This document shows positions 1-64,000 of a stretch of 64,000 nt of DNA, one piece after another (position 1 is the first letter of the stretch; each line of letters opens with the position of its first letter). The stretch lies in assembly GCF_900141875.1 (NCBI RefSeq), contig NZ_FQZE01000015.1:1-64000 (forward strand). The letters are read 5' to 3'. Source of the stretch: Tangfeifania diversioriginum (lineage in GTDB: Bacteria > Bacteroidota > Bacteroidia > Bacteroidales > Prolixibacteraceae). Below the pieces are notes generated by a model. The model did not search any database and was not told where the DNA came from. It saw only the letters and a list, made by a program, of their open reading frames with translations. A program made the translations under genes and the position numbers.

Positions 1-80
1 ATTAAGATACTGATTATCAGGGGTTTAATCAAATATTCCGATGGTTTATTTTGCTCATTTTCAAATAGTTATCCACATTT

Positions 81-419
81 TTAACGAAGTATTGTAAGTT
101 TATCTTGTTCATTATTTATTTGATTCTCGATGTTAGCATTTTTTGCTTCCAAACCACTAATTTCTTGTTTGATTTCGCTTTTCCTTTCGCTTTGTTTCAT
201 TTCGTCTTGTTGGATATAGCGAGTAAGTTGCATATAAATAGCGTGCAGCTTAGGTAATAATGCTTGGGACGAACCTCCACAATAACCCGCATCTTTGGTC
301 CCACGGGCAGTATATGATGCTCCTGATATGACAGCAATTGAACTATCGCCATCACCTTTGAGAAGTTTCATCTCGGCTGCATTATTTCTTTGAGTTGTGA
401 AGATATCCTTTAGTCCCAT
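81..419 (-). CDS. Hypothetical protein with C-terminal coiled coil
   Basis: A 112-residue protein of unknown function. The N-terminal half (about residues 1-60) is mixed and contains a Gly/Cys patch (GYCGGSS). The C-terminal half is a charged coiled coil rich in Glu, Lys, Asn and Gln. The protein stops abruptly at the end of the coil, so it may be a C-terminally shortened relative of a longer family; that is inference. It starts two bases after the stop of the TerB-like gene at 422-820, so the two are almost certainly co-transcribed and translationally coupled. No signal peptide or membrane segment is visible. I do not recognise a named family. Confidence 0.6.
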   Translation of the reverse strand: MGLKDIFTTQRNNAAEMKLLKGDGDSSIAVISGASYTARGTKDAGYCGGSSQALLPKLHAIYMQLTRYIQQDEMKQSERKSEIKQEISGLEAKNANIENQINNEQDKLTILR

Positions 420-421
420 GA

Positions 422-820
422 TTACGAATTTTTAATGATTTGTAAAATTTCTTCAAATGACTTTTCTGCTTTTGCTTGCTTCAAAAGGAATTCAGAAATC
501 TCCACTACGTTTTCATTCGCAAAACCAAGTCGTTTACTTGCTTCTTGTAGAATTTCTTTTTCTCTGTCATCAATTCTACCATCTGCCCAAGCAATGCGAG
601 ATAAGTTATACAAATATTCTATCCTATCATCGTCACTCAGATTTTCATTCGACACAAAAGTGTTTGGTGAAAAAATAGCACGTTGAATTTCTTCTTCGGA
701 AATATCGCCTTTTTCTTTTCCAATTTGGTAAAGGATTGCTATTTCATTTGGGTGTACTTCTTCATCCGCTAACAACATTTGATATAAACCTAAAAACATT
801 TTTTTCTCATTTTCAATCAT
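422..820 (-). CDS. TerB-like (tellurite-resistance family) protein
   Basis: A 132-residue all-helical protein resembling the TerB/DjlA N-terminal family. The duplicated acidic helical motif typical of TerB is visible as LADEEVHPNEIAIL (about residues 17-30) and WADGRIDDREKEIL (about residues 78-91), which in TerB relatives binds metal. It is cytoplasmic with no signal peptide. TerB-like domains occur in stress and envelope-associated systems and do not imply tellurite resistance by themselves. The partner gene starts two bases downstream. No other ter gene is in the window, so the role remains open. Confidence 0.7.
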   Translation of the reverse strand: MIENEKKMFLGLYQMLLADEEVHPNEIAILYQIGKEKGDISEEEIQRAIFSPNTFVSNENLSDDDRIEYLYNLSRIAWADGRIDDREKEILQEASKRLGFANENVVEISEFLLKQAKAEKSFEEILQIIKNS

Positions 821-896
821 TTCGTTTGCTTTTAAAGTTATTTCCTATGGTTAAAAAAATTATATTTTGGTCTCTATTTAAACTTCCCCAGAATAA

Positions 897-1200
897 TTTA
901 TATATCCAATAAAAAAAATTAATTCACCCCATCAGGTATGTAGTATTGCACACCTTCTATGTATTTATTCCTTTCTTTAAAATTTCTGATTTTCCTGTTG
1001 TCTTCGGGTTTCATAAGCGGCCCGGTTTTTATTTAGTTTTTGCTTTAGTTATATGGTTTTAAATGTAGCAACCTTTTGATAATTAACCAAATATTTTTTG
1101 AACCGGCCGCGAATTCAACACAGAAAAAGGCGTCGTGCTTCTGCTTATTTTATGGTAAAACAGCAACGCGGTGAAATCGCGCGGGAGCGGAGCCGGCATT
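897..1200. repeat. Imperfect direct repeat, copy 1 (downstream of thioredoxin gene)
   Basis: About 300 bases that align almost end to end with 2972-3256, the region on the other side of the 1199-2920 gene. Long shared blocks are at about 931-1020 and 1040-1105. The part at about 1103-1195 folds into a stem (CCGCGA paired with TCGCGCGG) whose G-to-A differences from copy 2 occur on both arms, so pairing is kept. On the minus strand the repeat also holds a short ORF (919-1014). This covers the otherwise gene-free stretch 821-1198. Confidence 0.75.
919..1014 (-). CDS. Small ORF (31 aa) within the flanking repeat
   Basis: ATG to TAA on the minus strand encodes 31 residues beginning MKPEDNRKIRNFKERNKY and ending in an aromatic stretch (VQYYIP). 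The equivalent position in repeat copy 2 (3035-3085) begins MKPDDNNKIRNFKDKE and stops after 16 residues because of a one-base insertion. Several differences between the copies are silent or conservative, which hints at past coding. It could be a small protein, a uORF, or the 5' relic of a decayed gene. I do not recognise the family. Confidence 0.25.
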   Translation of the reverse strand: MKPEDNRKIRNFKERNKYIEGVQYYIPDGVN

Positions 1201-2920
1201 ATTTTTCTACCAAAAGTTTTTTCAATTCCTCTTTTTCCAAATACGACATTCTGCTAATAGCTCCTGCCTTGTAGTTTCCGCTTTTATCGATAAAAGCATA
1301 ACTTGGAAAGCCTCCAAAAGAGAATAACTTCATCAATTCACTTTCAATGCTTGACTCAACAAATAAATGAGTTCCCCCCACTTCTAATTCAATTATCTTT
1401 GCCTTCCAGCTCTCTATGTCCGAGCCACTTGAAGTACACAAATAAACAAATTCTATGGGTTGGCTCTTAAACTCCTCGCGCAGTTTTTTGCTAAAAGGCA
1501 TTTCATCCAAACAAGGACCACACCAGGTCGCCCAAAAATCCAGGATGAGAGCTTTGTTATTAAACGCTGTTTTTATATTAGAAAGTAATTCTTCAGCTTT
1601 TAACTTATCGACTTTATATAATTTTGCACCAAATGGCATCTCGGCAATTGGCTCCCCAATGTTTTTGGTTGATGTAAAACTTTTTTCACCTTTCAGAATA
1701 CGTTCAATTGAAGCCATTTTCTCAATACTTTCTTTATAACCTGATTCTAAAATCTCTTTACACCATTCTGTATTTATTGTATTTAGTGCGGTTTCAATAA
1801 TTACTTTTTTCTCTTTTGGGTCTTTACTTGTTAGTTTGAGTTTTAAAAAATCGGCCTTACTGTCGGTAAAAAGACTGTCAATATATTTTAATGTTTTTGA
1901 GGTTTGAAAAGCAGTAATCGTATCATTTAGCAGAGGATATATGCTTTCTGATAGTTCTCTAAATCTGATGGTGTCAAAAGGGTTACCCCGTTCAGATTGA
2001 GCTTTTATATTAGAATATTCATTGACTTTAACTTTTTCTGCGTCTGATAATTTAGTGTATCCAAGAAAATCATCCACAATAATTGGCTCATATTTCCCTG
2101 CTCGTCTTCCCAGATAGGTAAAAAGATAGTTATAAAACGAGGAACCATTATTTGATACCAAATAAGGTTTATGGTTTATTATATCATTAAATAGATTTTC
2201 ACTCATTTTGGGACCAGTCGGACTCCAATGCCGGACGCACAGATCTCCGTAATATTCAGATAATCTTTCATTTTTCAGGATCCAGGAATAGGGTGATGGA
2301 TTCTTTTCGATAAATTCATCGTCAATGTTATGGAGCAATATATAAAGGCTATCATATTTTGATAAAAAACTTTCATAATCTAAATTTTTGTCCCTGCTTA
2401 ACGTTGAAAGTTTTTCCGCGATACTAAGTTGTTCCTCTCGTTTGTAAAGTATGTGGTTATTCAGAAAGGTATTCAGTTCTCCGTCGGTGCCTAAATACTT
2501 CACACCTGCTCCGTTCATATATACTCGTTTTTCCCTTAAACTATCTGCATCAAGTTCAATGTACAAATCAGAATTGGCATAAATACCTGCGTAAAAAGAT
2601 TCTCCAATGTGTAGCCAAATCTGTTGATATGGGAAGGCATAATCAATTTCTAATTCGAAGGTTCCGTCAGCATTAAGGATTCCGTACTTTTTAACTTGAA
2701 ATTGGTCCTGGTCAAAAGGAGTTACAATTGAATATTCTAATTTGGTATTTTCAATTTCTTCATCTGTAAGATTAAGCACCTTCCCCTCAACAACCGGAAT
2801 ATTTTTTTCATTAAAAAAGTACTTATCAAATTTTTTATCTTCGATACTGATTTTATGCTCTGCGTTACATGCAATCATAAAAATTGCAATCAAGAATAAG
2901 ATTGTAGTTTTAGTTTTCAT
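1199..2920 (-). CDS. TlpA-like thiol-disulfide oxidoreductase, lipoprotein
   Basis: About 573 residues. The start chosen is the internal ATG whose product begins with a lipoprotein signal peptide (MKTKTTILFL, lipobox ending IAC), giving a membrane-anchored periplasmic protein; an upstream in-frame ATG at 2959 would add 13 residues before the signal. The C-terminal ~140 residues are a thioredoxin fold with the active site WCGPC in the context DFWATWCGPC, as in TlpA/ResA-type reductases. The ~420-residue N-terminal region is typical in length of Bacteroidota TlpA-like proteins and has no motif I can name. It probably reduces or exchanges disulfides in periplasmic proteins. The gene stands alone between two copies of a ~290-bp repeat. 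Confidence 0.8.
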   Translation of the reverse strand: MKTKTTILFLIAIFMIACNAEHKISIEDKKFDKYFFNEKNIPVVEGKVLNLTDEEIENTKLEYSIVTPFDQDQFQVKKYGILNADGTFELEIDYAFPYQQIWLHIGESFYAGIYANSDLYIELDADSLREKRVYMNGAGVKYLGTDGELNTFLNNHILYKREEQLSIAEKLSTLSRDKNLDYESFLSKYDSLYILLHNIDDEFIEKNPSPYSWILKNERLSEYYGDLCVRHWSPTGPKMSENLFNDIINHKPYLVSNNGSSFYNYLFTYLGRRAGKYEPIIVDDFLGYTKLSDAEKVKVNEYSNIKAQSERGNPFDTIRFRELSESIYPLLNDTITAFQTSKTLKYIDSLFTDSKADFLKLKLTSKDPKEKKVIIETALNTINTEWCKEILESGYKESIEKMASIERILKGEKSFTSTKNIGEPIAEMPFGAKLYKVDKLKAEELLSNIKTAFNNKALILDFWATWCGPCLDEMPFSKKLREEFKSQPIEFVYLCTSSGSDIESWKAKIIELEVGGTHLFVESSIESELMKLFSFGGFPSYAFIDKSGNYKAGAISRMSYLEKEELKKLLVEK

Positions 2921-2971
2921 ATTTCTTAAGGTTTTACCTGGTTTCATTGTTTTACTCATATAGTTTATATA

Positions 2972-3256
2972 TTATATCCAGCAAAAGTGAACAACACACC
3001 CCATCCAGCCATGCATTGCACACCTTTTGGGTATTTATTCCTTATCTTTAAAATTCCTGATTTTATTGTTGTCATCGGGTTTCATAAGCGGCCCGGGTTT
3101 CTTTTAGTATTTTGCTTTAGTTTTACGGTTTTAAATGTAGCAACCTTTTGAGAATTAACCAAATATTTTTTTGAACCGGCCACAAACACAAGGCAGGAAA
3201 GGTGTGACGCTTTCTGCTTATTTTATGAAAAAAAGCAATGCGATGAAATTGTGTGG
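2972..3256. repeat. Imperfect direct repeat, copy 2 (upstream of thioredoxin gene)
   Basis: This is the second copy of the repeat at 897-1200, in the same orientation. It lies directly upstream of the thioredoxin-like gene and must contain or replace its promoter. It carries the frameshifted 16-codon ORF at 3035-3085 (minus strand) and a stem with CCACAA paired to TTGTGTGG, covarying with copy 1. Confidence 0.75.
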
Positions 3257-3269
3257 GAGCGGGCTTTTA

Positions 3270-3411
3270 TTCCACGCAAAGCACGCAAAATGACACACGC
3301 CAAAACCGCAAAGGAAAGCTTGATAGAAGAGAATAATGCAATCTATAATCTTCAATACTTGTATCCTTTGCGCTTTTTGCGTAAACGTATTTTTGCGGCC
3401 TTCGCGTGGAA
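3270..3411. repeat. MITE-like imperfect inverted repeat (~45-bp arms)
   Basis: The arms at 3270-3313 and 3366-3411 are imperfect reverse complements (outer ends TTCCACGC and GCGTGGAA) separated by about 52 bases. Both arms carry short repeated CGCAAA-type units. Sequences of this kind are scattered between genes in many Bacteroidota and are often seen around GxxExxY-family genes; a relic of that family occurs at 22697-22812. No coding function is seen. Short ORFs over it are accidental. Confidence 0.65.
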
Positions 3412-3655
3412 ATTTTTCTCCTCCTGTCAAATGAACTTATTCTTCAATCAACGTTGCCGTGTATTCCACTGAAAATTTGACAGATTTTAATCGGAGTAAT
3501 TCACAATTCAACTACTAACAACTGACAACGAGGCAGTTGTAGCGAAATCCTGACATTCAAAAACCGGTAAAATCTACGTGGTATGCCATTTGATATTGTG
3601 CTTACAGAAAATTTAAAAAAATGTTGAACCATTAAAAGAAAAGGAGGGTTAAGCC

Positions 3656-4096
3656 ATGACACTCGCAAGAAGAAATGAAGGTTATTTTCCATCGTTTATC
3701 GATCGTTTTTTTAATAACGATTTAATGGACTGGGGTACTTCAAACTTTTCAAGTACCAACACATCGTTGCCGGCAGTTAATGTAAAAGAAACCGACGATG
3801 ATTACTTCATCGAAGTGGCAGCTCCGGGGATGAGCAAAAAAGACTTCAATGTCAATTTCCAGAACAACGTGTTGACAATTTCTTCTGAAAAGAAAAATGA
3901 AAAAGAAGAAAAAGAAGACAGCTATACCCGGAAAGAATTCAGCTATCAGTCGTTCCAGCGCTCATTTACAGTGCCCGGAAACGATGTGGACAGCGATAAA
4001 ATTTCGGCCAGTTACGAAAACGGTATTCTGAAGATTAAGCTTCCAAAAAGAGAAGAAGTAAAACCGAAGCCGGCACGTGAAATTAAGATTTCGTAA
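3656..4096 (+). CDS. Small heat-shock protein Hsp20 (alpha-crystallin family)
   Basis: A 146-residue cytoplasmic ATP-independent holdase that binds unfolding proteins during stress. The alpha-crystallin domain spans about residues 40-135. It includes VNVKETDDDYFIEVAAPGM at its start and the conserved A-x-x-x-N-G-I-L signature (ASYENGILKIKLP) near the end, followed by a short C-terminal tail ending IKIS that can serve as the I-x-I-like oligomerisation motif. A strong AGGAGGG ribosome-binding site precedes the ATG. The gene is monocistronic and ends in the terminator at 4153-4180. Length is normal for the family. Confidence 0.93.
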   Translation: MTLARRNEGYFPSFIDRFFNNDLMDWGTSNFSSTNTSLPAVNVKETDDDYFIEVAAPGMSKKDFNVNFQNNVLTISSEKKNEKEEKEDSYTRKEFSYQSFQRSFTVPGNDVDSDKISASYENGILKIKLPKREEVKPKPAREIKIS

Positions 4097-4152
4097 GGGC
4101 CTCCCCTAACCTCCGCCAACTGGCGGAAGGGGAACCGGAGGAAAAACATTAC

Positions 4153-4180
4153 AGGCAGGAATACAGTTCCTGCCTTTTTT
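4153..4180 (+). terminator. Rho-independent terminator of the hsp20 gene
   Basis: A perfect 8-bp stem (AGGCAGGA/TCCTGCCT) with a 7-base loop is followed by six or more T residues, 56 bases after the hsp20 stop codon. Confidence 0.85.
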
Positions 4181-4645
4181 ATGGAAAATTTACGTTACCA
4201 TTTGGGTTTCGCCCAATTCCCTAAAAAGGGAAATCGCGCTAAGCGATACGGTGCTGAAAAATAAAAATAAGCAGATGATTATCTCAGCGCGTTCTCCCCT
4301 GCCAAGGGGAGATGTCGGCAGACAGAGGGGTACAGAAACAAAAAAGAAGAAAGTTAATAGTAAAAATTAGTTAATAGTTGCAGAGGAAAGGCCGAAGCAA
4401 AACCAGAAAAAACTGAATCTTATATGAAGACTTGGCGGGCTTAAAACTTTTTAACAAAATAATTGACCAATTTCTAACACAATAGGTTAAATTCGTGCTC
4501 TCAAAAATTAGACGTTTAGATATATAGAAGAGAGAGGTGGACTTCCGACTTCGTGCTTCCGGCCTCTGACTTTTGACTAAACAGATAAAATAAAAAGGCA
4601 CAGATAAAAACGAAATACAAAAACAATAAAGAATTACATACAGAT
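4181..4645. other. Gene-free leader of the Bat operon with extragenic palindromes
   Basis: No credible gene is seen. Around 4301-4332 lies a CTCCCCTGCCAAGGGGAG palindrome followed by GTCGGCAGACAGAGGGG. A related palindrome (TCCGCCAACTGGCGGA) sits just after hsp20 at 4111-4126, before the terminator. Such GC-rich palindromes are common intergenic repeats in this phylum. The rest is AT-rich and probably holds the operon promoter. Confidence 0.5.
4463..4495 (+). promoter_or_regulatory. Possible Bacteroidota-type promoter of the Bat operon
   Basis: TTG at 4463-4465 and TAAATTCG at 4488-4495 resemble the -33/-7 pair (TTTG, TAnnTTTG), with one mismatch in the -7 box and a spacer of 22 instead of about 19. 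It would give a 5' leader of about 140 bases. Weak evidence. Confidence 0.35.
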
Positions 4646-5641
4646 ATGAACCAGACAGTGGATATAAAAGAGCTAAATGAACGGATTCAAAAAGAGAGTT
4701 CGTTTGTTGACATGGTTTCCATGGAAATGAACAAAGTAATTATCGGTCAGAAACATTTGGTAGAAAGCCTGTTGGTGGGGTTATTGTCCAACGGGCATAT
4801 TCTGCTCGAAGGTGTGCCCGGACTGGCAAAAACACTGGCCATTAAATCGCTGGCCAACACCATCAGCGCCAAATTTTCGCGCATCCAGTTCACCCCCGAC
4901 CTGCTTCCGGCCGACCTTTTGGGAACCATGATTTACAGTCAGAAAAAAGAAGAGTTTTCCATTAAAAAAGGTCCCATTTTCGCCAACTTCATTTTGGCTG
5001 ACGAGATAAACCGCGCGCCCGCAAAAGTGCAGTCAGCGCTGCTCGAGGCCATGCAGGAACGCCAAATCACCATTAGCGATGCTACGTTTAAACTGGAAGA
5101 ACCGTTCCTGGTAATGGCCACCCAAAACCCCATCGAGCAGGAAGGTACTTATCCGTTACCGGAAGCCCAGGTGGATCGTTTTATGCTGAAGGTAGTAATT
5201 GACTACCCCAATAAAGCGGATGAGCAACAAATTATTAACCAGAACCTGCTGAAACAGTATCCTGAAACTTCGCAGATTCTGAAACCGGAAGATATTCTCA
5301 AAGCCCGCGATGTGGTGAAAGATGTTTACATAGACGAAAAAATCCAGAAATACATTGTGGACATCGTATTTGCCACACGCGTACCCGATGAATACAACCT
5401 TTCAAAATACAAGGAAATGATTTCCTACGGCTCGTCGCCCAGGGCGGGAATCAGCCTGGCACAGGCCGCCAAAGCATTTGCGTTTATCAAACGGAGAGGC
5501 TATGTTATTCCTGAAGATGTACGCGCGGTGTGCCCCGATGTAATGCGCCATCGTATTGGGCTGAGCTACGAAGCTGAAGCAAACAATATTACTTCGGAAG
5601 AGATTATTACAGATATTTTGAACACGGTTGAAGTACCGTAG
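4646..5641 (+). CDS. MoxR-family AAA+ ATPase
   Basis: A 331-residue AAA+ ATPase (AAA_3/MoxR), first gene of the Bat operon. The Walker A motif is GVPGLAKT (about residues 56-63), and Walker B with sensor is ILADEINRAPAKVQ, followed by the conserved LLEAMQERQ and ATQNPIEQEGTYPLPEAQ segments. MoxR proteins act as chaperone-like ATPases that work with von Willebrand A (VWA) proteins on metal-dependent or envelope complexes. Here five VWA/TPR partners follow on the same strand. Length is normal for the family. Confidence 0.95.
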   Translation: MNQTVDIKELNERIQKESSFVDMVSMEMNKVIIGQKHLVESLLVGLLSNGHILLEGVPGLAKTLAIKSLANTISAKFSRIQFTPDLLPADLLGTMIYSQKKEEFSIKKGPIFANFILADEINRAPAKVQSALLEAMQERQITISDATFKLEEPFLVMATQNPIEQEGTYPLPEAQVDRFMLKVVIDYPNKADEQQIINQNLLKQYPETSQILKPEDILKARDVVKDVYIDEKIQKYIVDIVFATRVPDEYNLSKYKEMISYGSSPRAGISLAQAAKAFAFIKRRGYVIPEDVRAVCPDVMRHRIGLSYEAEANNITSEEIITDILNTVEVP

Positions 5642-5644
5642 AGA

Positions 5645-5711
5645 AGTTGCAGGTTACAGGTTGCAAGTTACATGTTTTCCAACCTGAAACCTGAAACGTG
5701 AAACCTGAAAC
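5645..5711. repeat. Intergenic GTTRCAGG-type inverted repeat
   Basis: Repeated GTTACAGGTTGCAAGTT units are followed by reverse-complement-like AACCTGAAACCTGAAAC units, making an imperfect palindrome between moxR and the DUF58 gene. A GTG in frame with the next gene lies inside this repeat (5698), which argues that the GTG is not the real start. Confidence 0.6.
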
Positions 5712-5718
5712 GCTTTTC

Positions 5719-6600
5719 ATGGAAGCTACTGAATTATTAAAAAAAGTAAGGCAGATTGAAATTAAAACACGTGGCCTCTCGCGGAATATTTTCGCGGGCG
5801 AATACCACAGTGCTTTTAAAGGACGCGGAATGGCCTTTTCCGAAGTGCGTGAATACCAAATAGGCGACGATATTCGCAGCATCGACTGGAACGTAACGGC
5901 TCGCTACAACCACCCCTATGTAAAAATTTTCGAGGAAGAGAGGGAACTTACCGTGATGTTGCTTATCGACGTAAGCGGCTCCCGCGAATTCGGTTCATTT
6001 GAAAAACTGAAAAAGAATGTCATCACCGAAATTTCAGCCATCCTTTCCTTCTCGGCTATTCAGAATAACGACAAAATCGGGGTCATCTTCTTTTCTGATA
6101 CCATTGAAAAATTTATCCCGCCCAAAAAAGGGAAAAGCCATATTCTGCGCATCATTCGCGAACTGATTGATTTTCATCCGCAACACAGTGGCACCGACAT
6201 AACAGGAGCCATACGCTACCTGACCAACGCCATAAAAAAAAGGTGTACTGCATTTGTTATTTCCGACTTTATGGACGATAACAAAAATTTGGAAATGGCG
6301 CTTTCCATTGCCAATAACAAGCACGATGTGGTGGCGCTTAAAATTTACGATGAACGCGAAAAAGAACTTCCCCCCATTGGAATGATGAAACTCAAAGATG
6401 CCGAAACCGGGGAGTATGTGTGGGTGGACAGCAGTTCGCGCAAAACACGGAAAATTTATGCCGACTGGTGGATTAAACATGCAGCCCGGTTCGATTCCAT
6501 GTTCAAAAAATGCGGTGTGGACTACACGGCAATTAACACGAACCAGGATTACGTAAAATCGTTGATGAACCTTTTTAAAAAGAGGGCACTTAAACAATAA
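5719..6600 (+). CDS. DUF58 domain protein (Bat operon)
   Basis: About 293 residues. The ATG at 5719 is chosen because the alternative GTG at 5698 lies in the intergenic repeat and adds a non-conserved peptide. The DUF58 core is visible (GRGMAFSEVREYQIGDDIR and IDWNVTARYNHPYVKIFEEE), followed by a VWA-like fold with a MIDAS-like D-x-S-x-S (LLIDVSGSREFG). No membrane segment is seen, so it is probably cytoplasmic. DUF58 proteins are constant partners of MoxR ATPases. The next gene starts four bases after the stop, so they are co-transcribed. Confidence 0.92.
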   Translation: MEATELLKKVRQIEIKTRGLSRNIFAGEYHSAFKGRGMAFSEVREYQIGDDIRSIDWNVTARYNHPYVKIFEEERELTVMLLIDVSGSREFGSFEKLKKNVITEISAILSFSAIQNNDKIGVIFFSDTIEKFIPPKKGKSHILRIIRELIDFHPQHSGTDITGAIRYLTNAIKKRCTAFVISDFMDDNKNLEMALSIANNKHDVVALKIYDEREKELPPIGMMKLKDAETGEYVWVDSSSRKTRKIYADWWIKHAARFDSMFKKCGVDYTAINTNQDYVKSLMNLFKKRALKQ

Positions 6601-6604
6601 AAAA

Positions 6605-7606
6605 ATGAAGCTTTTTAAACATACAGCTTTAACACTACTTTTTCTTTTGCCGGCAGTTATTGCTGCAAACGCACAGCGTATAAAAGCTACTGCCAGTATC
6701 GACTCTACCAACATTTTACTGGGCGACCAGGTGAAACTTTTCCTGGAAATCGATCACCCCAAAAATGTGGAAATTGAATTCCCGCAGGTTCCCGATACTC
6801 TACTCGAAAAAATTGAAGTACTCAGCCGCTCGGGCATCGACACTTTTGAACATGACGATGAGTCGTTTCAGAAACAAATACAATCGTACCTGATTACCAG
6901 TTTCGACAGCGGAACCTACCGCATCCCGCCCTACTGGTTCAAACTGGACCTGGACGGACGAATCGACTCGGTGCCCAGCAACGGGGTGACGCTGCGTGTG
7001 CACAGCATTCCCATTGACACCACACGAGGCCCCACCGACATAAAAATGCCTTACGATGCCCCGTTAACCCTGAAGGAGGTTACACCCTATATTCTGGGAA
7101 TAATTTTAATTGGCGCCATCCTGTTTTTTATTCTCTATTCAATCAAACGGAAAAAACAGAACAAACCCATTTTCACGCTGCCTAAAAAGCCCAAAGAACC
7201 CGCGCATGTTATTGCCTTGCGCGAACTCGACCGTATTAAAAGTGAAAAACTCTGGCAGAAAGGAAAAACCAAACAATTTTATAGTGATGTCACCGAAGCC
7301 CTCAGGGGATATATTGAAGACCGTTTTGAAATTCAGGCCATGGAGCAAACTTCCGACGAAACCATTGAAAGTTTCAGGGCAAGGCCCGGTTTGCTGAAAG
7401 ACAAAACATTTGAAAACCTCAGCCAGATTTTAAAACTGGCCGACCTGGTGAAATTTGCCAAATACAAGCCTCTGCCCGACGATGATAATATGGCACTGGT
7501 AAACGCTTACTTTTTTGTGAACGACACAAAAAAAGAAGAAGAAAAGAAACCTGAGAACAAGGCGGATGATGACGATGAAAACGTTGAAGAAGTAGAAATA
7601 AAATAA
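6605..7606 (+). CDS. Bat-operon single-pass membrane protein (BatD/DUF4381-like)
   Basis: 333 residues. There is a cleavable signal peptide (MKLFKHTALTLLFLLPAVIA, ending ANAQ), a periplasmic beta-rich domain (about 25-155) and one transmembrane segment (about 163-180). A cytoplasmic helical domain follows, with the motif KQFYSDVTEALRGYIEDRF seen in Bat-operon proteins related to the C-terminus of BatD. The tail is extremely acidic and basic (EEEKKPENKADDDDENVEE). It lies at the position usually held by an unnamed Bat-associated gene between DUF58 and batA. Its role is probably structural, linking the VWA proteins to the membrane; this is inference. Confidence 0.85.
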   Translation: MKLFKHTALTLLFLLPAVIAANAQRIKATASIDSTNILLGDQVKLFLEIDHPKNVEIEFPQVPDTLLEKIEVLSRSGIDTFEHDDESFQKQIQSYLITSFDSGTYRIPPYWFKLDLDGRIDSVPSNGVTLRVHSIPIDTTRGPTDIKMPYDAPLTLKEVTPYILGIILIGAILFFILYSIKRKKQNKPIFTLPKKPKEPAHVIALRELDRIKSEKLWQKGKTKQFYSDVTEALRGYIEDRFEIQAMEQTSDETIESFRARPGLLKDKTFENLSQILKLADLVKFAKYKPLPDDDNMALVNAYFFVNDTKKEEEKKPENKADDDDENVEEVEIK

Positions 7607-7612
7607 CAAAGG

Positions 7613-8608
7613 ATGTTTGAAGGACTGACATTTAAAAACCCCGATTTTTTTTACCTGCTGTTGGTTATTGTACCAATGGCTGCCTGGTATATTTTTCGGC
7701 AAAAGAAAAACACAGCTAGCATACAGGTTTCCTCTACTGCTTCAGTTTTTAAAGCCCCGAAAACGCTGAGGCACTACCTGCGCCATTTGGTATTTTTACT
7801 GCAGGTGCTGGCCATTGCTGCTTTCACCGTTGTTTTGGCAAGGCCGCAGTCGTCGCGTAACTGGGAAAACGTGACCACCGAAGGGATTGACATTGTAATT
7901 GCGCTCGATATTTCAACCAGTATGCTGGCGCGCGACTTTACCCCCGACCGGCTCGAAGCAGCCAAAGAGGTGGCCATAGAGTTCATATCAGGCCGACAAT
8001 ATGACAGGATGGGCCTGGTAGTTTTTGCCGGAGAAGCATTTACGCAATGCCCGCTTACCACCGACCGTGCCGTTCTGCTCAATCTTTTCAAAGATGTTGA
8101 AACAGGTCTCATTGAAGACGGAACAGCCATTGGTAACGGACTGGCCACTTCGGTAGCACGTTTAAAAGACAGCGATGCCATAAGCAGGGTGGTAATCCTG
8201 CTCACCGACGGCGAAAACAATTCGGGCGAAATTGCCCCGCTCACAGCTGCCGAAATTGCCCGCACATTTGGTATCCGCGTGTATTCCATTGGTGTGGGAA
8301 GCGTGGGAACCGCCCCCTACCCTGTGCAAACACCTTACGGAACTCAGCTACGCGACATTGAAGTTAAAATTGACGAAGAGATGCTGCAAGAGATTTCAAC
8401 CATTACCGACGGTAAATATTTCAGGGCAACCAGCAACACCAAGCTGGAAGAAATTTACGAAGAGATAGATCAGCTGGAAAAATCGAAAATTGAAGTGCGG
8501 GAGTTCAGCCGCAAATCGGAAGAATTTTTGCCGTTTGCACTGGCAGGAATTTTGTTAATTGTTTTAAGCCTGATTTTAAGAACAACAGTATTCAGGAGTA
8601 TCCCTTAA
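7613..8608 (+). CDS. batA: BatA, VWA-domain membrane protein
   Basis: 331 residues with transmembrane helices near residues 10-25 and 58-78 and at the C-terminus (about 305-325). The VWA domain lies between them and faces one side of the membrane. The MIDAS metal site is intact (ALDISTSM, plus downstream Thr and the LTDGEN segment). With batB-E it forms the classic Bacteroides aerotolerance operon; later work links these operons to envelope stress more generally, so the precise role is unsettled. It begins seven bases after the previous gene and 13 bases before batB. Confidence 0.95.
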   Translation: MFEGLTFKNPDFFYLLLVIVPMAAWYIFRQKKNTASIQVSSTASVFKAPKTLRHYLRHLVFLLQVLAIAAFTVVLARPQSSRNWENVTTEGIDIVIALDISTSMLARDFTPDRLEAAKEVAIEFISGRQYDRMGLVVFAGEAFTQCPLTTDRAVLLNLFKDVETGLIEDGTAIGNGLATSVARLKDSDAISRVVILLTDGENNSGEIAPLTAAEIARTFGIRVYSIGVGSVGTAPYPVQTPYGTQLRDIEVKIDEEMLQEISTITDGKYFRATSNTKLEEIYEEIDQLEKSKIEVREFSRKSEEFLPFALAGILLIVLSLILRTTVFRSIP

Positions 8609-8621
8609 AAGACGAAAAAAA

Positions 8622-9659
8622 ATGGAAATGTTCAGGTTTGCAAATATTGAATTGTTATGGGGGCTGCTCATTATTCCACTGCTGGCCCTTATTTTTGCCT
8701 GGTCGAGAATTGCCCGGAAGAGAGCATTGAAACGATTTGGCAAACAAGAAACCATCAGTGTTTTAATGCCGTTTACTTCAAAGAGCAGGCCTGTGTTTAA
8801 ATTCATCATGCTCATGCTCGCACTGGCATTTTTTATTGTTGGTGCTGCCCGCCCGCAATTTGGTTCAAAGCTAAAAAAGGTAAAACGCGAAGGCGTGGAA
8901 CTGATGATTGCCCTCGATGTATCAAACAGTATGATGGCAGAAGACATTGAACCCAACCGGCTGGAACGAGCCAAACGGGCCATCTCAAGGCTAGTTGACC
9001 GTTTGAGTGACGACAAAATCGGGCTCATTGTTTTTGCCGGCGATGCCTACATGCAGTTGCCTATTACCAGCGACTACAATTCGGCTAAACTGTTTTTAAA
9101 TTCAGTAAACACCCAGATAGTTCCAACGCAGGGAACGGCAATTGGTACAGCCATTCAAATGGGAATTCGATCGTTCACTCCCGAAGGCCAGTCCAACAAA
9201 GCCATTATTGTAATTACCGATGGTGAAAACCACGAAGACGACCCGGTGTCAGCAGCACAGGAAGCTGTGGGAAACGGAATTGTAGTACATACAATTGGAA
9301 TGGGTTTACCCTCGGGATCGCCTATACCAGTGCTTAAGGGCGGTCAGAAAGATTACATGAAAGACAAAAACGGCGAAGTGGTGATTACAAAATTGAACGA
9401 AACCATGCTGGAGAAAATTGCATCAACCGGAAACGGAATATACGTTCGGGCTAATAATGCACAGGTGGGGCTCAATGCCCTGTTCGACGAAATTAACAAA
9501 CTGGAAAAAGAAGAAATGGAAACACTGGTTTATTCCGAGTACGACGACCAGTTTCAGTACTTTTTTGCAATTGGATTGTTGTTATTGCTTCTGGAGTTTG
9601 TTACTCTTGAAAGAAAGAACAAATATTTAATGAAAGTAAACCTGTTTTCAACAAAATAA
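8622..9659 (+). CDS. batB: BatB, VWA-domain membrane protein
   Basis: 345 residues, homologous in layout to BatA: N-terminal helices (about 9-27 and 60-78), a VWA domain with MIDAS DVSNS (in ALDVSNSMMAED) and the ITDGENHEDD segment, and a C-terminal membrane helix (about 310-328). Presence of two adjacent VWA paralogues is the normal Bat organisation. The BatA and BatB VWA domains probably form a membrane complex acted on by the MoxR ATPase. Confidence 0.95.
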   Translation: MEMFRFANIELLWGLLIIPLLALIFAWSRIARKRALKRFGKQETISVLMPFTSKSRPVFKFIMLMLALAFFIVGAARPQFGSKLKKVKREGVELMIALDVSNSMMAEDIEPNRLERAKRAISRLVDRLSDDKIGLIVFAGDAYMQLPITSDYNSAKLFLNSVNTQIVPTQGTAIGTAIQMGIRSFTPEGQSNKAIIVITDGENHEDDPVSAAQEAVGNGIVVHTIGMGLPSGSPIPVLKGGQKDYMKDKNGEVVITKLNETMLEKIASTGNGIYVRANNAQVGLNALFDEINKLEKEEMETLVYSEYDDQFQYFFAIGLLLLLLEFVTLERKNKYLMKVNLFSTK

Positions 9660-9666
9660 AACAACT

Positions 9667-10440
9667 ATGATACGAACTATTTTATTCATACCATTACTGC
9701 TGATTTCAGTAGTTGTTTTCGGCCAAAACGAGCGCAAATTCGTTCGCAGCGGCAACCAACTTTACGAAGAGGCCCTGAAAGATACTTTGCAACTCGATAC
9801 GACAAAGTTCAGCCAGGCCGAAGAAGAATACCGCAAAGCACTGAATAAAAGGCCGGGGCATGAAAAATGGGAATTCAACCTGGCCGATGCCATGTATAAA
9901 CAGATGCGTTTTGATGAAGCCCAAAGAAAATTCAGTGAGCTGAGCGAAAAGCTGGAAACGCCGGAAGAACAGGCACGGGCTCTTCATAACCTGGGCAACA
10001 GCCAGCTGATGCAGGAAAAAATTGACGAAAGCATTGAATCGTATAAAAAAGCGCTGCGCAAAAAACCGGATGATATTGAAACAAAATACAACCTGGCTTT
10101 TGCTCAAATGCTGAAAAACCAGCAAGAGCAGCAGCAAAATCAGGATCAAAACCAGGATCAGCAACAAGACCAAAATCAGCAGCAACAGCAGCAGGATCAG
10201 AATAACCAGAATCAGCAGCAAAATCAGGATCAGCAAAAAAATCAACAAAATCAGCAAAATCAGCAAAATCAGGATCAGAACCAACAACAACAGCAGCAGC
10301 AACAACAAAACAAAATTTCGAGACAAGATGCGGAACAGTTGCTGCAGGCATTGCAAAACGATGAGCGCGATATTCAGGAAAAAGTAAAAAAAGAGAAAGC
10401 AGCCAAAGCACGCAAATCGAATGTTGAAAAAGAATGGTAG
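9667..10440 (+). CDS. batC: BatC, TPR protein with long Gln/Asn tract
   Basis: 257 residues: a signal peptide (ends VFGQ), two or three TPR-like units (about 30-145), a ~65-residue tract made almost only of Gln, Asn and Asp (residues 151-215), and a short charged tail. BatC proteins are periplasmic TPR scaffolds of the Bat complex. Low-complexity Q/N linkers are common in them, though this one is long. The next coding frame overlaps the stop codon if its upstream ATG is used. Confidence 0.92.
   Translation: MIRTILFIPLLLISVVVFGQNERKFVRSGNQLYEEALKDTLQLDTTKFSQAEEEYRKALNKRPGHEKWEFNLADAMYKQMRFDEAQRKFSELSEKLETPEEQARALHNLGNSQLMQEKIDESIESYKKALRKKPDDIETKYNLAFAQMLKNQQEQQQNQDQNQDQQQDQNQQQQQQDQNNQNQQQNQDQQKNQQNQQNQQNQDQNQQQQQQQQQNKISRQDAEQLLQALQNDERDIQEKVKKEKAAKARKSNVEKEW
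10117..10311 (+). repeat. CAG/CAA/AAT-rich low-complexity tract in batC
   Basis: About 65 codons of CAR (Gln), AAY (Asn) and GAY (Asp), with internal repeats such as CAAAATCAGCAAAATCAGC. The mix of CAG and CAA rather than a pure run suggests selection on the protein, although slippage may vary its length. Confidence 0.85.
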
Positions 10441-10463
10441 TTCAACGCTTACAAGCAGATAAG

Positions 10464-12278
10464 ATGATAAAGAAACTAATTACATATTTTTTATTTTTCA
10501 TTTTGACCGCGGGGGTGTCGGCCGAACAAACCAAATTTGAAATGTCGGCGCCCAACGCGGTAGAAATGGGAAAACAATTCCGGCTCTCTTTTACACTGAA
10601 CGAAAGAGGAAGCAACCTGCAACTGCCACCGGGCCTTACTGACAATTTTGATGTATTAATGGGGCCAAGCACCGGCCAGTCAACCCGCATGCAATCCATT
10701 AACGGCCGCACAACCACCGAAGTAACATTTTCTTACACCTATATTTTGCGTGCCAAAGAAACGGGAACATTTGAAATCAGACCTGCCACAATTGAAGTTG
10801 GCGGGGACGTTTTTGAGTCGAATTCACTGAAAATACAAGTGGTTAAGGCCAAGCAGCAATCCACACCGCAATCACAACCTCAGGGCGAAGGAGAACAACA
10901 ATCAGTTGATTTGGGTGGCGAAAACCTGTTTGTCAGGGTTGAAATGAACAAACAAAATGTGTTCAGGGGCGAGCAAATCATTGCTACTGTAAAATTGTAT
11001 GTCAGCCCCGACATTCCGGTTTCAGGATTCGACGAGGTAAATCTTCCTACTTTTGAAGGATTTTATACCCAGGACATTGAAATACCGCAGCAAATTAATT
11101 TTTCGCGCGAAGTTTACAACGACCGTATTTACCAGGTTGGAATCCTGAAAAAAACGGTGCTCTTCCCGCAACAAAACGGGAAAATAACGGTTGAACCTTT
11201 CAGCATGTCACTGCTCGTGCAGCAACGGGTTAGGCAGCGCAGTTTCTTCGACGATTTTTTTAGCGGAGTACGCACCGTAAAAACCACCGTTACCAGCGAT
11301 CCTGTTTCGGTAAATGTAAAAGACCTGCCGCCCGAACCTGCCAACTATTACGGTGGCGTGGGTAATTTCAATATTTCTTCGGAAATCAATAATGAAAACA
11401 TTACTACAAACGATGCAGTTACACTCAAAGTAACCATCAGCGGCTCCGGCAATATCAGGTTGATAAGAACGCCAGAACTGGAGCTTCCAACCGATTTTGA
11501 AGTTTACGATCCGCGCTCAAACGATAATGTACAAACTTCGGACAACGGAGTGTCAGGCACAAAAACAGTAGAATACCTGTTCCAGCCCCGTTTCGAAGGT
11601 GATTACACCATCCCGTCGGTGGAGTTCGCTTATTTCAATCCGGCCACAGGACGGTATGTCACCAAAGCAACAAGGGAACATTCGCTACACGTTACAAAAG
11701 GCACGGACCAACCGGGGGCTGTGGTCAGCAGCACACGGCGTGAAGATCTTCAGCTGATTGGACAGGATATCCGGTATATAAAACAGGGAAATCCGTCATT
11801 GCGTGAAAAAGGATTCACTTTTTTTGGAACTCCGCTCTTTTATTCCGTATATGGAGGTAGTGCTTTGTTATTTCTTGCGCTGATTGCCGTTTACCGCAAA
11901 AAAGCACGCGAAAATGCCAATGCTGCACTCGTGCGAAATAAAAAAGCCAACCGCATTGCTGTCAAGCGATTGAAAACAGCTGCAGGGTTCATGAAAAAGA
12001 ATGAAAATGAAGCTTTCCACGAAGCTATCCTGAAAGCTTTCTGGGGCTATTTAAGCGATAAACTGGGGATTCCGGTGGCCAATCTGAACCGCGACAGTGC
12101 AGTGGAAAGCTTGCAGCAGCGAAATGTGGAAGAAGCCCTGGTAAATGACTTTGTGGACATTATCGAACAGTGCGAGTTTGCACAGTATGCCCCGTCGGAA
12201 GGTTCAGAAGCCCGAAGCGACCTGTATAAAAAAGCCGTTTCGACCATGAGCAAATTGGAAAAACAGATAAAAAAGTAA
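10464..12278 (+). CDS. batD: BatD, periplasmic beta-domain membrane protein
   Basis: About 604 residues from the ATG at 10464, which starts a proper signal peptide (MIKKLITYFLFFILTAGVSA); an upstream ATG at 10434 overlaps batC and is less likely. The long beta-rich periplasmic part (about 25-435) includes the motif VSFSYTYILRA-like (FSYTYILRAKETGTF) typical of BatD/oxygen-tolerance domains. One transmembrane segment (about 455-475) and a cytoplasmic helical domain follow. The cytoplasmic part shares the layout of the 6605-7606 protein. Fits the BatD family in length. Confidence 0.93.
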   Translation: MIKKLITYFLFFILTAGVSAEQTKFEMSAPNAVEMGKQFRLSFTLNERGSNLQLPPGLTDNFDVLMGPSTGQSTRMQSINGRTTTEVTFSYTYILRAKETGTFEIRPATIEVGGDVFESNSLKIQVVKAKQQSTPQSQPQGEGEQQSVDLGGENLFVRVEMNKQNVFRGEQIIATVKLYVSPDIPVSGFDEVNLPTFEGFYTQDIEIPQQINFSREVYNDRIYQVGILKKTVLFPQQNGKITVEPFSMSLLVQQRVRQRSFFDDFFSGVRTVKTTVTSDPVSVNVKDLPPEPANYYGGVGNFNISSEINNENITTNDAVTLKVTISGSGNIRLIRTPELELPTDFEVYDPRSNDNVQTSDNGVSGTKTVEYLFQPRFEGDYTIPSVEFAYFNPATGRYVTKATREHSLHVTKGTDQPGAVVSSTRREDLQLIGQDIRYIKQGNPSLREKGFTFFGTPLFYSVYGGSALLFLALIAVYRKKARENANAALVRNKKANRIAVKRLKTAAGFMKKNENEAFHEAILKAFWGYLSDKLGIPVANLNRDSAVESLQQRNVEEALVNDFVDIIEQCEFAQYAPSEGSEARSDLYKKAVSTMSKLEKQIKK

Positions 12279-12285
12279 CTGTAAG

Positions 12286-13059
12286 ATGCTTAAACAATTA
12301 TTGAAAAAATATGGCTTTATATGGATTTGGATTTTTTTGGTCCTGAATTCATCAGCACAGGACTCCACGCAGCTCCTGTGGGAGAAAGCCAATGCCTACT
12401 ACACTACGGAAGAATTTCAACAGGCAATTTCGGCTTATGAGCAAATTTTGCAGGAGGGGCAGGAATCGGCCAAACTCTATTTTAATCTTGCCAATGCTTA
12501 CTATAAAACCGGCGATGTAAATAACGCCATTTTAAATTACGAACGTGCCAAACTGCTGGCCCCGCAGGATGAAGACATCCAGTTCAATCTCGATTTGGCC
12601 AACCAATCGGTGGTAACCGAAATTGAAGCCCTGCCCCAGCCTTTTTTCGTGCGCTGGCGCAGCCGGGTGGTCAACCAGTTCACTGCCGATTCCTGGTCGT
12701 TTATCAGTATCGGTGCGTTTATTCTATTCCTTGGCCTACTTGCGCTGTTTATTTTTAGTAAACGGGCGGGCCTGAAACGGCTGGCATTCTGGCTGGGTAT
12801 TTTCGCCATTATTTTTTCCGGGTTCACTTACTCTTTCGCTGACCGTCAAAAAAAGAAGATAGAAAACCGAAACCATGCCATTGTATTTTGCCCAAGGGTA
12901 ACAGTTAAAAGTGCCCCGTCACAAACCGGCACCGACCTTTTCTTGCTTTACGAAGGCGTTAAAGTACAGATATCGGACAGTGCCAGCACCTGGAAAGAAA
13001 TCAGGTTATCCGACGGAAATGTGGGCTGGCTGCCCGATTCATGTATCGTAAAAATTTAA
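12286..13059 (+). CDS. batE: BatE, TPR and SH3-like membrane protein
   Basis: 257 residues: signal peptide (ends NSSAQ), TPR repeats (about 30-100, e.g. AKLYFNLANAYYKTGDVNNA), two membrane helices (about 138-160 and 165-185), and a C-terminal bacterial SH3-like domain (about 200-257, ending WLPDSCIVKI). It begins seven bases after batD. It completes the Bat set in the usual order. Confidence 0.93.
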   Translation: MLKQLLKKYGFIWIWIFLVLNSSAQDSTQLLWEKANAYYTTEEFQQAISAYEQILQEGQESAKLYFNLANAYYKTGDVNNAILNYERAKLLAPQDEDIQFNLDLANQSVVTEIEALPQPFFVRWRSRVVNQFTADSWSFISIGAFILFLGLLALFIFSKRAGLKRLAFWLGIFAIIFSGFTYSFADRQKKKIENRNHAIVFCPRVTVKSAPSQTGTDLFLLYEGVKVQISDSASTWKEIRLSDGNVGWLPDSCIVKI

Positions 13060-13061
13060 TC

Positions 13062-13808
13062 ATGGAAAATGATTTTAAACTGGCCGTCCTCATCGATGGT
13101 GACAACATTCCCAGCGCCTACGTAAAAGAGATGATGGAAGAAATTGCCAAGTATGGTAATCCTACAATAAAGCGCATTTACGGCGACTGGACCAAACCGT
13201 TTCTGTCGAAATGGAAAAACCTACTGCTCGAAAATGCCATCACTCCCATTCAGCAATATGGCTACACAACCGGTAAAAATGCCACCGACTCGGCCATGAT
13301 TATCGATGCCATGGACATTCTTTACAGCGAAAAAGTAAATGGTTTTTGCCTGGTGTCGAGCGACAGCGATTTTACACGACTGGCCACACGGTTGCGCGAA
13401 GCAGGAATGAAAGTATATGGCATTGGCGAAAAGAAAACTCCCGATCCGTTTATTGTAGCCTGTGATAAATTCATTTACATTGAAATTCTCCAAAACAGAA
13501 CGAAAGAGACTGAAGGCAGCACAACAACCGACAAGCCCGTCAAAAAAAGTCAGGTTGATAAAATTACACCCAAAGTGGTCAAACTTATTTCTTCCACAAT
13601 CTCCGACCTGGCCGACGACGACGGCTGGGCGTTTTTGGGTGACGTGGGCAGCCTGCTCCAAAAAAAGCAGCCCAATTTCGATTCGCGTAATTATGGCTTC
13701 GAGAAACTCACCCCTCTCATCGACTCCATCGGAAAATTCGAAATCGACCAACGCGACAGTTCCAGAGGAAAATTCAAACTAATTTACGTGCGAAATAAAA
13801 AACGGTAG
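13062..13808 (+). CDS. NYN-domain (LabA/DUF88-like) protein with C-terminal LOTUS/OST-HTH domain
   Basis: About 248 residues from ATG at 13062 (two bases after the batE stop); the longer frame from 13041 lies within batE and is rejected. The NYN (PIN-like) nuclease fold carries the acidic residues in LIDGDNIP, TDSAMIIDAMDIL and VSSDSDFTRLATRLRE, expected to bind Mg2+ for RNA cleavage. The C-terminal ~75 residues (WAFLGDVGSLLQKKQPNF) match the OST-HTH/LOTUS module, an RNA-binding winged helix. Probably an RNA-directed nuclease. Its attachment to the Bat operon may just be read-through. Confidence 0.88.
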   Translation: MENDFKLAVLIDGDNIPSAYVKEMMEEIAKYGNPTIKRIYGDWTKPFLSKWKNLLLENAITPIQQYGYTTGKNATDSAMIIDAMDILYSEKVNGFCLVSSDSDFTRLATRLREAGMKVYGIGEKKTPDPFIVACDKFIYIEILQNRTKETEGSTTTDKPVKKSQVDKITPKVVKLISSTISDLADDDGWAFLGDVGSLLQKKQPNFDSRNYGFEKLTPLIDSIGKFEIDQRDSSRGKFKLIYVRNKKR

Positions 13809-13835
13809 TATAATCAATGATACAATTACTGTCTA

Positions 13836-14054
13836 TTAAATATCTCTTTCCCATTCTTCTCTGATATTGGCTATATGTTTTTTAAGTTTTTGAGCTGTTT
13901 CTTTTGAAATAGCTCCTGAAAATCTTTCAGAATTTTTCTTTGTTCTCTGCGTGTATCCACTTCTTACAATTTTAATGATATGCATACTCTCAAGACTTTC
14001 AAGTAAAGTAAGCGCTTGATCATTTTTAATTTCAACTGTTACTGTCTTCATCAT
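13836..14054 (-). CDS. Antitoxin-like small protein (orphan)
   Basis: About 72 residues. It starts MMKTVTVEIKNDQALTLLE, a beta-strand/helix N-terminus resembling many small Bacteroidota antitoxin-like proteins, with a basic central region and a helical acidic C-terminus (NIREEWERDI). The ATG pair at 14054/14051 follows a GCAGGGA ribosome-binding site; an upstream in-frame TTG at 14063 is less likely. No toxin gene lies next to it (the neighbours are the NYN gene and pfkA), so it is an orphan antitoxin or a free-standing regulator. Confidence 0.6.
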   Translation of the reverse strand: MMKTVTVEIKNDQALTLLESLESMHIIKIVRSGYTQRTKKNSERFSGAISKETAQKLKKHIANIREEWERDI

Positions 14055-14256
14055 TCCCTGCAATTATGTTTTCTGATTACGTACAAAAACATTACCATAA
14101 CTCAAACAAAGATACAATTCTTTTAGTTTTCGAGATATAGGTTGTAGTTACCAATGCATAATTAAATATGCAAAAACAACTGCTTTGGTTTCGCACAAAC
14201 GTGGGATTATTGCTAAATTGCACACCCAAATAAACAACATAAATTCAAACTAATTT

Positions 14257-15273
14257 ATGTCAGAAATAAAAAACAGTAACACTCCGGCAAATCCCCAAGA
14301 CATTAAAAAAATTGCCCTGCTTACTTCTGGTGGAGATGCCCCCGGGATGAACGCTGCCATTAGGGCCATTGTGAGAAGTGCCATTTATTATAACCTGAAA
14401 GTTGTTGGTGTAAAAAACGGCTTTTCCGGGCTAATCAACAACGACTTTATTGAAATGAAATCGCACTCGGTTTCCAAAATTATTTCACGCGGCGGAACCA
14501 TACTGAAATCATCCCGCTGTCCCGAATTCAAAATGCAACAAGGAAGGGAGCGCGCATTCAATAATATGAAAGCAGCCGGAATCGATGCGTTGATTGTTAA
14601 CGGAGGAGATGGCTCCTTCCGCGGTGCCGACCTGCTTTACAAAGAGTTCGGGATTCCGGTTATCGGTATTCCCTGCACCATCGATAACGACATTTACGGA
14701 ACCGACTTTACCATCGGTTTCGATTCGGCAATAAATACAGTAATCAGGGCTGTGGACAATATCAGAGACACGGCAGAATCGCACAATATACTTTTTTTCG
14801 TGGAAGTGATGGGGCGCCATTCCGGCTTCATCGCACTTAACTCTTCCATTGCCAGCGGCGCAGAAGCCACTTTGCTGCCCGAAATCCAGACTGACATCGA
14901 CCAGCTTTGTCATTTTATGGAAATGGAGCGGCGGAAAAACAAAACCTCGGGGATTGTAATTGTAGCCGAAGGTGACGAAGAAGGTGGTGCCGCTGAAATA
15001 GCACAAAAAGTGAAACAACGGCTTCCCAATTACGAAACACGGGTTACAACGCTGGGGCATATTCAGCGTGGCGGCTCTCCCAGTTGCAACGACAGAGTAC
15101 TGGCAAGTCTTTTGGGACATGCTGCTGTTAAGGGATTGCTCGAAGGCAAAACAGGCCTGATGGCCGGACAAGTAAACCGGGAAATCGTTTTTACCCCGCT
15201 GGAAGAAGCTTATACAAAACGCGACAAAATTGATAAAAACTGGATTGAAATCAGTAAGATAATTTCGATGTAG
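14257..15273 (+). CDS. pfkA: 6-phosphofructokinase
   Basis: 338 residues; ATP (or PPi)-dependent phosphorylation of fructose 6-phosphate to fructose 1,6-bisphosphate, the committing step of glycolysis. The family motifs are complete: TSGGDAPGMNAAIRAIVRSA (nucleotide loop), GGDGSFRGA, the catalytic TIDNDIYGTD, the fructose-phosphate-binding VMGRHSGFIAL, and GHIQRGGSPS. The GGDGS form with Gly before Ser fits ATP-type enzymes, but donor choice cannot be settled by eye. Slightly longer than the ~320-residue E. coli enzyme because of an N-terminal extension. Stands alone, convergent with the SNF2 gene. Confidence 0.96.
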   Translation: MSEIKNSNTPANPQDIKKIALLTSGGDAPGMNAAIRAIVRSAIYYNLKVVGVKNGFSGLINNDFIEMKSHSVSKIISRGGTILKSSRCPEFKMQQGRERAFNNMKAAGIDALIVNGGDGSFRGADLLYKEFGIPVIGIPCTIDNDIYGTDFTIGFDSAINTVIRAVDNIRDTAESHNILFFVEVMGRHSGFIALNSSIASGAEATLLPEIQTDIDQLCHFMEMERRKNKTSGIVIVAEGDEEGGAAEIAQKVKQRLPNYETRVTTLGHIQRGGSPSCNDRVLASLLGHAAVKGLLEGKTGLMAGQVNREIVFTPLEEAYTKRDKIDKNWIEISKIISM

Positions 15274-15281
15274 ATCATTAC

Positions 15282-15310
15282 CCGTCAAGCGGATTGAAGC
15301 CGCTGGACGG
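15282..15310. terminator. Inverted repeat between convergent pfkA and SNF2 genes
   Basis: CCGTC-AA-GCGG and CCGC-TG-GACGG pair as a stem interrupted by one internal mismatch, with a 7-base loop. It occupies the 41-base gap between two convergent genes and may act as a shared transcription stop, but no T-run follows on either strand. Confidence 0.5.
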
Positions 15311-15314
15311 ATAA

Positions 15315-18251
15315 CTACTTCAGCAAACTCAGAATTTCATCTTTGGTTACCTCCTGTAACGGATTATTTGAATTGATAAATTGTTCGGCCAGTGAATTTT
15401 TGCGTCCCTGCAACAGTTGAATTTTTTCTTCGATGGAATTTTCGGTAATAAACCGGTAAACAAACACGTGCTTTTTCTGGCCAATACGGTGCGCACGACT
15501 GATGGCCTGATTTTCGGCCGCAGGGTTCCACCACGGATCGATTATAAACACGTAATCGGCACCGGTGAGGTTCAGCCCTACTCCACCAGCTTTCAGCGAA
15601 ATCAAAAAAATCCGCTTGTCGGGCTCTTCCTGAAACTGCCGGATAACTTCACCACGATTGGATGTTTGCCCGGTGAGCATGCTGTATTTCCAGTGGTTCT
15701 GTTCAATTTTGGTTTTCAGCAGTTCCAGGTGTTTTACAAACGACGAAAAAATCAATACTTTATGTTTTTCAGCCATCAGGTTTTCAAGCATCAGAAAAAT
15801 CTCCTCAAATTTGCCCGATTCTGCCTCTGTACCATCTTCCAGCAATTGCGGATGATTGGCCAGCTGACGCAGTTTGGTCAGCCCCTGCAAAATAATCATG
15901 GCTGATTTATTCACACCGTTCTCTTCAATGCTGCTGAGAATGGAGTTGCGGATAACGGATTTTTCACGCTCGTAGGTTTTTTGCTGGCTGCCGGCCATTT
16001 CGCATAAAATAACCTGTTCCATCAACGGCGGCAGGTCTTTGGCCACTTCTTCCTTGGTGCGCCGAAGAATAAACGGCCGGATAAGAATTTGCAGCTTTTC
16101 CTGCGGCTCCTTTTTATTATGCTTTTCAATGGGAGTAATAAAATAGCGCCTGAAAAACGCCAGGTTGCCCAACATTCCTTTGTTTAGAAAATTTATTTGC
16201 GACCACAAATCGGACAGCGAATTTTCGATGGGGGTGCCCGTAAGCACAAGCTTGTATTTTGAATTCAGTTTTAAAACAGATTTGTACGTTTTAGAAGAAG
16301 GATTTTTCACGTACTGGCTTTCGTCCAGTATCAGGTAAAAAAATTCATGTTTCGATAAGAAAGCGGAATCGTTTCGCAAGGTGCCGTAAGTGGTGAGGAT
16401 TACATCGTAAAAACGGATCATCTGCTCCATTTCTTCTGCTTTTTTACGCTGTGCCCCCACATGCTTGTAAACTTTCAGCGAAGGAGTGAATTTTTTTATT
16501 TCTCCCTCCCAGTTGTGAACCAGCGAAGTGGGCAGCACAATCATACTGGCCGGCTGGAAAGTATCGTTTCTTTTTCCGGTTGAGAATAAATCGAGCTGAC
16601 CGCCAACAGCCACAGGATGAACTGAATTAACATCACCTTTCGGGCGTTTCAGTTTTAAGAGCAGTGCCAGCGTTTGCAGGGTTTTTCCCAGCCCCATATC
16701 ATCAGCCAGACAGCCACCAAAACTGTTTTTATGCAGTCCGTACAACCAGCGAAACCCGGTTTCCTGGTAACTTCGCAAACTGGCTTTCATGTCTTCGGGT
16801 AATTCAACTTCTGCGGTGCTTTTATTCAGCTTCTGAAACTTATCAAGAAACGATTTATCGTTGGGTTTTAAAACCCGGCCCAGCAATGCGTAATGATGTT
16901 TGCTGAATTGCATTTTTTCGCCTTTCCCTTGTGCAAAAGGCATTAAGGTTTTATAACGGGCAAACCACTCTTCGGGCAATACAGCAATTTCGCCATTGGG
17001 AAGTTCAAACTCACGAATGTCGTTTAAAATGTGGTTTTTCAGTTTGATAAACGGAATTTTAAATTCGCCAAACTGAACTGTGGCATAAACATCGAACCAG
17101 TCATCGGTTTCTTTGGTCTCAAGATCGAGGTGCTGTTCTCCCGTAAAATATTTCTTTTCCAGTTTCGCCTGCTCAATTTTTACCCCTGCAGCATTTAACT
17201 GCGGTTTATTGGTATTGAGCCAGTTGATGAGAAAGTAAAATGCATTGGTTTTTTCCAGCAGTTCCATTCCCTTCACAGAAAAATAGCCACCTGAAATTTT
17301 CAAACCGGCTTTTTTCAATTTGTTTTCAATTCGTTTCTCCCACTCAAAATCGCGTTGAATTTTGCGAAATACAAAACGCCCGTTTATTTTTTCCTGCTGA
17401 ACTGAAATTACTTTTTCATCGTTGGACAAAAAAGTTTTGTCATCATACCGGAATTTCAAAACAAAACAGGGTTCATATTTTAAATTGTACTCCACCGAAA
17501 GCAGAGCCACTTTTTCAGCTACATCTTCCACAATGTCAAACCCTTCGGCTTCCACATCGAAATCGCGAATTGTTTTGCGGACAAAACCTCCGTAATACTT
17601 CTCCTCTATGGAGTTGGGCACCGAAACAGCCTCTTTTTCAAAAAACGGAACCAGTTTTTTGGCATCCAGCTTTTCAAAAGCTACAAGACGGGCACGCTGC
17701 AAAATCATGCAGGGGTTGTTGGTTACAATTTTGATGTTCCGGTTTTGCAGCGGGAGTTCCTTTTCATCGAGAAATACTTTTAACCGGTAGCGGGTTTCTG
17801 TTTCGGTTCGCTTAAAATAGAAAACAGGACGTGCAAACAGGGGCTGCACCTTAATTTCGTCTTCATCGTATAAATTGGAGTATTTCACCTGTTTGTTGAA
17901 AAGACGCACCGGGCTCAACATTAAAATGGACACCACCTGAAACATGCATTTTTCAATAAACGGAGATACCTGCTTTTCGAACCAGGCGGGTTCAAGCTTC
18001 GAATAAAATTCGGAAACGCTGCCAGCCCGTGAAAATTTTTTCACCAGGTTTTCATCGCTGTATTTTTCAATGATCTCAACCAGCTCTTTCTCGTAGGGTT
18101 TCAGAGATAATTCAGAATCGTCCAAATCACGCTTTTTCACATGCCGTTCAATGGTGTAAAACTTATCCTTTTCGTGAATAATGTAAGGCAAAAAAACGTT
18201 ACCTAAATAGCGATGCTGCGTTAAAGCAATAATGAATTCGTTTTGGTTCAT
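15315..18251 (-). CDS. SNF2-family DNA helicase/ATPase
   Basis: About 978 residues from ATG at 18251 (an in-frame TTG ten codons upstream is rejected). A ~480-residue N-terminal region of SNF2-associated type precedes the ATPase. The SNF2 core has Walker A DDMGLGKTLQTLALL, a DEAH-like box written LILDESQ, motif III LTGTPIENSLSDLW, and the helicase C lobe with LKAGGVGLNLTGADYVF, DPWWNPAAENQAISRAHRIGQ. Bacterial SNF2 proteins translocate on double-stranded DNA and affect transcription or repair; the precise role is unknown. No methylase or other defence partner is adjacent, so a housekeeping role is more likely. Confidence 0.93.
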   Translation of the reverse strand: MNQNEFIIALTQHRYLGNVFLPYIIHEKDKFYTIERHVKKRDLDDSELSLKPYEKELVEIIEKYSDENLVKKFSRAGSVSEFYSKLEPAWFEKQVSPFIEKCMFQVVSILMLSPVRLFNKQVKYSNLYDEDEIKVQPLFARPVFYFKRTETETRYRLKVFLDEKELPLQNRNIKIVTNNPCMILQRARLVAFEKLDAKKLVPFFEKEAVSVPNSIEEKYYGGFVRKTIRDFDVEAEGFDIVEDVAEKVALLSVEYNLKYEPCFVLKFRYDDKTFLSNDEKVISVQQEKINGRFVFRKIQRDFEWEKRIENKLKKAGLKISGGYFSVKGMELLEKTNAFYFLINWLNTNKPQLNAAGVKIEQAKLEKKYFTGEQHLDLETKETDDWFDVYATVQFGEFKIPFIKLKNHILNDIREFELPNGEIAVLPEEWFARYKTLMPFAQGKGEKMQFSKHHYALLGRVLKPNDKSFLDKFQKLNKSTAEVELPEDMKASLRSYQETGFRWLYGLHKNSFGGCLADDMGLGKTLQTLALLLKLKRPKGDVNSVHPVAVGGQLDLFSTGKRNDTFQPASMIVLPTSLVHNWEGEIKKFTPSLKVYKHVGAQRKKAEEMEQMIRFYDVILTTYGTLRNDSAFLSKHEFFYLILDESQYVKNPSSKTYKSVLKLNSKYKLVLTGTPIENSLSDLWSQINFLNKGMLGNLAFFRRYFITPIEKHNKKEPQEKLQILIRPFILRRTKEEVAKDLPPLMEQVILCEMAGSQQKTYEREKSVIRNSILSSIEENGVNKSAMIILQGLTKLRQLANHPQLLEDGTEAESGKFEEIFLMLENLMAEKHKVLIFSSFVKHLELLKTKIEQNHWKYSMLTGQTSNRGEVIRQFQEEPDKRIFLISLKAGGVGLNLTGADYVFIIDPWWNPAAENQAISRAHRIGQKKHVFVYRFITENSIEEKIQLLQGRKNSLAEQFINSNNPLQEVTKDEILSLLK

Positions 18252-18338
18252 TAAAAACTGTTTTGTAAAAGCAAACCTCAAATATAATCAGACTTGCCCG
18301 TTTTCAGGCCATTCCTTCCTGATGTTTAAGTTAAATCC

Positions 18339-18369
18339 TTTGCCCGGCGGGGCTAATTTTTTATCTTTA
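18339..18369 (+). promoter_or_regulatory. Bacteroidota sigma-ABfr-type promoter of the CBM9-like gene
   Basis: TTTG (18339-18342), a 19-base spacer and TATCTTTA (18362-18369) fit the -33/-7 consensus TTTG-N19-TAnnTTTG with one mismatch. Transcription would begin only a few bases before the ATG at 18383, giving a very short leader. Confidence 0.65.
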
Positions 18370-18382
18370 CGAAAAAAGTAAA

Positions 18383-19036
18383 ATGGCACAACTATTTATT
18401 AATAAAATTAAAACGGCAGACAAGAAAAATGCAAAAATTTCAGAAGCTGCACATCTGCTCGAGAACCAGGCAATACTTCATTCAATAGGCCACATCAACT
18501 GGAAAGATTTTCCGTACCGGCCTGATGTTCAATTCAGAATTGCCCACACCGGGGATCAAATCTGGCTGAAATTTTATGTGAAAGAAAAGCATATCCTGGC
18601 ACGCGAAACCCGCACCAACGGTGATGTTTACAAAGACAGTTGCGTGGAGTTTTTCGTATCGTTCGACAATGAAAATTACTACAATTTTGAACTTAACGGA
18701 ATTGGCACCACTCATTTGGCTTTTGGACCGGGCAGAAACAACCGCAAGTTTGTACCTGCCCAAACGGTCGAAAAAATTGAAACTCATTCAAGCCTGGGAA
18801 GCGAGCCGTTCGAAGAAAAAACCGGTAATTTTGAATGGGAAATGATGATTCGAATACCGCTTGAATGTTTTGCTTACAGCAATATCAATTCACTCGACGA
18901 ACTGAGCGCCAAAGGTAATTTCTATAAATGTGGAGATGAAACATCTGAACCCCATTATGTGACCTGGAATCCTGTTGGAACAGATGAACCCGATTATCAC
19001 CAACCGGGTTATTTCGGCAATTTAAAATTTGAATAA
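18383..19036 (+). CDS. Carbohydrate-binding family 9-like protein
   Basis: 217 residues forming a single CBM9-like beta-sandwich, related to the C-terminal domains of endoxylanases. Supporting segments are YRPDVQFRIAHTGDQIWLKFYV, the aromatic/acidic DSCVEFFVSFDNENYYNFELN and the final YFGNLKFE. No signal peptide is visible, which is unusual for a glycan-binding protein, so a cytoplasmic role or non-classical ligand is possible. It has its own short-leader promoter and a strong terminator, so it is monocistronic. Often annotated as a hypothetical or 'sugar-binding' protein in this phylum. Confidence 0.8.
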   Translation: MAQLFINKIKTADKKNAKISEAAHLLENQAILHSIGHINWKDFPYRPDVQFRIAHTGDQIWLKFYVKEKHILARETRTNGDVYKDSCVEFFVSFDNENYYNFELNGIGTTHLAFGPGRNNRKFVPAQTVEKIETHSSLGSEPFEEKTGNFEWEMMIRIPLECFAYSNINSLDELSAKGNFYKCGDETSEPHYVTWNPVGTDEPDYHQPGYFGNLKFE

Positions 19037-19092
19037 CCCCAAAACTACCGGCAGGGTATATCTACTGAAATAATTGTTTTACAAAATATTAC

Positions 19093-19130
19093 ATCCCGCA
19101 AAAACCAATGTGTTTTTGCGGGATTTTTTT
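19093..19130 (+). terminator. Strong rho-independent terminator
   Basis: A perfect 13-bp stem (ATCCCGCAAAAAC/GTTTTTGCGGGAT), a 6-base loop and a run of seven T residues, 56 bases after the CBM9-like gene. Confidence 0.92.
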
Positions 19131-19171
19131 GCTTAAACGAAATTAAGTTCATAAAAAAATTGTACAATTAT

Positions 19172-19202
19172 TTTTATTTTACACATAGGTGCATTATATT
19201 TG
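19172..19202 (+). promoter_or_regulatory. Promoter of the UPF0251/DUF5320 cluster
   Basis: TTTT (19172-19175), 19 bases, then TATATTTG (19195-19202), an exact match to the TAnnTTTG -7 box. The predicted start site lies about 20 bases before the GTG start at 19230. Confidence 0.6.
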
Positions 19203-19229
19203 TGTTGTAAATATAAAAAAGGATTGCAG

Positions 19230-19667
19230 GTGCCACGACCAAAAAATAGCAGATCAATTCATGAACCACCACTTTTCACAGAGTTTAAACCAGTGGGAGT
19301 GGCTGCCAAATCGCTTCTTCAAAACAATCTGTCGCTCGATGAATACGAAGCGGTTCGGTTAGCTGATTTACTGGAGCTTTCGCACGAAGAAGCGGCTGGG
19401 GAAATGGAAATTTCACGCTCAACTTTTTCAAGGTTAGTAGCCGTTGCACGTGCTAAAATTACCGACACATTGGTAAACGGAAAAATGCTCACTATCGGTG
19501 GCGGCAATATACATTTCAGAAAAAATATTATCCGCTGCCTGGATTGTGGGTATTTGTTCAAAACTAAAATAAACAGTACACTTCAAAAGTGTCCGCAATG
19601 CCAATCGAACAGATTGCAAAACCTGGCCGGCGGATTTGGACACGGTAGGTGCTGCACTAAAATTTAA
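19230..19667 (+). CDS. UPF0251 (DUF134) family DNA-binding protein with zinc ribbon
   Basis: 145 residues from the GTG at 19230. That start is chosen because the family begins (M)PRPK, and because AAAGGA lies eight bases upstream; the frame is open back to 19200 only from a TTG. The N-terminal PRPKNSRSI is followed by a sigma-70 region 4-like helix-turn-helix (LSLDEYEAVRLADLLELSHEEAAGEM / SRSTFSRLVAVARAKI, about residues 33-85). A C-terminal zinc ribbon has CLDCG...CPQC. UPF0251 proteins nearly always sit beside dinitrogenase-cofactor-like (NifX/NifB) or DUF5320 genes; here DUF5320 follows at 18 bases. Likely a regulator of this small cluster. Confidence 0.9.
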   Translation: MPRPKNSRSIHEPPLFTEFKPVGVAAKSLLQNNLSLDEYEAVRLADLLELSHEEAAGEMEISRSTFSRLVAVARAKITDTLVNGKMLTIGGGNIHFRKNIIRCLDCGYLFKTKINSTLQKCPQCQSNRLQNLAGGFGHGRCCTKI

Positions 19668-19684
19668 AAAGAAAGGAGTACATT

Positions 19685-19999
19685 ATGCCAGGATTTAACA
19701 GAACAGGTCCGCAAGGTGCCGGCCCCATGACCGGCAGGCAACTTGGACCATGCAACGACAACAATCGGGAAGTACAACCGCGGGGAACAGGCTTTCGCAG
19801 AAGACCTGGCCGAGGAGCCGGACGCAGAGGCGGAAGAGGATTTGGATTCCGTTGGGGAAATCCTTTTGCAGGAGCTCCCGGTTATTTTGAAGATGCAACT
19901 GCAGGCGAAGCCAGTCTCGAAAACGAGGTTCGTGTTCTGAAAGACCAATTATCTGAGGCCGAAAAAGAACTGGAACAGTTGCGCAAAGAAAAACAATGA
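19685..19999 (+). CDS. DUF5320 family protein
   Basis: 104 residues beginning MPGFNRTGPQGAGPMTG, the signature of DUF5320 proteins, with a Gly/Arg-rich middle (about 35-60) and a C-terminal coiled coil (LENEVRVLKDQLSEAEKELEQL). A clear AAAGGAG ribosome-binding site lies eight bases upstream. Its function is unknown. The family is found with UPF0251 regulators and metal-cofactor proteins, mainly in anaerobes, which fits this neighbourhood. Confidence 0.9.
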   Translation: MPGFNRTGPQGAGPMTGRQLGPCNDNNREVQPRGTGFRRRPGRGAGRRGGRGFGFRWGNPFAGAPGYFEDATAGEASLENEVRVLKDQLSEAEKELEQLRKEKQ

Positions 20000-20005
20000 A
20001 TAATT

Positions 20006-20029
20006 GGCAGGTGAAATTCCTGCCTTTTT
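20006..20029 (+). terminator. Rho-independent terminator/attenuator after DUF5320 gene
   Basis: A 6-bp stem GGCAGG/CCTGCC with a 7-base loop followed by TTTTT. It lies between the DUF5320 gene and the zinc-ribbon gene, so it may only partly stop transcription. Confidence 0.75.
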
Positions 20030-20041
20030 AAAAAAGAAAAA

Positions 20042-20248
20042 ATGAAATTTGGAAAAGGAAGAGGAAATCCATCGGGTGACTACAAGGGACGAAACAAAGG
20101 TGGAGCTTACGGCCCCGAAGGATTTTGCGTTTGTGTAAAATGCGGACACAAAGTAATGCACCAAAGAGGCGAAAAATGCACGAAACTTAAATGCCCCGAG
20201 TGTGGCCACACCATGGTGCGCGAGGAATTGGTGAAGAATAAAAAATAA
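20042..20248 (+). CDS. Small zinc-ribbon protein
   Basis: 68 residues. The first 30 are Gly/Lys-rich (KFGKGRGNPSGDYKGRNKGG). The rest is a zinc ribbon with two CxxC knuckles (CVKCGHKV and CPECGHTM) separated by MHQRGEKCTKLK. It resembles the C-terminal zinc module of some DUF5320-associated proteins. Small and cytoplasmic, it probably binds one zinc or iron ion. Its position between DUF5320 and a radical SAM gene suggests a shared cofactor role (inference). Confidence 0.8.
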   Translation: MKFGKGRGNPSGDYKGRNKGGAYGPEGFCVCVKCGHKVMHQRGEKCTKLKCPECGHTMVREELVKNKK

Positions 20249-20294
20249 GTAATTTTGCCATTCTGTTTTTGCATATTTTTTAACCGACTTAAAA

Positions 20295-21230
20295 ATGTAT
20301 AAATACCTGTTTGGCCCTGTTCCATCGCGCCGTTTGGGAATGTCGCTGGGAGTTGATTTAGTGCCCCGCAAAGTTTGTTCGCTCAACTGTGTTTACTGCG
20401 AGGTGGGAGATACAACAAAACTCACCACCAACCGGATGGCCTACATCCCGGCAAATAAAATCATCAGTGAACTCGGGCAGTATTTCACATCCAGCCCGGC
20501 ACCCGATTACATTACTTTTTCCGGCTACGGGGAACCTACACTTAATTCATCAATAGGAGAAATAATTGGCTTTATCAAAGAAAAACAACCCCACATTCCG
20601 GTTGCGGTGCTTACCAATGGAACACTGTTATTTTCAGAAGAAGTCAGAAAAGAACTTTTTCAGGCTGACCTGGTTCTGCCTTCGCTCGACGCTGCAACGG
20701 AAGAGGCATTTCAAAAAATAAACGTACCGGCGCCGGGCGTTACAGTTAAAAATACAATTGACGGATTAATCAGCTTCAGCAAAGAATTTTCAGGGAAAAT
20801 TTGGCTTGAAATTTTCATTTTACCCGGCTACAACGATTCACCTCCCGAACTTACAGCGCTAAGAAATGCCATTCTGCAAATTGCACCCAACCGCGTTCAG
20901 CTCAACACTCTCGACCGGCCGGGCCGCATGGAAAACCTTCAGGGTGCATCGCACGAAGACCTGGAACGAATTAAAGATTACTTGCAACTTGACAACGTTG
21001 AAATTATTGCCAGCGCTGCGGTACGAAAAAAACAACAGGCCTACCGGAAAGACATGGAAAATGCGATTCTGGGGACCATCGACCGTCGCCCCTGCACGGC
21101 CAACGACCTCGCCCGAATACTGGGAACTCATGTAAACGAAATTAACAAGTATCTCACAATTCTGGAGAATAATCAGAGCATTGAACACATCCGGCAAAAA
21201 CGTGGCGTTTTTTACCAGCTGAAAAAATAA
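20295..21230 (+). CDS. Radical SAM protein with C-terminal winged-helix domain
   Basis: 311 residues. The N-terminus YLFGPVPSRRLGMSLGVDLVP leads into the 4Fe-4S/SAM motif CSLNCVYC (C-x3-C-x2-C, about residues 29-36). The conserved FSGYGEPTLN and LTNGTLL segments of the radical SAM barrel follow. The last ~70 residues are a winged-helix-like domain (RRPCTANDLARILG...HIRQKRGVFYQLKK). This subgroup (wyosine/MoaA-like 'GPVPSRR' proteins) has no assigned substrate. It is common in anaerobes with UPF0251/DUF5320 genes, as here. Confidence 0.88.
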   Translation: MYKYLFGPVPSRRLGMSLGVDLVPRKVCSLNCVYCEVGDTTKLTTNRMAYIPANKIISELGQYFTSSPAPDYITFSGYGEPTLNSSIGEIIGFIKEKQPHIPVAVLTNGTLLFSEEVRKELFQADLVLPSLDAATEEAFQKINVPAPGVTVKNTIDGLISFSKEFSGKIWLEIFILPGYNDSPPELTALRNAILQIAPNRVQLNTLDRPGRMENLQGASHEDLERIKDYLQLDNVEIIASAAVRKKQQAYRKDMENAILGTIDRRPCTANDLARILGTHVNEINKYLTILENNQSIEHIRQKRGVFYQLKK

Positions 21231-21247
21231 GTTTCATATTTTTAAAT

Positions 21248-21255
21248 TATATTTG
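21248..21255 (+). promoter_or_regulatory. Possible -7 box of the toxin-antitoxin promoter
   Basis: TATATTTG is an exact TAnnTTTG match 28 bases before the antitoxin ATG. No good -33 element lies at the usual distance. Confidence 0.4.
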
Positions 21256-21282
21256 TGTTTTATAAATACAAAGAGAACACAA

Positions 21283-21525
21283 ATGAAAACTTTCACCAGT
21301 ACGTTACCCGACGATTTATTAATCAGTTTAAAAGATACGGCAGAAAAACTGGCCATTCCCAAAAATAAAATTATTGAAAAAGCTCTCCGAATCTACCTGG
21401 ATCAGTTAAACCGGGCTGAATACGTAAAATCATTTAAACAGGCTGCCACCGACAACGATATAATTATGATGGCCGAAGAAGGCATGGAAGAATACCTTAA
21501 ACAGGTGGAAAAATTTGAGAAATGA
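21283..21525 (+). CDS. Ribbon-helix-helix (CopG-like) antitoxin
   Basis: 80 residues from ATG at 21283; the frame is open upstream to a TTG but the CopG-type N-terminus (MKTFTSTLPDDLLISLKDTA) marks the start. The RHH DNA-binding fold covers about residues 1-45 (strand TSTLP, helices DDLLISLKDTAEKL and KNKIIEKALRIYLDQL). The acidic C-terminus (MAEEGMEEYLKQVEKFEK) should wrap the toxin. Its stop overlaps the MazF start by four bases (ATGA), the classic coupled antitoxin-toxin arrangement. It likely represses its own promoter. Confidence 0.88.
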   Translation: MKTFTSTLPDDLLISLKDTAEKLAIPKNKIIEKALRIYLDQLNRAEYVKSFKQAATDNDIIMMAEEGMEEYLKQVEKFEK

Positions 21526-21854
21526 GACAACGCGAAATCTGGCTGGCTAACCTGAATACGGTGCGTGGAAGTGAACAGAAAGGTTCCCGCCCGGTAGTTA
21601 TTTTAAGTGGAAATTTATTGAACAACCTCATGCCTGTGGTAATTGTTTGTCCGCTCTCCACAAAAATAAAAAACTACAAAGGCAACGTGGTGCTGCATCC
21701 TGATGACCAAAACAGATTAACGAAACCATCTGAAGCAATTATTTTTCAAATTCGTTCCATTTCAAAAGAGCGATTAATAAAGAAGATTGGGAACATCACA
21801 ACAAAACAACTTTCAGAATTAAAAAAGGGGCTGGATGATATCCTGAGGTATTAA
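21522..21854 (+). CDS. MazF/PemK-family toxin (endoribonuclease)
   Basis: 110 residues. The fold-defining N-terminus MRQREIWLANLNTVRGSEQKGSRPVVILS contains the G-S-E-Q-x-G-x-R-P motif of MazF/PemK, and the C-terminal QIRSISKERL segment matches the catalytic/RNA-binding end. These toxins cleave mRNA when released from the antitoxin. Length is typical. It overlaps the upstream antitoxin gene. Confidence 0.92.
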   Translation: MRQREIWLANLNTVRGSEQKGSRPVVILSGNLLNNLMPVVIVCPLSTKIKNYKGNVVLHPDDQNRLTKPSEAIIFQIRSISKERLIKKIGNITTKQLSELKKGLDDILRY

Positions 21855-21920
21855 TGAAATTTTTTGTAAAAATCTAATAAGATATAATCTCAACACGAAA
21901 ATATTCATCTGAAAAATATA

Positions 21921-22637
21921 ATGCAACGCAGTATTTTTTTTATATTATTCTGGATTACCGGAGTATCCCTCACACTAAACGCCCAGGTGAATGACGGTCT
22001 TGACTTTAAAGGAGTCGTTTATCCGGAGGAAGAAAAAGATACTAACAGGGAGGAAAAACACAGCATCAGTATTTACACCGGAGCGCCTTTCAGTGCCAAT
22101 GATGATTATTCCCATTATTTTCTGGGCCTCGAATATGAAATAAAAACACACGATTTCGCAGGCATTGGCCTCAATATCAAAGTGGGCAACAACACACTGA
22201 ACAACAATGAAATGGTTGAAATTACGGAAAATTATGAATTCGAATTCCGGGGTTGGCAATACTTCGATGCCGATATGCTGGCAGTGAGTGTCCATCCCAA
22301 ATTCTACCTGCTGCTCGATGATGAAACAGGTTTTTCGCTTTTTGCCGGGGCAGGAATGGGCATCCGTTTTATAAAATCAGAAGGAAAAATTGTATCGTCC
22401 GACAATATTGTTGTTTTTTCTGAAAAGCGGAAACTGGCATCGCAATTCTATTACAGCATCAAAGCAGGCGCTGAAATCCGCGTATTGAGAAAGTTTTCAT
22501 TGGGAGCAGCCCTGGGTGGCGACAATGTGGATTTCGGTTCAGCTTATAAAAATTTGGATTGGGATGAAAACTGGAATATTTCCAAGCCACCGGGTTCAGA
22601 ACTCAACTACAGCCTGAGTTTCAAATTTCACTTTTAA
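21921..22637 (+). CDS. Outer-membrane beta-barrel-like hypothetical protein
   Basis: 238 residues: a signal peptide (ends TLNAQ) and then alternating amphipathic strands ending in an aromatic C-terminus (ELNYSLSFKFHF), the usual sorting signal of Bacteroidota outer-membrane barrels of the porin/OmpA-barrel type. An internal strand pair (SLFAGAGMGIRFIKSEGK) is typical. Function unknown. It is monocistronic as far as can be seen. Confidence 0.7.
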   Translation: MQRSIFFILFWITGVSLTLNAQVNDGLDFKGVVYPEEEKDTNREEKHSISIYTGAPFSANDDYSHYFLGLEYEIKTHDFAGIGLNIKVGNNTLNNNEMVEITENYEFEFRGWQYFDADMLAVSVHPKFYLLLDDETGFSLFAGAGMGIRFIKSEGKIVSSDNIVVFSEKRKLASQFYYSIKAGAEIRVLRKFSLGAALGGDNVDFGSAYKNLDWDENWNISKPPGSELNYSLSFKFHF

Positions 22638-22696
22638 CAGCCACAAATCCTTGTTGAATTTCAGCAGCCGAAAATCATTCAAAATAAGCGCGAGGT

Positions 22697-22812
22697 TTAA
22701 AGATTATTGACCTCCCGGCGAATGTTATCCTTTAACATTCTCGAGTTAAAATTTAAGAGCAGTCCCGGTTTTATTCCTGATAAATCCAGTAAATTATTTA
22801 TTATTTCCACCC
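22697..22812 (-). pseudogene. GxxExxY-family C-terminal relic
   Basis: Reading the minus strand, an open stretch of about 38 codons ends at TAA (22697-22699) and encodes EIINNLLDLSGIKPGLLLNF then about 16 more residues. The GLLLNF ending is characteristic of the C-terminus of GxxExxY (TIGR04256-like) proteins. No start or N-terminal GxxExxY motif is present, so it is a decayed fragment. Confidence 0.55.
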
Positions 22813-23330
22813 CCTGAATTGGGGGTATATATTTTTCTTTTTATTTCGGTTGTTTCACTGCCAGCATCCAGACAAATGAAAAACGAGACAACTTCTGCGG
22901 CTTCAGAACAAACCGGCGGCTCAGAAATCAATGAACCCGCTTCTTTGCGCATGCCACACAAATTAGTTCCGGGGCCCCATTCGGTTTGCGATTTGCTCAG
23001 TTGCTATGCACCAGTTGGAATAATTGTTAATTTTTAAGTTCAATTACTAAAAGAGAATTACAAGTCAGAAACACATCCCTTTTTTCTGGTAGAATATTAA
23101 AATAACCATATAAAATAAAATGTTACAGGAATAATCCTTTTATCTTTGGATGCATTTTACAATGCAGATAGCGTAATTATTTCACATATTTTGTATGAAA
23201 CAGAACAATAGAAATGATATCGTTTAGTTTTATAAGCACATTTTCCCAATGAATTTACCCTTTCTAATTAAAAATTTCAGGGGAAAAAGCAGGTATTTCA
23301 AGTTTGCATGATGACCTTACTAAAAACACT
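22813..23330. other. Gene-free region upstream of the WecA-like gene
   Basis: No supported gene. A 72-codon forward frame (22819-23037) has no family resemblance and non-typical codons and is not called. A TATCTTTG box at 23141-23148 fits the -7 consensus but lacks a matching -33 element. The sequence is more degenerate than the surroundings, as expected next to a decayed gene. Confidence 0.4.
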
Positions 23331-24404
23331 ATGGCAATTGTTTATGTAATAACAGCTTTTATTATTGGATTAATCCTGGTACTTCTATCCATTCCACATG
23401 TATTAAGTGTGGCGAGGGAGAAGAAGCTATACGATTCCTTTACTGATGACAGAAAAATACACAAACAGGTGGTTCCTCCACTGGGAGGAGTTGCTATTTT
23501 TTTTGGGTTCACACTGAGTACTATCGCCTCAACAAATGGCTATAGCTTCGATTCTCTAAAATACATTGTTGCCGCTTCGATACTACTTTTTTTAATTGGG
23601 CTAAAAGATGACCTGGTGGTAATCTCTGCCAAAATGAAACTCATTGCTCAGCTGTTCTCCGCCTTCATGGTAAGTATTATTGGAAATCTTTATTTCACCA
23701 GTTTACATGGCGTTTTTGGAATTTATGAAATTTCTCCGCTTGCAGGTATTTTACTGACTCTTTTTGTTATGGTGGTAATTATTAATGCCTTTAACCTGAT
23801 TGATGGCATTGACGGACTGGCATCAGGACTGGCCATTTTATCGGCTACCGTGTTTGGGGTTTGGTTTTATATGGCGGAACAAATTCCTCTGGCCATAATG
23901 TCCTTTGCCTTGGTGGGAAGCCTTACCGGATTTTTTGCGTACAATGTTTTTGGCCATAAAAACAAGCTTTTCATGGGTGACTCCGGCTCGCTGGTGGTAG
24001 GTTTAATCATTTCAACCCTGGTCATCAAATTTAACGAACTGAATATTGTTAACTCCGGCCCTTTCAGTATTCATGGCGCACCAGCTGTTTCATTTGTTAT
24101 CATTTTAATACCTATGATTGATACACTGCGGGTAATGTCCATACGCATGCACCAAAAAAGATCACCTTTTTCTCCTGACAACAATCACATTCACCACCGG
24201 TTGCTTACTCTTGTACCACATCACTTAAAAGTTACGCTGATAATTGTGTTTGCCAATGCCATTTTAATTGTTGCAGCATTCATATGCAATGACTATAAAT
24301 TTAATGTAAACTACCTATTTATCAGCTTTATAATAATTGGATTTGCAGTTTCTGCTATACCTATGCTTTTAATTAAATTCCATAAGAAAAGAGAGAAATC
24401 GTAA
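23331..24404 (+). CDS. WecA/TagO-family polyprenyl-phosphate sugar-1-phosphate transferase
   Basis: About 357 residues from the ATG at 23331; a TTG at 23304 is the only longer option. An integral membrane enzyme with about ten transmembrane helices that transfers a sugar 1-phosphate (usually GlcNAc-1-P) from UDP-sugar to undecaprenyl phosphate. This starts O-antigen, enterobacterial-type or capsular polysaccharide chains. Family motifs are present: the catalytic DD pair (LKDDLVV), NAFNLIDGIDGLASG, GFFAYN, FMGDSGS and the cytoplasmic HIHHRLL loop. No other glycan-assembly genes are adjacent, so it may be a core copy for surface glycans. Confidence 0.92.
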   Translation: MAIVYVITAFIIGLILVLLSIPHVLSVAREKKLYDSFTDDRKIHKQVVPPLGGVAIFFGFTLSTIASTNGYSFDSLKYIVAASILLFLIGLKDDLVVISAKMKLIAQLFSAFMVSIIGNLYFTSLHGVFGIYEISPLAGILLTLFVMVVIINAFNLIDGIDGLASGLAILSATVFGVWFYMAEQIPLAIMSFALVGSLTGFFAYNVFGHKNKLFMGDSGSLVVGLIISTLVIKFNELNIVNSGPFSIHGAPAVSFVIILIPMIDTLRVMSIRMHQKRSPFSPDNNHIHHRLLTLVPHHLKVTLIIVFANAILIVAAFICNDYKFNVNYLFISFIIIGFAVSAIPMLLIKFHKKREKS

Positions 24405-24430
24405 AAATTAATCAGGGGCAGGCGCTATCC

Positions 24431-26752
24431 TCACCTGTACTGCTCCACCCTTTCGTCGTTAATAACTCCTTCCCAATTTAAACCGAACGCAAAATCGTAC
24501 CTGTTGCCGTCTTCATCCTCGTAACTTTCCATGTCGCGCGGAACATCTTCATATTGCATGTCAACGGTTTTCATATTGGCCGGCATTTGGAACGGCAGCA
24601 AGGCCGATGGTTCTGAACTGCCGACAATAATTTCCATAACAGCTTGGTTTTGAACTCCGAAATGCACCAAAACCGCATCTGCATTTTCTTCGAAGCCACG
24701 CATCACCATCGGGTTGGAAACATCAATAATTACAATCACTGGTTTTGCCCCCATTTTAGCTTTGGTATCATTCACCATTTCCTGGTCGTAACTGTTGGAC
24801 GAAGTGCCTGTTTTCCCTTTGTACGAACGGTTGGTGAAATCCTCGAACGGACTTCCACCGGCAATACTCTCATCGCGGGCATCTGTGGCAACATAATCTT
24901 CATACTGCAAATTAATTGGCACATACCCGTTTCCGTCTTTTTCCACATCTTCCAGCGAATAACCGGTTCCCCCCTGCGGACTATCGATAAAAACCAGCGC
25001 CACATCAGCCTCATCAGGTGAATCCACCCATTCAAAATATTTATTCACAATATCCGGGCTTGCGGCATCTTCCCATCTTTCAGGGGTTTCTTGTCCAAAC
25101 CAGTTGGTGGAAGCAGGAATAAACTTCTGAGGAACATACACTTTTAGCTGTTTTTCAAGCGGAAGGGCATCCGCGTGATTTTTCAGCATCACAACAGACC
25201 GCAATTGTGCTTCGTATCCGGCTTTCATGAATTCTGGATTACCAACAGTTGCTTCTGTTTCGGCCACATCAAGGTAAGGATTTTCGAACAATCCGACATT
25301 GAAAATATTCCGCAGCAACCGGATGGCAGATTGCTCGAACCGCTGCCGCATAAATTCTTCGCCGTGTTCTTCCACTCCCATCTTGTAAGCTTCCAGCACC
25401 GGTCCCATTTCATTGTTTCCGCCAAACTGGTCCATTCCGGCCATCAGCGCTTTGTAATGCCGCTCAGCCACCGTCAGCTCTTCCACTCCCCAGCTCTTCC
25501 CACGAAACTCGTACACATTGGAAACATCGCCTGTAATTCCCCAGTCGGTACATAACACACCGTCGTAACCGTAAGTGCCGCGCAGCAAATCGTCAATAAT
25601 AAATTTACTGAAGGCGTTCCCCACATTTTCGCCATAAACCGTGTCAATATTCCACGAAATGGTGTAATACGGCATTACCGCAGAGGCTTTTTGTGTGGGA
25701 CCATTCAGCTTGAAAGCGCCTTCGGTAAATGGTTTTAGATGATCTTCAAAATTATCTCCCGGATAAACCGCATAGGCGCCGTAGCCAAAATGCCCGTCGC
25801 GGCCACCTTCTTCGGGGCCACCACCCGGCCAGTGTTTTACCATGGCATTCACACTATGAAATCCCCATCCGCCCGAAATGTGCGCCTCGCCTCCCGAAGT
25901 TTGGAATCCATCTACGTAGGCACGCGCCATGTCGGCAGCCAAATCCGGGTCTTCGCCCATGGTCCCGTCGAAACGGCTCCAGCGGGGCTCGGTGGCCAAA
26001 TCGATTTGTGGCGAAAGTGCCGTGGCGATTCCCAACGCGCGGTATTCCCGGGAGCCAATGTTGCCAAACTGCTGCATTAACTCCGGATCAAAAGAAGCTG
26101 CCAGGCCAAGTGTGCCGGGCCAGCGGGAAATATCGCCTCCTGCACCGGCATTGTATTCGGCATACGAATCACTGCCGTGGCGTGGGTCGGAACTGGTATT
26201 TCCGGGAATTCCCAGGCCGAGTCCTTCCACCAGCGCCTGCATGTTGTTATTCCACTGAGCTGCAATTCCGGGCGACTGCACCGAAGTTATCAGCACATGC
26301 CGCAGGTTGTCTTCAGTTAAAAACTGAATTTGCTGATCGGTTAAATCACTTGGGCTTGCATCAATTTCGGCAAGCGGTTTACCATTGTAAGTACCGCCAC
26401 CAAAACCTCTCCGGCTCCCGGCAGGTATAGACTGATGACCGCTGTAGAGCATCAACCCGGCAATCTGTTCCACACTCATTTGGGCGGCCAAATCTTCTGC
26501 CCGTTCATCTACCGGTCTCCGCCAGTCTTCATATACATCCAGTTCTCCGTTTTTATTCAGATCTTTAAACGCAAATCCGTTCTCTTCAATCAGGGTCACT
26601 CCCGATTGAGGAGAATATCCAAGCGTTTGCCCGCCATCATTGAGCACCAGGTTGTAGCCATTCTTTGTTTCTTCACTCCATTTGGAGCCACATCCGGTAA
26701 TAAGAATCAGTACAAAAAGAGAAAATAAAATTGAGTTGATTTTAGAGTTCAT
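24431..26752 (-). CDS. Glycoside hydrolase family 3 lipoprotein
   Basis: 773 residues. A lipoprotein signal peptide (lipobox LITGC, Cys21) places it on the outer or inner membrane surface. The GH3 N-terminal barrel is recognisable by SSDPRHGSDSYAEY, TEPRWSRFDGTMGEDP, KHWPGGGPEEGGRDGHF and the nucleophile segment GVLCTDWGI (Asp403). The C-terminal (alpha/beta)6 domain begins near LRSVVMLKN. GH3 enzymes release terminal beta-glucose or beta-xylose. It diverges from the Nudix-type regulator, with a perfect TGTCA-N3-TGACA palindrome between them, and an esterase follows on the far side. This suggests beta-glucan/xylan breakdown. Confidence 0.93.
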   Translation of the reverse strand: MNSKINSILFSLFVLILITGCGSKWSEETKNGYNLVLNDGGQTLGYSPQSGVTLIEENGFAFKDLNKNGELDVYEDWRRPVDERAEDLAAQMSVEQIAGLMLYSGHQSIPAGSRRGFGGGTYNGKPLAEIDASPSDLTDQQIQFLTEDNLRHVLITSVQSPGIAAQWNNNMQALVEGLGLGIPGNTSSDPRHGSDSYAEYNAGAGGDISRWPGTLGLAASFDPELMQQFGNIGSREYRALGIATALSPQIDLATEPRWSRFDGTMGEDPDLAADMARAYVDGFQTSGGEAHISGGWGFHSVNAMVKHWPGGGPEEGGRDGHFGYGAYAVYPGDNFEDHLKPFTEGAFKLNGPTQKASAVMPYYTISWNIDTVYGENVGNAFSKFIIDDLLRGTYGYDGVLCTDWGITGDVSNVYEFRGKSWGVEELTVAERHYKALMAGMDQFGGNNEMGPVLEAYKMGVEEHGEEFMRQRFEQSAIRLLRNIFNVGLFENPYLDVAETEATVGNPEFMKAGYEAQLRSVVMLKNHADALPLEKQLKVYVPQKFIPASTNWFGQETPERWEDAASPDIVNKYFEWVDSPDEADVALVFIDSPQGGTGYSLEDVEKDGNGYVPINLQYEDYVATDARDESIAGGSPFEDFTNRSYKGKTGTSSNSYDQEMVNDTKAKMGAKPVIVIIDVSNPMVMRGFEENADAVLVHFGVQNQAVMEIIVGSSEPSALLPFQMPANMKTVDMQYEDVPRDMESYEDEDGNRYDFAFGLNWEGVINDERVEQYR

Positions 26753-26805
26753 CGCGTTAGATTTATTGGTTCAATATTTTAAGTTCAACTACACAAAGGA
26801 TAAAA

Positions 26806-26820
26806 TGTCACACTGACACA
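26806..26820. promoter_or_regulatory. Candidate operator (TGTCA-N3-TGACA palindrome)
   Basis: TGTCACACTGACACA contains a perfect 5+3+5 palindrome in the GH3/Nudix-regulator divergent region. A site matching 12 of 15 bases (TGTAAAAATGACACA) lies upstream of the esterase gene at 28891. On the GH3 strand it sits between a candidate -33 (TTG) and a CCTTTG box, where a bound repressor would block transcription. Confidence 0.5.
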
Positions 26821-26900
26821 ATATTAGTATTTTCCCCCGATTGATGCAACCGAAACAAAGATTTTGTTTATTTTGCAGCAGAAACCCACGTTTTAAAGAA

Positions 26901-27638
26901 ATGACAAATTTTAAGGCATATCTTAATCATATTTCGCTCGATTGCGTCATTTTCGGATTTCATGAAAACCAGCTGAAAGTTTTACTGCTTCAGATGAAAT
27001 ATACGAAAAAATGGGCGCTGCCGGGTGGTTTTGTAAAAAAAGAAGAGTCGTTTGAGGAGGCAGCGGAACGTGTACTGAAAGAACGCACCGGAATGGATAA
27101 CATTTTTTTGCAGCAATTTCATGTGTTCAGCGATCCGAAACGCTCGGAAATGAACCCGGCCGTAAAAGACCTTGAAAAATCGGGTTCTGGAGAGGGATTG
27201 GATTGGTTCAGCCAACGATTTATTTCCACAGGATTTTATGCACTGGTGGATTTTCACAAGGTGGATCCGGCTCCTGATTTTTTTTCTGACAAATGCGAAT
27301 GGAAAGCGCTGGAAGAAATTGATAATTTGATGATGGACCACCGGCAAATTTTAGACAAAGCGCTGGAGACATTAAGGCTTCACTTGACTTACCAGCCAAT
27401 TGGGTACAATCTTCTTCCCAAAAAATTCACCATGCCCGAACTGCAAAAACTGTATGAAACCATTCTGGGCAAAAGTCTCGACCGCCGCAATTTTCAGCGA
27501 AAAATCCTGTCGTATAAAATTCTGAACAAGCTGGATGAACGCAAAAAAGGTGGTGCATACAAAGCCCCCTACCTGTATGAATTCAACCTGGAAAATTACA
27601 ATAAAGCGCTAAAGGAGGGATTTAGCGGGAGTTGGTGA
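26901..27638 (+). CDS. Nudix-type transcriptional regulator (NrtR/AraR-like)
   Basis: About 245 residues from ATG at 26901 ([19 protein letters not shown]). The upstream in-frame starts at 26841/26844 add a non-conserved Cys-rich peptide. The N-terminal ~150 residues form a Nudix fold, but the Nudix box is degenerate: [24 protein letters not shown] has RVLKERTGM where REUXEEXGU is required. It is therefore probably a ligand sensor rather than a hydrolase. The C-terminal ~80 residues are a winged helix ([19 protein letters not shown]). Regulators of this build control sugar catabolism (for example arabinose) in Bacteroidota. Divergent from GH3 and convergent with the esterase, it likely controls both. 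Confidence 0.88.
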
Positions 27639-27645
27639 AAACCAA

Positions 27646-28818
27646 TTATTTAAATAACAACGGTACAAATTCAGAAAGGTAAACCCGCCAGTTTCGCCAG
27701 ATGTGACCGCCTTCGCTTTCGCGGTAGGTGTATTCCATGCCCATGCTGTCAAGTTTTTCGCGGTACTGTTTCACGGCTTCGTACAAAAAATCGGTTTTCC
27801 CTATTCCAATCCAGTAGAGAGCATAGTCGTTTTCCATTTGCCGTTTCAGTGTTTCATCAATGTTTTGATACACTTCATGTGTCACATCCTGATTGGGCAA
27901 AATAGCAGCCGAAAAAAGTCCCACATAATCGAATGTATCGGGATAGTAGCGCGAAATGTGCAGTGAATGAAATCCTCCCATGGAAAGGCCTGCAATGGCC
28001 CGATTAGATTTATCTGCTTCCACGCGGTAGTTGCTTTCCACAAACTTCATGATGTCAGGAAATGAAGCTTCGTAGGTGCCATCCATTGTTTTGGGAACCA
28101 TAAACTGCGGTTTGTAAAAACCATCGGTTCCTTCGCCGGGTGCAGCATTCTGGATCACATTTCCGTTGGGCATCACCACAATCATGGGGTTGGCTTTGCC
28201 CTGCGCAATCAGGTTGTCCATAATCTGAGCGGTCCGGCCAAGAGTAATCCACGCTTCTTCATCGCCGCCGGCACCGTGCAACAAATACAAAACCGGATAT
28301 TTTTCTGAGCTGTTTTCGTAGCCGGGAGGTGTGTAAATGGTCAGGCGTCGTGCCATGTCCAGCGATGGTGAATCGTACCATCTTCGGGCAACGGTTCCGT
28401 GCGGCACATCGTTCACTTTATACAGATCGGCCTGTTTGCCGCCAATGATAAAAATGTTCATTACCGATGCCACATCGCGCACGATAAACGGATTGTTCGG
28501 GTCAGTGGTTTTAAAACCGTCAATAATAAATGAATAGCTGTACAATTCGGGTTTCAGCGGTTTGGTGGTAAAACTCCAAATTCCGTTTTCCCCCTTATCC
28601 ATAGCAGCCGAACCGGGAGACCAGCCTTCGGCAGGCATCCATTCGCCAGACAGTTTCACCTCTTTGGCGCTGGGTGCATTCACCCGGAAGGTAACCGAAT
28701 TATCTTCGTGAATTTCGGGCGAAACAATTTCTTCGCCACCAAACAGCGATTGCTGTGCATAGGTTGAAACAGATAAAAAAACAACAATCATAAGTGTTAA
28801 AATCAGATAGTTCTTCAT
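27646..28818 (-). CDS. Putative feruloyl/acetyl xylan esterase (CE1-like, CBM48 N-terminus)
   Basis: 390 residues: signal peptide (ends VSTYAQ), an E-set/CBM48-like beta domain (about 30-115, e.g. SVTFRVNAPSAKEVKLSGEW), then an esterase-D-type alpha/beta hydrolase. The catalytic Ser is in the nucleophile elbow GLSMGGFHS, the acid and His are expected near DYVGLFSA and ESEGGHIWRNW, and LYLLHGAGGDEEAW forms the oxyanion region. Such enzymes remove ferulate or acetyl groups from arabinoxylan. It converges on the Nudix regulator gene (7-base gap) and has a regulator-like site at 28891-28905 upstream. Confidence 0.9.
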   Translation of the reverse strand: MKNYLILTLMIVVFLSVSTYAQQSLFGGEEIVSPEIHEDNSVTFRVNAPSAKEVKLSGEWMPAEGWSPGSAAMDKGENGIWSFTTKPLKPELYSYSFIIDGFKTTDPNNPFIVRDVASVMNIFIIGGKQADLYKVNDVPHGTVARRWYDSPSLDMARRLTIYTPPGYENSSEKYPVLYLLHGAGGDEEAWITLGRTAQIMDNLIAQGKANPMIVVMPNGNVIQNAAPGEGTDGFYKPQFMVPKTMDGTYEASFPDIMKFVESNYRVEADKSNRAIAGLSMGGFHSLHISRYYPDTFDYVGLFSAAILPNQDVTHEVYQNIDETLKRQMENDYALYWIGIGKTDFLYEAVKQYREKLDSMGMEYTYRESEGGHIWRNWRVYLSEFVPLLFK

Positions 28819-28890
28819 TTGGATTACTTTTAGCAGATTTCGTTTAAAATATTTTTGAGTTGAATTGTTTGGGTAAATATAATACTTTTG

Positions 28891-28905
28891 TGTAAAAATG
28901 ACACA
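28891..28905. promoter_or_regulatory. Candidate operator upstream of the esterase gene
   Basis: TGTAAAAATGACACA shares 12 of 15 bases with the site at 26806-26820 and sits in a TGTGT-N7-ACACA palindrome. It is about 75 bases upstream of the esterase ATG, near a TATATTTA -7-like box on the same strand. The rest of 28819-29078 holds no supported gene. Confidence 0.45.
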
Positions 28906-29078
28906 TTAACAAAAAAAAACAATTCAAAAAGGCCGCAAGAATAATCACTCAGGACAACTGGCCTACATGTCACGCAAATACAGGAAATATAGCGTAATCT
29001 ACCAGGTAAATGCTATTGATTCTATCCAAAAGAAATTAAAAGACAAAAGGCTGACCTTCGTTCATTTCAACATGAAAG

Positions 29079-31076
29079 TCAATTCCGACGTGTGCGGGTA
29101 ACCTGGCGGTTTATCTTATAGGAAAAACCAATGGTAAAAAACTCTTTTAACTGAACTTTAGCCTTTTCGCCTACCACTTCCCCCAGGTCGTTTACAATGG
29201 GAAACTTCACATCATCGTCGTAAATCATGTGCACAAACAAACGCATATTGATATGATCACTTAACCGCATAACCACCTGATTTTCCCAGTTTATATCAAA
29301 CTTTGAAAACGGTTCCCTGAAATTTATAAACATCTTATATTTCGTTTCATAAGAAATATCCGGGGTAAGATTTTTTCTGAAGTTAAGGTCGGCATTCAAA
29401 CCAGGAAGCCAAAACCCTTTTTTACCTTCTTCAATACCAAATTTTGTCTGGTCAATTTTAAGGGTATCCCTTACATAGACATTCTTGGCTGTAAGCGGGG
29501 CAAGAAACAGCGAGAAGTTATTATTCGGTTTATAGTCGAGTCCAATTTTAAAAAAAGTACGGGCCGGTGCCATAAAAGCTGATATCGGCTTCGACTCATC
29601 GGTTTTCGGATAATTGTATCCGTTGAAAATCTGTGTTTCAAAGTTAAATTCTGAGCTGTAGTACCACTTTTTAAACGCACTTAAGCCAAAACGTGAAGTA
29701 ATTTCAAATTTATCGTCATTCTTCCGCAACTGCGATTCATTTCCCCCGGGTCGGATATATCCGTTTCTGAATTCAGCCGAATTCTCCCACTTCACCTTTC
29801 CATTGTCGCTTGAATAGTTGGCAAACCCTTTTAAAACCGTTAAAAGCGAAAGGGCACTTTGCCCCCCTTTTTTCCAGTTTTCAATATAAGTTTGGGTAAA
29901 GCCTACCGAACCGTCACCCCCGATGCGCCATGGAGTGAGCACCTGGTATTTTTGGCCCACACCCGAAAAACCGGTTATATCCCTGTTCAGGCTTTTAAAA
30001 TCGAAATCTTTGGTTTCTTTTGCAGTGAAACGGTTAAATGTGACTCCATCGTCAATTAGCAGCTGAATAGTTCGTTTGTCCAGGTTTTTCACCAATAACC
30101 GGAGTGAATCATTCTGCTCATTTTTCAGCCACACACGCGAAAAATACTGGTTGTTATTTTGCAACAAAACAGATGCTTCATCACCCTCCAGGTTGGTCAT
30201 CCGCAATCTTGTGGTATCAATAAAATCGGCATATTCGATAAATTCATCCAGTATCAAAGAAATTGAATCGTTTACCGCTCTTACAACTGCATCGTTGTAA
30301 TTTTTCAGGACTTCAAAATTGTTTACTCTTACCGAATCGGATAATCGGTTTTTCCGGGTGTTAAACTCTTCCTGCAACCGCTGTTTTCGGTAATTCTCAA
30401 CAACTGAATCGCGGTAAGCCCAAATTACCGAGTCGTTATATTCTTTTCTTATTTGTTCCATGTAACGGTTGCGCATGCTATCGAGGCGCAAAATCCGGGC
30501 AAAATCGTCGGGCGACTGCATCAGTGAATCCGGAATTACATCCGGAATCCGAAGACTGTCAGGAAAAGTGTAAATTCCCTCCCGGAAAAGTATTTCGCTT
30601 TCTCCTGCCGGTATTGTTCCTGCCTTTTCCTCGATATCGGTAACCAGTTGCAGGGGCACAGTAATATCTTCTTCTATGTATTTTTGCCTCAGTTTTTCCC
30701 ATAAACTGTCAAGGTCACTTTGGAGATTGGCAGCCGGATAATAACCCGGAAGGCTGAGACTGTCAGGAACATGTTCGGGCAGGCGGTAAACAAAATATTT
30801 GGCTGAATCATTCATTGCGTCTTCCAGACTAAACAGAATGGTATCTATGGGGTCTTTTTCAATAAAATGAACCAACCCACGAACTGATTCTCCCGTTTCG
30901 CTTTGGGTAACATGCCAATATTTTTCTTCACCGAAATACCTTTTCAATAAATCGATACCAAATTCAAGGGTTTGTTTTTCTTCATCATCAGAAGTATTAT
31001 TTTGAGAAAAACCGGCATTTACAAAAATGAATGACAATAGCAGTAAAGCAAAATTTTTACTTATTCCTGAAACCAT
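29079..31076 (-). CDS. DUF3078 outer-membrane protein
   Basis: 665 residues. A signal peptide (ends NAGFSQ) is followed by a ~290-residue charged, repetitive helical region (many DSL/DSV units, probably a periplasmic or surface stalk). The C-terminal ~340 residues match DUF3078, an outer-membrane beta-barrel family found in Bacteroidota: YIENWKKGGQSALSL, SRFGLSAFKKWYYSSEFN, PARTFFKIGLDYKPNNNF. Function unknown. Monocistronic, with gene-free flanks. The ORF is longer than most DUF3078 proteins because of the N-terminal extension. Confidence 0.9.
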   Translation of the reverse strand: MVSGISKNFALLLLSFIFVNAGFSQNNTSDDEEKQTLEFGIDLLKRYFGEEKYWHVTQSETGESVRGLVHFIEKDPIDTILFSLEDAMNDSAKYFVYRLPEHVPDSLSLPGYYPAANLQSDLDSLWEKLRQKYIEEDITVPLQLVTDIEEKAGTIPAGESEILFREGIYTFPDSLRIPDVIPDSLMQSPDDFARILRLDSMRNRYMEQIRKEYNDSVIWAYRDSVVENYRKQRLQEEFNTRKNRLSDSVRVNNFEVLKNYNDAVVRAVNDSISLILDEFIEYADFIDTTRLRMTNLEGDEASVLLQNNNQYFSRVWLKNEQNDSLRLLVKNLDKRTIQLLIDDGVTFNRFTAKETKDFDFKSLNRDITGFSGVGQKYQVLTPWRIGGDGSVGFTQTYIENWKKGGQSALSLLTVLKGFANYSSDNGKVKWENSAEFRNGYIRPGGNESQLRKNDDKFEITSRFGLSAFKKWYYSSEFNFETQIFNGYNYPKTDESKPISAFMAPARTFFKIGLDYKPNNNFSLFLAPLTAKNVYVRDTLKIDQTKFGIEEGKKGFWLPGLNADLNFRKNLTPDISYETKYKMFINFREPFSKFDINWENQVVMRLSDHINMRLFVHMIYDDDVKFPIVNDLGEVVGEKAKVQLKEFFTIGFSYKINRQVTRTRRN

Positions 31077-31282
31077 AGTTTAAAAGTTTTTACAGCTTTT
31101 TGAGTTCAAAACGCAAAAATAGTATTTATGTTATTTAGTATGCGATTTTTCGTCCAATCTATTAAGTATAATCGTTATTTTAGCAGCAAAAGTGACAACC
31201 TGCTGAAATTAAAATAAACGTGATTATTACGAAAAATTAAGATTTGCACCACAAAAATAAAACCAGAAAAAACAAAAGTAAT

Positions 31283-31419
31283 ATGATTTCAAGAAAAGAA
31301 GCTGGAAAGTAACACGTGAAAACATACTGGAATGTGAGAAAATTGGAATTCCACTGCCTGAATTTGCCGCGCTTCCGCTCGAAATCATGAAAAAAGCAGA
31401 CGACAAACTGGGATTGTAA
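31283..31419 (+). pseudogene. Frameshifted short gene relic
   Basis: ATG ATT TCA AGA AAA GAA GCT GGA AAG reads MISRKEAGK and then hits a stop. Shifting one base restores a continuous reading of TRENILECEKIGIPLPEF followed by AALPLEIMKKADDKLGL and a TAA at 31417. The composition is protein-like and the shift is a single base. I do not recognise the family. The surrounding stretch 31077-31559 otherwise holds only promoter elements. Confidence 0.45.
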
Positions 31420-31473
31420 ACAGCTCATTTTATTTGGTTTATACTAAAATTACAATATAAATGTGAAAAATAC

Positions 31474-31504
31474 TTTTTTATTCAAATGTCATTGAGTATT
31501 TTTG
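31474..31504 (+). promoter_or_regulatory. Promoter of the ECF sigma/SusCD locus
   Basis: TTTT (31474-31477), a 19-base spacer, then TATTTTTG (31497-31504), an exact TAnnTTTG match. It gives a leader of about 50 bases before the sigma-factor ATG. Confidence 0.6.
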
Positions 31505-31559
31505 AATAGCTATAACTAATAAATAGTTCGGAATAACGGACAAACCTAACTTTAATATT

Positions 31560-32147
31560 ATGCCATTCGACAGAAATAGCATAAACCTCATTGCCAGGGG
31601 AGACCAAAAAAAATTCAGGCAACTTATGGAATGCACCTCCGATGAACTCTTCCTTTTTGCTATGGGCTTCCTTCGAAGAAGAGAAATTGCCGAAGAAATT
31701 GTCAGCGACGTTTTTGTAAAAACCTGGGAAAACCGTACCAAATTGTGGAAAATCAGCAACCTTAAAGCTTACCTCTTTGTAAGTGTAAAAAATGCATGCA
31801 TTTCGCATATCCGTAAAGAAAAAAATGACAAGGTAATTTCCATCGACGGGATGGAAAATTTCTGGTTTATTCCTGTTGAATGTCCCGAAACTGAATATAT
31901 CAGCAAAGAGACGCTTGCCCAAATCCACAAAGCCATCGACAAACTTCCGCCCAAATGTAAAATGGCTTTTACCCTGGCCAAAATTAACGGAATGAAATAT
32001 AAAGAAATTGCTGAAGTGATGGAAGTGTCAGAAAAAACAGTAAACAACCACCTGGTTTATGCCATAAAAAAAATAACCGTCCTACTTGGTATTAAAAACA
32101 GAAAAAAACACAAAGCCCAACCCTTTAAGCAAGCTAGTTTATTCTAA
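31560..32147 (+). CDS. ECF RNA polymerase sigma-70 factor
   Basis: 195 residues of the Bacteroidota ECF (sigma-70 'Bacteroides expansion') group. Region 2 is visible as FFLFAMGFLRRREIAEEIVSDVFVKTWENR-like (DELFLFAMGFLRRREIAEEI and SDVFVKTWENR), and region 4 as LPPKCKMAFTLAKINGMKYKEIAEVM with its HTH. A putative anti-sigma follows after 69 bases, and then SusC with an N-terminal STN domain. This is the three-part surface-signalling switch in which SusC ligand binding frees the sigma factor to transcribe the locus. Confidence 0.95.
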   Translation: MPFDRNSINLIARGDQKKFRQLMECTSDELFLFAMGFLRRREIAEEIVSDVFVKTWENRTKLWKISNLKAYLFVSVKNACISHIRKEKNDKVISIDGMENFWFIPVECPETEYISKETLAQIHKAIDKLPPKCKMAFTLAKINGMKYKEIAEVMEVSEKTVNNHLVYAIKKITVLLGIKNRKKHKAQPFKQASLF

Positions 32148-32216
32148 TCCTTAAAAATATCAATTCTGTTTAGGTGAATTTCCGTAGTTCAACGTCGTAT
32201 TAAAAGAAACGATTAC

Positions 32217-33197
32217 ATGGAAAGTGAAGATAAAATATACGAACTCATTTCCAAAGAATTAACATCCGGAAATTCGGAGCAGGAAAAGACCTTGCTCCAT
32301 AATGAATTTTCGGTAAACCATTCGTTGAAAAAACAATTTCAGCAACTGCAAAATTTTTGGTTTTACTATTTCCCTTCCCATAAACCACACAATATAATTG
32401 AAAAGACCGAAAAAAAGCTGGGATTCACATATGAAAGTAACTCCCGCTTTAATGCAGGATTGATCTATAAAATTTCAGCAACAATTTTCCTGATATTATC
32501 ACTCGGTTTTTCGGCCTACCTGTTATCCCGGCCCGGGCAAAATACAACCGTGAACGAATACTACTCTGAAACGGGCGAAGTGAAAGAAATAATTTTATCG
32601 GACGGCACAAAAGTGTGGTTAAACAACAAATCATATCTGCTGGCCGTTGAACCGTTCCGGGGCGAAGAACGCAAAGTTAAGCTGATGGGCGAAGCCTACT
32701 TTGAAGTGGAACCCGATGCCGAAAAACCATTTATTGTAGAAACCCGCAATTTGCAAACCACTGTGCTGGGAACCAAATTCAACATTATTGCCTATCCTGA
32801 TACTGAAGATCAGGAGATTGAACTCTACCACGGAAAAGTAAAACTAACCCCCAAAGAAAATACAGAAAAAGGATTATACCTTAATCCCGGGGAAAAAGCC
32901 CGGTTTTCTGAAAATCAAAACAAAATAAATGTTTCAGCAATTGAAGCAACAAAACCTGCCTCATGGCGAAACGGACTGCTGAGTTTTTCAAACGAAGAGC
33001 TTTACAGCATAGCCAACACACTGGAAAGAAAATTTGAAACACCTGTTTATATTGGCGATCAGCAAACCGGAAAATTAAGGTTCACAGCTGATTTTGAGGA
33101 AGAACCACTGGAGAAAATATTGCACCTTTTAAAAGAAGCAAAAGAATTTAAATACGAAATAACTGACGACGGTGTATTTATCCGTTCTGTGAAATAA
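32217..33197 (+). CDS. FecR-family anti-sigma factor
   Basis: 326 residues: an N-terminal ~80-residue cytoplasmic sigma-binding region, one transmembrane helix (about 82-101, IYKISATIFLILSLGFSAYL), a FecR domain (about 115-215, GEVKEIILSDGTKVWLNNKS) and a C-terminal DUF4974 domain (LSFSNEELYSIANTLERKF). It holds the upstream sigma factor inactive and should receive the signal from the STN domain of the following SusC. Confidence 0.95.
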   Translation: MESEDKIYELISKELTSGNSEQEKTLLHNEFSVNHSLKKQFQQLQNFWFYYFPSHKPHNIIEKTEKKLGFTYESNSRFNAGLIYKISATIFLILSLGFSAYLLSRPGQNTTVNEYYSETGEVKEIILSDGTKVWLNNKSYLLAVEPFRGEERKVKLMGEAYFEVEPDAEKPFIVETRNLQTTVLGTKFNIIAYPDTEDQEIELYHGKVKLTPKENTEKGLYLNPGEKARFSENQNKINVSAIEATKPASWRNGLLSFSNEELYSIANTLERKFETPVYIGDQQTGKLRFTADFEEEPLEKILHLLKEAKEFKYEITDDGVFIRSVK

Positions 33198-33224
33198 AAA
33201 AATACCTAAACCAATTATAATCGA

Positions 33225-33255
33225 AAAGGCAGCAAATGAATTAGCTACTGCCTTT
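33225..33255 (+). other. Stem-loop between the anti-sigma and susC genes
   Basis: AAAGGCAG and CTGCCTTT form a perfect 8-bp stem with a 15-base loop. No T-run follows, so it is more likely a processing or attenuation structure than a terminator. It separates the regulators from the transport genes in a 117-base gap. Confidence 0.45.
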
Positions 33256-33314
33256 GAGAAAGATAATTGTGAGTTTTTAATTTATTATTGTTTAACAAGC
33301 TAAACCATTATTGT

Positions 33315-36300
33315 ATGGAACAAAACACGAAAGGTTTGCTGTCCCTTTTTCTCCGACAGCTAAAAAAAATCCACCGGGTTTCAATAGCACTAATGCTTTT
33401 GATGGCACTGGTGGTCAATGTTCAGGCCAGTTCCTATTCCGAGTCGGTTAAATTCGACCTGAAAGTGAAACAAGCCAGCCTGAAAGAAGTCTTCCAAACA
33501 ATCACCGACCAGAGTGAGTTTAAGTTCATTTACAACAACGATGTGGTGAACGACAACCAAAAGGTGACTGTGAGCACAACCGATGCCAGGGTTGAGGAGA
33601 TTCTCGATGAAATCCTCCCCCAGCATAAACTGGCTTACAAAGTTATCGACCGTCAGGTGATTGTATTTCCCGAAGAAGAAAAATCAGCAAGTCCGGCCAA
33701 ATCCTCTTCTGTTGGCCAGCAGGAACGGACAATCTCCGGAACGGTAACCGACGAAGAAGGTGCGCCACTGCCTGGAGTTTCTGTTGTGGTAAAAGGAACA
33801 ACTACCGGAATTGTTACCAATGCTGATGGGGAATATTCACTTGAAGTTCCTGAAGATGCAAGAACTCTTGTATTTTCATTTGTAGGTATGCGCACCCAGG
33901 AAGTGGTTATTGGCAACCAAACCAACATTGATGTGGTGCTGCAAGCCGAAACCATCGGTCTGGAAGAAGTAATTGCCGTGGGGTATGCTTCCCAGAAAAA
34001 AGCCAACATTGTAGGTTCGGTAACCTCGGTTAGCGGCGAAAAAATTGAGTCCATCCCATCGTCCGATGTTACAAACGCCCTCTCGGGCCGCATGCCCGGG
34101 TCGGTTGTAATCCAGGGGAGTGGCGAACCAGGACAAAACCAGGCAACAATTTTGGTACGCGGACGTACTACATTGGGCGACCGTGGAGATAACCCTGAGC
34201 TAACTGCTCCGTTGGTGGTTATTGATGGAATTCCCGGGCGTTCGCTTGGTGATATCGACCCGGTTGACATCGAAAGTATTTCAGTTTTGAAAGATGCCTC
34301 GGCAGCTATTTATGGTTCTACTGCTGCAAACGGTGTAATCCTTGTAACCACCAAACAGGGAACAACCGGAAAACCACAATTGAGCTACCAGTTCTACCAG
34401 GGATTCATGCAACCAACCGTACTTCCTGAAGTTACCAATGCCGGTGACTATGCCACCATGCTCAGCGAATTCCAGGATTATGAAAACAAGCCCAGGACTT
34501 TCTCCGATGAAGATATCGACCTTTTTTACAGTGGCCGCGACCCGTGGGAACATCCTAACAGTGATTGGGTGGGTGATCTGATTGCCAACTGGACCACCAC
34601 CACAAAACATAACGTGAGCCTCAATGGTGGAACTGCCAACGGGATGAGCTACTATGTTTCTTTCGGGTATAAAAACGAAGAAGCCATTTACAAACAGGAA
34701 TCAACTAATTACCGTCAGTATAACCTGAGGGCAAACCTGGATATTCCGATTACTGAATGGTTTAGTACTTCAATTGATTATGCCGGGTTTCTGAATAGTA
34801 AACTGTACCCGACAAAAAGTGCGGCAGACATTTACGGACAATCTACACGTTTGGTACCTACCCAGTGGTCGTTCTGGCCAACCGGCGAACCGGGACCCGA
34901 CATCGAGTATGGCGACAACCCTGTGGTAACATCAACACTGGAAGGCGGTTACGACGACCAAAAGTCGTACGTTAACCAGGTTACTTTTAGCGGAACCATT
35001 ACTCCTACAATGATTGAAGGACTATCTTTGAATGCATCATTCTCATACGATGCGACCAATTTTTACCGCAAAAGATTCCGGAAACCATGGATTCTCTACT
35101 TCCCAAAATGGGATACAGCCGTGCGCGACTCGGAAGGTTACATTACCGACATGGAACTTACTCCCACCCCGCGTGGTTATTCTGCTCCGGAATTGGCAGA
35201 GGATTACGACAGGGATATCAGAATGCTGACCAACTTTAACTTTAACTATGCCCGTGATTTTGGCGACCATTCCATTAATCTCTTTGGAGCTTTCGAACAG
35301 ATCGATCAAAAAGGCAACTGGTTCGGCGCATTCCGCAAATACTATATTTCTGATGTCGTACAAACATTAGATGCAGGCGCCGATGCCGATCAGGACAACT
35401 GGGGAAGCATGGATATTTACGCCCGTAAATCGTGGATAGGTCGTTTTAACTACAGCTACCAGGGCAAATACTTACTGGAAGCCATCTTCCGCCGCGACGG
35501 TTCGTTGAAATTTCCTCCCGACAGCCGCTGGGGTAACTTCCCCGGATTACTGTTAGGATGGAGAGCTTCAGAAGAAAGTTTCTGGCAGGAAAACCTCGAT
35601 TTCATCAATTACTTTAAACTGAAAGCTACCTACGGTAAAATGGGTATGGACCCGGGTGATCCGTTCCAGTACATGAACAAATACGTATTGGGAAGCGGTT
35701 TGACCATGAGTTCTGGCAAAGTAGTTGAAACAGTGGTACAGCAGGAAGGTGTGGCCAACCCGTATATTACCTGGGAAAAACAAACCACCTACAACCTTGG
35801 TTTTGAATCGCAACTACTCGACAACATGTTCTCGCTTGATGCTGACTTTTTCTACAGCAAACGGTCAGATATTCTTACCTCGAGAGATGCTTCAGTTCCC
35901 GGATTTACCGGACTTGCTCTTCCTGATGAAAACATCGCCGAAGTAGATAACCGCGGGTTTGAAATCATTGCCGGTTACCACAAGGAAATCAACAACGACT
36001 TCCGTTTCGATTTATCCGGGAACATTGCCTACAACCACAACGAAGTGGTTTTCATGGACGAACCCGAAAGGGCAGTTCCGTGGCAACAGCGTACCGGCCA
36101 TCCCTATGGTGCACAACTGCTCTACAATGCCATCGGTATTTTCGCCGACCAGGCCGAAGTGGATGCATTGCCAAGCTGGACAGACGCCGGACCAGGTGAC
36201 GTGATTTTTGAAGACGTAAGTGGTGACGGTGAAATTACTGCCGACGACCGTATTCTGTTGGATAAAACCGATGCACCTGAAATTTTCTACGGTATCTCGC

Positions 36301-36749
36301 TCGATGCAACCTATAAAAACTGGACCCTCTCGGTACTGGCACAAGGCCAGGGAACTTATTACCGGATGAATATCCAGGACGGACGACGCGGAGAAGCCGG
36401 AAACTACTTCCAGTGGAGTTTCGACAACCGCTGGACACCGGAAAACAGAAACACCGATGTGGCCAGGGCTTATAACCGCGACGATGCTTACTGGGCATTC
36501 GACGTGAACAACAGTACCTACCATTACGATAACATGGCTTACTGCCGTTTGAAAAATGCGGTACTTACCTATCATATTCCAAATGAAGTATTTGGTAATT
36601 CCGGTATTTCAAGGGCCAGTGTCTATTTCTCAGGTAACAACCTGTTCCTGATTTACGCTGCGCAAAAGAACTTTGACCCGGAAATTGGTGCACCCATGAC
36701 CTATCCGGCAATCCGGACTTTGGCAATTGGAGCAAGGGTAACGTTTTAA
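33315..36749 (+). CDS. SusC/RagA-family TonB-dependent transporter with STN domain
   Basis: 1144 residues from the ATG at 33315 (an upstream TTG at 33288 is in frame but rejected). Order: signal peptide (ends VNVQAS), STN signalling domain (about 45-110, VKFDLKVKQASLKEVFQTI), carboxypeptidase-D-like beta domain (about 135-215, ISGTVTDEEGAPLPGVSVV), TonB-dependent plug with the SusC signature (GRMPGSVVIQGSG, LVVIDGIPGR) and a 22-strand barrel ending RTLAIGARVTF. The STN domain links it to the upstream anti-sigma gene. It pairs with the SusD that follows to import a glycan or other oligomer. No glycoside hydrolase lies in this locus, so the substrate is unknown. Confidence 0.97.
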   Translation: MEQNTKGLLSLFLRQLKKIHRVSIALMLLMALVVNVQASSYSESVKFDLKVKQASLKEVFQTITDQSEFKFIYNNDVVNDNQKVTVSTTDARVEEILDEILPQHKLAYKVIDRQVIVFPEEEKSASPAKSSSVGQQERTISGTVTDEEGAPLPGVSVVVKGTTTGIVTNADGEYSLEVPEDARTLVFSFVGMRTQEVVIGNQTNIDVVLQAETIGLEEVIAVGYASQKKANIVGSVTSVSGEKIESIPSSDVTNALSGRMPGSVVIQGSGEPGQNQATILVRGRTTLGDRGDNPELTAPLVVIDGIPGRSLGDIDPVDIESISVLKDASAAIYGSTAANGVILVTTKQGTTGKPQLSYQFYQGFMQPTVLPEVTNAGDYATMLSEFQDYENKPRTFSDEDIDLFYSGRDPWEHPNSDWVGDLIANWTTTTKHNVSLNGGTANGMSYYVSFGYKNEEAIYKQESTNYRQYNLRANLDIPITEWFSTSIDYAGFLNSKLYPTKSAADIYGQSTRLVPTQWSFWPTGEPGPDIEYGDNPVVTSTLEGGYDDQKSYVNQVTFSGTITPTMIEGLSLNASFSYDATNFYRKRFRKPWILYFPKWDTAVRDSEGYITDMELTPTPRGYSAPELAEDYDRDIRMLTNFNFNYARDFGDHSINLFGAFEQIDQKGNWFGAFRKYYISDVVQTLDAGADADQDNWGSMDIYARKSWIGRFNYSYQGKYLLEAIFRRDGSLKFPPDSRWGNFPGLLLGWRASEESFWQENLDFINYFKLKATYGKMGMDPGDPFQYMNKYVLGSGLTMSSGKVVETVVQQEGVANPYITWEKQTTYNLGFESQLLDNMFSLDADFFYSKRSDILTSRDASVPGFTGLALPDENIAEVDNRGFEIIAGYHKEINNDFRFDLSGNIAYNHNEVVFMDEPERAVPWQQRTGHPYGAQLLYNAIGIFADQAEVDALPSWTDAGPGDVIFEDVSGDGEITADDRILLDKTDAPEIFYGISLDATYKNWTLSVLAQGQGTYYRMNIQDGRRGEAGNYFQWSFDNRWTPENRNTDVARAYNRDDAYWAFDVNNSTYHYDNMAYCRLKNAVLTYHIPNEVFGNSGISRASVYFSGNNLFLIYAAQKNFDPEIGAPMTYPAIRTLAIGARVTF

Positions 36750-36770
36750 AACATTTAAGTAATTTGAAAA

Positions 36771-38663
36771 ATGAAGAATATGAAAAAAACGATAATCTAT
36801 TCGATAATGGCAATGATGCTGCTGTTTGCAACATCTTGCGAGGATGTGCTCGACCAGAAAGCCGTGGATGCCTTCAATGAGGAATCGGTTTTCGAGGACA
36901 TCAACTTAACCAAGGCCTACCTGGGCAGATGTTACGACTATATTGGTGTTGACAACAATATGCTGCTCGGGTTGCGGGAAGATATACTTGCCGGTGCCAC
37001 TGATGAGGTACTGTGTATTCACCGACCCGGAGAATATACTAACATAAAAGGAACCATGAGTCCCGACCAACTGGGCCATTTTGGGAATTGGCGATTTAAC
37101 TGGATAACATGGTCGTTATATGGCAATATTAAAAATGTGAACATTTTTCTGGCCAACATCGACAATGTTCCAATAGAAACATCCAGCGACGAAGTGCTCC
37201 TGCCGCGCATGAAAGGGGAAGCCTATTTTATCCGGGCGTTCGACTATGTGAACCTGATGCGTTCGTATGGTGGTGTGGTACTCATTGATGAGCCTTTCGA
37301 ACTCGATCAGGATTTCCTTTCTGTTCAACGTTCATCGATTGATGAAACCCTGGATTTCATTCTGGCTGATTTGGATCAAGCTATCTCCTTACTTCCAGAA
37401 AAAGACGGAATTGAGCAGGGACGTGCCACCAAAGGAGCCGCTGCAGCTTTGAAATCGAGAATTCTGAGCTGGAGTACCGGAATACTGATGAATGGGGGTT
37501 ATCAACCATCCAATCCGCTGGTTTCATTCCAGAGCGGTTCTCGGACGCAAAGGCTGGAAGCAGCCAAGACAGCTGCCAAAGCTGTAATCGATGGCCAACA
37601 CGGACATTACGCACTGGCAGGTACCACCGACGATCCTCCGGCAGAAATGACTGAAGAAGTGGTTATGCAGTACGCCGATAATTTCTTCAGCATTTTCACC
37701 CAAAAAGGAGAATGGAATGATGAAGCTATCTGGGGTGTCCAGCACTTGCAGTCGCAGGGTAATACCACCACCCAAAACCGCTGGTGGGGACCAAACGGTT
37801 ACCACAACTGGGGTAACAACGGCCCGAATGAGCCTGTTGTACGTAAGTTTGAAATGGCTAACGGTGAACCTTTCCAGTTTGACAAATACGATCCGGGAAA
37901 CACTACCGTGCGTGAATTTACAGCTGAAGAGCTGGCCGAAGATCCGGAAAGAAATCCTTACGTAGGCCGCGAACCGCGTTTCTACGCCACTGTATTTTTT
38001 GATGGTGCCCAGTGGATGCAACGGCCAAGTGACGGCCAGGGAATTGACCCGGAAGGCCGTATTCAAACCGGATATTTCATGAAACCCGCGCCCAATGAGG
38101 ATGAAATTGACCAGGCAGGGCTTGATACCAGGCAAAGTTTTATCGAATCGTGGAACGGAACCAAAAACGGGTACTACCTCAAAAAATACCAGGACCCGGC
38201 AACAGTTGGCCAGCACTTTAATAACGAAAACGCATGGATAGAAATGCGGTACGCTGAAGTTCTGCTCGACTATGCTGAAGCCTGCATTGAACTGGGCGGA
38301 GATAACCTTCAGGAAGGGCTGGATGCCCTGAATAGGGTTCGTAACCGTGCCGGATTGCCCGACAGGGTAACTTCCGATCAGGATCAGGCCAGGGAGTGGT
38401 ATCGCAAAGAACGCCAGCTCGAGATGTTTGCTGAAGGCGACCGCTGGTACATGATGCGCAAGTGGATGATTGCCGACGAGGTAATTGAAGATGTATATCA
38501 CATGAAAATTTACCATTATGCCGATGGCAGCAAAAAATGGTTCTACGACACAGCGCAAAGTGTGGACGACAGACAATGGAATGATTCATTCTACTGGCTG
38601 CCCATTTCAAGAACTGAAATGAACAAAGCACCGCAATTGCAACAAAATCCCGGTTATAATTAA
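36771..38663 (+). CDS. SusD/RagB-family surface lipoprotein
   Basis: 630 residues: lipoprotein signal peptide with lipobox ATSC, then the helical TPR-like SusD fold, typical segments being LTKAYLGRCYDYIG, GEAYFIRAFDYVNLMRSYGG and RYAEVLLDYAEACIELG, and a C-terminal LNRVRNRAGLP with WYRKERQLEMFAEGDRWYMMRKW. It caps the SusC transporter on the outer surface and binds its substrate. It follows susC by 21 bases. An internal ATG three codons later is possible. It ends 28 bases before a strong terminator. Confidence 0.96.
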   Translation: MKNMKKTIIYSIMAMMLLFATSCEDVLDQKAVDAFNEESVFEDINLTKAYLGRCYDYIGVDNNMLLGLREDILAGATDEVLCIHRPGEYTNIKGTMSPDQLGHFGNWRFNWITWSLYGNIKNVNIFLANIDNVPIETSSDEVLLPRMKGEAYFIRAFDYVNLMRSYGGVVLIDEPFELDQDFLSVQRSSIDETLDFILADLDQAISLLPEKDGIEQGRATKGAAAALKSRILSWSTGILMNGGYQPSNPLVSFQSGSRTQRLEAAKTAAKAVIDGQHGHYALAGTTDDPPAEMTEEVVMQYADNFFSIFTQKGEWNDEAIWGVQHLQSQGNTTTQNRWWGPNGYHNWGNNGPNEPVVRKFEMANGEPFQFDKYDPGNTTVREFTAEELAEDPERNPYVGREPRFYATVFFDGAQWMQRPSDGQGIDPEGRIQTGYFMKPAPNEDEIDQAGLDTRQSFIESWNGTKNGYYLKKYQDPATVGQHFNNENAWIEMRYAEVLLDYAEACIELGGDNLQEGLDALNRVRNRAGLPDRVTSDQDQAREWYRKERQLEMFAEGDRWYMMRKWMIADEVIEDVYHMKIYHYADGSKKWFYDTAQSVDDRQWNDSFYWLPISRTEMNKAPQLQQNPGYN

Positions 38664-38691
38664 CCAATAGTTTAGTTAAAATAAATTTAAG

Positions 38692-38719
38692 AAGACCGGT
38701 TCATTGAGCCGGTCTTTTT
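38692..38719 (+). terminator. Rho-independent terminator after susD
   Basis: An 8-bp stem AAGACCGG/CCGGTCTT with a 9-base loop followed by TTT(A). It closes the sigma/anti-sigma/susCD transcript. Confidence 0.8.
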
Positions 38720-38771
38720 AAATTGTACCAATTCATTTAGTAAAAAACACAATAAGAATAAAACCAGAAAC

Positions 38772-39955
38772 ATGATTAAATTCAAACTTTCCACGATGAT
38801 GCTCCTCCAATACATGATGTACGCCGTTTGGTGGGTCCCACTGGCCGCTTACCTCACAAACCTCGAAGTTGGGAGCACCCAAAAAGCGCTTATTCTAAGC
38901 TCAATGGCCATTGGCTGCATGGCCTCGCCCCTGGTGGGTATGCTGGCCGACCGCTTTTTTGCCGCGCAAAAAGTGCTGGCGGGTTTGAATTTTATTCATG
39001 CTGCCATGCTGCTCTGGGCAGGAACTACCAACAACCCCAATATTTTATTCCTCTGCCTGCTGCTGGGCATGCTGGCCTATATGCCTTCGTGGAGCCTCAC
39101 AAGCGCCATTCCATGGCACACCTGCCATCGGAAGAATTCCCGAAAATCAGGGTATTTGGCTCCATCGGATGGGTGGCATCAGGTATTTTCAGTATCATTT
39201 TCATCCGGTTTTTAAACACCGACTTCGACGGAACCAACATCCCGTTTTATTGCGGTGCCGGTGTAAGTTTCATTGCGGCATTTACCAACCTTGGCCTGCC
39301 CAACACACCACCTTTGGCAAAAGGGCAAAAAGCCACGCTCATAGATGCATTCGGACTGGGCACCGTGCAATTAATGAAAAACAAGAATTTCGCCATTTTC
39401 ATCGTTCTCTCCTTCCTGTCGATGATCCCGTTTGCCATGTACTATTCCTATTTTTCGGAATTCCTTCTTTTCATCGATACAAAATATATTTCAGTTACCA
39501 TTAACTGGGGCGTACTCTTCGAAATGGGTTTCATGCTGCTTGTACCGGTGGCCATTAAAAAATTCGGGTTACGCAAAACCATGATTTACGGACTGGTGGC
39601 ATTGGTTATCCGCTACCTGTCATTTTACGCAGGTGGTGTGATTACCCAGCCCTGGATGTATTACATCGGTATTCTGATTCACGGGCTGATTTTCGGTTTC
39701 TTTTATGTGGGCGGACAAATTTACATCGACAAAAAAGCACCCAAACATCTGAAGTCGCAGGCGCAGGGTTTTATTTTCCTGGTCACTTTTGGACTGGGGC
39801 TGCTCGCTGGCAACTTCCTTTGTGCCAAACTAATCGACTATTATCATACTGATGCAGGATATAACTGGGATGCCATCTGGGCCGTTACAACAATATTCTC
39901 GGCAGTACTGCTTGTTCTTTTTGTTATATTTTTCAGAAATAAAGATGTGGATTAA
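38772..39955 (+). pseudogene. MFS permease (nucleoside:H+ symporter-like) broken by a 1-base frameshift
   Basis: The first ~113 codons (MIKFKLSTMMLLQYMMYAVW ... MPSWSLTSAI) read in one frame. From about 39111 the family sequence continues one frame earlier (MAHLPSEEFPKIRVFGSIGW to the C-terminus at 39955). One base is missing at about 39110 (ATT-CC-ATG instead of ATT-NCC-ATG, as SAI-x-MAH needs one more codon base). The combined product would be about 394 residues with 12 helices, matching PF03825 (Nuc_H_symport). No slippery heptamer is at the junction. It is a recent inactivation or a sequencing error. Confidence 0.8.
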
Positions 39956-39964
39956 ACATTTTCC

Positions 39965-41743
39965 TTATTTGAAAAACAGGTAAAACCAGAAAGTATCGGA
40001 AAAGTCGCGGTAAAGTGCCCGATGTGCTCGCTCCCGTGATGAGCTGTTTTGCTGAAAAACCTGGTAATACCGCCTGAAGCGCTGCTCAATCTGCGGATCG
40101 ATTCCCAGATACCCCAACTCGGGAAAAGGTCCCATTTGCAGTTGTTTGTACCCTGCTGCAGCCTCCTGTATATGGCGGGGAATTCTCCTGTACCCGGATT
40201 TTTCGAGCAACGGCAGATTTTCAACGATGCCTTCAATATCTTTTTGTAGCAGCTGCCAGGCAAACTGGTATTCCAGTGCAAAAAGATGGGTTGAATCGGT
40301 GGATACAATTTGCCGGAGGTTGGCCGCCGGATTATCCGAAAGCACAAAAAAATCGGATTCCGGTTTCATCCGTTTCTTTTCGCCCAGCTCGGGATGGGCA
40401 TCAACAGCTTCATCGTCAAACAGCAATTTTTCATAAGCACGGGCTTCTTGTCGGTAAAAAATTGTTTGCTTTAGCGTGTGAATGTATTTCTGGGCTACCT
40501 CATAATTCCCGTTAATCAATTCTGTTTTTATCAGCATTTTCAACCCTTCGGGAGTGTAGCCGCGCATTACCATGTATTCGTAAGCCCAGCGCTGTGCTTC
40601 GTTAATTATTCCTACCGTGTAATAAAAGTAACCGCCGCGCTTTAAAACTTCGCCTACCATTTCCCACTCGAGGAATAGCGTTCCGCCATTTGGATCCTGC
40701 GGGAATTCAAAAAGCCGATCGGTAAGCTGTCCGGTTTCGGCAAGTGCAATATTATTCAGGAAAATAGTAAGTCTGTTTGTGGATGGAAATGCCTCATTAA
40801 AAGCAATCAGTTTTTCGTATTGCTGTTTGTAAAACAGTTCTTCCACATGAAAATAGTGACTGTTCTTTTTGTCGATTTTGGGAACAAGTGCAAACGCCAA
40901 ACCAATCAAAATAATAAACGGTACAAACTGAACCCAGTTGATTTTTTTTTTCTTTTTATTCTGAAGACTACTAATTTTAAATTTTGAGAGAACCGGAAGC
41001 AGCAGAATAATGAAAACAAGGACAGCAAGTTCTTTTAACTGCATTCCTGTTTGTTGCGCTTCAATGGGATAAACCAGCAGATTGGCGGGTGTTTGATAGA
41101 ACAGAAATTCCATTGAGATGAAAAAAGCGGCTGCGCTTAAAACCAGCACCAACACTATTTTTTTCCACCAGTGCTCATTTCTTTCTATTACCAAATGCAC
41201 TGCAAACAGCACCAGAAAAATCCATGAAAAGCCACCGGTTAAAATGTACCAACCCGGAAACAGGAGCACCGGAATCCACTCCAGCCTCTTTCTGAAAAAA
41301 CGTAAAGTGAGATAGAAAAACAATAACTGCAGAAAGATTCCAAGATTGTTAACTGCAGCATACTGGTAGTTGGCCTGCAGGTAAACCATTCCCGCTCCAA
41401 TTAAAAATGGGAAAACAGGTGCCGGCTTTCCTGTTTTGATTTTAGCAATCCGGGCCACCAAAAGAACCGAGGCGAAAATAATCAGCCCCATCAGTACCGG
41501 TCCTGTAAATTTGTGGTAATAGAAAGCCGATACCAAACTTCCGAGGTATTCCAAAAAGCCGCCCGGCTGATCGAAATGTTCTTTTAAATACGAAAAAGAC
41601 ACCAAAAACAGCGATGTTTTTTCCTGATAAAAGAAGATATAGTTGGCAAACCAGTAGAAGTAGAATACTGTTCCGGTGAAAAAAAGCAGGTAAGGCAAGA
41701 GGTGTAAAAATCGGCTGGTTTTCAGGTTAGTTGTTCTCATCAA
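39965..41743 (-). CDS. DUF6057-type membrane protein
   Basis: 592 residues. About ten hydrophobic helices occupy residues 15-295 (first LLPYLLFFTGTVFYFYWFA; the helices are rich in Leu, Val and Phe). A ~290-residue soluble helical domain (TPR-like spacing, about 305-592) follows. It matches the Bacteroidota family DUF6057 in architecture. Function is unknown; the multi-helix membrane part plus soluble tail suggest a glycan- or lipid-linked transferase or translocation role (inference). It is the last gene of a four-gene minus operon (10-base gap to the cytochrome/PD40 gene). Confidence 0.75.
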   Translation of the reverse strand: MMRTTNLKTSRFLHLLPYLLFFTGTVFYFYWFANYIFFYQEKTSLFLVSFSYLKEHFDQPGGFLEYLGSLVSAFYYHKFTGPVLMGLIIFASVLLVARIAKIKTGKPAPVFPFLIGAGMVYLQANYQYAAVNNLGIFLQLLFFYLTLRFFRKRLEWIPVLLFPGWYILTGGFSWIFLVLFAVHLVIERNEHWWKKIVLVLVLSAAAFFISMEFLFYQTPANLLVYPIEAQQTGMQLKELAVLVFIILLLPVLSKFKISSLQNKKKKKINWVQFVPFIILIGLAFALVPKIDKKNSHYFHVEELFYKQQYEKLIAFNEAFPSTNRLTIFLNNIALAETGQLTDRLFEFPQDPNGGTLFLEWEMVGEVLKRGGYFYYTVGIINEAQRWAYEYMVMRGYTPEGLKMLIKTELINGNYEVAQKYIHTLKQTIFYRQEARAYEKLLFDDEAVDAHPELGEKKRMKPESDFFVLSDNPAANLRQIVSTDSTHLFALEYQFAWQLLQKDIEGIVENLPLLEKSGYRRIPRHIQEAAAGYKQLQMGPFPELGYLGIDPQIEQRFRRYYQVFQQNSSSRERAHRALYRDFSDTFWFYLFFK

Positions 41744-41753
41744 ACTAAATCAT

Positions 41754-43229
41754 TTATTTCTCAATTTCTGCCCATTGGGCCTGTAAAGCCTGGCTTTCGG
41801 CGGTTCTCCGCAGCTGACCCGGGGTAAATGAAATTTCAGTAGTTGCAAACTCTGGTATGTTGAATGTTTTTATGAACCGACTGTAAAACAGGGGATCTTC
41901 CTGTGGCACCACAAACGGTTTCCCGGCAATCCCGTTTTCGTCCACCCAGGCAATGTATGGCCTTGCCGAAAGCCCGTCGCCGCGCTTGCTGCTATACATC
42001 AGCCATCTTCCGTTCGACGACCACGAATGGTAACTTTCGGTAAAATCACTGTTTACATTTTCCATTTCCGATACAGAAAAATCGGCAAGATCAACGGAAT
42101 ACAAATCGGCTTCTTTATGCCAAATTGGGAAACAGCCGTAATCGTGCAGCGTAAAAACAAGTGATTTACCATCGGGTGAAATGCGCGGAAAAGAGACACT
42201 GGAATTTTCAGCCGATGCATCAAAAACAAGCTCAGTCTCCCCGAATTTACGGGTTTCAGGTTGAAAGGAAACCCGGCACAAATTGTATTTAATGTCCCGG
42301 TAATCGTATTCTTCGCCAATCTGGGCGGCACGGCAAAAATAGAGATATTTTCCGTCGGGCGACCATTCCGGGTAGGTGTCCATAAATTGTCCGTCATTGC
42401 CAACCGGCACATCCATCATCTCGTTTGTTTGGGTATCGTACATTACCAGCGATGAATTCAGGTCGGAAACCTCGATTTTTTTCGATTCAGCAGCATGAAA
42501 CTGCTGCACCACTTTATTCGACGAAAAAGCCACGAAGTTGCCCGATGGATGCCAGCGCGGGTAAACCGCCCCATTTTCCATCTCTTTTGTTTTCAGGTTC
42601 ACTTTTTGTAACTCGCCGTTATCCCAGAAATAGGTGCCACCATGCGAGCCCCGCACGTGAAACAAAAATTTTTCTGTATTCTGATTGGTGAACGAGTGGC
42701 AGTTTACACAGTTCTGTTCCAGCACGTTGTTTTCAACCACTGTTTTTTCCTGAAAGCTGGAAAGATTACGCTGAACAATACTGATTTCAGTCCAGCTTTC
42801 GTAACCCGGGTGCAAAAGCCGGTAATACAAAAAAGGATCTACTCCGGCATCAGTCACAGTTTGGTTAAACGACTGAAACTTGCGCCATTCATCATCATTT
42901 TCGGTATAAACAGTATAAACCAATTGCCTGCTCCGGTTTTGTTCCAGCAATTTTTTCCACTTTTTTTCATTAAACTGAATTTTCCCGTTTTTGGAAGAAG
43001 CAGTAAGTGAGGAACCGTTAGCTCCTTCCACCACCACAAAAAAGGCATCGCCTTTTTCTTCAACAAAAAAATTGAGCGGCGCAATATTGAAAGGGATGGT
43101 AATTGCTGAATAATCGGGTTCAATAGCTGGATTTCGTTCCATTGAGATGCTGTCCTCCTCCGGCACCGTTGCACAGGCACCGAGTAAATAAATCAGCATA
43201 AAATAATATATCAGGTGTTTCAGTTTCAT
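41754..43229 (-). CDS. PD40 beta-propeller lipoprotein with a c-type haem motif
   Basis: 491 residues. Lipoprotein signal (lipobox LGAC). An N-terminal domain (about 25-160) includes residues resembling a carbohydrate-type beta fold. A CVNCH sequence (C-x-x-C-H, about residues 173-177) is the covalent haem c attachment site. WD40-like PD40 blades follow (YPRWHPSGNFVAFSSNK, YPEWSPDGKYLYFCR, FPRISPDGKSLVFTL), forming a TolB-like propeller. Co-occurrence of one haem site and a propeller suggests a periplasmic electron-transfer or oxidoreductase subunit. It lies between two related genes in the operon. Confidence 0.85.
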   Translation of the reverse strand: MKLKHLIYYFMLIYLLGACATVPEEDSISMERNPAIEPDYSAITIPFNIAPLNFFVEEKGDAFFVVVEGANGSSLTASSKNGKIQFNEKKWKKLLEQNRSRQLVYTVYTENDDEWRKFQSFNQTVTDAGVDPFLYYRLLHPGYESWTEISIVQRNLSSFQEKTVVENNVLEQNCVNCHSFTNQNTEKFLFHVRGSHGGTYFWDNGELQKVNLKTKEMENGAVYPRWHPSGNFVAFSSNKVVQQFHAAESKKIEVSDLNSSLVMYDTQTNEMMDVPVGNDGQFMDTYPEWSPDGKYLYFCRAAQIGEEYDYRDIKYNLCRVSFQPETRKFGETELVFDASAENSSVSFPRISPDGKSLVFTLHDYGCFPIWHKEADLYSVDLADFSVSEMENVNSDFTESYHSWSSNGRWLMYSSKRGDGLSARPYIAWVDENGIAGKPFVVPQEDPLFYSRFIKTFNIPEFATTEISFTPGQLRRTAESQALQAQWAEIEK

Positions 43230-43257
43230 ATCAATAGGTTCTGTTCCCCAAAAAGTA

Positions 43258-44757
43258 TTAATACGTAAAACTTACAAAAGCCACTTTTTTTGAATCGGGG
43301 CTCCATGAGGGGACATTAAGCGTTCCCTGGCCGCCGTACAAAAAGGCAACCGTTTTGATTTCGCCACCGTTTACCGGCATTAACCGCAACATCACCCTTT
43401 TGTTGTGTGGATGCGAGCCGGCCGGAACTTCAGGAGGATAAGAGATCATAATCAGCCAATTGCCGTCGGGCGACGGATGTGCAAACCAGTTCTGGAACGC
43501 ATCGTCTGTCACCTGTTCCTTGTCTGAGCCATCGGGTTTCATCCGCCAGATTTCCATGGTTCCGCTGCGCACCGAGTTGAAATAAATGTATTTACCATCC
43601 GGTGAATATTCCGGCCCGTCGTCCAGTCCTTCGGCAGTGGTCAGCCGAATTTCTTCGCCGCCGTTTACCGGAATTTTATACACATCGTAATTTCCTCCAC
43701 GCTCCGCACAATAGGTCAGCCATTTATCATCGGGCGACCAGCCGTGCCAGTAAGACGGCCCGTTGGGTGTGACCCGAAACGGGGTACCTCCTTCAACCGG
43801 AACCGTGTAAATAATGGAATGGTGCTGGCCGTTATCTTCAGTACTGCTGCTTATTGCCAGTGTTTTGCCATCGAAAGAAATTCCGTGATCGTTGTTGTTG
43901 TCCGTCACATCTCCGGTGTTAATCAATTCCGGTGTTCGTTTCTTCAAATCGAATTTATACAATTTCCCGCCGGAATTATAAACCAGAAATTTTCCGTTAC
44001 GCGACCAGTTGGGCGCCTCAATATGGGTTTCGGTTTCGTAAATCACTTCGCGAATGCCCGACCCGATGTCGATGATTTCGAGCCTGCCGGGCGAAGGACT
44101 TTGATAACCGTCAACATCTTCGGCTGCCGGTTTTTCAAACCGGACATTCCAAAATTTCGCTTTTTCTTTCACCTCTTCGTTGTGGGAACTCACAAACATC
44201 CCCACGCGAACCGAAGGCGACATAGCCAGGACAACCCGCCCCACCTCAACCAGCGGTACACCATTTTTCGAAGCCCTGAAAATGTATTCTTTCCCTTTTC
44301 GCTCTATCTGGATAAAATCAGGTGCACTCATTTCAGAAGTAATTTCCTGGGTTTCGCCGCCAGGTTTGTTGCGGAATTGCAACGACGTGAGGCCATCCCC
44401 ATGAATGGCAGCGTCCATATAAACAGCATCTTCCTCCTTAGAATTCCGGATCATCAATCCCATTTTCCGGTGCGGATCAACACCTTCGCCTACAAATGCT
44501 GGCCTGGCAGAAAAAATAAAATCACCTTCAGCTTCCTGCGAAACAAAGTAAAACTCATCGCGTTCGAACCAGATGTTGTATCCGGCTCCCTCAACTGTGA
44601 AAGACTGATCTTTTTTGTTGAAAACAAAATCCCCTTTCAATTTGGGGTTGCCAATATTATCGCCTTCAAAATTCTGAAACATTTGCTGGGCATTTAAATT
44701 TACTGAAAACACCAAAAACAAAATTAGCAGGTTAATTGAATCAATTTTCATTTTCAT
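43258..44757 (-). CDS. Secreted PD40 beta-propeller protein with concanavalin-like N-terminal domain
   Basis: 499 residues: signal peptide (ends VNLNAQ), an N-terminal laminin-G/DUF1349-like beta-sandwich (about 25-205, DFVFNKKDQSFTVEGAGYNI, VYMDAAIHGDGLTSLQF), then six or so PD40/TolB blades (APNWSRNGKFLVYNSGGKLY, WSPDDKWLTYC, YSPDGKYIYFNSV, HPSPDGNWLIM, SWSPDSKKVAF). Likely a periplasmic or surface carbohydrate-binding/sensing protein; not a proven enzyme. It sits 27 bases after the GntR regulator and before the haem-PD40 gene in the same operon. Confidence 0.85.
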   Translation of the reverse strand: MKMKIDSINLLILFLVFSVNLNAQQMFQNFEGDNIGNPKLKGDFVFNKKDQSFTVEGAGYNIWFERDEFYFVSQEAEGDFIFSARPAFVGEGVDPHRKMGLMIRNSKEEDAVYMDAAIHGDGLTSLQFRNKPGGETQEITSEMSAPDFIQIERKGKEYIFRASKNGVPLVEVGRVVLAMSPSVRVGMFVSSHNEEVKEKAKFWNVRFEKPAAEDVDGYQSPSPGRLEIIDIGSGIREVIYETETHIEAPNWSRNGKFLVYNSGGKLYKFDLKKRTPELINTGDVTDNNNDHGISFDGKTLAISSSTEDNGQHHSIIYTVPVEGGTPFRVTPNGPSYWHGWSPDDKWLTYCAERGGNYDVYKIPVNGGEEIRLTTAEGLDDGPEYSPDGKYIYFNSVRSGTMEIWRMKPDGSDKEQVTDDAFQNWFAHPSPDGNWLIMISYPPEVPAGSHPHNKRVMLRLMPVNGGEIKTVAFLYGGQGTLNVPSWSPDSKKVAFVSFTY

Positions 44758-44784
44758 TTATAGGTTTTATTTAAATATTCAGAA

Positions 44785-45783
44785 TTACAATGACTCCCTC
44801 AAAGTTAATAAAGTTGGTAACACTTTCTGAATCGGCTGTTTATTTTTCACGAACTCTGCTGCCAATCCACCCATTTTTTCAAAATCGGTTGAAATAACGG
44901 ATATTCCGCCACCGACAATTTGCTTCATGGGAGAGTCGTTATAGGAAAGCACCCCAACATCCTGCCCGAGTTTAAGTTTGTTTGCCCGGCATTTTTTTAT
45001 CACCTCCACCAAATCGGCATCGCGAATTACAAACCAGGCCTGTCCCTTTTTTAACGGAACAGCATTCACACGGTTTATTTTTCTGAATGTGATTTGATGG
45101 TTTTCGCAAAATCGTTTTACAGCTGTAACTGATTCAGCCGGGTGAGGCGTGTCTTTTTCCGAATAAACCATTATCAGCTGGTCGTATTTTCTTATCTGCG
45201 GTCCCCCTTCTTCAAGGCATTGCAAAACCGCCCGATTGAAATCCTGAACCAAATAATTTCTGTTTCTTCCGGAAGGGTTGTCCATGTCGAGAACAAGCAA
45301 TTTATTGGGATCGATTTTATCCAAAACCGGAGAAATGGTGCGGTGGTCGATGTTCATAACAATGTACATACTGTAACGTCCCAGGCTGTTTTGAATCAAC
45401 TGATTAAAAACTTCTTCGTTGTAATGATGAAACAACAAATCCACCGAATAGGATTCGGGCAGATTTTTGCGGAACGACTGATACAACTGCTCTTTGAACG
45501 CGCTAAAATCGTCGAGCAGCAAAAAAACCTTGTATGTTTCGTTGGCCACAAAATAGCCTTTTGTGGGTGCCGATTCAATTACGGTCCGTTTTTTCAGGAT
45601 GCTGTACGCCTTAAAAACCGTGTCGCGCGAAAAACCACTCTGGCTACTCAACTGATTTACCGAAGGAAGTGTGTCCCCTTCCTTCATCCTCCCATTGCTG
45701 ATGGCTTCGGTGATGGAATGCACCAACTGCTGGATTTTGGTTTGCCCGGCTTGTTTAGTGATATATAATTCAGATATTTTCAT
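44785..45783 (-). CDS. GntR-family regulator with LacI-like sugar-binding domain
   Basis: 332 residues. An N-terminal GntR winged helix (about 1-75: SEAISNGRMKEGDTLPSVNQ-type region with FSRDTVFKAYSILKKR) is followed by a periplasmic-binding-protein-like domain (about 80-330). The latter is found in Bacteroidota fucose/rhamnose/xylose regulators and binds a monosaccharide. It is divergent in function from fucI, from which it is separated by a terminator hairpin, yet lies just downstream of it. It probably controls the PD40 operon and perhaps fucI. Confidence 0.9.
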   Translation of the reverse strand: MKISELYITKQAGQTKIQQLVHSITEAISNGRMKEGDTLPSVNQLSSQSGFSRDTVFKAYSILKKRTVIESAPTKGYFVANETYKVFLLLDDFSAFKEQLYQSFRKNLPESYSVDLLFHHYNEEVFNQLIQNSLGRYSMYIVMNIDHRTISPVLDKIDPNKLLVLDMDNPSGRNRNYLVQDFNRAVLQCLEEGGPQIRKYDQLIMVYSEKDTPHPAESVTAVKRFCENHQITFRKINRVNAVPLKKGQAWFVIRDADLVEVIKKCRANKLKLGQDVGVLSYNDSPMKQIVGGGISVISTDFEKMGGLAAEFVKNKQPIQKVLPTLLTLRESL

Positions 45784-45789
45784 TTTTAA

Positions 45790-45827
45790 AAACCAGTCAT
45801 AGCCTCACTTAGAGTGAGACTATGACT
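45790..45827 (-). terminator. Terminator/palindrome between fucI and the GntR gene
   Basis: AGTCATAG-c-CTCACT and AGTGAG-a-CTATGACT form a 14-bp stem with one mismatch and a 3-base loop. On the minus strand it is followed by TTTTT (reading GGTTTTTAAAA), giving a rho-independent terminator after fucI. The palindrome could also be a regulator-binding site. Confidence 0.8.
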
Positions 45828-45835
45828 TGAGAATT

Positions 45836-47617
45836 TTATTTGTAAACCGATCCGAAATTAGCACAGGCACGGTAATCGGAGCCTTCTTTATCTTCACCGA
45901 ACGCATTCCATGCACTGGGCCTGAAAATTTTGTCTTCATCCACATTATGCATATTTACCGGAATGCGCAGCATGGAGGCCAGGGTAATTAAATCGGCACC
46001 AATGTGCCCGTAACTTATTGCCCCGTGGTTGGCGCCCCAGTTGGCCATAACCGAATAAACATCTTTAAAGGCACCTTTTCCGGTTGTCCGTGGTGCAAAC
46101 CAGGTGGTTGGCCAGGTTGGATTGGTCCGTTCGTTCAGTATTTCATGTACATCATCGTCCAGCTCAACGGTGTAGCCTTCGGCCAGTTGAAGCACCGGTC
46201 CAAGCCCTTTAACCATGTTTATGCGCGACATGGTAACCGGCATCTGCCCTTCGGTTTTAAACTGGCTGGAAAAACCGCCTCCCCTGAAATATTCGCGATC
46301 GGCAGGGCAAAAACGGGTTTTAGCCAGGCATTTGTCAACCTCATCTTCCGTAATATCCCAGAATGGTTTCATTGCCGGATTACCGTTTTCATCGGATTGC
46401 TGGGCGGTTGCATCCAGGGTTGTTGAGCCTGAATTGAGGAGATGGATGATTCCGTCTTTTGCCATACCTGTTAATGTTTTGCCGGTAACCCGTTTTACCG
46501 CATCGGGGCTCCAGTAAGTGCGTACATCAGAAAAAATCTGCGCTGTATTGGTGAGCAAATGACCAAATAACATGGGAACCGCGTTAAGGCTGTCATTCTC
46601 GGTAGCAAACACGTAAGCTTCGCGAATGCCGTTCCAGTCGAATGAAGAATTTAACAACGTTTCAGAAAAATCGCCGTTGGGCAAATAATCGGTCCACTGG
46701 CGCTGCCCCTGAAAACCACCTGCAATGGCATTTCTTCCATTCGATTCTTCACCAAAACCGGCCTCTTTCAATTTCGGGTTACCAATCATAAGGTCGCGGA
46801 AAATCAGCGTCATTTTCACCACAGTCTCCCACTCCTTGTCTTTCCGGCCACGATCAACCTGTACTTGGGGTTTATTGTAATCATCGCCTTCAATACAGTT
46901 TTCGCGGGTCCATTTCAGCGCATTTTCATACTCCTCTTTGTCAAAAATCTCTTCGTCAATGCGGCGTTTCACTTCGCTCATATCCACAAACTCGGTGCGC
47001 ATGCCCAGGTATTCCTGAAAAAAATCGGGATTCACCATTGAGCCGGCAATTCCCATTGAAGTATATCCCAACGAGAGGTACGATTTTCCTTTCATTTGAG
47101 CCACTACCAGTGCCGAACGCACAAACCGGATAACTTTTTCTTTCACATCTTCCGGAATGGAATTATCGCCGGCATCCTGCACGTCGCGGCCATAAATACC
47201 GAACGCAGGCAATCCCTTTTGCGTGTATCCGGCAAGGGCTGCGGCGAGGTAAACTGCACCGGGCCGTTCGGTGCCATTAAATCCCCACACAGCTTTGGGA
47301 ACAAGTGGATTGGCATCCATCACTTCGGTGCCGTAGCACCAGCATGGTGTAACCGTTAATGACACTCCTACCCCTTCGCGTTCAAACTTATCGGCGCAAT
47401 AAGCAGCTTCGGCCACACCGCCAATAGTGGTGTCGGCAATCACACACTCCACTTCTTCCCCACCGGGAAAACGCAGATTTTCTTCAATGAGCTGCGCTGC
47501 GGCTTTTGCCAGGTTCATGGTTTGTTCTTCGAGCGATTCGCGTACGCCTCTTTCACGTCCGTCGATGACAGGACGGATACCTACTTTGGGATTCCTCCCA
47601 ATTAATCTGTTTGCCAT
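45836..47617 (-). CDS. fucI: L-fucose isomerase
   Basis: 593 residues (E. coli FucI: 591), converting L-fucose to L-fuculose; the enzyme also acts on D-arabinose. Family sequence is recognisable throughout: [21 protein letters not shown] at the start, then [33 protein letters not shown], and [17 protein letters not shown]-like ([21 protein letters not shown]). The Mn2+-binding Glu/Asp/His residues are not individually verified here. Its gene stands directly next to the RAYT/REP block, whose copy A fills the promoter region (28 bases from ATG), so expression may depend on sequences inside the repeat. Confidence 0.95.
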
Positions 47618-47645
47618 AGTTATTTATTTTAGAATGAATTATTTG

Positions 47646-47909
47646 TTTATGTGGGCTAAAGCCCGGTTATTCTTTTGTTATCCTTGCATCCCCAGCTTAA
47701 AAGCCGGGGTTAGTTTTCGTTTGCCTGTTCCTACCCGAATGCTTGATTCATACTAAGGGCACTATCCTAACTGGCTTTCACTTTCCTTAGTTTGTTAACT
47801 GGCATTAGTATCCGATGTTCCACTTACCTAATAACCCTGGCTTTTAAGCCAGGGGCTGGCTGACATTCACCTCTGTTCTCGGGCTTTAGCCCGGCATCCT
47901 TTCAAATCC
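47646..47909. repeat. REP/BIME block, copy A
   Basis: 264 bases ~97% identical to 48332-48602. It contains four small palindromes: GGGCTAAAGCCCGG, CCCCAGCTTAAAAGCCGGGG, CCCTGGCTTTTAAGCCAGGG and CGGGCTTTAGCCCGG, arranged as two inverted pairs around a non-palindromic spacer. Its right end overlaps the last codons and stop of the transposase gene (the TAA lies within GGGCTAAAGCCC). Copies A and B flank the transposase. Confidence 0.92.
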
Positions 47910-48320
47910 GTAATTATTAAGGAACTCGTCCACTTCTTCTCCCCAGCTCTTCTTCCTGTGATGCTCCTCCTGGTTACGGATGTACTGTCGCACCCGCCCC
48001 ACCTGCGATTCACTCACTGATACAGCGAAATACTCATCTGCCCATTCAAATTCCCCTGGAACTACCTTCTGCTTATTTATCCAGTAGGAAGATTCCCCTT
48101 TTAACAATTGCATCACTTTTGCCATGGTCTGTTCAGCCGTAAGCGAAATCAGGCAATGAACATGCTCATTATGTCCGCTAATTTCGAACAGGAATATTCC
48201 TTTTTCCTTTGCATTCTTGCGAATGTGGTCGAAAACCTTGTTTTTAACCGGACCTGCAAAATGAGGGATCCTTTCTTTTGTTCCCCAAACTGCGTGTATC
48301 CAAATTCTTACATAAGACAT
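47886..48320 (-). CDS. RAYT: REP-associated IS200-like Y1 transposase
   Basis: 144 residues of the IS200/IS605 TnpA (Y1_Tnp) fold. The HUH metal motif is at H53-V-H55 in GHNEHVHCLISL. The catalytic tyrosine is probably Tyr113 in VRQYIRNQEEHH. The gene is bracketed by two nearly identical REP/BIME blocks, which marks it as a REP-associated tyrosine transposase (RAYT), not a mobile IS200. RAYTs are thought to bind and spread REP hairpins. Start: ATG with MSYVRIWIHAVWGTKE. The stop codon is contributed by the REP palindrome. Confidence 0.92.
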   Translation of the reverse strand: MSYVRIWIHAVWGTKERIPHFAGPVKNKVFDHIRKNAKEKGIFLFEISGHNEHVHCLISLTAEQTMAKVMQLLKGESSYWINKQKVVPGEFEWADEYFAVSVSESQVGRVRQYIRNQEEHHRKKSWGEEVDEFLNNYGFERMPG

Positions 48321-48331
48321 GTTGTTTTTTC

Positions 48332-48602
48332 TTTATGTGGGCTAAAGCCCGGTTATTCATCTGCTATCCTTGCATCCCCAGCTTAAAAGCCGGGGTTAGT
48401 TTTCGTTTGCCTGTTCCTACCCGAATGCTGGATTCATACTAAGGGCACTATCCTAACTGGCTTTCACTTTCCTCAGTTTGTTGACTGGCGTTAGTATCCG
48501 ATGTTCCACTTACCTAATAACTAATAACCCTGGCTTTTAAGCCAGGGGCTGGCTGACATTCACCTCTGTCCTCGGGCTTTAGCCCGGCATCCTTTCAAAT
48601 CC
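48332..48602. repeat. REP/BIME block, copy B
   Basis: 271 bases, the second copy. Differences from copy A are about eight substitutions and one 7-base insertion (TAACTAA, a tandem duplication next to AATAACCC). It ends at the same point (GGCATCCTTTCAAATCC) as copy A, i.e. with a fragment of the transposase 3' end. A further CCCCAGCTTAAAAGCCGGGG-type palindrome follows immediately (48602-48621). Confidence 0.9.
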
Positions 48603-48870
48603 CCCAGCTTAAAAGCCGGGGTCAGTTATCATCTTTCGTTTGTCTGGCCCATTCCGAAAACTGGTTAAGAACTTTCACTTTTATCATTCACCAGGTGAAG
48701 AGCTGCTAACCGAGATTAATCAGTTCTCATATTGTGCTGTGCTGTACTGTGCTGCAATATATAAAATTTAAATTATTTTCAGAAATGCTTTTCAACATAA
48801 AAGCCTCCGGAGTAAACCTGAAAGCAGCAAATTTGTTACAGTATTCAACAAAACATTTAAACAAAAATTT
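48603..48870. other. Gene-free region upstream of bcp
   Basis: It begins with one more REP palindrome (CCAGCTTAAAAGCCGG) and holds a short GCTGTGCTGTACTGTGCTGC repetition around 48733-48756. No gene and no clear promoter consensus are seen; AT-rich sequence precedes the bcp start. Confidence 0.4.
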
Positions 48871-49332
48871 ATGACAGCAATAAAAATAGGCGACAAAATT
48901 CCCGGCTTCTCTTTACCGGATCAAAACGGGATGGTGGCGGACATGAAAAATTTCATTGGGGAAAGCAACATCGTGCTATTCTTCTACCCGAAAGACGACA
49001 CACCTGGTTGCACCAGGGAGGCTTGCTCTTTCCGCGACCATTATGAAGATTTTGCAGATGCAGGGGCAGAGGTTTTTGGAATCAGCGGACAATCGGTGGG
49101 GAGCCATAAAAATTTTGCAGAAAAACACAACCTGAACTACAAACTACTGAGTGATGAGGGCAACAAAGTGCGTAAATTATTTGGTGTGCCGTCCAGTTTT
49201 TTCGGGCTGATGCCTGGCCGTGTAACTTATGTAGCTGACCGCACCGGGAAAGTGGTTTATATTTTCAACTCGCAAACCAATGTAAAGGAGCATGTTGACA
49301 AAGCACTTCAGGTTTTGGGCAACGTAAAATAA
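48871..49332 (+). CDS. bcp: Thiol peroxidase, Bcp/PrxQ type
   Basis: 153 residues (E. coli Bcp: 156). Thioredoxin-dependent peroxiredoxin that reduces H2O2 and organic hydroperoxides in the cytoplasm. Active-site segment FYPKDDTPGCTREAC gives peroxidatic Cys47 (in TPGC) and the resolving Cys52 (C-x4-C), the PrxQ alpha pattern. The C-terminal SQTNVKEHVDKALQVL helix is normal. Its last 25 bases overlap the 3' end of the convergent histidine kinase gene, an antisense overlap. Confidence 0.95.
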   Translation: MTAIKIGDKIPGFSLPDQNGMVADMKNFIGESNIVLFFYPKDDTPGCTREACSFRDHYEDFADAGAEVFGISGQSVGSHKNFAEKHNLNYKLLSDEGNKVRKLFGVPSSFFGLMPGRVTYVADRTGKVVYIFNSQTNVKEHVDKALQVLGNVK

Positions 49333-51602
49333 AAGGCGGCCCCTTTGCCCACTTCCCCTTCGGCCCAAACCTTGCCGCCATGCCGGAAAATAATTCGTTT
49401 ACTGATGGCCAAACCAACCCCGGTTCCTTCAAATTCATCCTCTTTGTGCAATCGCTGAAAAACGCCAAATATTTTATCCACATATTTCGGATCGAAGCCG
49501 GCACCGTGATCTTTTACATAATACACATAATCATTATTATTTTCGCTTTCAGTTGTGCCAATTTCAATTTTTTTAATGTCGGATTTTGAGCTGTATTTCA
49601 AAGCGTTTCCAATTAAATTTTGCCATACCTGGCGGATGAGCCGCTGATCGCATTTCACTTCAGGCATTGGGTGGATTGTCAATTCGAAGCTGCTTTTTTC
49701 ATCTTCGGTGGCTGTTTCTTCAAATATTTCTGTGGCCGTTGCCTTCATGTCAACATCCGAATGCTTCAAGTCGGCCCTGGAAACCCGCGAAAGATTGAGC
49801 AGGTCGGAAATCAGCGTGTCCATTTTATCAGCATTGGCCCTGATTGTTTGTATAAACCTTTTGCCCTCATCGTCGAGTTTATCGGCATAATCTTCGGCCA
49901 GGAAACTTGAAAAACCATTGATTGCCCTTAGCGGCGCCCGTAAATCATGCGAAACCGAATAAGTAAACGCCTCGAGTTCGTTGTTGGAATATTCCAGCAA
50001 CCGGCGTTGTTCTTTTAATTCTTTTGTAATATTGTTCAGGTCTTCCACCATGTAAAGCATGGCTTTTTGGCTTTTATTGAGCTTTTGTATTTTATCTTCC
50101 AGTTCGGCAGTGCGTTCGGACACTTTAACTTCGAGGTCGTTTTTTAGCTGAAGGAGTTCACTCTGCGCTTTCTTCCTGTCAGTTATATCCCTAAAAGTTA
50201 CAACTAAACCGGTAATGGCCTCATTTTGGCGAATGGGATACGAAAAATATTCAGCCGGAAATCCTGTACCATCTTCTCTCCACAACATTTCCATGTCGCT
50301 GTATGTACCTCTTCCTGCCTGGAAAGCTTTTAAAATCAGGCAGTCATCTTTTGTGTATTCCGTTCCGTCGGGTTTAGTATGGTGAATCAAATCGTGCATA
50401 TTTTTCCCAAGCACCTCATTTTTAGTGCTGAATCCCAACATCTCAAGTGCAGACTGATTTATCAGCGTACAATTTCCGTTGGTGTCGATGGCGTAAAATC
50501 CTTCGGCAGTTGAGTTCAGCAACAGCCTGATTTGAGCTTCGTTACTTTTGGCAATAGTCTGTTGTTGCCTCAATTCCTGCAATGTATTTTTATGTTTCGA
50601 AATTTCTTCTTTTAAAATCCGGGTGCGTTTTTTTACTTCTTTACGTAAAAAAATAATCCACGAAGCAACAAAAACAGCAACTAAGGGAATTAATATAAAG
50701 AGTAAAATTTTAGCCAGATTATAGGGGGCTACAAGTGAGTCATCGTCGGGTCCCAGCCATTTGGCTTTTATTTCATCGTAGGTGCCGTTGGCTATTACAA
50801 TCGAGAGTCCTTCGTTAAGCCGGTTGAGCAATTGGCTGTTTCCTTCCTGAACCGCAAAACAAAAATCTTGTCGGAATTGTGGAATTTGAAACTTCAGAGG
50901 TTCTAACGTTCTCAATTCCAATTCTTCAATAAGTTTTACCCCTGTAATACGCTGAGTTATAACTGCATCGTACTGGCCGTTTGCCAAATTTCGAAAAGCC
51001 TCTTCGTATGTACTGGTAGTGAAAATCTTAACTGAAATTTTTTCGCGTCGCACAAATTCCTCGGCATTGTCGCCTTCCATTACCGCAATTTCTTTGCCTT
51101 TCAAATCTTCAAAGGAATTAATGCCGGTTGTACCTTTGCGCACAAATACAGCACCATGTAACGAAAGATAAGGCATTGTAAAATCGAACACTCCTTCGCG
51201 TTCGGGTGTACGCCCCACCAGCGGAAGGGCATCGATTTGTCCTTCGGCCAGGTCATTTTTAATCCGGTTCCAGACCCCGATTTTTATACCTACCTGTAAT
51301 CCTGCTGCTTCGGCAGCGGCTTTAAACAATTCAACCGAAAAACCATCAGCGTTTCCATTTTCGTCCACAATACAATAAGGCGGATAATCGGGTTCGGAGG
51401 CAATAACAATTGAATCTTCCTGATTGAAATCAGTAATAGCTGAATTGCTTTGCTGTGCAAAAATTAAGGGCGCAAAAAAGAAAAAAAACAGAAAGACACT
51501 GATACTTTTTTTTACGTTAAATCCCTGAAATAAAAACCATTCCTCAAGAATTTTCTTCCTGGCAAAAGTTATCCAATAATTTATGATTTCGCTCCCAATC
51601 AT
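49308..51602 (-). CDS. Hybrid sensor: periplasmic SBP_bac_3 domain plus PAS and histidine kinase
   Basis: 764 residues. The signal/anchor is near residues 31-50. A periplasmic amino-acid-type solute-binding domain (SBP_bac_3, about 60-285: YPPYCIVDENGNADGFSVELF) follows, with a membrane helix at about 298-320. Then come a coiled coil, a PAS domain (about 355-475, LLNSTAEGFYAIDTNGNCTLI), another coil, HisKA with phospho-acceptor His (FTYSVSHDLRAPLRAING) and HATPase (NLIGNALKYSSKSD, DHGAGFDPKYVDKIFGVFQ, GTGVGLAISKRII). It lacks a receiver domain and no response regulator lies nearby. It is the last gene of the sensor operon. Confidence 0.9.
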   Translation of the reverse strand: MIGSEIINYWITFARKKILEEWFLFQGFNVKKSISVFLFFFFFAPLIFAQQSNSAITDFNQEDSIVIASEPDYPPYCIVDENGNADGFSVELFKAAAEAAGLQVGIKIGVWNRIKNDLAEGQIDALPLVGRTPEREGVFDFTMPYLSLHGAVFVRKGTTGINSFEDLKGKEIAVMEGDNAEEFVRREKISVKIFTTSTYEEAFRNLANGQYDAVITQRITGVKLIEELELRTLEPLKFQIPQFRQDFCFAVQEGNSQLLNRLNEGLSIVIANGTYDEIKAKWLGPDDDSLVAPYNLAKILLFILIPLVAVFVASWIIFLRKEVKKRTRILKEEISKHKNTLQELRQQQTIAKSNEAQIRLLLNSTAEGFYAIDTNGNCTLINQSALEMLGFSTKNEVLGKNMHDLIHHTKPDGTEYTKDDCLILKAFQAGRGTYSDMEMLWREDGTGFPAEYFSYPIRQNEAITGLVVTFRDITDRKKAQSELLQLKNDLEVKVSERTAELEDKIQKLNKSQKAMLYMVEDLNNITKELKEQRRLLEYSNNELEAFTYSVSHDLRAPLRAINGFSSFLAEDYADKLDDEGKRFIQTIRANADKMDTLISDLLNLSRVSRADLKHSDVDMKATATEIFEETATEDEKSSFELTIHPMPEVKCDQRLIRQVWQNLIGNALKYSSKSDIKKIEIGTTESENNNDYVYYVKDHGAGFDPKYVDKIFGVFQRLHKEDEFEGTGVGLAISKRIIFRHGGKVWAEGEVGKGAAFYFTLPKT

Positions 51603-51629
51603 TGTTTAGTGTTAGTTTTAGCAGTTCGT

Positions 51630-53441
51630 TTAATTTTTATCATTTTTCAGTGCATTAATTTCTTGTCGCAGCTCTTCCATGCGCAGTTCGCGCTCTATAG
51701 TCGCCTCTCGGAAGCTTTCCAGTTCTTCAATGCGTTGGTTCAACTCTTTTGTTTTTTCATTCACTTGCATTTCCAGCTTTTCTTTCATTTTTTTCAATTC
51801 GTTTTCTGCATTTTTCCGTTCAGTGATGTCGAGTACCACCGCCGAAAAAAGCTTTTCATTTCTGTATTCCAGCAATTGAATATTTATTTCGGCTTCATAA
51901 AAAGTACCGTCTTTACGGTAATGCCGGGATTCAAATCGAACAGGCTGACTTTCCACTGACCTTAATTTTTCAAAAATCTTTTTAACGTCTTCCTCCTGAA
52001 TATCCGGTTTCAGGTTCATCGGTGTCATTTGTTTCATCTCGCTGAGGGTGTAACCGGTATTGGCCAGTGCGGCATTGTTCACTTCCACAAAACGCAGGGT
52101 AACGGCGTCGATTAAATAAATTTCGTTTACCGACTGGTGGAAAATTTTACCCAACCGATCGAGCCGCGAATTTGCAGACATGCTATCGGTAATGTCGTTT
52201 ACAAACGCAACAATGTGGGTGTCTGAAACTTTTACTGCATCCACCGTCAATGTCTTCTTTTTACCTGTTTTGGTCAAAAACGGATATATTCCAGAAGCTT
52301 TCCCGCCAACATCCACTCTTTTAAAATGATTTGCAACTTCATCCCGTAACTCTTCAGGTGCGAATTCTGAAATAGACTTTTTGAGTATTTCTCCGGATGA
52401 ATAACCTGTAAGTTCACAAGCCTTGGGGTTCACTTCAACTAAATGCCCTGTTTCGTTGGCGACAAATACTCCAAAAGGAGAATTCTCAAAGTAACTTTGC
52501 AACTTTTCTTTTTCTTTGTTCAATTGCAGGACATTTGAACGGGTTTGGGCAGATTGTTTTTTTAACCGCACGCTGTACCCCAATAATACGAGCCCGACCA
52601 ACAACACCAAACCAGCGACTGCGAAATAATACGGAAAATGTGAGTGTTTCTCTGACTGACTTATTTCTAATCCCTTATATTGTTCCAGTATTTGGTAATA
52701 AAAAGAGCGCGGCGTGTTCTTCCAGTCGGCCAAATGGCTGTCAATAGTTTTGAGCAACCAGGTATTTTCTCCTTTGGGAGTGGCAAAATGCAAAATGGCG
52801 GCGTTAAAAATAACCGGTGTTTTTTTCAGATCGTAATCGTTGAAATTCATTTCGCCAAAAAAATTGTTGGTCACTGCCACATCGGCAACACCAATTTTCA
52901 CTTCGGAGAATGCTTCTCCGAATGAAGAGGCATGAATTTCAGTAAAACTGTATCCGTAGCCTGCCATAACCTGCTTGAAAAATGTTTGCTGGACCGAGCC
53001 TTCGACCAATGCCACTTTTTTGTCCTCCAAATCTGAAAGTTGCGAAATTCCGCTTCCGGGCGACGCATAAACCTGCGACCAGCTTTCGATAACCGGCAGG
53101 TTATTGAAGCTGAATTTTTGTGCGCGTTCATAAGAAAAAGCCACGTCGGGCATCAGGTCAATTTCGCTATTTTCGAGCGACTGCAGGCAATCGCTCCAGT
53201 TGCAACGGAAATATTCCAGCTGCCACCCTTCTTGCCGGGCCATTTCTTCGAGTATTTCGATAAAAATACCGGCTGCATTTCCGCTTTCGTCAATAAATAC
53301 TTTGGGCGGATTCTGGTAAATGCCTACTTTAATGGTACTGTCGGGCTGTGAAAATGCCTGCTTGGCGAAAACAAAAGATAAAACCAAAAGCAAAATTGTT
53401 GCTGCAGTAATTTTATGCCTGACACAAATTAAAGTATTCAT
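51630..53441 (-). CDS. Kinase-less sensor: SBP_bac_3 domain plus two PAS domains
   Basis: About 603 residues from the ATG at 53441 (a TTG six bases upstream is possible). Signal peptide (ends AFSQ), periplasmic SBP_bac_3 (about 35-255, KVGIYQNPPKVFIDESGNAAG), membrane helix (about 275-295), PAS (about 305-425, YFENSPFGVFVANETGHL), PAS (about 430-545), and a C-terminal coiled coil with RIEELESFREATIEREL. It has no HisKA, HATPase, GGDEF or HTH. It probably passes signal through its coiled coil to a kinase in the complex. It starts 12 bases after the preceding gene's stop. Confidence 0.88.
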   Translation of the reverse strand: MNTLICVRHKITAATILLLVLSFVFAKQAFSQPDSTIKVGIYQNPPKVFIDESGNAAGIFIEILEEMARQEGWQLEYFRCNWSDCLQSLENSEIDLMPDVAFSYERAQKFSFNNLPVIESWSQVYASPGSGISQLSDLEDKKVALVEGSVQQTFFKQVMAGYGYSFTEIHASSFGEAFSEVKIGVADVAVTNNFFGEMNFNDYDLKKTPVIFNAAILHFATPKGENTWLLKTIDSHLADWKNTPRSFYYQILEQYKGLEISQSEKHSHFPYYFAVAGLVLLVGLVLLGYSVRLKKQSAQTRSNVLQLNKEKEKLQSYFENSPFGVFVANETGHLVEVNPKACELTGYSSGEILKKSISEFAPEELRDEVANHFKRVDVGGKASGIYPFLTKTGKKKTLTVDAVKVSDTHIVAFVNDITDSMSANSRLDRLGKIFHQSVNEIYLIDAVTLRFVEVNNAALANTGYTLSEMKQMTPMNLKPDIQEEDVKKIFEKLRSVESQPVRFESRHYRKDGTFYEAEINIQLLEYRNEKLFSAVVLDITERKNAENELKKMKEKLEMQVNEKTKELNQRIEELESFREATIERELRMEELRQEINALKNDKN

Positions 53442-53452
53442 CTGCAATGGTT

Positions 53453-54820
53453 TTATAATTCTGGATCTTTCAGCAATTTTATCTCCTCGCGCAGCTCTTT
53501 TATCCGGAATTCGCGTTCGATGGTTGCATTCTGGAAACGCTCCAGTTCGGCAATACGTTCGCGCAGTTCACTTGTTTTCTCTTCCACTTCCACTTCAAGG
53601 TTTTCTTTTAAGCGGCGCAATTCATTTTCTGCTTTTACCCGTTCAGTAATATCATGAATCATGGATAACATCACTTTCCTGCCTGATTGCATAATGGTTT
53701 CAGCTGACCAGAGTGCAATAATCACTTCTCCTCCTTTTGTGTTAAATTCAATGTATTCATTTTTAAAAGAGCCGTTTTGTAAGACTTGCTGAATAAGCCG
53801 ATCGCGTTCTGAAGGATTACGCCAAATGCCGACTTCTTTTGAGGTTTTCCCAATTTGTTCTTCCCTTGGATACCCAAGCATTTCAATCCATCGGTTATTT
53901 ACATCGATAATAAGCCCTGATTCAATGTCGGAAATAACCAATGGGGCCGGGCTCGCTTTGAAAGCAGTGGAAAAGCGTTCTTCGCTTTCTTTCAGATCTT
54001 CTTCATGCTTTTTTCGTTGTGTAATATCTCTGATGATTAAACTATTTCTGAGTTCACCCTTACCGGTTTTATATATTGAAGAAGTTATTTCAGTCGGAAA
54101 TAGTGAACCATTTTTCCTAAAGAAAGTGAGTTCGCCGGAAACATGTCCTTTCTTTTTGCGTTCTTCAGTGAATTTAAGGAGGTTGGGATCATCCAGGTTT
54201 ACAATGCCTTCTCTGCCTGCCCGGGTCAATTCTTCTTCTGTCATTTGAAACATGTCGCAGGCTGCTTTATTGGCATTTAATATTGAGCCGTCAGGATTTG
54301 TAATTAAAATGGCATCCAAGCTATTCTCCATCACGAGGCGAAACCGCTCTTCGCTTTCTTTCAGCTCATTTTCAGATTTCCGGCGCTTTTCAATTTCTTC
54401 GGTCAGGTCTTCAATTAAATTAAGGGAAGCTTTTCGGGCTTTTTTAAGCTCGCCCACGGTTTGCTGTAATTTTACATTTCTTTCTTCTGCAATTTTTTCA
54501 ATGGACAGTTTTTCTTCATTACGATTTTCATCGAAAACAAGTCGTTCCAAAATAACGGCCAGCATTTGCACTGCGTTTTGAATAAGGCTGCGGTTTTCAT
54601 CTGAAAGTTCACCTTCATTTTCAATCTCAACAACACCAAAAAATGAATTCCGGGTTTTGATTTCCATGTCGTTTTCGGAACCTTTTTCGGGCAGGTAGTT
54701 AAATTTTACAGGTCGGAAAGCATCGTTCATCCCGTCAACAAACAGCTCAATTATTTTGGACCTGCTATGCAGTTGCGACAGGTTAAACATCAGCAGAAAA
54801 AGGTTATGTGCAAAGTTCAT
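53453..54820 (-). CDS. Kinase-less sensor: GAF-like plus two PAS domains
   Basis: 455 residues. A small N-terminal domain (about 1-95, GAF-like, unnamed), a coiled coil (about 100-150), PAS (about 155-275, VMENSLDAILITNPDGSILN), PAS (about 285-400, AFKASPAPLVISDIESGLI) and a C-terminal coil RIAELERFQNATIEREF then KELREEIKLLK. No output domain and no membrane segment, so it is cytoplasmic. The terminal coil strongly resembles that of the SBP/PAS protein next to it. The ATG at 54820 leaves a short N-terminus, so an N-terminal truncation is possible. Confidence 0.85.
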   Translation of the reverse strand: MNFAHNLFLLMFNLSQLHSRSKIIELFVDGMNDAFRPVKFNYLPEKGSENDMEIKTRNSFFGVVEIENEGELSDENRSLIQNAVQMLAVILERLVFDENRNEEKLSIEKIAEERNVKLQQTVGELKKARKASLNLIEDLTEEIEKRRKSENELKESEERFRLVMENSLDAILITNPDGSILNANKAACDMFQMTEEELTRAGREGIVNLDDPNLLKFTEERKKKGHVSGELTFFRKNGSLFPTEITSSIYKTGKGELRNSLIIRDITQRKKHEEDLKESEERFSTAFKASPAPLVISDIESGLIIDVNNRWIEMLGYPREEQIGKTSKEVGIWRNPSERDRLIQQVLQNGSFKNEYIEFNTKGGEVIIALWSAETIMQSGRKVMLSMIHDITERVKAENELRRLKENLEVEVEEKTSELRERIAELERFQNATIEREFRIKELREEIKLLKDPEL

Positions 54821-54835
54821 AGTCCAAAAAATTCA

Positions 54836-55486
54836 TTAAACAGTTAAGAATTCAGGTGCATTTTGCCTGAGCCATTCATCGGGATCCTGGTAATATGGAT
54901 TTTGGGTAATTACCCCGCCGGAAATGGTGTATGGATGGGTGCGCAATACATTCATAATAGTGCTGCCCGAAAATTTATTGACATTGTACATGCAGACACT
55001 AATCCATGGTTTTCCCGGAATGAAATAGTTGAGCCGCGATTCGTAAACCATGAGGTGTTCCACGCCGGGAATGGCTTCGAGTGCCCACACCATTTCTGCT
55101 GTGGCGCGGATATTGCGCCGGCCCTTTTTCTGGGATTCATTAAAATATTCATTGAGGCTTTTATCCATTGCAAGAGGGGAAAAAGTGCCACCAGGATAGT
55201 AGAATTCTTTAGCGCCTCTTATTGTAAAAAGCGCTGGATCGTGCGGGTGGTGTTTACATTCAGGGTAAAACTTTCCGTATTTTTCAATAAACTCCTCTTG
55301 GCTGTGCTCCTCGGGGCAATACAGCTGTTTGTCTTTTTCGATGGCTCCCTGGTGCAAAAACCCGAAAATGATTTCGTCGCGCTCGGCTTCGGTTTCGTAA
55401 AGCCCACAAATGTGCAATCCCCAGTTGCAGGTGTAACCGCCAAAACCCATGTTCAGTTTTTCCTGGTCCGATGTTTTGATGTGCAT
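54836..55486 (-). CDS. MEDS-domain (DcmR sensory) protein
   Basis: 216 residues, essentially one MEDS domain (methanogen/methylotroph DcmR sensory domain). Indicative segments are WGLHICGLYETEAERDEIIFG near the start and KKGRRNIRATAEMVWALEAIPG in the middle. MEDS domains are thought to sense small hydrocarbon-type or halogenated ligands and occur mainly in sensor kinases of methanogens and methylotrophs. A free-standing MEDS protein inside a PAS-sensor operon is uncommon. A good RBS (GAAAGGA) precedes the ATG. Confidence 0.82.
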   Translation of the reverse strand: MHIKTSDQEKLNMGFGGYTCNWGLHICGLYETEAERDEIIFGFLHQGAIEKDKQLYCPEEHSQEEFIEKYGKFYPECKHHPHDPALFTIRGAKEFYYPGGTFSPLAMDKSLNEYFNESQKKGRRNIRATAEMVWALEAIPGVEHLMVYESRLNYFIPGKPWISVCMYNVNKFSGSTIMNVLRTHPYTISGGVITQNPYYQDPDEWLRQNAPEFLTV

Positions 55487-55511
55487 ATTTTTTCCTTTCT
55501 GCTAAAAATAA

Positions 55512-57752
55512 TCAATTTTCCTCATTCTCATCCTGAATGCGATACTTTTTGGGCTGCCCCAATTTCATAAGCAGCTCATTTATATCCCGTTTCAGCTCAA
55601 TCATCCTGTTTTCGCGACCTACCATGACACGGTTGAATTTCTCCAGCTCTTCCATTCTCTGTTTTAATTCGGTTTCTGCCAGTTTACGCTGCGTAATGTC
55701 CATTATAAAACCTTCGATATAATCCTGCTCTTCACTGTCAGAATTAATTGCCCGGCCCTGTTCCCAAACCCAGTGTTCCTTTCCGTTTTTGTCGGTAATC
55801 CAGTATTCTGTAACAAAACTCCGGTTTTCTTTTATAGCCGCCTGTACTTCCTCCCAAACTTTTTTTCTGTCATCAGGATGAATTAGCTGTCCGTAAGAAA
55901 TTACTTCGTTATTATTCAGCTCGTCGGCGGGGTAACCGGTGAGCGGGAGGCAACCTGAACTTACAAATTCCATGGTCCATTCCGCATCATTTTTACAGCG
56001 GTACGCCATGCCGGGGAGGTTGTCCATGAGGGTGGAAAGCCGGCGTTCATTTTCGCGCAAAGCATTTTCGGCTTCAATGCGTTCGGTAATCACTTCTGTA
56101 TAAAGTACAATTCCTCCAATTTCGCCGTCGGCTTTGTACCAGGGGCGGCACTCCCAGCGTGTCCAATCAATTGAACCGTCATCGCGGTAATACGGGTCAC
56201 GTTCAGCTTTTGAAACTTCGCCCCGGAGTGCTTTTTGATGCACATCGCGCCACTTTTGCGGCAAATCCGGGAAAATATCGTAATGGTTTTTTCCGATAAT
56301 ATCTGTTTCAACCAATTTATACTGTTGGAGGTATTGCTGACTGACATACACGTATTTTAAATCGCAATCATGAACAGCAACAGCACTGTTGGCATGCTCA
56401 ATAATATAGCGCATTAATTCATGGGAATGGGCCAGTTCTTTTTCTGCCTTTTTCCGGGCCGTAATATCGCGCACAAAAACCAGGGCGCCGTTTTTTCCTT
56501 TATAAAATATAGGTTCTCCTGATGTTTCCACCCATACCTCACTACCATCAACCCGTAAAAATATTTGTTCAAGCGGCTCAACTACAGATTTTCTTTCTGT
56601 ATTTAAATTGCGAACCCTTTCTCTGATTTTTTCGTGATAGTCGGGATGAAAGCGTTCCATTACAGGAGTGCCCACCAGCTCATCTGCTGATTTAACACCA
56701 AATAGTTTACAGGCAACCGGATTCAGGTAGGCAAATTTCATCTCCGACTGAATAAAGATTGGGTCAGGCGCACCTTCAACAATTACCCGGAAACGCTCTT
56801 CATTTTCCTTTAATTTTTGCTGAATATTATACTCTTCGGTAACATCCCTGAAAACAAGAACTACGCCCATAACTGCCCCCTGATCATCTTTAATAGGAGC
56901 GCCCGAATCGGAAATCTGGTATTCTTTTCCGTTTTTTGAAATAAGTTTTGTATGGTTGGCCAGTCCCACAATTTTTCCGGTTTCAAGTACTCTTTTTACC
57001 GGATTTTCCACTTTTCTACCGGTTGTGGCATTTACAATGCGAAAAACCACATCAATGGGTTTATTCCCGGCCTCACTGAAACTCCAGCCCGTAAGTTGCT
57101 CTGCTATGGGATTCATCTGGATAACCTGCCCGTTGGTGTCAGCAGCTATCACTGCATCGCCCAACGAATGAAGGATTACACGCTGGTTTTCTTCGCTGTC
57201 ACGCAATGCTTTTATCATTTTCCTCCGTTCCAGAAAATATCCCACGTTTTTGGCCAGGGTATCCAGCAGGTTTCTTTCTTCTTTTAAAAATGGCCCTTCC
57301 CCCAGGTCAGGTTTTTCCTCAAGTAAAAAGATATCGAAAGTGCCCTTTTTTTCATTATCGACTAAAACCGGGGCCGATTGTTTCCAGGGGGTTTCTTTAA
57401 AATTAGCGGTTTTAAATTCTTTTCCGTTGTAAATTATCCGGGCACAGGTAATTTCCGGATATTGCCATGAGCCGGGAACCAGCTCCACGAGTGATTGAAA
57501 CAACTCTTTAGCCGTAATATCGGGTTTTTCGACGAGCAGCGATAGATTATAAAGGCAGTTGAGTTCTTTCTCCCGCTCGCCCAAATCGTGTGTTCTTTTC
57601 TCCAGCGCCTGCTGATAAAAGCCCACTTCCTCCAATACCTCATTAAGTTCATTTTCGGAGAGATTGTAGTTTTGCTTCAGTAAAAGCGCTCTGATTCTCT
57701 CTTTAAGCGATTTTCGGCCATCGGGTTGGTCGGAATAAAGGATTGGTTCCAT
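55512..57752 (-). CDS. Kinase-less sensor: GAF plus four PAS domains
   Basis: About 746 residues from ATG at 57752 (TTG at 57761 is less likely). An N-terminal helical region (about 1-65), a GAF-like domain (about 65-190), four PAS domains (about 195-315, 320-440, 445-565, 570-700; e.g. HSLGDAVIAADTNGQVIQMN, GAPDPIFIQSEMKFAYLN) and a final coil RMEELEKFNRVMVGRENRM then ELKRDINELLMKLG. That coil is of the type that joins PAS arrays to kinase cores, but the protein stops there. A 134-base gap precedes it, so an internal promoter is possible. Confidence 0.88.
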   Translation of the reverse strand: MEPILYSDQPDGRKSLKERIRALLLKQNYNLSENELNEVLEEVGFYQQALEKRTHDLGEREKELNCLYNLSLLVEKPDITAKELFQSLVELVPGSWQYPEITCARIIYNGKEFKTANFKETPWKQSAPVLVDNEKKGTFDIFLLEEKPDLGEGPFLKEERNLLDTLAKNVGYFLERRKMIKALRDSEENQRVILHSLGDAVIAADTNGQVIQMNPIAEQLTGWSFSEAGNKPIDVVFRIVNATTGRKVENPVKRVLETGKIVGLANHTKLISKNGKEYQISDSGAPIKDDQGAVMGVVLVFRDVTEEYNIQQKLKENEERFRVIVEGAPDPIFIQSEMKFAYLNPVACKLFGVKSADELVGTPVMERFHPDYHEKIRERVRNLNTERKSVVEPLEQIFLRVDGSEVWVETSGEPIFYKGKNGALVFVRDITARKKAEKELAHSHELMRYIIEHANSAVAVHDCDLKYVYVSQQYLQQYKLVETDIIGKNHYDIFPDLPQKWRDVHQKALRGEVSKAERDPYYRDDGSIDWTRWECRPWYKADGEIGGIVLYTEVITERIEAENALRENERRLSTLMDNLPGMAYRCKNDAEWTMEFVSSGCLPLTGYPADELNNNEVISYGQLIHPDDRKKVWEEVQAAIKENRSFVTEYWITDKNGKEHWVWEQGRAINSDSEEQDYIEGFIMDITQRKLAETELKQRMEELEKFNRVMVGRENRMIELKRDINELLMKLGQPKKYRIQDENEEN

Positions 57753-57886
57753 AGCGAACAATTTTATAAGTTGACCGTTAGGTTTGCATTTTGCACCTCA
57801 GCTTTTTTTGCTTTCAATTTATAAAATAATTCATAAAAAACCTTTATACCACATTGGTTTATCTTCAATTTTATGTTATACAACAA

Positions 57887-59077
57887 TTACCGGGGCAATT
57901 CAAAATAAAAGGTTGACCCCTTCCCTGGTTCACTTTGCACGGCAATTGTTCCGTTGTGTCCTTCAATAATATTTTTCACAATGAACAACCCCAACCCGGT
58001 GCTTTTTTCGCCCGAAGTTCCGGTGCTCGCTGCCTTGCCAAACGGCTGAAAAATGATTTCGGTTTTATCAGGCGGAATGCCCACGCCCTCGTCGCGCACT
58101 TCAACCCTGACGGTTTTTTCTTTTGCCGTAATGGTAACGTAAACCCGGTTCCCGCTATAAGAAAATTTCACGGCATTGGTGAGCAAATTGTTTAACACCT
58201 GTTCCATTTTTTGCGAATCGACATTCAAAATCAGTGGTTTATGGTTGTAATCGAATTGTATTGAAATGTCTTTTTTAGCCGAAAGCGCATTGTTTAACGT
58301 GATATTTTTTTCGGCCAGTTCAATCAAATCGGTTGGCTCACGGTTCAGGCTTAACTTCCCGGATTCAATTTTGGAAATATCCAGCAAATCTTCAATCATT
58401 TTCAGCAGAAATTCCGCAGAAGTATTGATAATGTGCAGGAATTTACGATGTTCGGGTGAAAGCGTATCTTTTGTTTCATCTTCCAGAAAATCGGCAAACG
58501 ACATAATAATGCCCAGCGGATTGCGTAAATCGTGGGCCGCCATTCCCAGAAACTGGTTTTTCAGCTCGTTGAGGCGTTCCAGCTCAGCATTCTTTTTGGC
58601 CATTTCGCGTTGCAGGTTAACCAGTTCGTTATTCAGGCGACTCAAATCATTCAGCTGCTCTGAAGGCTGGTTGGCATTTTGCCCGGTGGTGTAATTTTTT
58701 TTGACCAGTGAACGGATAAAATTGGCCTGCTCATTGTTAATTTGCTGCAGCTGGTTGATAAATTTCAACGTATCGGACGTACTTGCGGCGCCTACCATCC
58801 AAATTTTATCTTCAAGAAAAAAACCGGTAAAATAAAGTGGAATAGCTTCATCATTTAAGGCAAGCGAAAATGAATAATCAAATGCGATATTGTGTTTTTT
58901 TACCTGCATTAAAAAATCCATCACTCTGGAAACAGCCCTTTTTTCAAAAAGCTTTGTAACTGGTTTGTTTACAAATTGCTGCACAGGCAAGTCAAAATCA
59001 TTTCGGATTATATTTTCAATTAATCCTTTTTCATCACAAATCAGGACGATGCCGTTCATGTATTTCTTGTTTTCCAT
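57887..59077 (-). CDS. Histidine kinase with PAS-like N-terminus
   Basis: 396 residues, no membrane segment. An N-terminal PAS-like domain (about 1-115), a long coiled coil (about 115-175), HisKA with His in FLGMAAHDLRNPLGIIMSFA, and HATPase with NLLTNAVKFS, DEGVGIPPDK and STGLGLFIVKNII. It starts five bases after the cobalamin-protein stop, so the two are translationally coupled and likely act together. No receiver domain or response regulator is nearby. Confidence 0.93.
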   Translation of the reverse strand: MENKKYMNGIVLICDEKGLIENIIRNDFDLPVQQFVNKPVTKLFEKRAVSRVMDFLMQVKKHNIAFDYSFSLALNDEAIPLYFTGFFLEDKIWMVGAASTSDTLKFINQLQQINNEQANFIRSLVKKNYTTGQNANQPSEQLNDLSRLNNELVNLQREMAKKNAELERLNELKNQFLGMAAHDLRNPLGIIMSFADFLEDETKDTLSPEHRKFLHIINTSAEFLLKMIEDLLDISKIESGKLSLNREPTDLIELAEKNITLNNALSAKKDISIQFDYNHKPLILNVDSQKMEQVLNNLLTNAVKFSYSGNRVYVTITAKEKTVRVEVRDEGVGIPPDKTEIIFQPFGKAASTGTSGEKSTGLGLFIVKNIIEGHNGTIAVQSEPGKGSTFYFELPR

Positions 59078-59081
59078 TTTC

Positions 59082-60140
59082 TCAGGCTGTCAATAAGTTA
59101 GCTACTTCCACTGCTTCACTGGCGTTAGGGGCGTAACCATCGGCGTCAAAATCAGACCATTTGTCGCCAAAAAAGCTCAGCGCACTTCCACCAATCATAA
59201 TTTTCAGGTTTCTCCCCGATGTGCTTTCCCTGATTTTTCGGATAGTATCGCGCAAAAGTGGCCGGTGGTAAGGCATGGCAGCCGACAAAGCCACCAAGTG
59301 GGCCTCATTTTCATCAATGGCGTTTAAAATGCTTGCAGCCGGTGAATTAGCACCGAGGTAGTAGGTGTCCCACCCCCCCATTTCAAAAAAATCGGTCACC
59401 ATACGAATTCCAATTTCATGCAATTCTCCGCCTACACACGCAGCTACCAACGTTTTTCCAATTCGGTTGGTTGAAAAAATATACGGATACATTTGCGCCA
59501 TGATTGTCTGGGTTGAAGCTGAACAAAAATGCTCGGTTGCCACGCTGATTTCGTTGCTGAGCCAAAGCCGGCCAACTTCATATTGCGATTGCTGAAATAC
59601 CTCCAGGTAAATGTCTTTTACCGGCATTTTATTTTCCACTGCATTCATAACTATTTGCGATGCTGTCCGCCGGTCGCCATCAAGCAGGGCATCAGTATAT
59701 TGCCTGGCAATTCTGCCGGCTTCGGTGGAGGTGTCAATAAAACTCGTTATTTCATCCAGCGGTTCGTTCATCCTTTTTAATCCCTCTTCAATAAATGGCA
59801 TAAAAACCGGATGAATTTTTTCAGCGAACATCTCTTTCAGTACTTCGGCAGTGCATTCAAGTGTAACTATCATCACCTCATCCGGAAAATTCAGGCCACG
59901 AAAAAGACGTTTTACCCAGGCAACATATTCGCCAAATACATCGGTATCATCCGACACCACAGCTTCAACCAGAAACGGCAGGTGATAGCCGGCATCACGA
60001 ACGCTCAGCCTCCGGCCTTCCGAACCAAAAGGCTTCCAGAATCCGGGTTGCCTGTCGTACTGTTTTTCTACAATTTGCTCAGCAATAACTGATTGTTTCT
60101 GTAAAACAGCATTTTCAAATTGTTCGATCAAGTTTTCCAT
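59082..60140 (-). CDS. Cobalamin-binding photosensor-like protein (CarH-type module, no DNA-binding domain)
   Basis: 352 residues from ATG at 60140 (TTG at 60155 rejected). A ~140-residue all-helical N-terminal domain of unknown fold is followed by a B12-binding-2 helical cap (about 145-225) and a B12-binding Rossmann domain (about 228-350). The cap has the W-x9-E-H motif of CarH/LitR photoreceptors (Trp193, Glu203, His204). The Rossmann domain has the E-x-H-x-x-G axial ligand segment (His241 in GGELHEIGIRM). It probably binds adenosylcobalamin and changes state in light. Unlike CarH there is no MerR DNA-binding domain. Its signal probably goes to the adjacent histidine kinase. Confidence 0.88.
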   Translation of the reverse strand: MENLIEQFENAVLQKQSVIAEQIVEKQYDRQPGFWKPFGSEGRRLSVRDAGYHLPFLVEAVVSDDTDVFGEYVAWVKRLFRGLNFPDEVMIVTLECTAEVLKEMFAEKIHPVFMPFIEEGLKRMNEPLDEITSFIDTSTEAGRIARQYTDALLDGDRRTASQIVMNAVENKMPVKDIYLEVFQQSQYEVGRLWLSNEISVATEHFCSASTQTIMAQMYPYIFSTNRIGKTLVAACVGGELHEIGIRMVTDFFEMGGWDTYYLGANSPAASILNAIDENEAHLVALSAAMPYHRPLLRDTIRKIRESTSGRNLKIMIGGSALSFFGDKWSDFDADGYAPNASEAVEVANLLTA

Positions 60141-60188
60141 GATTATTGATTTCAACCAAAGATATAAATTAAACTAAAATTTTAACAG

Positions 60189-61481
60189 TTAGCCATTTAT
60201 TAATTTGGCTATCCGCCCGCTAAAAAGGGTTGAAATATTCGCAGCCCAAAACCGGCCTGTTTTTGTTAAAAGCCAGTTGTTTTCATCTTCAACCACCAGT
60301 TCTGCATGTATCAGGTCTTCAATAATATCACCAAAATATTGTTTAGCCATTACATTTCCATTTTTCTCCAGTTGCATCCTTTCACTTAACCCAAAAATTT
60401 CTCTGAACTCCAGGAATTTTTCATCTATAACCATTCCAATCATCGGAGCTTTTGTGAGGTTCTGGCCATTTTTAATGAACTCATTAACAGCAGTTCCCTG
60501 AAGGTACATGAAATTATGTATTCGTCCGCCGGCACCAGTCCCAAAAGCCAGCATGTCAGCATTTTGCCCGTGCGATGTAACATACCTGGCATTTCCGTTT
60601 TTACTATGACCGTACTGGACCGGTGTGAACCGTTTCCAACCGTTCAGTTCAGCAAGAAAATTGTCTGCCTCTGCAAAAAAGTGGTACTCCTGCTCTAAGT
60701 TTTCGGGCACCTTCAAATTGCCGGGTTTCGTTATTAGCGGATAAATGCTGCACCCATTAATTGGTGCTCCTGACAGAAGCTGCAAATCATTCCGCCATGT
60801 CTCCATGGTTTGGCCTTCGAGCATGTAAATCAGATCAATGGCAATATTGTTGAAACCACTTTTTTTGATGGTGTCCAGGGCCTCAAGTATTTTTTCAGTG
60901 TTTGATATCCTTCCCAGCTTCTTCCTTATTTTGGTATTGAAACTCTGCACGCCCAGACTTATTCGGTTGACGCCGGCATATTTTAATTTTGCACATAATT
61001 CGGATGTAATTTCAGAAACAGTTGACTCTACCGTTATTTCGCAATCAGTGGTAAGCGGATAATATTTTCTGATGGAACGGATGATTTCAGTAAGGTTTTC
61101 AGCGGGAATTGCCGTTGGGGTGCCGCCGCCCAAAAAAATGGCTTTGAACGGAGCTGATTGTGCCCAAACCGAAGCAGAAACATTTTGAATTTGCTTTAAC
61201 AGCGTATCGCAGTAGGCATTGATCGTTTCCCTGTAATCCATTTTTTGTTTGCTGTAAATGCAGAATGGGCACAGACTTTTGCAAAAGGGAATGTGAACAT
61301 AAATTACCCGGTCGTTGAGTGTGGAATTATTTTGAAAAAGTGATTTTAAAAGATGGTGGCGCTCAGTGTGGGGAACAGGTTTGTAGGGTAAAATGTGGCG
61401 GGCCTGGTTTGCACTTCTCATCCGGTTATTGAAAATTGTCCAGGGCTCAGAAGGAGCTACTGCAGCATTGTTAATCTTCAT
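60189..61481 (-). CDS. HemN/HemW/ChuW-like radical SAM protein
   Basis: 430 residues. An N-terminal extension leads to the HemN-type barrel: YVHIPFCKSLCPFCIY gives the C-x3-C-x2-C cluster site, GGGTPTAIP the glycine loop, and RISLGVQSFN and LIYMLEGQT the barrel core. The C-terminal ~120 residues are a helical domain ending TKTGRFWAANISTLF. The resemblance is to coproporphyrinogen-oxidase-like (HemN/HemW) and anaerobic haem-degrading ChuW/HutW methyltransferases; ChuW/HutW is likeliest because of the N-terminal extension. It heads the sensor operon, 48 bases before the cobalamin-protein gene. Confidence 0.75.
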   Translation of the reverse strand: MKINNAAVAPSEPWTIFNNRMRSANQARHILPYKPVPHTERHHLLKSLFQNNSTLNDRVIYVHIPFCKSLCPFCIYSKQKMDYRETINAYCDTLLKQIQNVSASVWAQSAPFKAIFLGGGTPTAIPAENLTEIIRSIRKYYPLTTDCEITVESTVSEITSELCAKLKYAGVNRISLGVQSFNTKIRKKLGRISNTEKILEALDTIKKSGFNNIAIDLIYMLEGQTMETWRNDLQLLSGAPINGCSIYPLITKPGNLKVPENLEQEYHFFAEADNFLAELNGWKRFTPVQYGHSKNGNARYVTSHGQNADMLAFGTGAGGRIHNFMYLQGTAVNEFIKNGQNLTKAPMIGMVIDEKFLEFREIFGLSERMQLEKNGNVMAKQYFGDIIEDLIHAELVVEDENNWLLTKTGRFWAANISTLFSGRIAKLING

Positions 61482-61504
61482 AAATTCAATTTGGGATGAA
61501 AGGT

Positions 61505-61541
61505 ATATAAAAAAGAAGAGGGCAACTCAACAGTTGCCCTC
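61505..61541 (-). terminator. Rho-independent terminator of the araBD transcript
   Basis: A perfect 10-bp stem GAGGGCAACT/AGTTGCCCTC with a 4-base loop. On the minus strand it is followed by TTCTTTTTT, so it ends transcription from the araD/araB side, just before the sensor operon begins at 61481. The araB-to-terminator distance is about 225 bases. Confidence 0.85.
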
Positions 61542-61563
61542 AATTTTAACCCCCAAACACACA

Positions 61564-61584
61564 TGCAATGCAGAACGCATTGCA
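61564..61584. promoter_or_regulatory. Perfect TGCAATGC/GCATTGCA inverted repeat
   Basis: 8-bp perfect arms with a 5-base spacer, 83 bases upstream of the radical SAM start and in the 3' region of araB. No T-run follows on either strand, so it may be a protein-binding site for the sensor operon. It does not resemble a known CarH operator. Confidence 0.5.
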
Positions 61585-61766
61585 CTACAAACATATTAAT
61601 TAATTTTGATTTATTCAAAAAATAATGCGGCAAATTATATTTTTTTCACGGCTTTTGTATAATTTACCAGCCAAATAAAAGAACATGCAACACTTTTAGC
61701 TTTCAGAAGAAATTTGTTCAACCACAAAAAATCAGCTCATTTTTAATCAATCGTATTTTCCCTTGT

Positions 61767-63434
61767 CTAATAATTAAATTCGATAAACTTTCCGAGTTTT
61801 TTATATTTCTCATACAACACTTTGTATTTTTCCACATTTTCAGGAATTGGATGATATTCGGTTTCAATACCACCGCCCATTTTTTTCTGTGCTTCCGAGG
61901 TATTGGCATAAATTCCTGCTGCAACCGAAGCTGCCATTGCTGATCCCAGTGCACAGGCCTGTTCGGAACGAGCAATTTTAATGGGCATATCAAGCACGTC
62001 GGCCACAATTTGCATTACGAACGGTGATTTTTTAGCTACACCACCCAAAGCAATTACTCCGTCAATGCGCACACCTTCGGCCATAAAACGATCGTTAATG
62101 GCTTTTGATCCAAAAGCTGTGGCTTCCACAAGCGCCCGGAAAATCCGCGGGGCATCAGAGCCGAGGTTGAGTCCGGTGATAGCACCTTTCAACGCCTGGT
62201 TGGCATCGGGCGTGCGCCGGCCGTTCATCCAGTCGAGCGCTACAATCCCGCTTTCTTCCAGCGGAATCTTAGCAGCTGCCTCGCTTAGTTCAGTAATTAT
62301 TTTATCCGAAGTTTCTTCAATCAGCTTCTGCCTGGTGGTTTCATCTATCAAATCCGATTTTGCCAGGATGTTGGTCAGCGGCCATTCCAGCACCTGCTTA
62401 AACCAGGCATAAATATCGCCAAAAGCCGATTGGCCGGCTTCCAAACCTACCATGCCGGGGACAATGGAGCCGTCAACCTGACCGCAAATGCCGTTCACCA
62501 GTTTGTCGCCCACTTCATCCGACGGGGCAATCAACATATCGCAGGTGGAAGTACCCATCACTTTTGAAAGATAATACGGTTCAATTTCAGCTCCAACTGC
62601 GCCGAGGTGCGCATCGAAAGCCCCCACTCCCACTGCCACATTTTGGGGAAGTCCGAGTTTTTGGGCCCATTCTTCCGAGAGCGTTCCTGCTGCCACATCG
62701 CAGGTAAAAGTTTCTTTGTAGAGGCGTTCGCGCAATCCGGCCAGCATCGGGTCGAGTGCAGTCAAAAATTCCTCGGAGGGAAGTCCGTCAAAAGCTTCGT
62801 GCCACATGGCTTTATGCCCTGCTGCACAACGGCTGCGTTTCAAAGTTTTCGGATTAGTATTTCCGGTGAGCACTGCAGGAATCCAATCGCAGTGTTCCAC
62901 CCACGAATAAGCTGCCCTGAAAACTCCTGCATCTTCGCGAATAATGTGCAGGGCTTTCGCCCAAAACCATTCTGACGAATAAATTCCACCTTCGTATTTA
63001 GTGAAATCGATATCCCATTTCCGGGCCAGCTGATTGATTTCTTCTGCTTCTTTCACTGCGGTGTGGTCTTTCCACAGTACAAACATGGCATTGGGGTTTT
63101 CTTCAAAACCTGCAGTCAGCGAAAGCGGAATGCCTTTTTCATCCACTGCCACCGGAGTAGAACCCGTCGTATCCACCGAAATACCCACTACATTTTCAGC
63201 AACTCCCTCCGGAGCCTGCTTCAATGCTTCTTTTATTGTGTATTCCAGTCCTTCAAGGTAATCTTTCGGGTGTTGGCGAAACTGGTTAACCGGCGGATTG
63301 CAATATTCTCCGGCTTTCCAGCGGGGATAATTATAAACTACACTGGCCACTTCTTCACCAGTTTCCACATTCACTATTAACGAACGGACCGAATCGGTAC
63401 CGTAATCCAAACCTATCGTATATTTTTCGTTCAT
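61767..63434 (-). CDS. araB: Ribulokinase
   Basis: 555 residues (E. coli: 566). FGGY-family kinase that phosphorylates L-ribulose to L-ribulose 5-phosphate using ATP. The FGGY N-domain begins YTIGLDYGTDSVRSLIVN; typical are VVGISVDTTGSTPVAV, EHCDWIPAVLTG, HKAMWHEAFDGLP, VMGTSTCDM and GVIALGGVAKKSPFVMQIVA. The AraD gene lies 13 bases upstream on the same strand, giving the order araD-like/araB in the transcript read from the window edge. Isomerase araA is not in the window, and the fucose isomerase at 45836 is a different step. Confidence 0.95.
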   Translation of the reverse strand: MNEKYTIGLDYGTDSVRSLIVNVETGEEVASVVYNYPRWKAGEYCNPPVNQFRQHPKDYLEGLEYTIKEALKQAPEGVAENVVGISVDTTGSTPVAVDEKGIPLSLTAGFEENPNAMFVLWKDHTAVKEAEEINQLARKWDIDFTKYEGGIYSSEWFWAKALHIIREDAGVFRAAYSWVEHCDWIPAVLTGNTNPKTLKRSRCAAGHKAMWHEAFDGLPSEEFLTALDPMLAGLRERLYKETFTCDVAAGTLSEEWAQKLGLPQNVAVGVGAFDAHLGAVGAEIEPYYLSKVMGTSTCDMLIAPSDEVGDKLVNGICGQVDGSIVPGMVGLEAGQSAFGDIYAWFKQVLEWPLTNILAKSDLIDETTRQKLIEETSDKIITELSEAAAKIPLEESGIVALDWMNGRRTPDANQALKGAITGLNLGSDAPRIFRALVEATAFGSKAINDRFMAEGVRIDGVIALGGVAKKSPFVMQIVADVLDMPIKIARSEQACALGSAMAASVAAGIYANTSEAQKKMGGGIETEYHPIPENVEKYKVLYEKYKKLGKFIEFNY

Positions 63435-63447
63435 ATTTTTAAGAATT

Positions 63448-64000
63448 TTATTGTCCGTAATATGCGTTTTTACCGTGTTTGCGGAGGAAGTGTTTGTCGA
63501 GCAGGTTTTTGCCCATTTCGGCTTCTGGGTTCAGCATCAATGTGCGGAAAGCCATTTTGGCCACTTCTTCGAGTACTACCGCGTTGTGCACGGCATTATC
63601 CGCATTAGTTCCCCAGGCAAAAGGCCCGTGATTGTTTACCAGCACTCCGGGAATTTCATCGGGGTTCAGATTTTTGAACCGGTTTACAATTACTTTTCCG
63701 GTTTCCTGTTCGTAATTTTCCTGAATTTCCTGTTGAGTCATTTTGCGGGTGCAGGGTATTTCGCCATAAAAATAATCGGCATGCGTTGTTCCGAGGGCGG
63801 GAATATCGTATCCGGCCTGTGCCCAGCTTGTAGCCCACTCGGAGTGGGTATGCACAACTCCTCCAGTATTTTCAAACTGACGATAGAGTACCAGGTGGGT
63901 TGGAGCATCGCTCGATGGTTTCAGGGTACCTTCAACCACCTGGCCATACATATTGAGCACAACCATGTCTTTGGGCCGCATTTTTTCGTAAGGAACACCG
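63448..64000 (-). CDS. araD: L-ribulose-5-phosphate 4-epimerase (5' end outside the window)
   Basis: About 184 visible residues; the frame runs off the window (reading [20 protein letters not shown] at the edge). The class II aldolase family is clear: zinc-binding His in [51 protein letters not shown]. It converts L-ribulose 5-phosphate to D-xylulose 5-phosphate. The full protein should be about 230 residues, so about 45 N-terminal residues are missing. Confidence 0.93.

Follow-up and report, generated by a model that had tools for sequence, protein, structure and literature searches.

Photocobilins, described as a family in 2024 (PMC10979010), combine an adenosylcobalamin (AdoCbl)-binding domain with a phycobiliprotein-like globin, as seen in SasPcob and AbPcob (PDB IDs 8J2W, 8J2X, and 8J2Y). 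They bind AdoCbl and biliverdin as optically coupled pigments, and in SasPcob the bilin is bound more tightly when AdoCbl is present. The bilin rings of SasPcob are bound by Asp270, and its Trp296 contacts both ring D and the corrin; in the known members, light turns the dimer into monomers and controls the activity of a partner, and predicted models place the B12 domain at either end of the protein (PMC10979010). The photoglobin family and the BBAG-2/pre-2 cluster represent a bilin-binding globin lineage that is tied to B12 domains and lacks the Cys residue of the CXRD motif; the pre-2 gene clusters encode a B12 protein and a globin, sometimes with a heme oxygenase, and ChuW appears there only in a contrast of aerobic and anaerobic pathways (PMC10151467). 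CarH (TtCarH; PDB IDs 5C8D and 8C31) has the same type of AdoCbl pocket, and the GxxW/EH/GxxH signature has been confirmed with proteins that respond to light (PMC11796333). Because heme oxygenase needs O2, bilin photoreceptors are thought to be oxygen dependent. The HutW-type enzymes are O2 independent and produce anaerobilin, whose free form absorbs at 445 and 795 nm (PMC10404700).

The DNA analyzed here (the window) is a 64,000-nucleotide stretch of contig NZ_FQZE01000015.1 from Tangfeifania diversioriginum. It encodes a protein, P0001, that is assigned by its sequence and its structural model to the photocobilins, with the globin first and the B12 domain second (Table 1). The computational analysis covers the domains, fold, and pocket residues of P0001 and the linkage of its gene to a histidine kinase gene (P0002) and to an upstream enzyme gene (P0005). 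Like SasPcob and AbPcob, P0001 joins an AdoCbl domain and a phycobiliprotein-like globin in one chain, with the same Trp, Glu-His, axial His, and bilin-pocket Asp and Trp residues. It differs from the solved photocobilins in the reversed domain order, the absence of a fused enzyme, the separate dedicated histidine kinase, and the HutW-like gene upstream. The domain order as such is not new, since a group with C-terminal B12 domains was noted in PMC10979010. Compared to the pre-2 clusters, the two domains form one fused protein, and in many lineages heme oxygenase is replaced by a radical SAM or ABM protein.

Table 1. Features of the photocobilin gene run in the window and KaiB/KaiC genes in homologous loci (locus:positions)
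Feature	Position	Strand	Size or residues	Basis or remark
Photocobilin P0001	59082..60140	minus	352 aa	ATG at 60140; globin (N) and AdoCbl domain (C)
Phycobiliprotein-like globin domain (P0001)	59760..60140	minus	1-127	Allophycocyanin structural match and PF00502
S46-V-R-D49, CXRD equivalent with Cys to Ser; D49 = SasPcob Asp270	59994..60005	minus	46-49	Alignment and invariance
W75 = SasPcob Trp296	59916..59918	minus	75	Alignment and invariance
B12-binding_2 four-helix bundle (P0001)	59493..59708	minus	145-216	Pfam E 4.8e-16
W193, adenosyl-stacking Trp (= CarH W131)	59562..59564	minus	193	Alignment to 8j2w and invariance
E203-H204 (= CarH E141-H142)	59529..59534	minus	203-204	Alignment to 8j2w and invariance
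B12-binding Rossmann domain (P0001)	59109..59453	minus	230-344	Pfam E 5e-19
H241, lower axial cobalt ligand (= CarH H177, SasPcob His108)	59418..59420	minus	241	Alignment and invariance
HutW/ChuW-like radical SAM protein P0005	60189..61481	minus	430 aa	Last gene before photocobilin, 48-bp gap
Partner histidine kinase P0002	57887..59077	minus	396 aa	PAS-topology domain (9-97), coiled coil, HisKA, HATPase_c
Multi-PAS protein P0003 without kinase domain	55512..57752	minus	746 aa	Pfam; run membership by position only
MEDS-domain protein P0004	54836..55486	minus	216 aa	PF14417, E 2.3e-32; run membership by position only
KaiB/KaiC genes	L033:8441-8719, L034:8890-10840, L036:9448-11255, L037:9101-10904, L055:6120-7938
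KaiB/KaiC genes, further loci	L084:8201-9983, L114:4270-4548, L087, L094, L120, L131

The C-terminal part of P0001 matches two B12-binding Pfam domains, both with scores above their cut-offs, so the motifs located there are no chance matches. These are a W-x9-EH motif (W193, E203, and H204) and an E-x-H-x-x-G segment, E239-L240-H241-E242-I243-G244. Profile alignment with 8j2w equates W193 with SasPcob Trp61, E203 and H204 with Glu71 and His72, and H241 with His108; the SasPcob numbering is offset by 6, identically for the AdoCbl- and bilin-pocket residues. W193, E203, H204, H241, and G244 are invariant in all 72 homologues. The solved structures closest in sequence are those of the photocobilins 8j2x, 8j2w, and 8j2y (E values of 8e-25 to 6e-22), with CarH far behind at about 6e-4. 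In VIA-align comparisons, residues 139 to 351 of the predicted P0001 model match SasPcob (8j2w) with a Z score of 26.7 and an rmsd of 1.8, and the B12 region matches TtCarH (5C8D and 8C31) with a Z score of about 21. The position of TtCarH His132, which belongs to the bis-His light state, is Leu194 in P0001 and Gln, Leu, or His in 45, 16, and 8 of the 72 homologues, respectively. P0001 is thus closer to SasPcob than to CarH in both sequence and fold; lacking a MerR domain and a His132 equivalent, it is ruled out as a CarH member. The sequence-only reading had recognized both motifs and had seen in them a CarH-type, light-sensing AdoCbl domain without the MerR DNA-binding domain. The motifs, the equivalence of Trp193 and His204 to pocket residues of known B12 photoreceptors, and the missing MerR domain (a globin is in its place) are all borne out, and of the CarH label the AdoCbl pocket stands, but not the family assignment. 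The source genome also encodes an ATP:cobalamin adenosyltransferase. Altogether, P0001 is very likely to be an AdoCbl-based light sensor.

The sequence-only reading had left the fold of the helical N-terminal part unassigned. This part is indeed helical, but the Pfam match, profile search, and structure comparison all identify it as a phycobiliprotein-type globin. The Pfam Phycobilisome domain (PF00502) matches residues 11 to 122 with an E value of 1.6e-4 (22.1 bits; cut-off, 22.2 bits), and the family profile retrieves phycobiliproteins directly from among the PDB sequences. Structure prediction, proposed earlier for residues 1 to 140, reveals a known fold: in an AlphaFold2 model built from 72 homologues (mean pLDDT, 93.7), residues 1 to 127 align with allophycocyanin (4po5) over 127 residues, with a Z score of 17.6 and an rmsd of 1.9. 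Most VIA-align matches were to B12 domains, which makes the ranking of globin relatives partial. The bilin-pocket residues D49 and W75, as well as Y72, are each found in 72/72 homologues. Because of the globin fold and the invariant bilin-pocket Asp and Trp, P0001 is classified as a photocobilin and not as a CarH with an unusual N terminus; it is quite likely to bind a linear tetrapyrrole. In contrast to the light-harvesting phycobiliproteins, which have the covalent-bilin Cys of the CXRD motif, P0001 has Ser46 at this position, so its bilin is expected to be bound noncovalently, as in SasPcob.

A Cys residue at position 46 is found in 10 of the 72 homologues, and 7 of these have an ABM gene (see below) upstream; their bilin is possibly covalent. 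Cys46 is present in 7/13 ABM-linked and 3/59 other homologues, while a residue other than Arg occupies position 48 in 13/13 ABM-linked homologues, and Arg48 is found in 16/16 of those linked to HutW-like enzymes or heme oxygenase. A tie of Cys46 or Gln48 to the ABM enzyme is strong in these raw counts but not significant, with just two independent supported pairs on the tree.

The P0002 gene starts with an ATG at 59077, 4 bases past the stop codon of the P0001 gene. The N-terminal region of P0002 has its strands and helices arranged in PAS order and is not recognized by Pfam. The suggestion that the sensor is coupled to the adjacent kinase is well supported: of the 99 photocobilin loci in which the following gene is visible (a few loci were fetched twice), 97 have a P0002 homologue there, and in 95 it shares the first 165 residues of P0002. 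Therefore, a dedicated kinase belongs to the system, and P0002 is, with high probability, the output of P0001. Photocobilin-kinase loci are found in Bacteroidota, Chloroflexota, Thermodesulfobacteriota, Pseudomonadota, Bacillota (Paenibacillus and Heliobacterium), a methanogen, and other organisms; in Paenibacillus and Heliobacterium, the kinase bears receiver domains. P0003 and P0004 are probable further members of this signaling gene run. The minus-strand run goes on in the window (49308-55486) with genes for the MEDS protein, a kinase-less PAS protein, and two proteins that combine a periplasmic binding protein with PAS, the last of them with a kinase domain.

The best NCBIfam match of P0005 is TIGR04107 (HutW/ChuW), which covers its full length with 285 bits, compared to 182 bits for HemW; this score is below the curated cut-off of 400 bits, as are those of its relatives (255 to 292 bits). 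P0005 contains the radical SAM CX3CX2C motif, also shared with the anaerobilin synthases HutW, ChuW, and HmuW. Its closest plasmid-encoded matches are annotated as ChuW/HutW and include Rahnella HutW, with about 30% identity over 97%. In the tree, Rahnella HutW is the sister of a clade made up of P0005 and its relatives, and the HemW-type proteins are set apart (SH-aLRT support of 100); long branches join here and leave the inner order unsure, and support inside the HutW-like clade is weak. Assignment of P0005 to HemN or HemW is ruled out by the scores and the tree. It differs from HutW, ChuW, and HmuW in forming a separate clade, in scoring below the cut-off, and in its surroundings: no heme-uptake genes were seen beside P0005 within the window, and the genes upstream of it resemble those for a sugar kinase and an aldolase-type enzyme. 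P0005 is somewhat favored as the supplier of the tetrapyrrole, and the pigment bound by P0001 is possibly anaerobilin-like. Between P0005 and P0001, the minus strand carries a putative promoter-like sequence, TATCTTTG (window 60158-60165), which resembles TAnnTTTG, the -7 promoter element of Bacteroidota. Transcription of the photocobilin gene may thus start from a promoter of its own, and cotranscription of the two genes is not certain.

Three unrelated kinds of heme-opening enzymes, or their relatives, are encoded beside photocobilins (counts refer to deduplicated loci). Eleven loci have a HutW/ChuW-like gene. In 9 of them it immediately precedes the photocobilin gene on the same strand, in L034 it is upstream but on the other strand, and in L114 it lies 3.6 kb downstream; the position of P0005 is thus repeated in 8 other loci. 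An ABM protein of ~100 residues (Pfam ABM E value of about 1e-14) is encoded directly upstream in 19 loci. The best NCBIfam and PDB relatives of this group include heme-degrading enzymes of the IsdG, HmoB, and MhuD types, all below cut-offs. The catalytic residues of IsdG are Asn, Trp, and His; in the ABM group, Trp65 and His75 are invariant and the Asn position is an invariant Ser6, so that the set is incomplete. Heme oxygenase (PF01126) is encoded upstream in 6 loci, 4 of them divergent. What the three kinds share is ring opening of heme, which gives a linear tetrapyrrole, and this is the class of ligand expected for the globin. This linkage is common, not universal: of 95 loci with 800 bp or more of upstream sequence, 61 have none of the three beside the photocobilin. 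In L114 (1712-2476; genome G024), the photocobilin gene contains an in-frame TAG, which reflects a true lesion or a fault in the assembly.

The linkage is not a matter of chance. Among 395 Bacteroidota genomes, the ABM subfamily (E values below 1e-40) is found in just 4, in each case adjoining a full-length photocobilin gene, and the next match is at 1e-13. A search of the same genomes with the HutW-like subfamily gives 645 bits in the source genome and, as next best, 205 bits, the HemW background. Among 61 closer relatives, TIGR04107 scores above 220 bits only in genomes G000 and G024, both times on the photocobilin contig. None of the three enzyme kinds was found at any fetched locus of B12 proteins without a globin domain. 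Within a single Desulfobacterales clade (support of 100), one Desulfobacteraceae locus (L056) and that of Desulfonema (L057) encode a heme oxygenase, and another Desulfobacteraceae locus (L058) encodes a HutW-like protein in the same place, a case of nonorthologous replacement.

Canonical heme oxygenase is absent from all 21 Bacteroidota genomes with full-length photocobilins, including the source genome, and from the nine HutW-linked genomes tested. If P0005 acts like HutW, it would need no oxygen and would make anaerobilin rather than biliverdin. The COX1 family is missing in 6/11 genomes of the HutW group compared to 0/22 in the ABM and heme oxygenase groups, counts that come from related genomes. 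The idea that HutW linkage marks strict anaerobes holds only partly: the source genome carries a gene of the heme-copper oxidase (COX1) family, and the organism may be facultative and need not be a strict anaerobe.

These features suggest that the locus is likely to encode a light sensor that has two chromophores and a dedicated kinase and that receives its tetrapyrrole from the HutW-like enzyme predicted upstream. P0005 would open heme without oxygen, yielding a linear tetrapyrrole that would probably be anaerobilin or its derivative, not biliverdin. The N-terminal globin would hold this pigment against Asp49 and Trp75, and the C-terminal domain would hold AdoCbl, with His241 below and the adenosyl group against Trp193 and Glu203-His204. 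Light taken up by either pigment would break the Co-C bond, the break would change the oligomeric state of the photocobilin, and this change would alter the activity of the PAS-type histidine kinase P0002, acting in trans.

In a rather unlikely alternative, P0001 is a photocobilin whose HutW-like neighbor is unrelated to the pigment and serves iron or heme recycling, while the globin takes up outside biliverdin or, as in AbDPcob, stays mostly empty. The low biliverdin occupancy of AbDPcob, only about 20% (PMC10979010), and the involvement of HutW enzymes in iron acquisition (PMC10404700) would fit this picture, as would the majority of loci that have no linked heme-opening gene. However, AbDPcob has lost the pocket Asp, which is invariant in the P0001 family; three unrelated kinds of enzymes, all expected to make one class of product, are encoded at this same position; and the neighborhood of P0005 in the window shows no heme-uptake genes.

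The globin might also be merely a structural or protein-docking module of a CarH-like AdoCbl sensor that binds no bilin, given that AdoCbl photochemistry alone suffices in CarH and in an AdoCbl-only photocobilin. The invariance of Asp49, Tyr72, and Trp75, the conserved S/C-x-R/Q-D equivalent of the CXRD motif, and the linkage to heme-opening enzymes make this improbable. A sensor of cobalamin or tetrapyrrole status, not of light, has a precedent in B12 domains that sense cobalamin itself, but all the light-specific residues (the Trp, Glu-His, and axial His) are retained throughout the 72 homologues and belong to the signature validated on light-responsive proteins (PMC11796333), and such a role appears more improbable still. 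The two-chromophore light sensor with a dedicated kinase remains the preferred reading.

Photocobilins, their reversed domain order, and the association of related globins with heme oxygenase (PMC10151467) are already known. What appears to be new within the literature searched is the association with HutW-like and IsdG-like enzymes, together with how deep the kinase linkage goes; neither a bilin-supply linkage to photocobilins nor anaerobilin in photoreceptors was found there. The original photoglobin study (Schneider et al. 2022), which was outside this search, may show some of these neighborhoods. The full proposal is that photocobilins use anaerobilin, or another nonbiliverdin heme fragment, from a dedicated O2-independent HutW-like enzyme and signal via a dedicated PAS histidine kinase, with the enzyme exchanged between lineages for an IsdG-like protein or canonical heme oxygenase. 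In this entirety it is tentative and somewhat doubtful. If true, it would describe a bilin photoreceptor with an oxygen-free pigment supply that may reach the near infrared. A conserved sensor in which an O2-independent enzyme has been swapped in to make the pigment would illustrate how bilin sensing operates, or could have arisen, without oxygen, and it would provide a B12-based sensor for the near infrared. The sensor and its single kinase family define a complete predicted light-to-phosphorylation module found in many phyla, with Azospirillum brasilense Sp7 as a cultured representative and the Azospirillum species that carry homologues as tractable hosts.

Two Heliobacterium species (L080 and L091), which are anaerobic phototrophs, encode the photocobilin-kinase pair with no linked or canonical heme oxygenase. 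Full-length homologues with 40 to 43% identity are encoded on large plasmids of A. brasilense Sp7 (L180:5001-6020) and Azospirillum thermophilum (L179:4995-6056), and in the latter a histidine kinase gene closely follows the photocobilin gene. In about ten loci from Bacteroidota, Chloroflexota, and a gammaproteobacterium, the photocobilin-kinase pair is followed by genes for KaiB (PF07689; E value of about 1e-27) and KaiC (PF06745). It is possible that a KaiBC clock-like system gets light input from this pair. The MEDS profile weakly matches one of these KaiC proteins, in L084.
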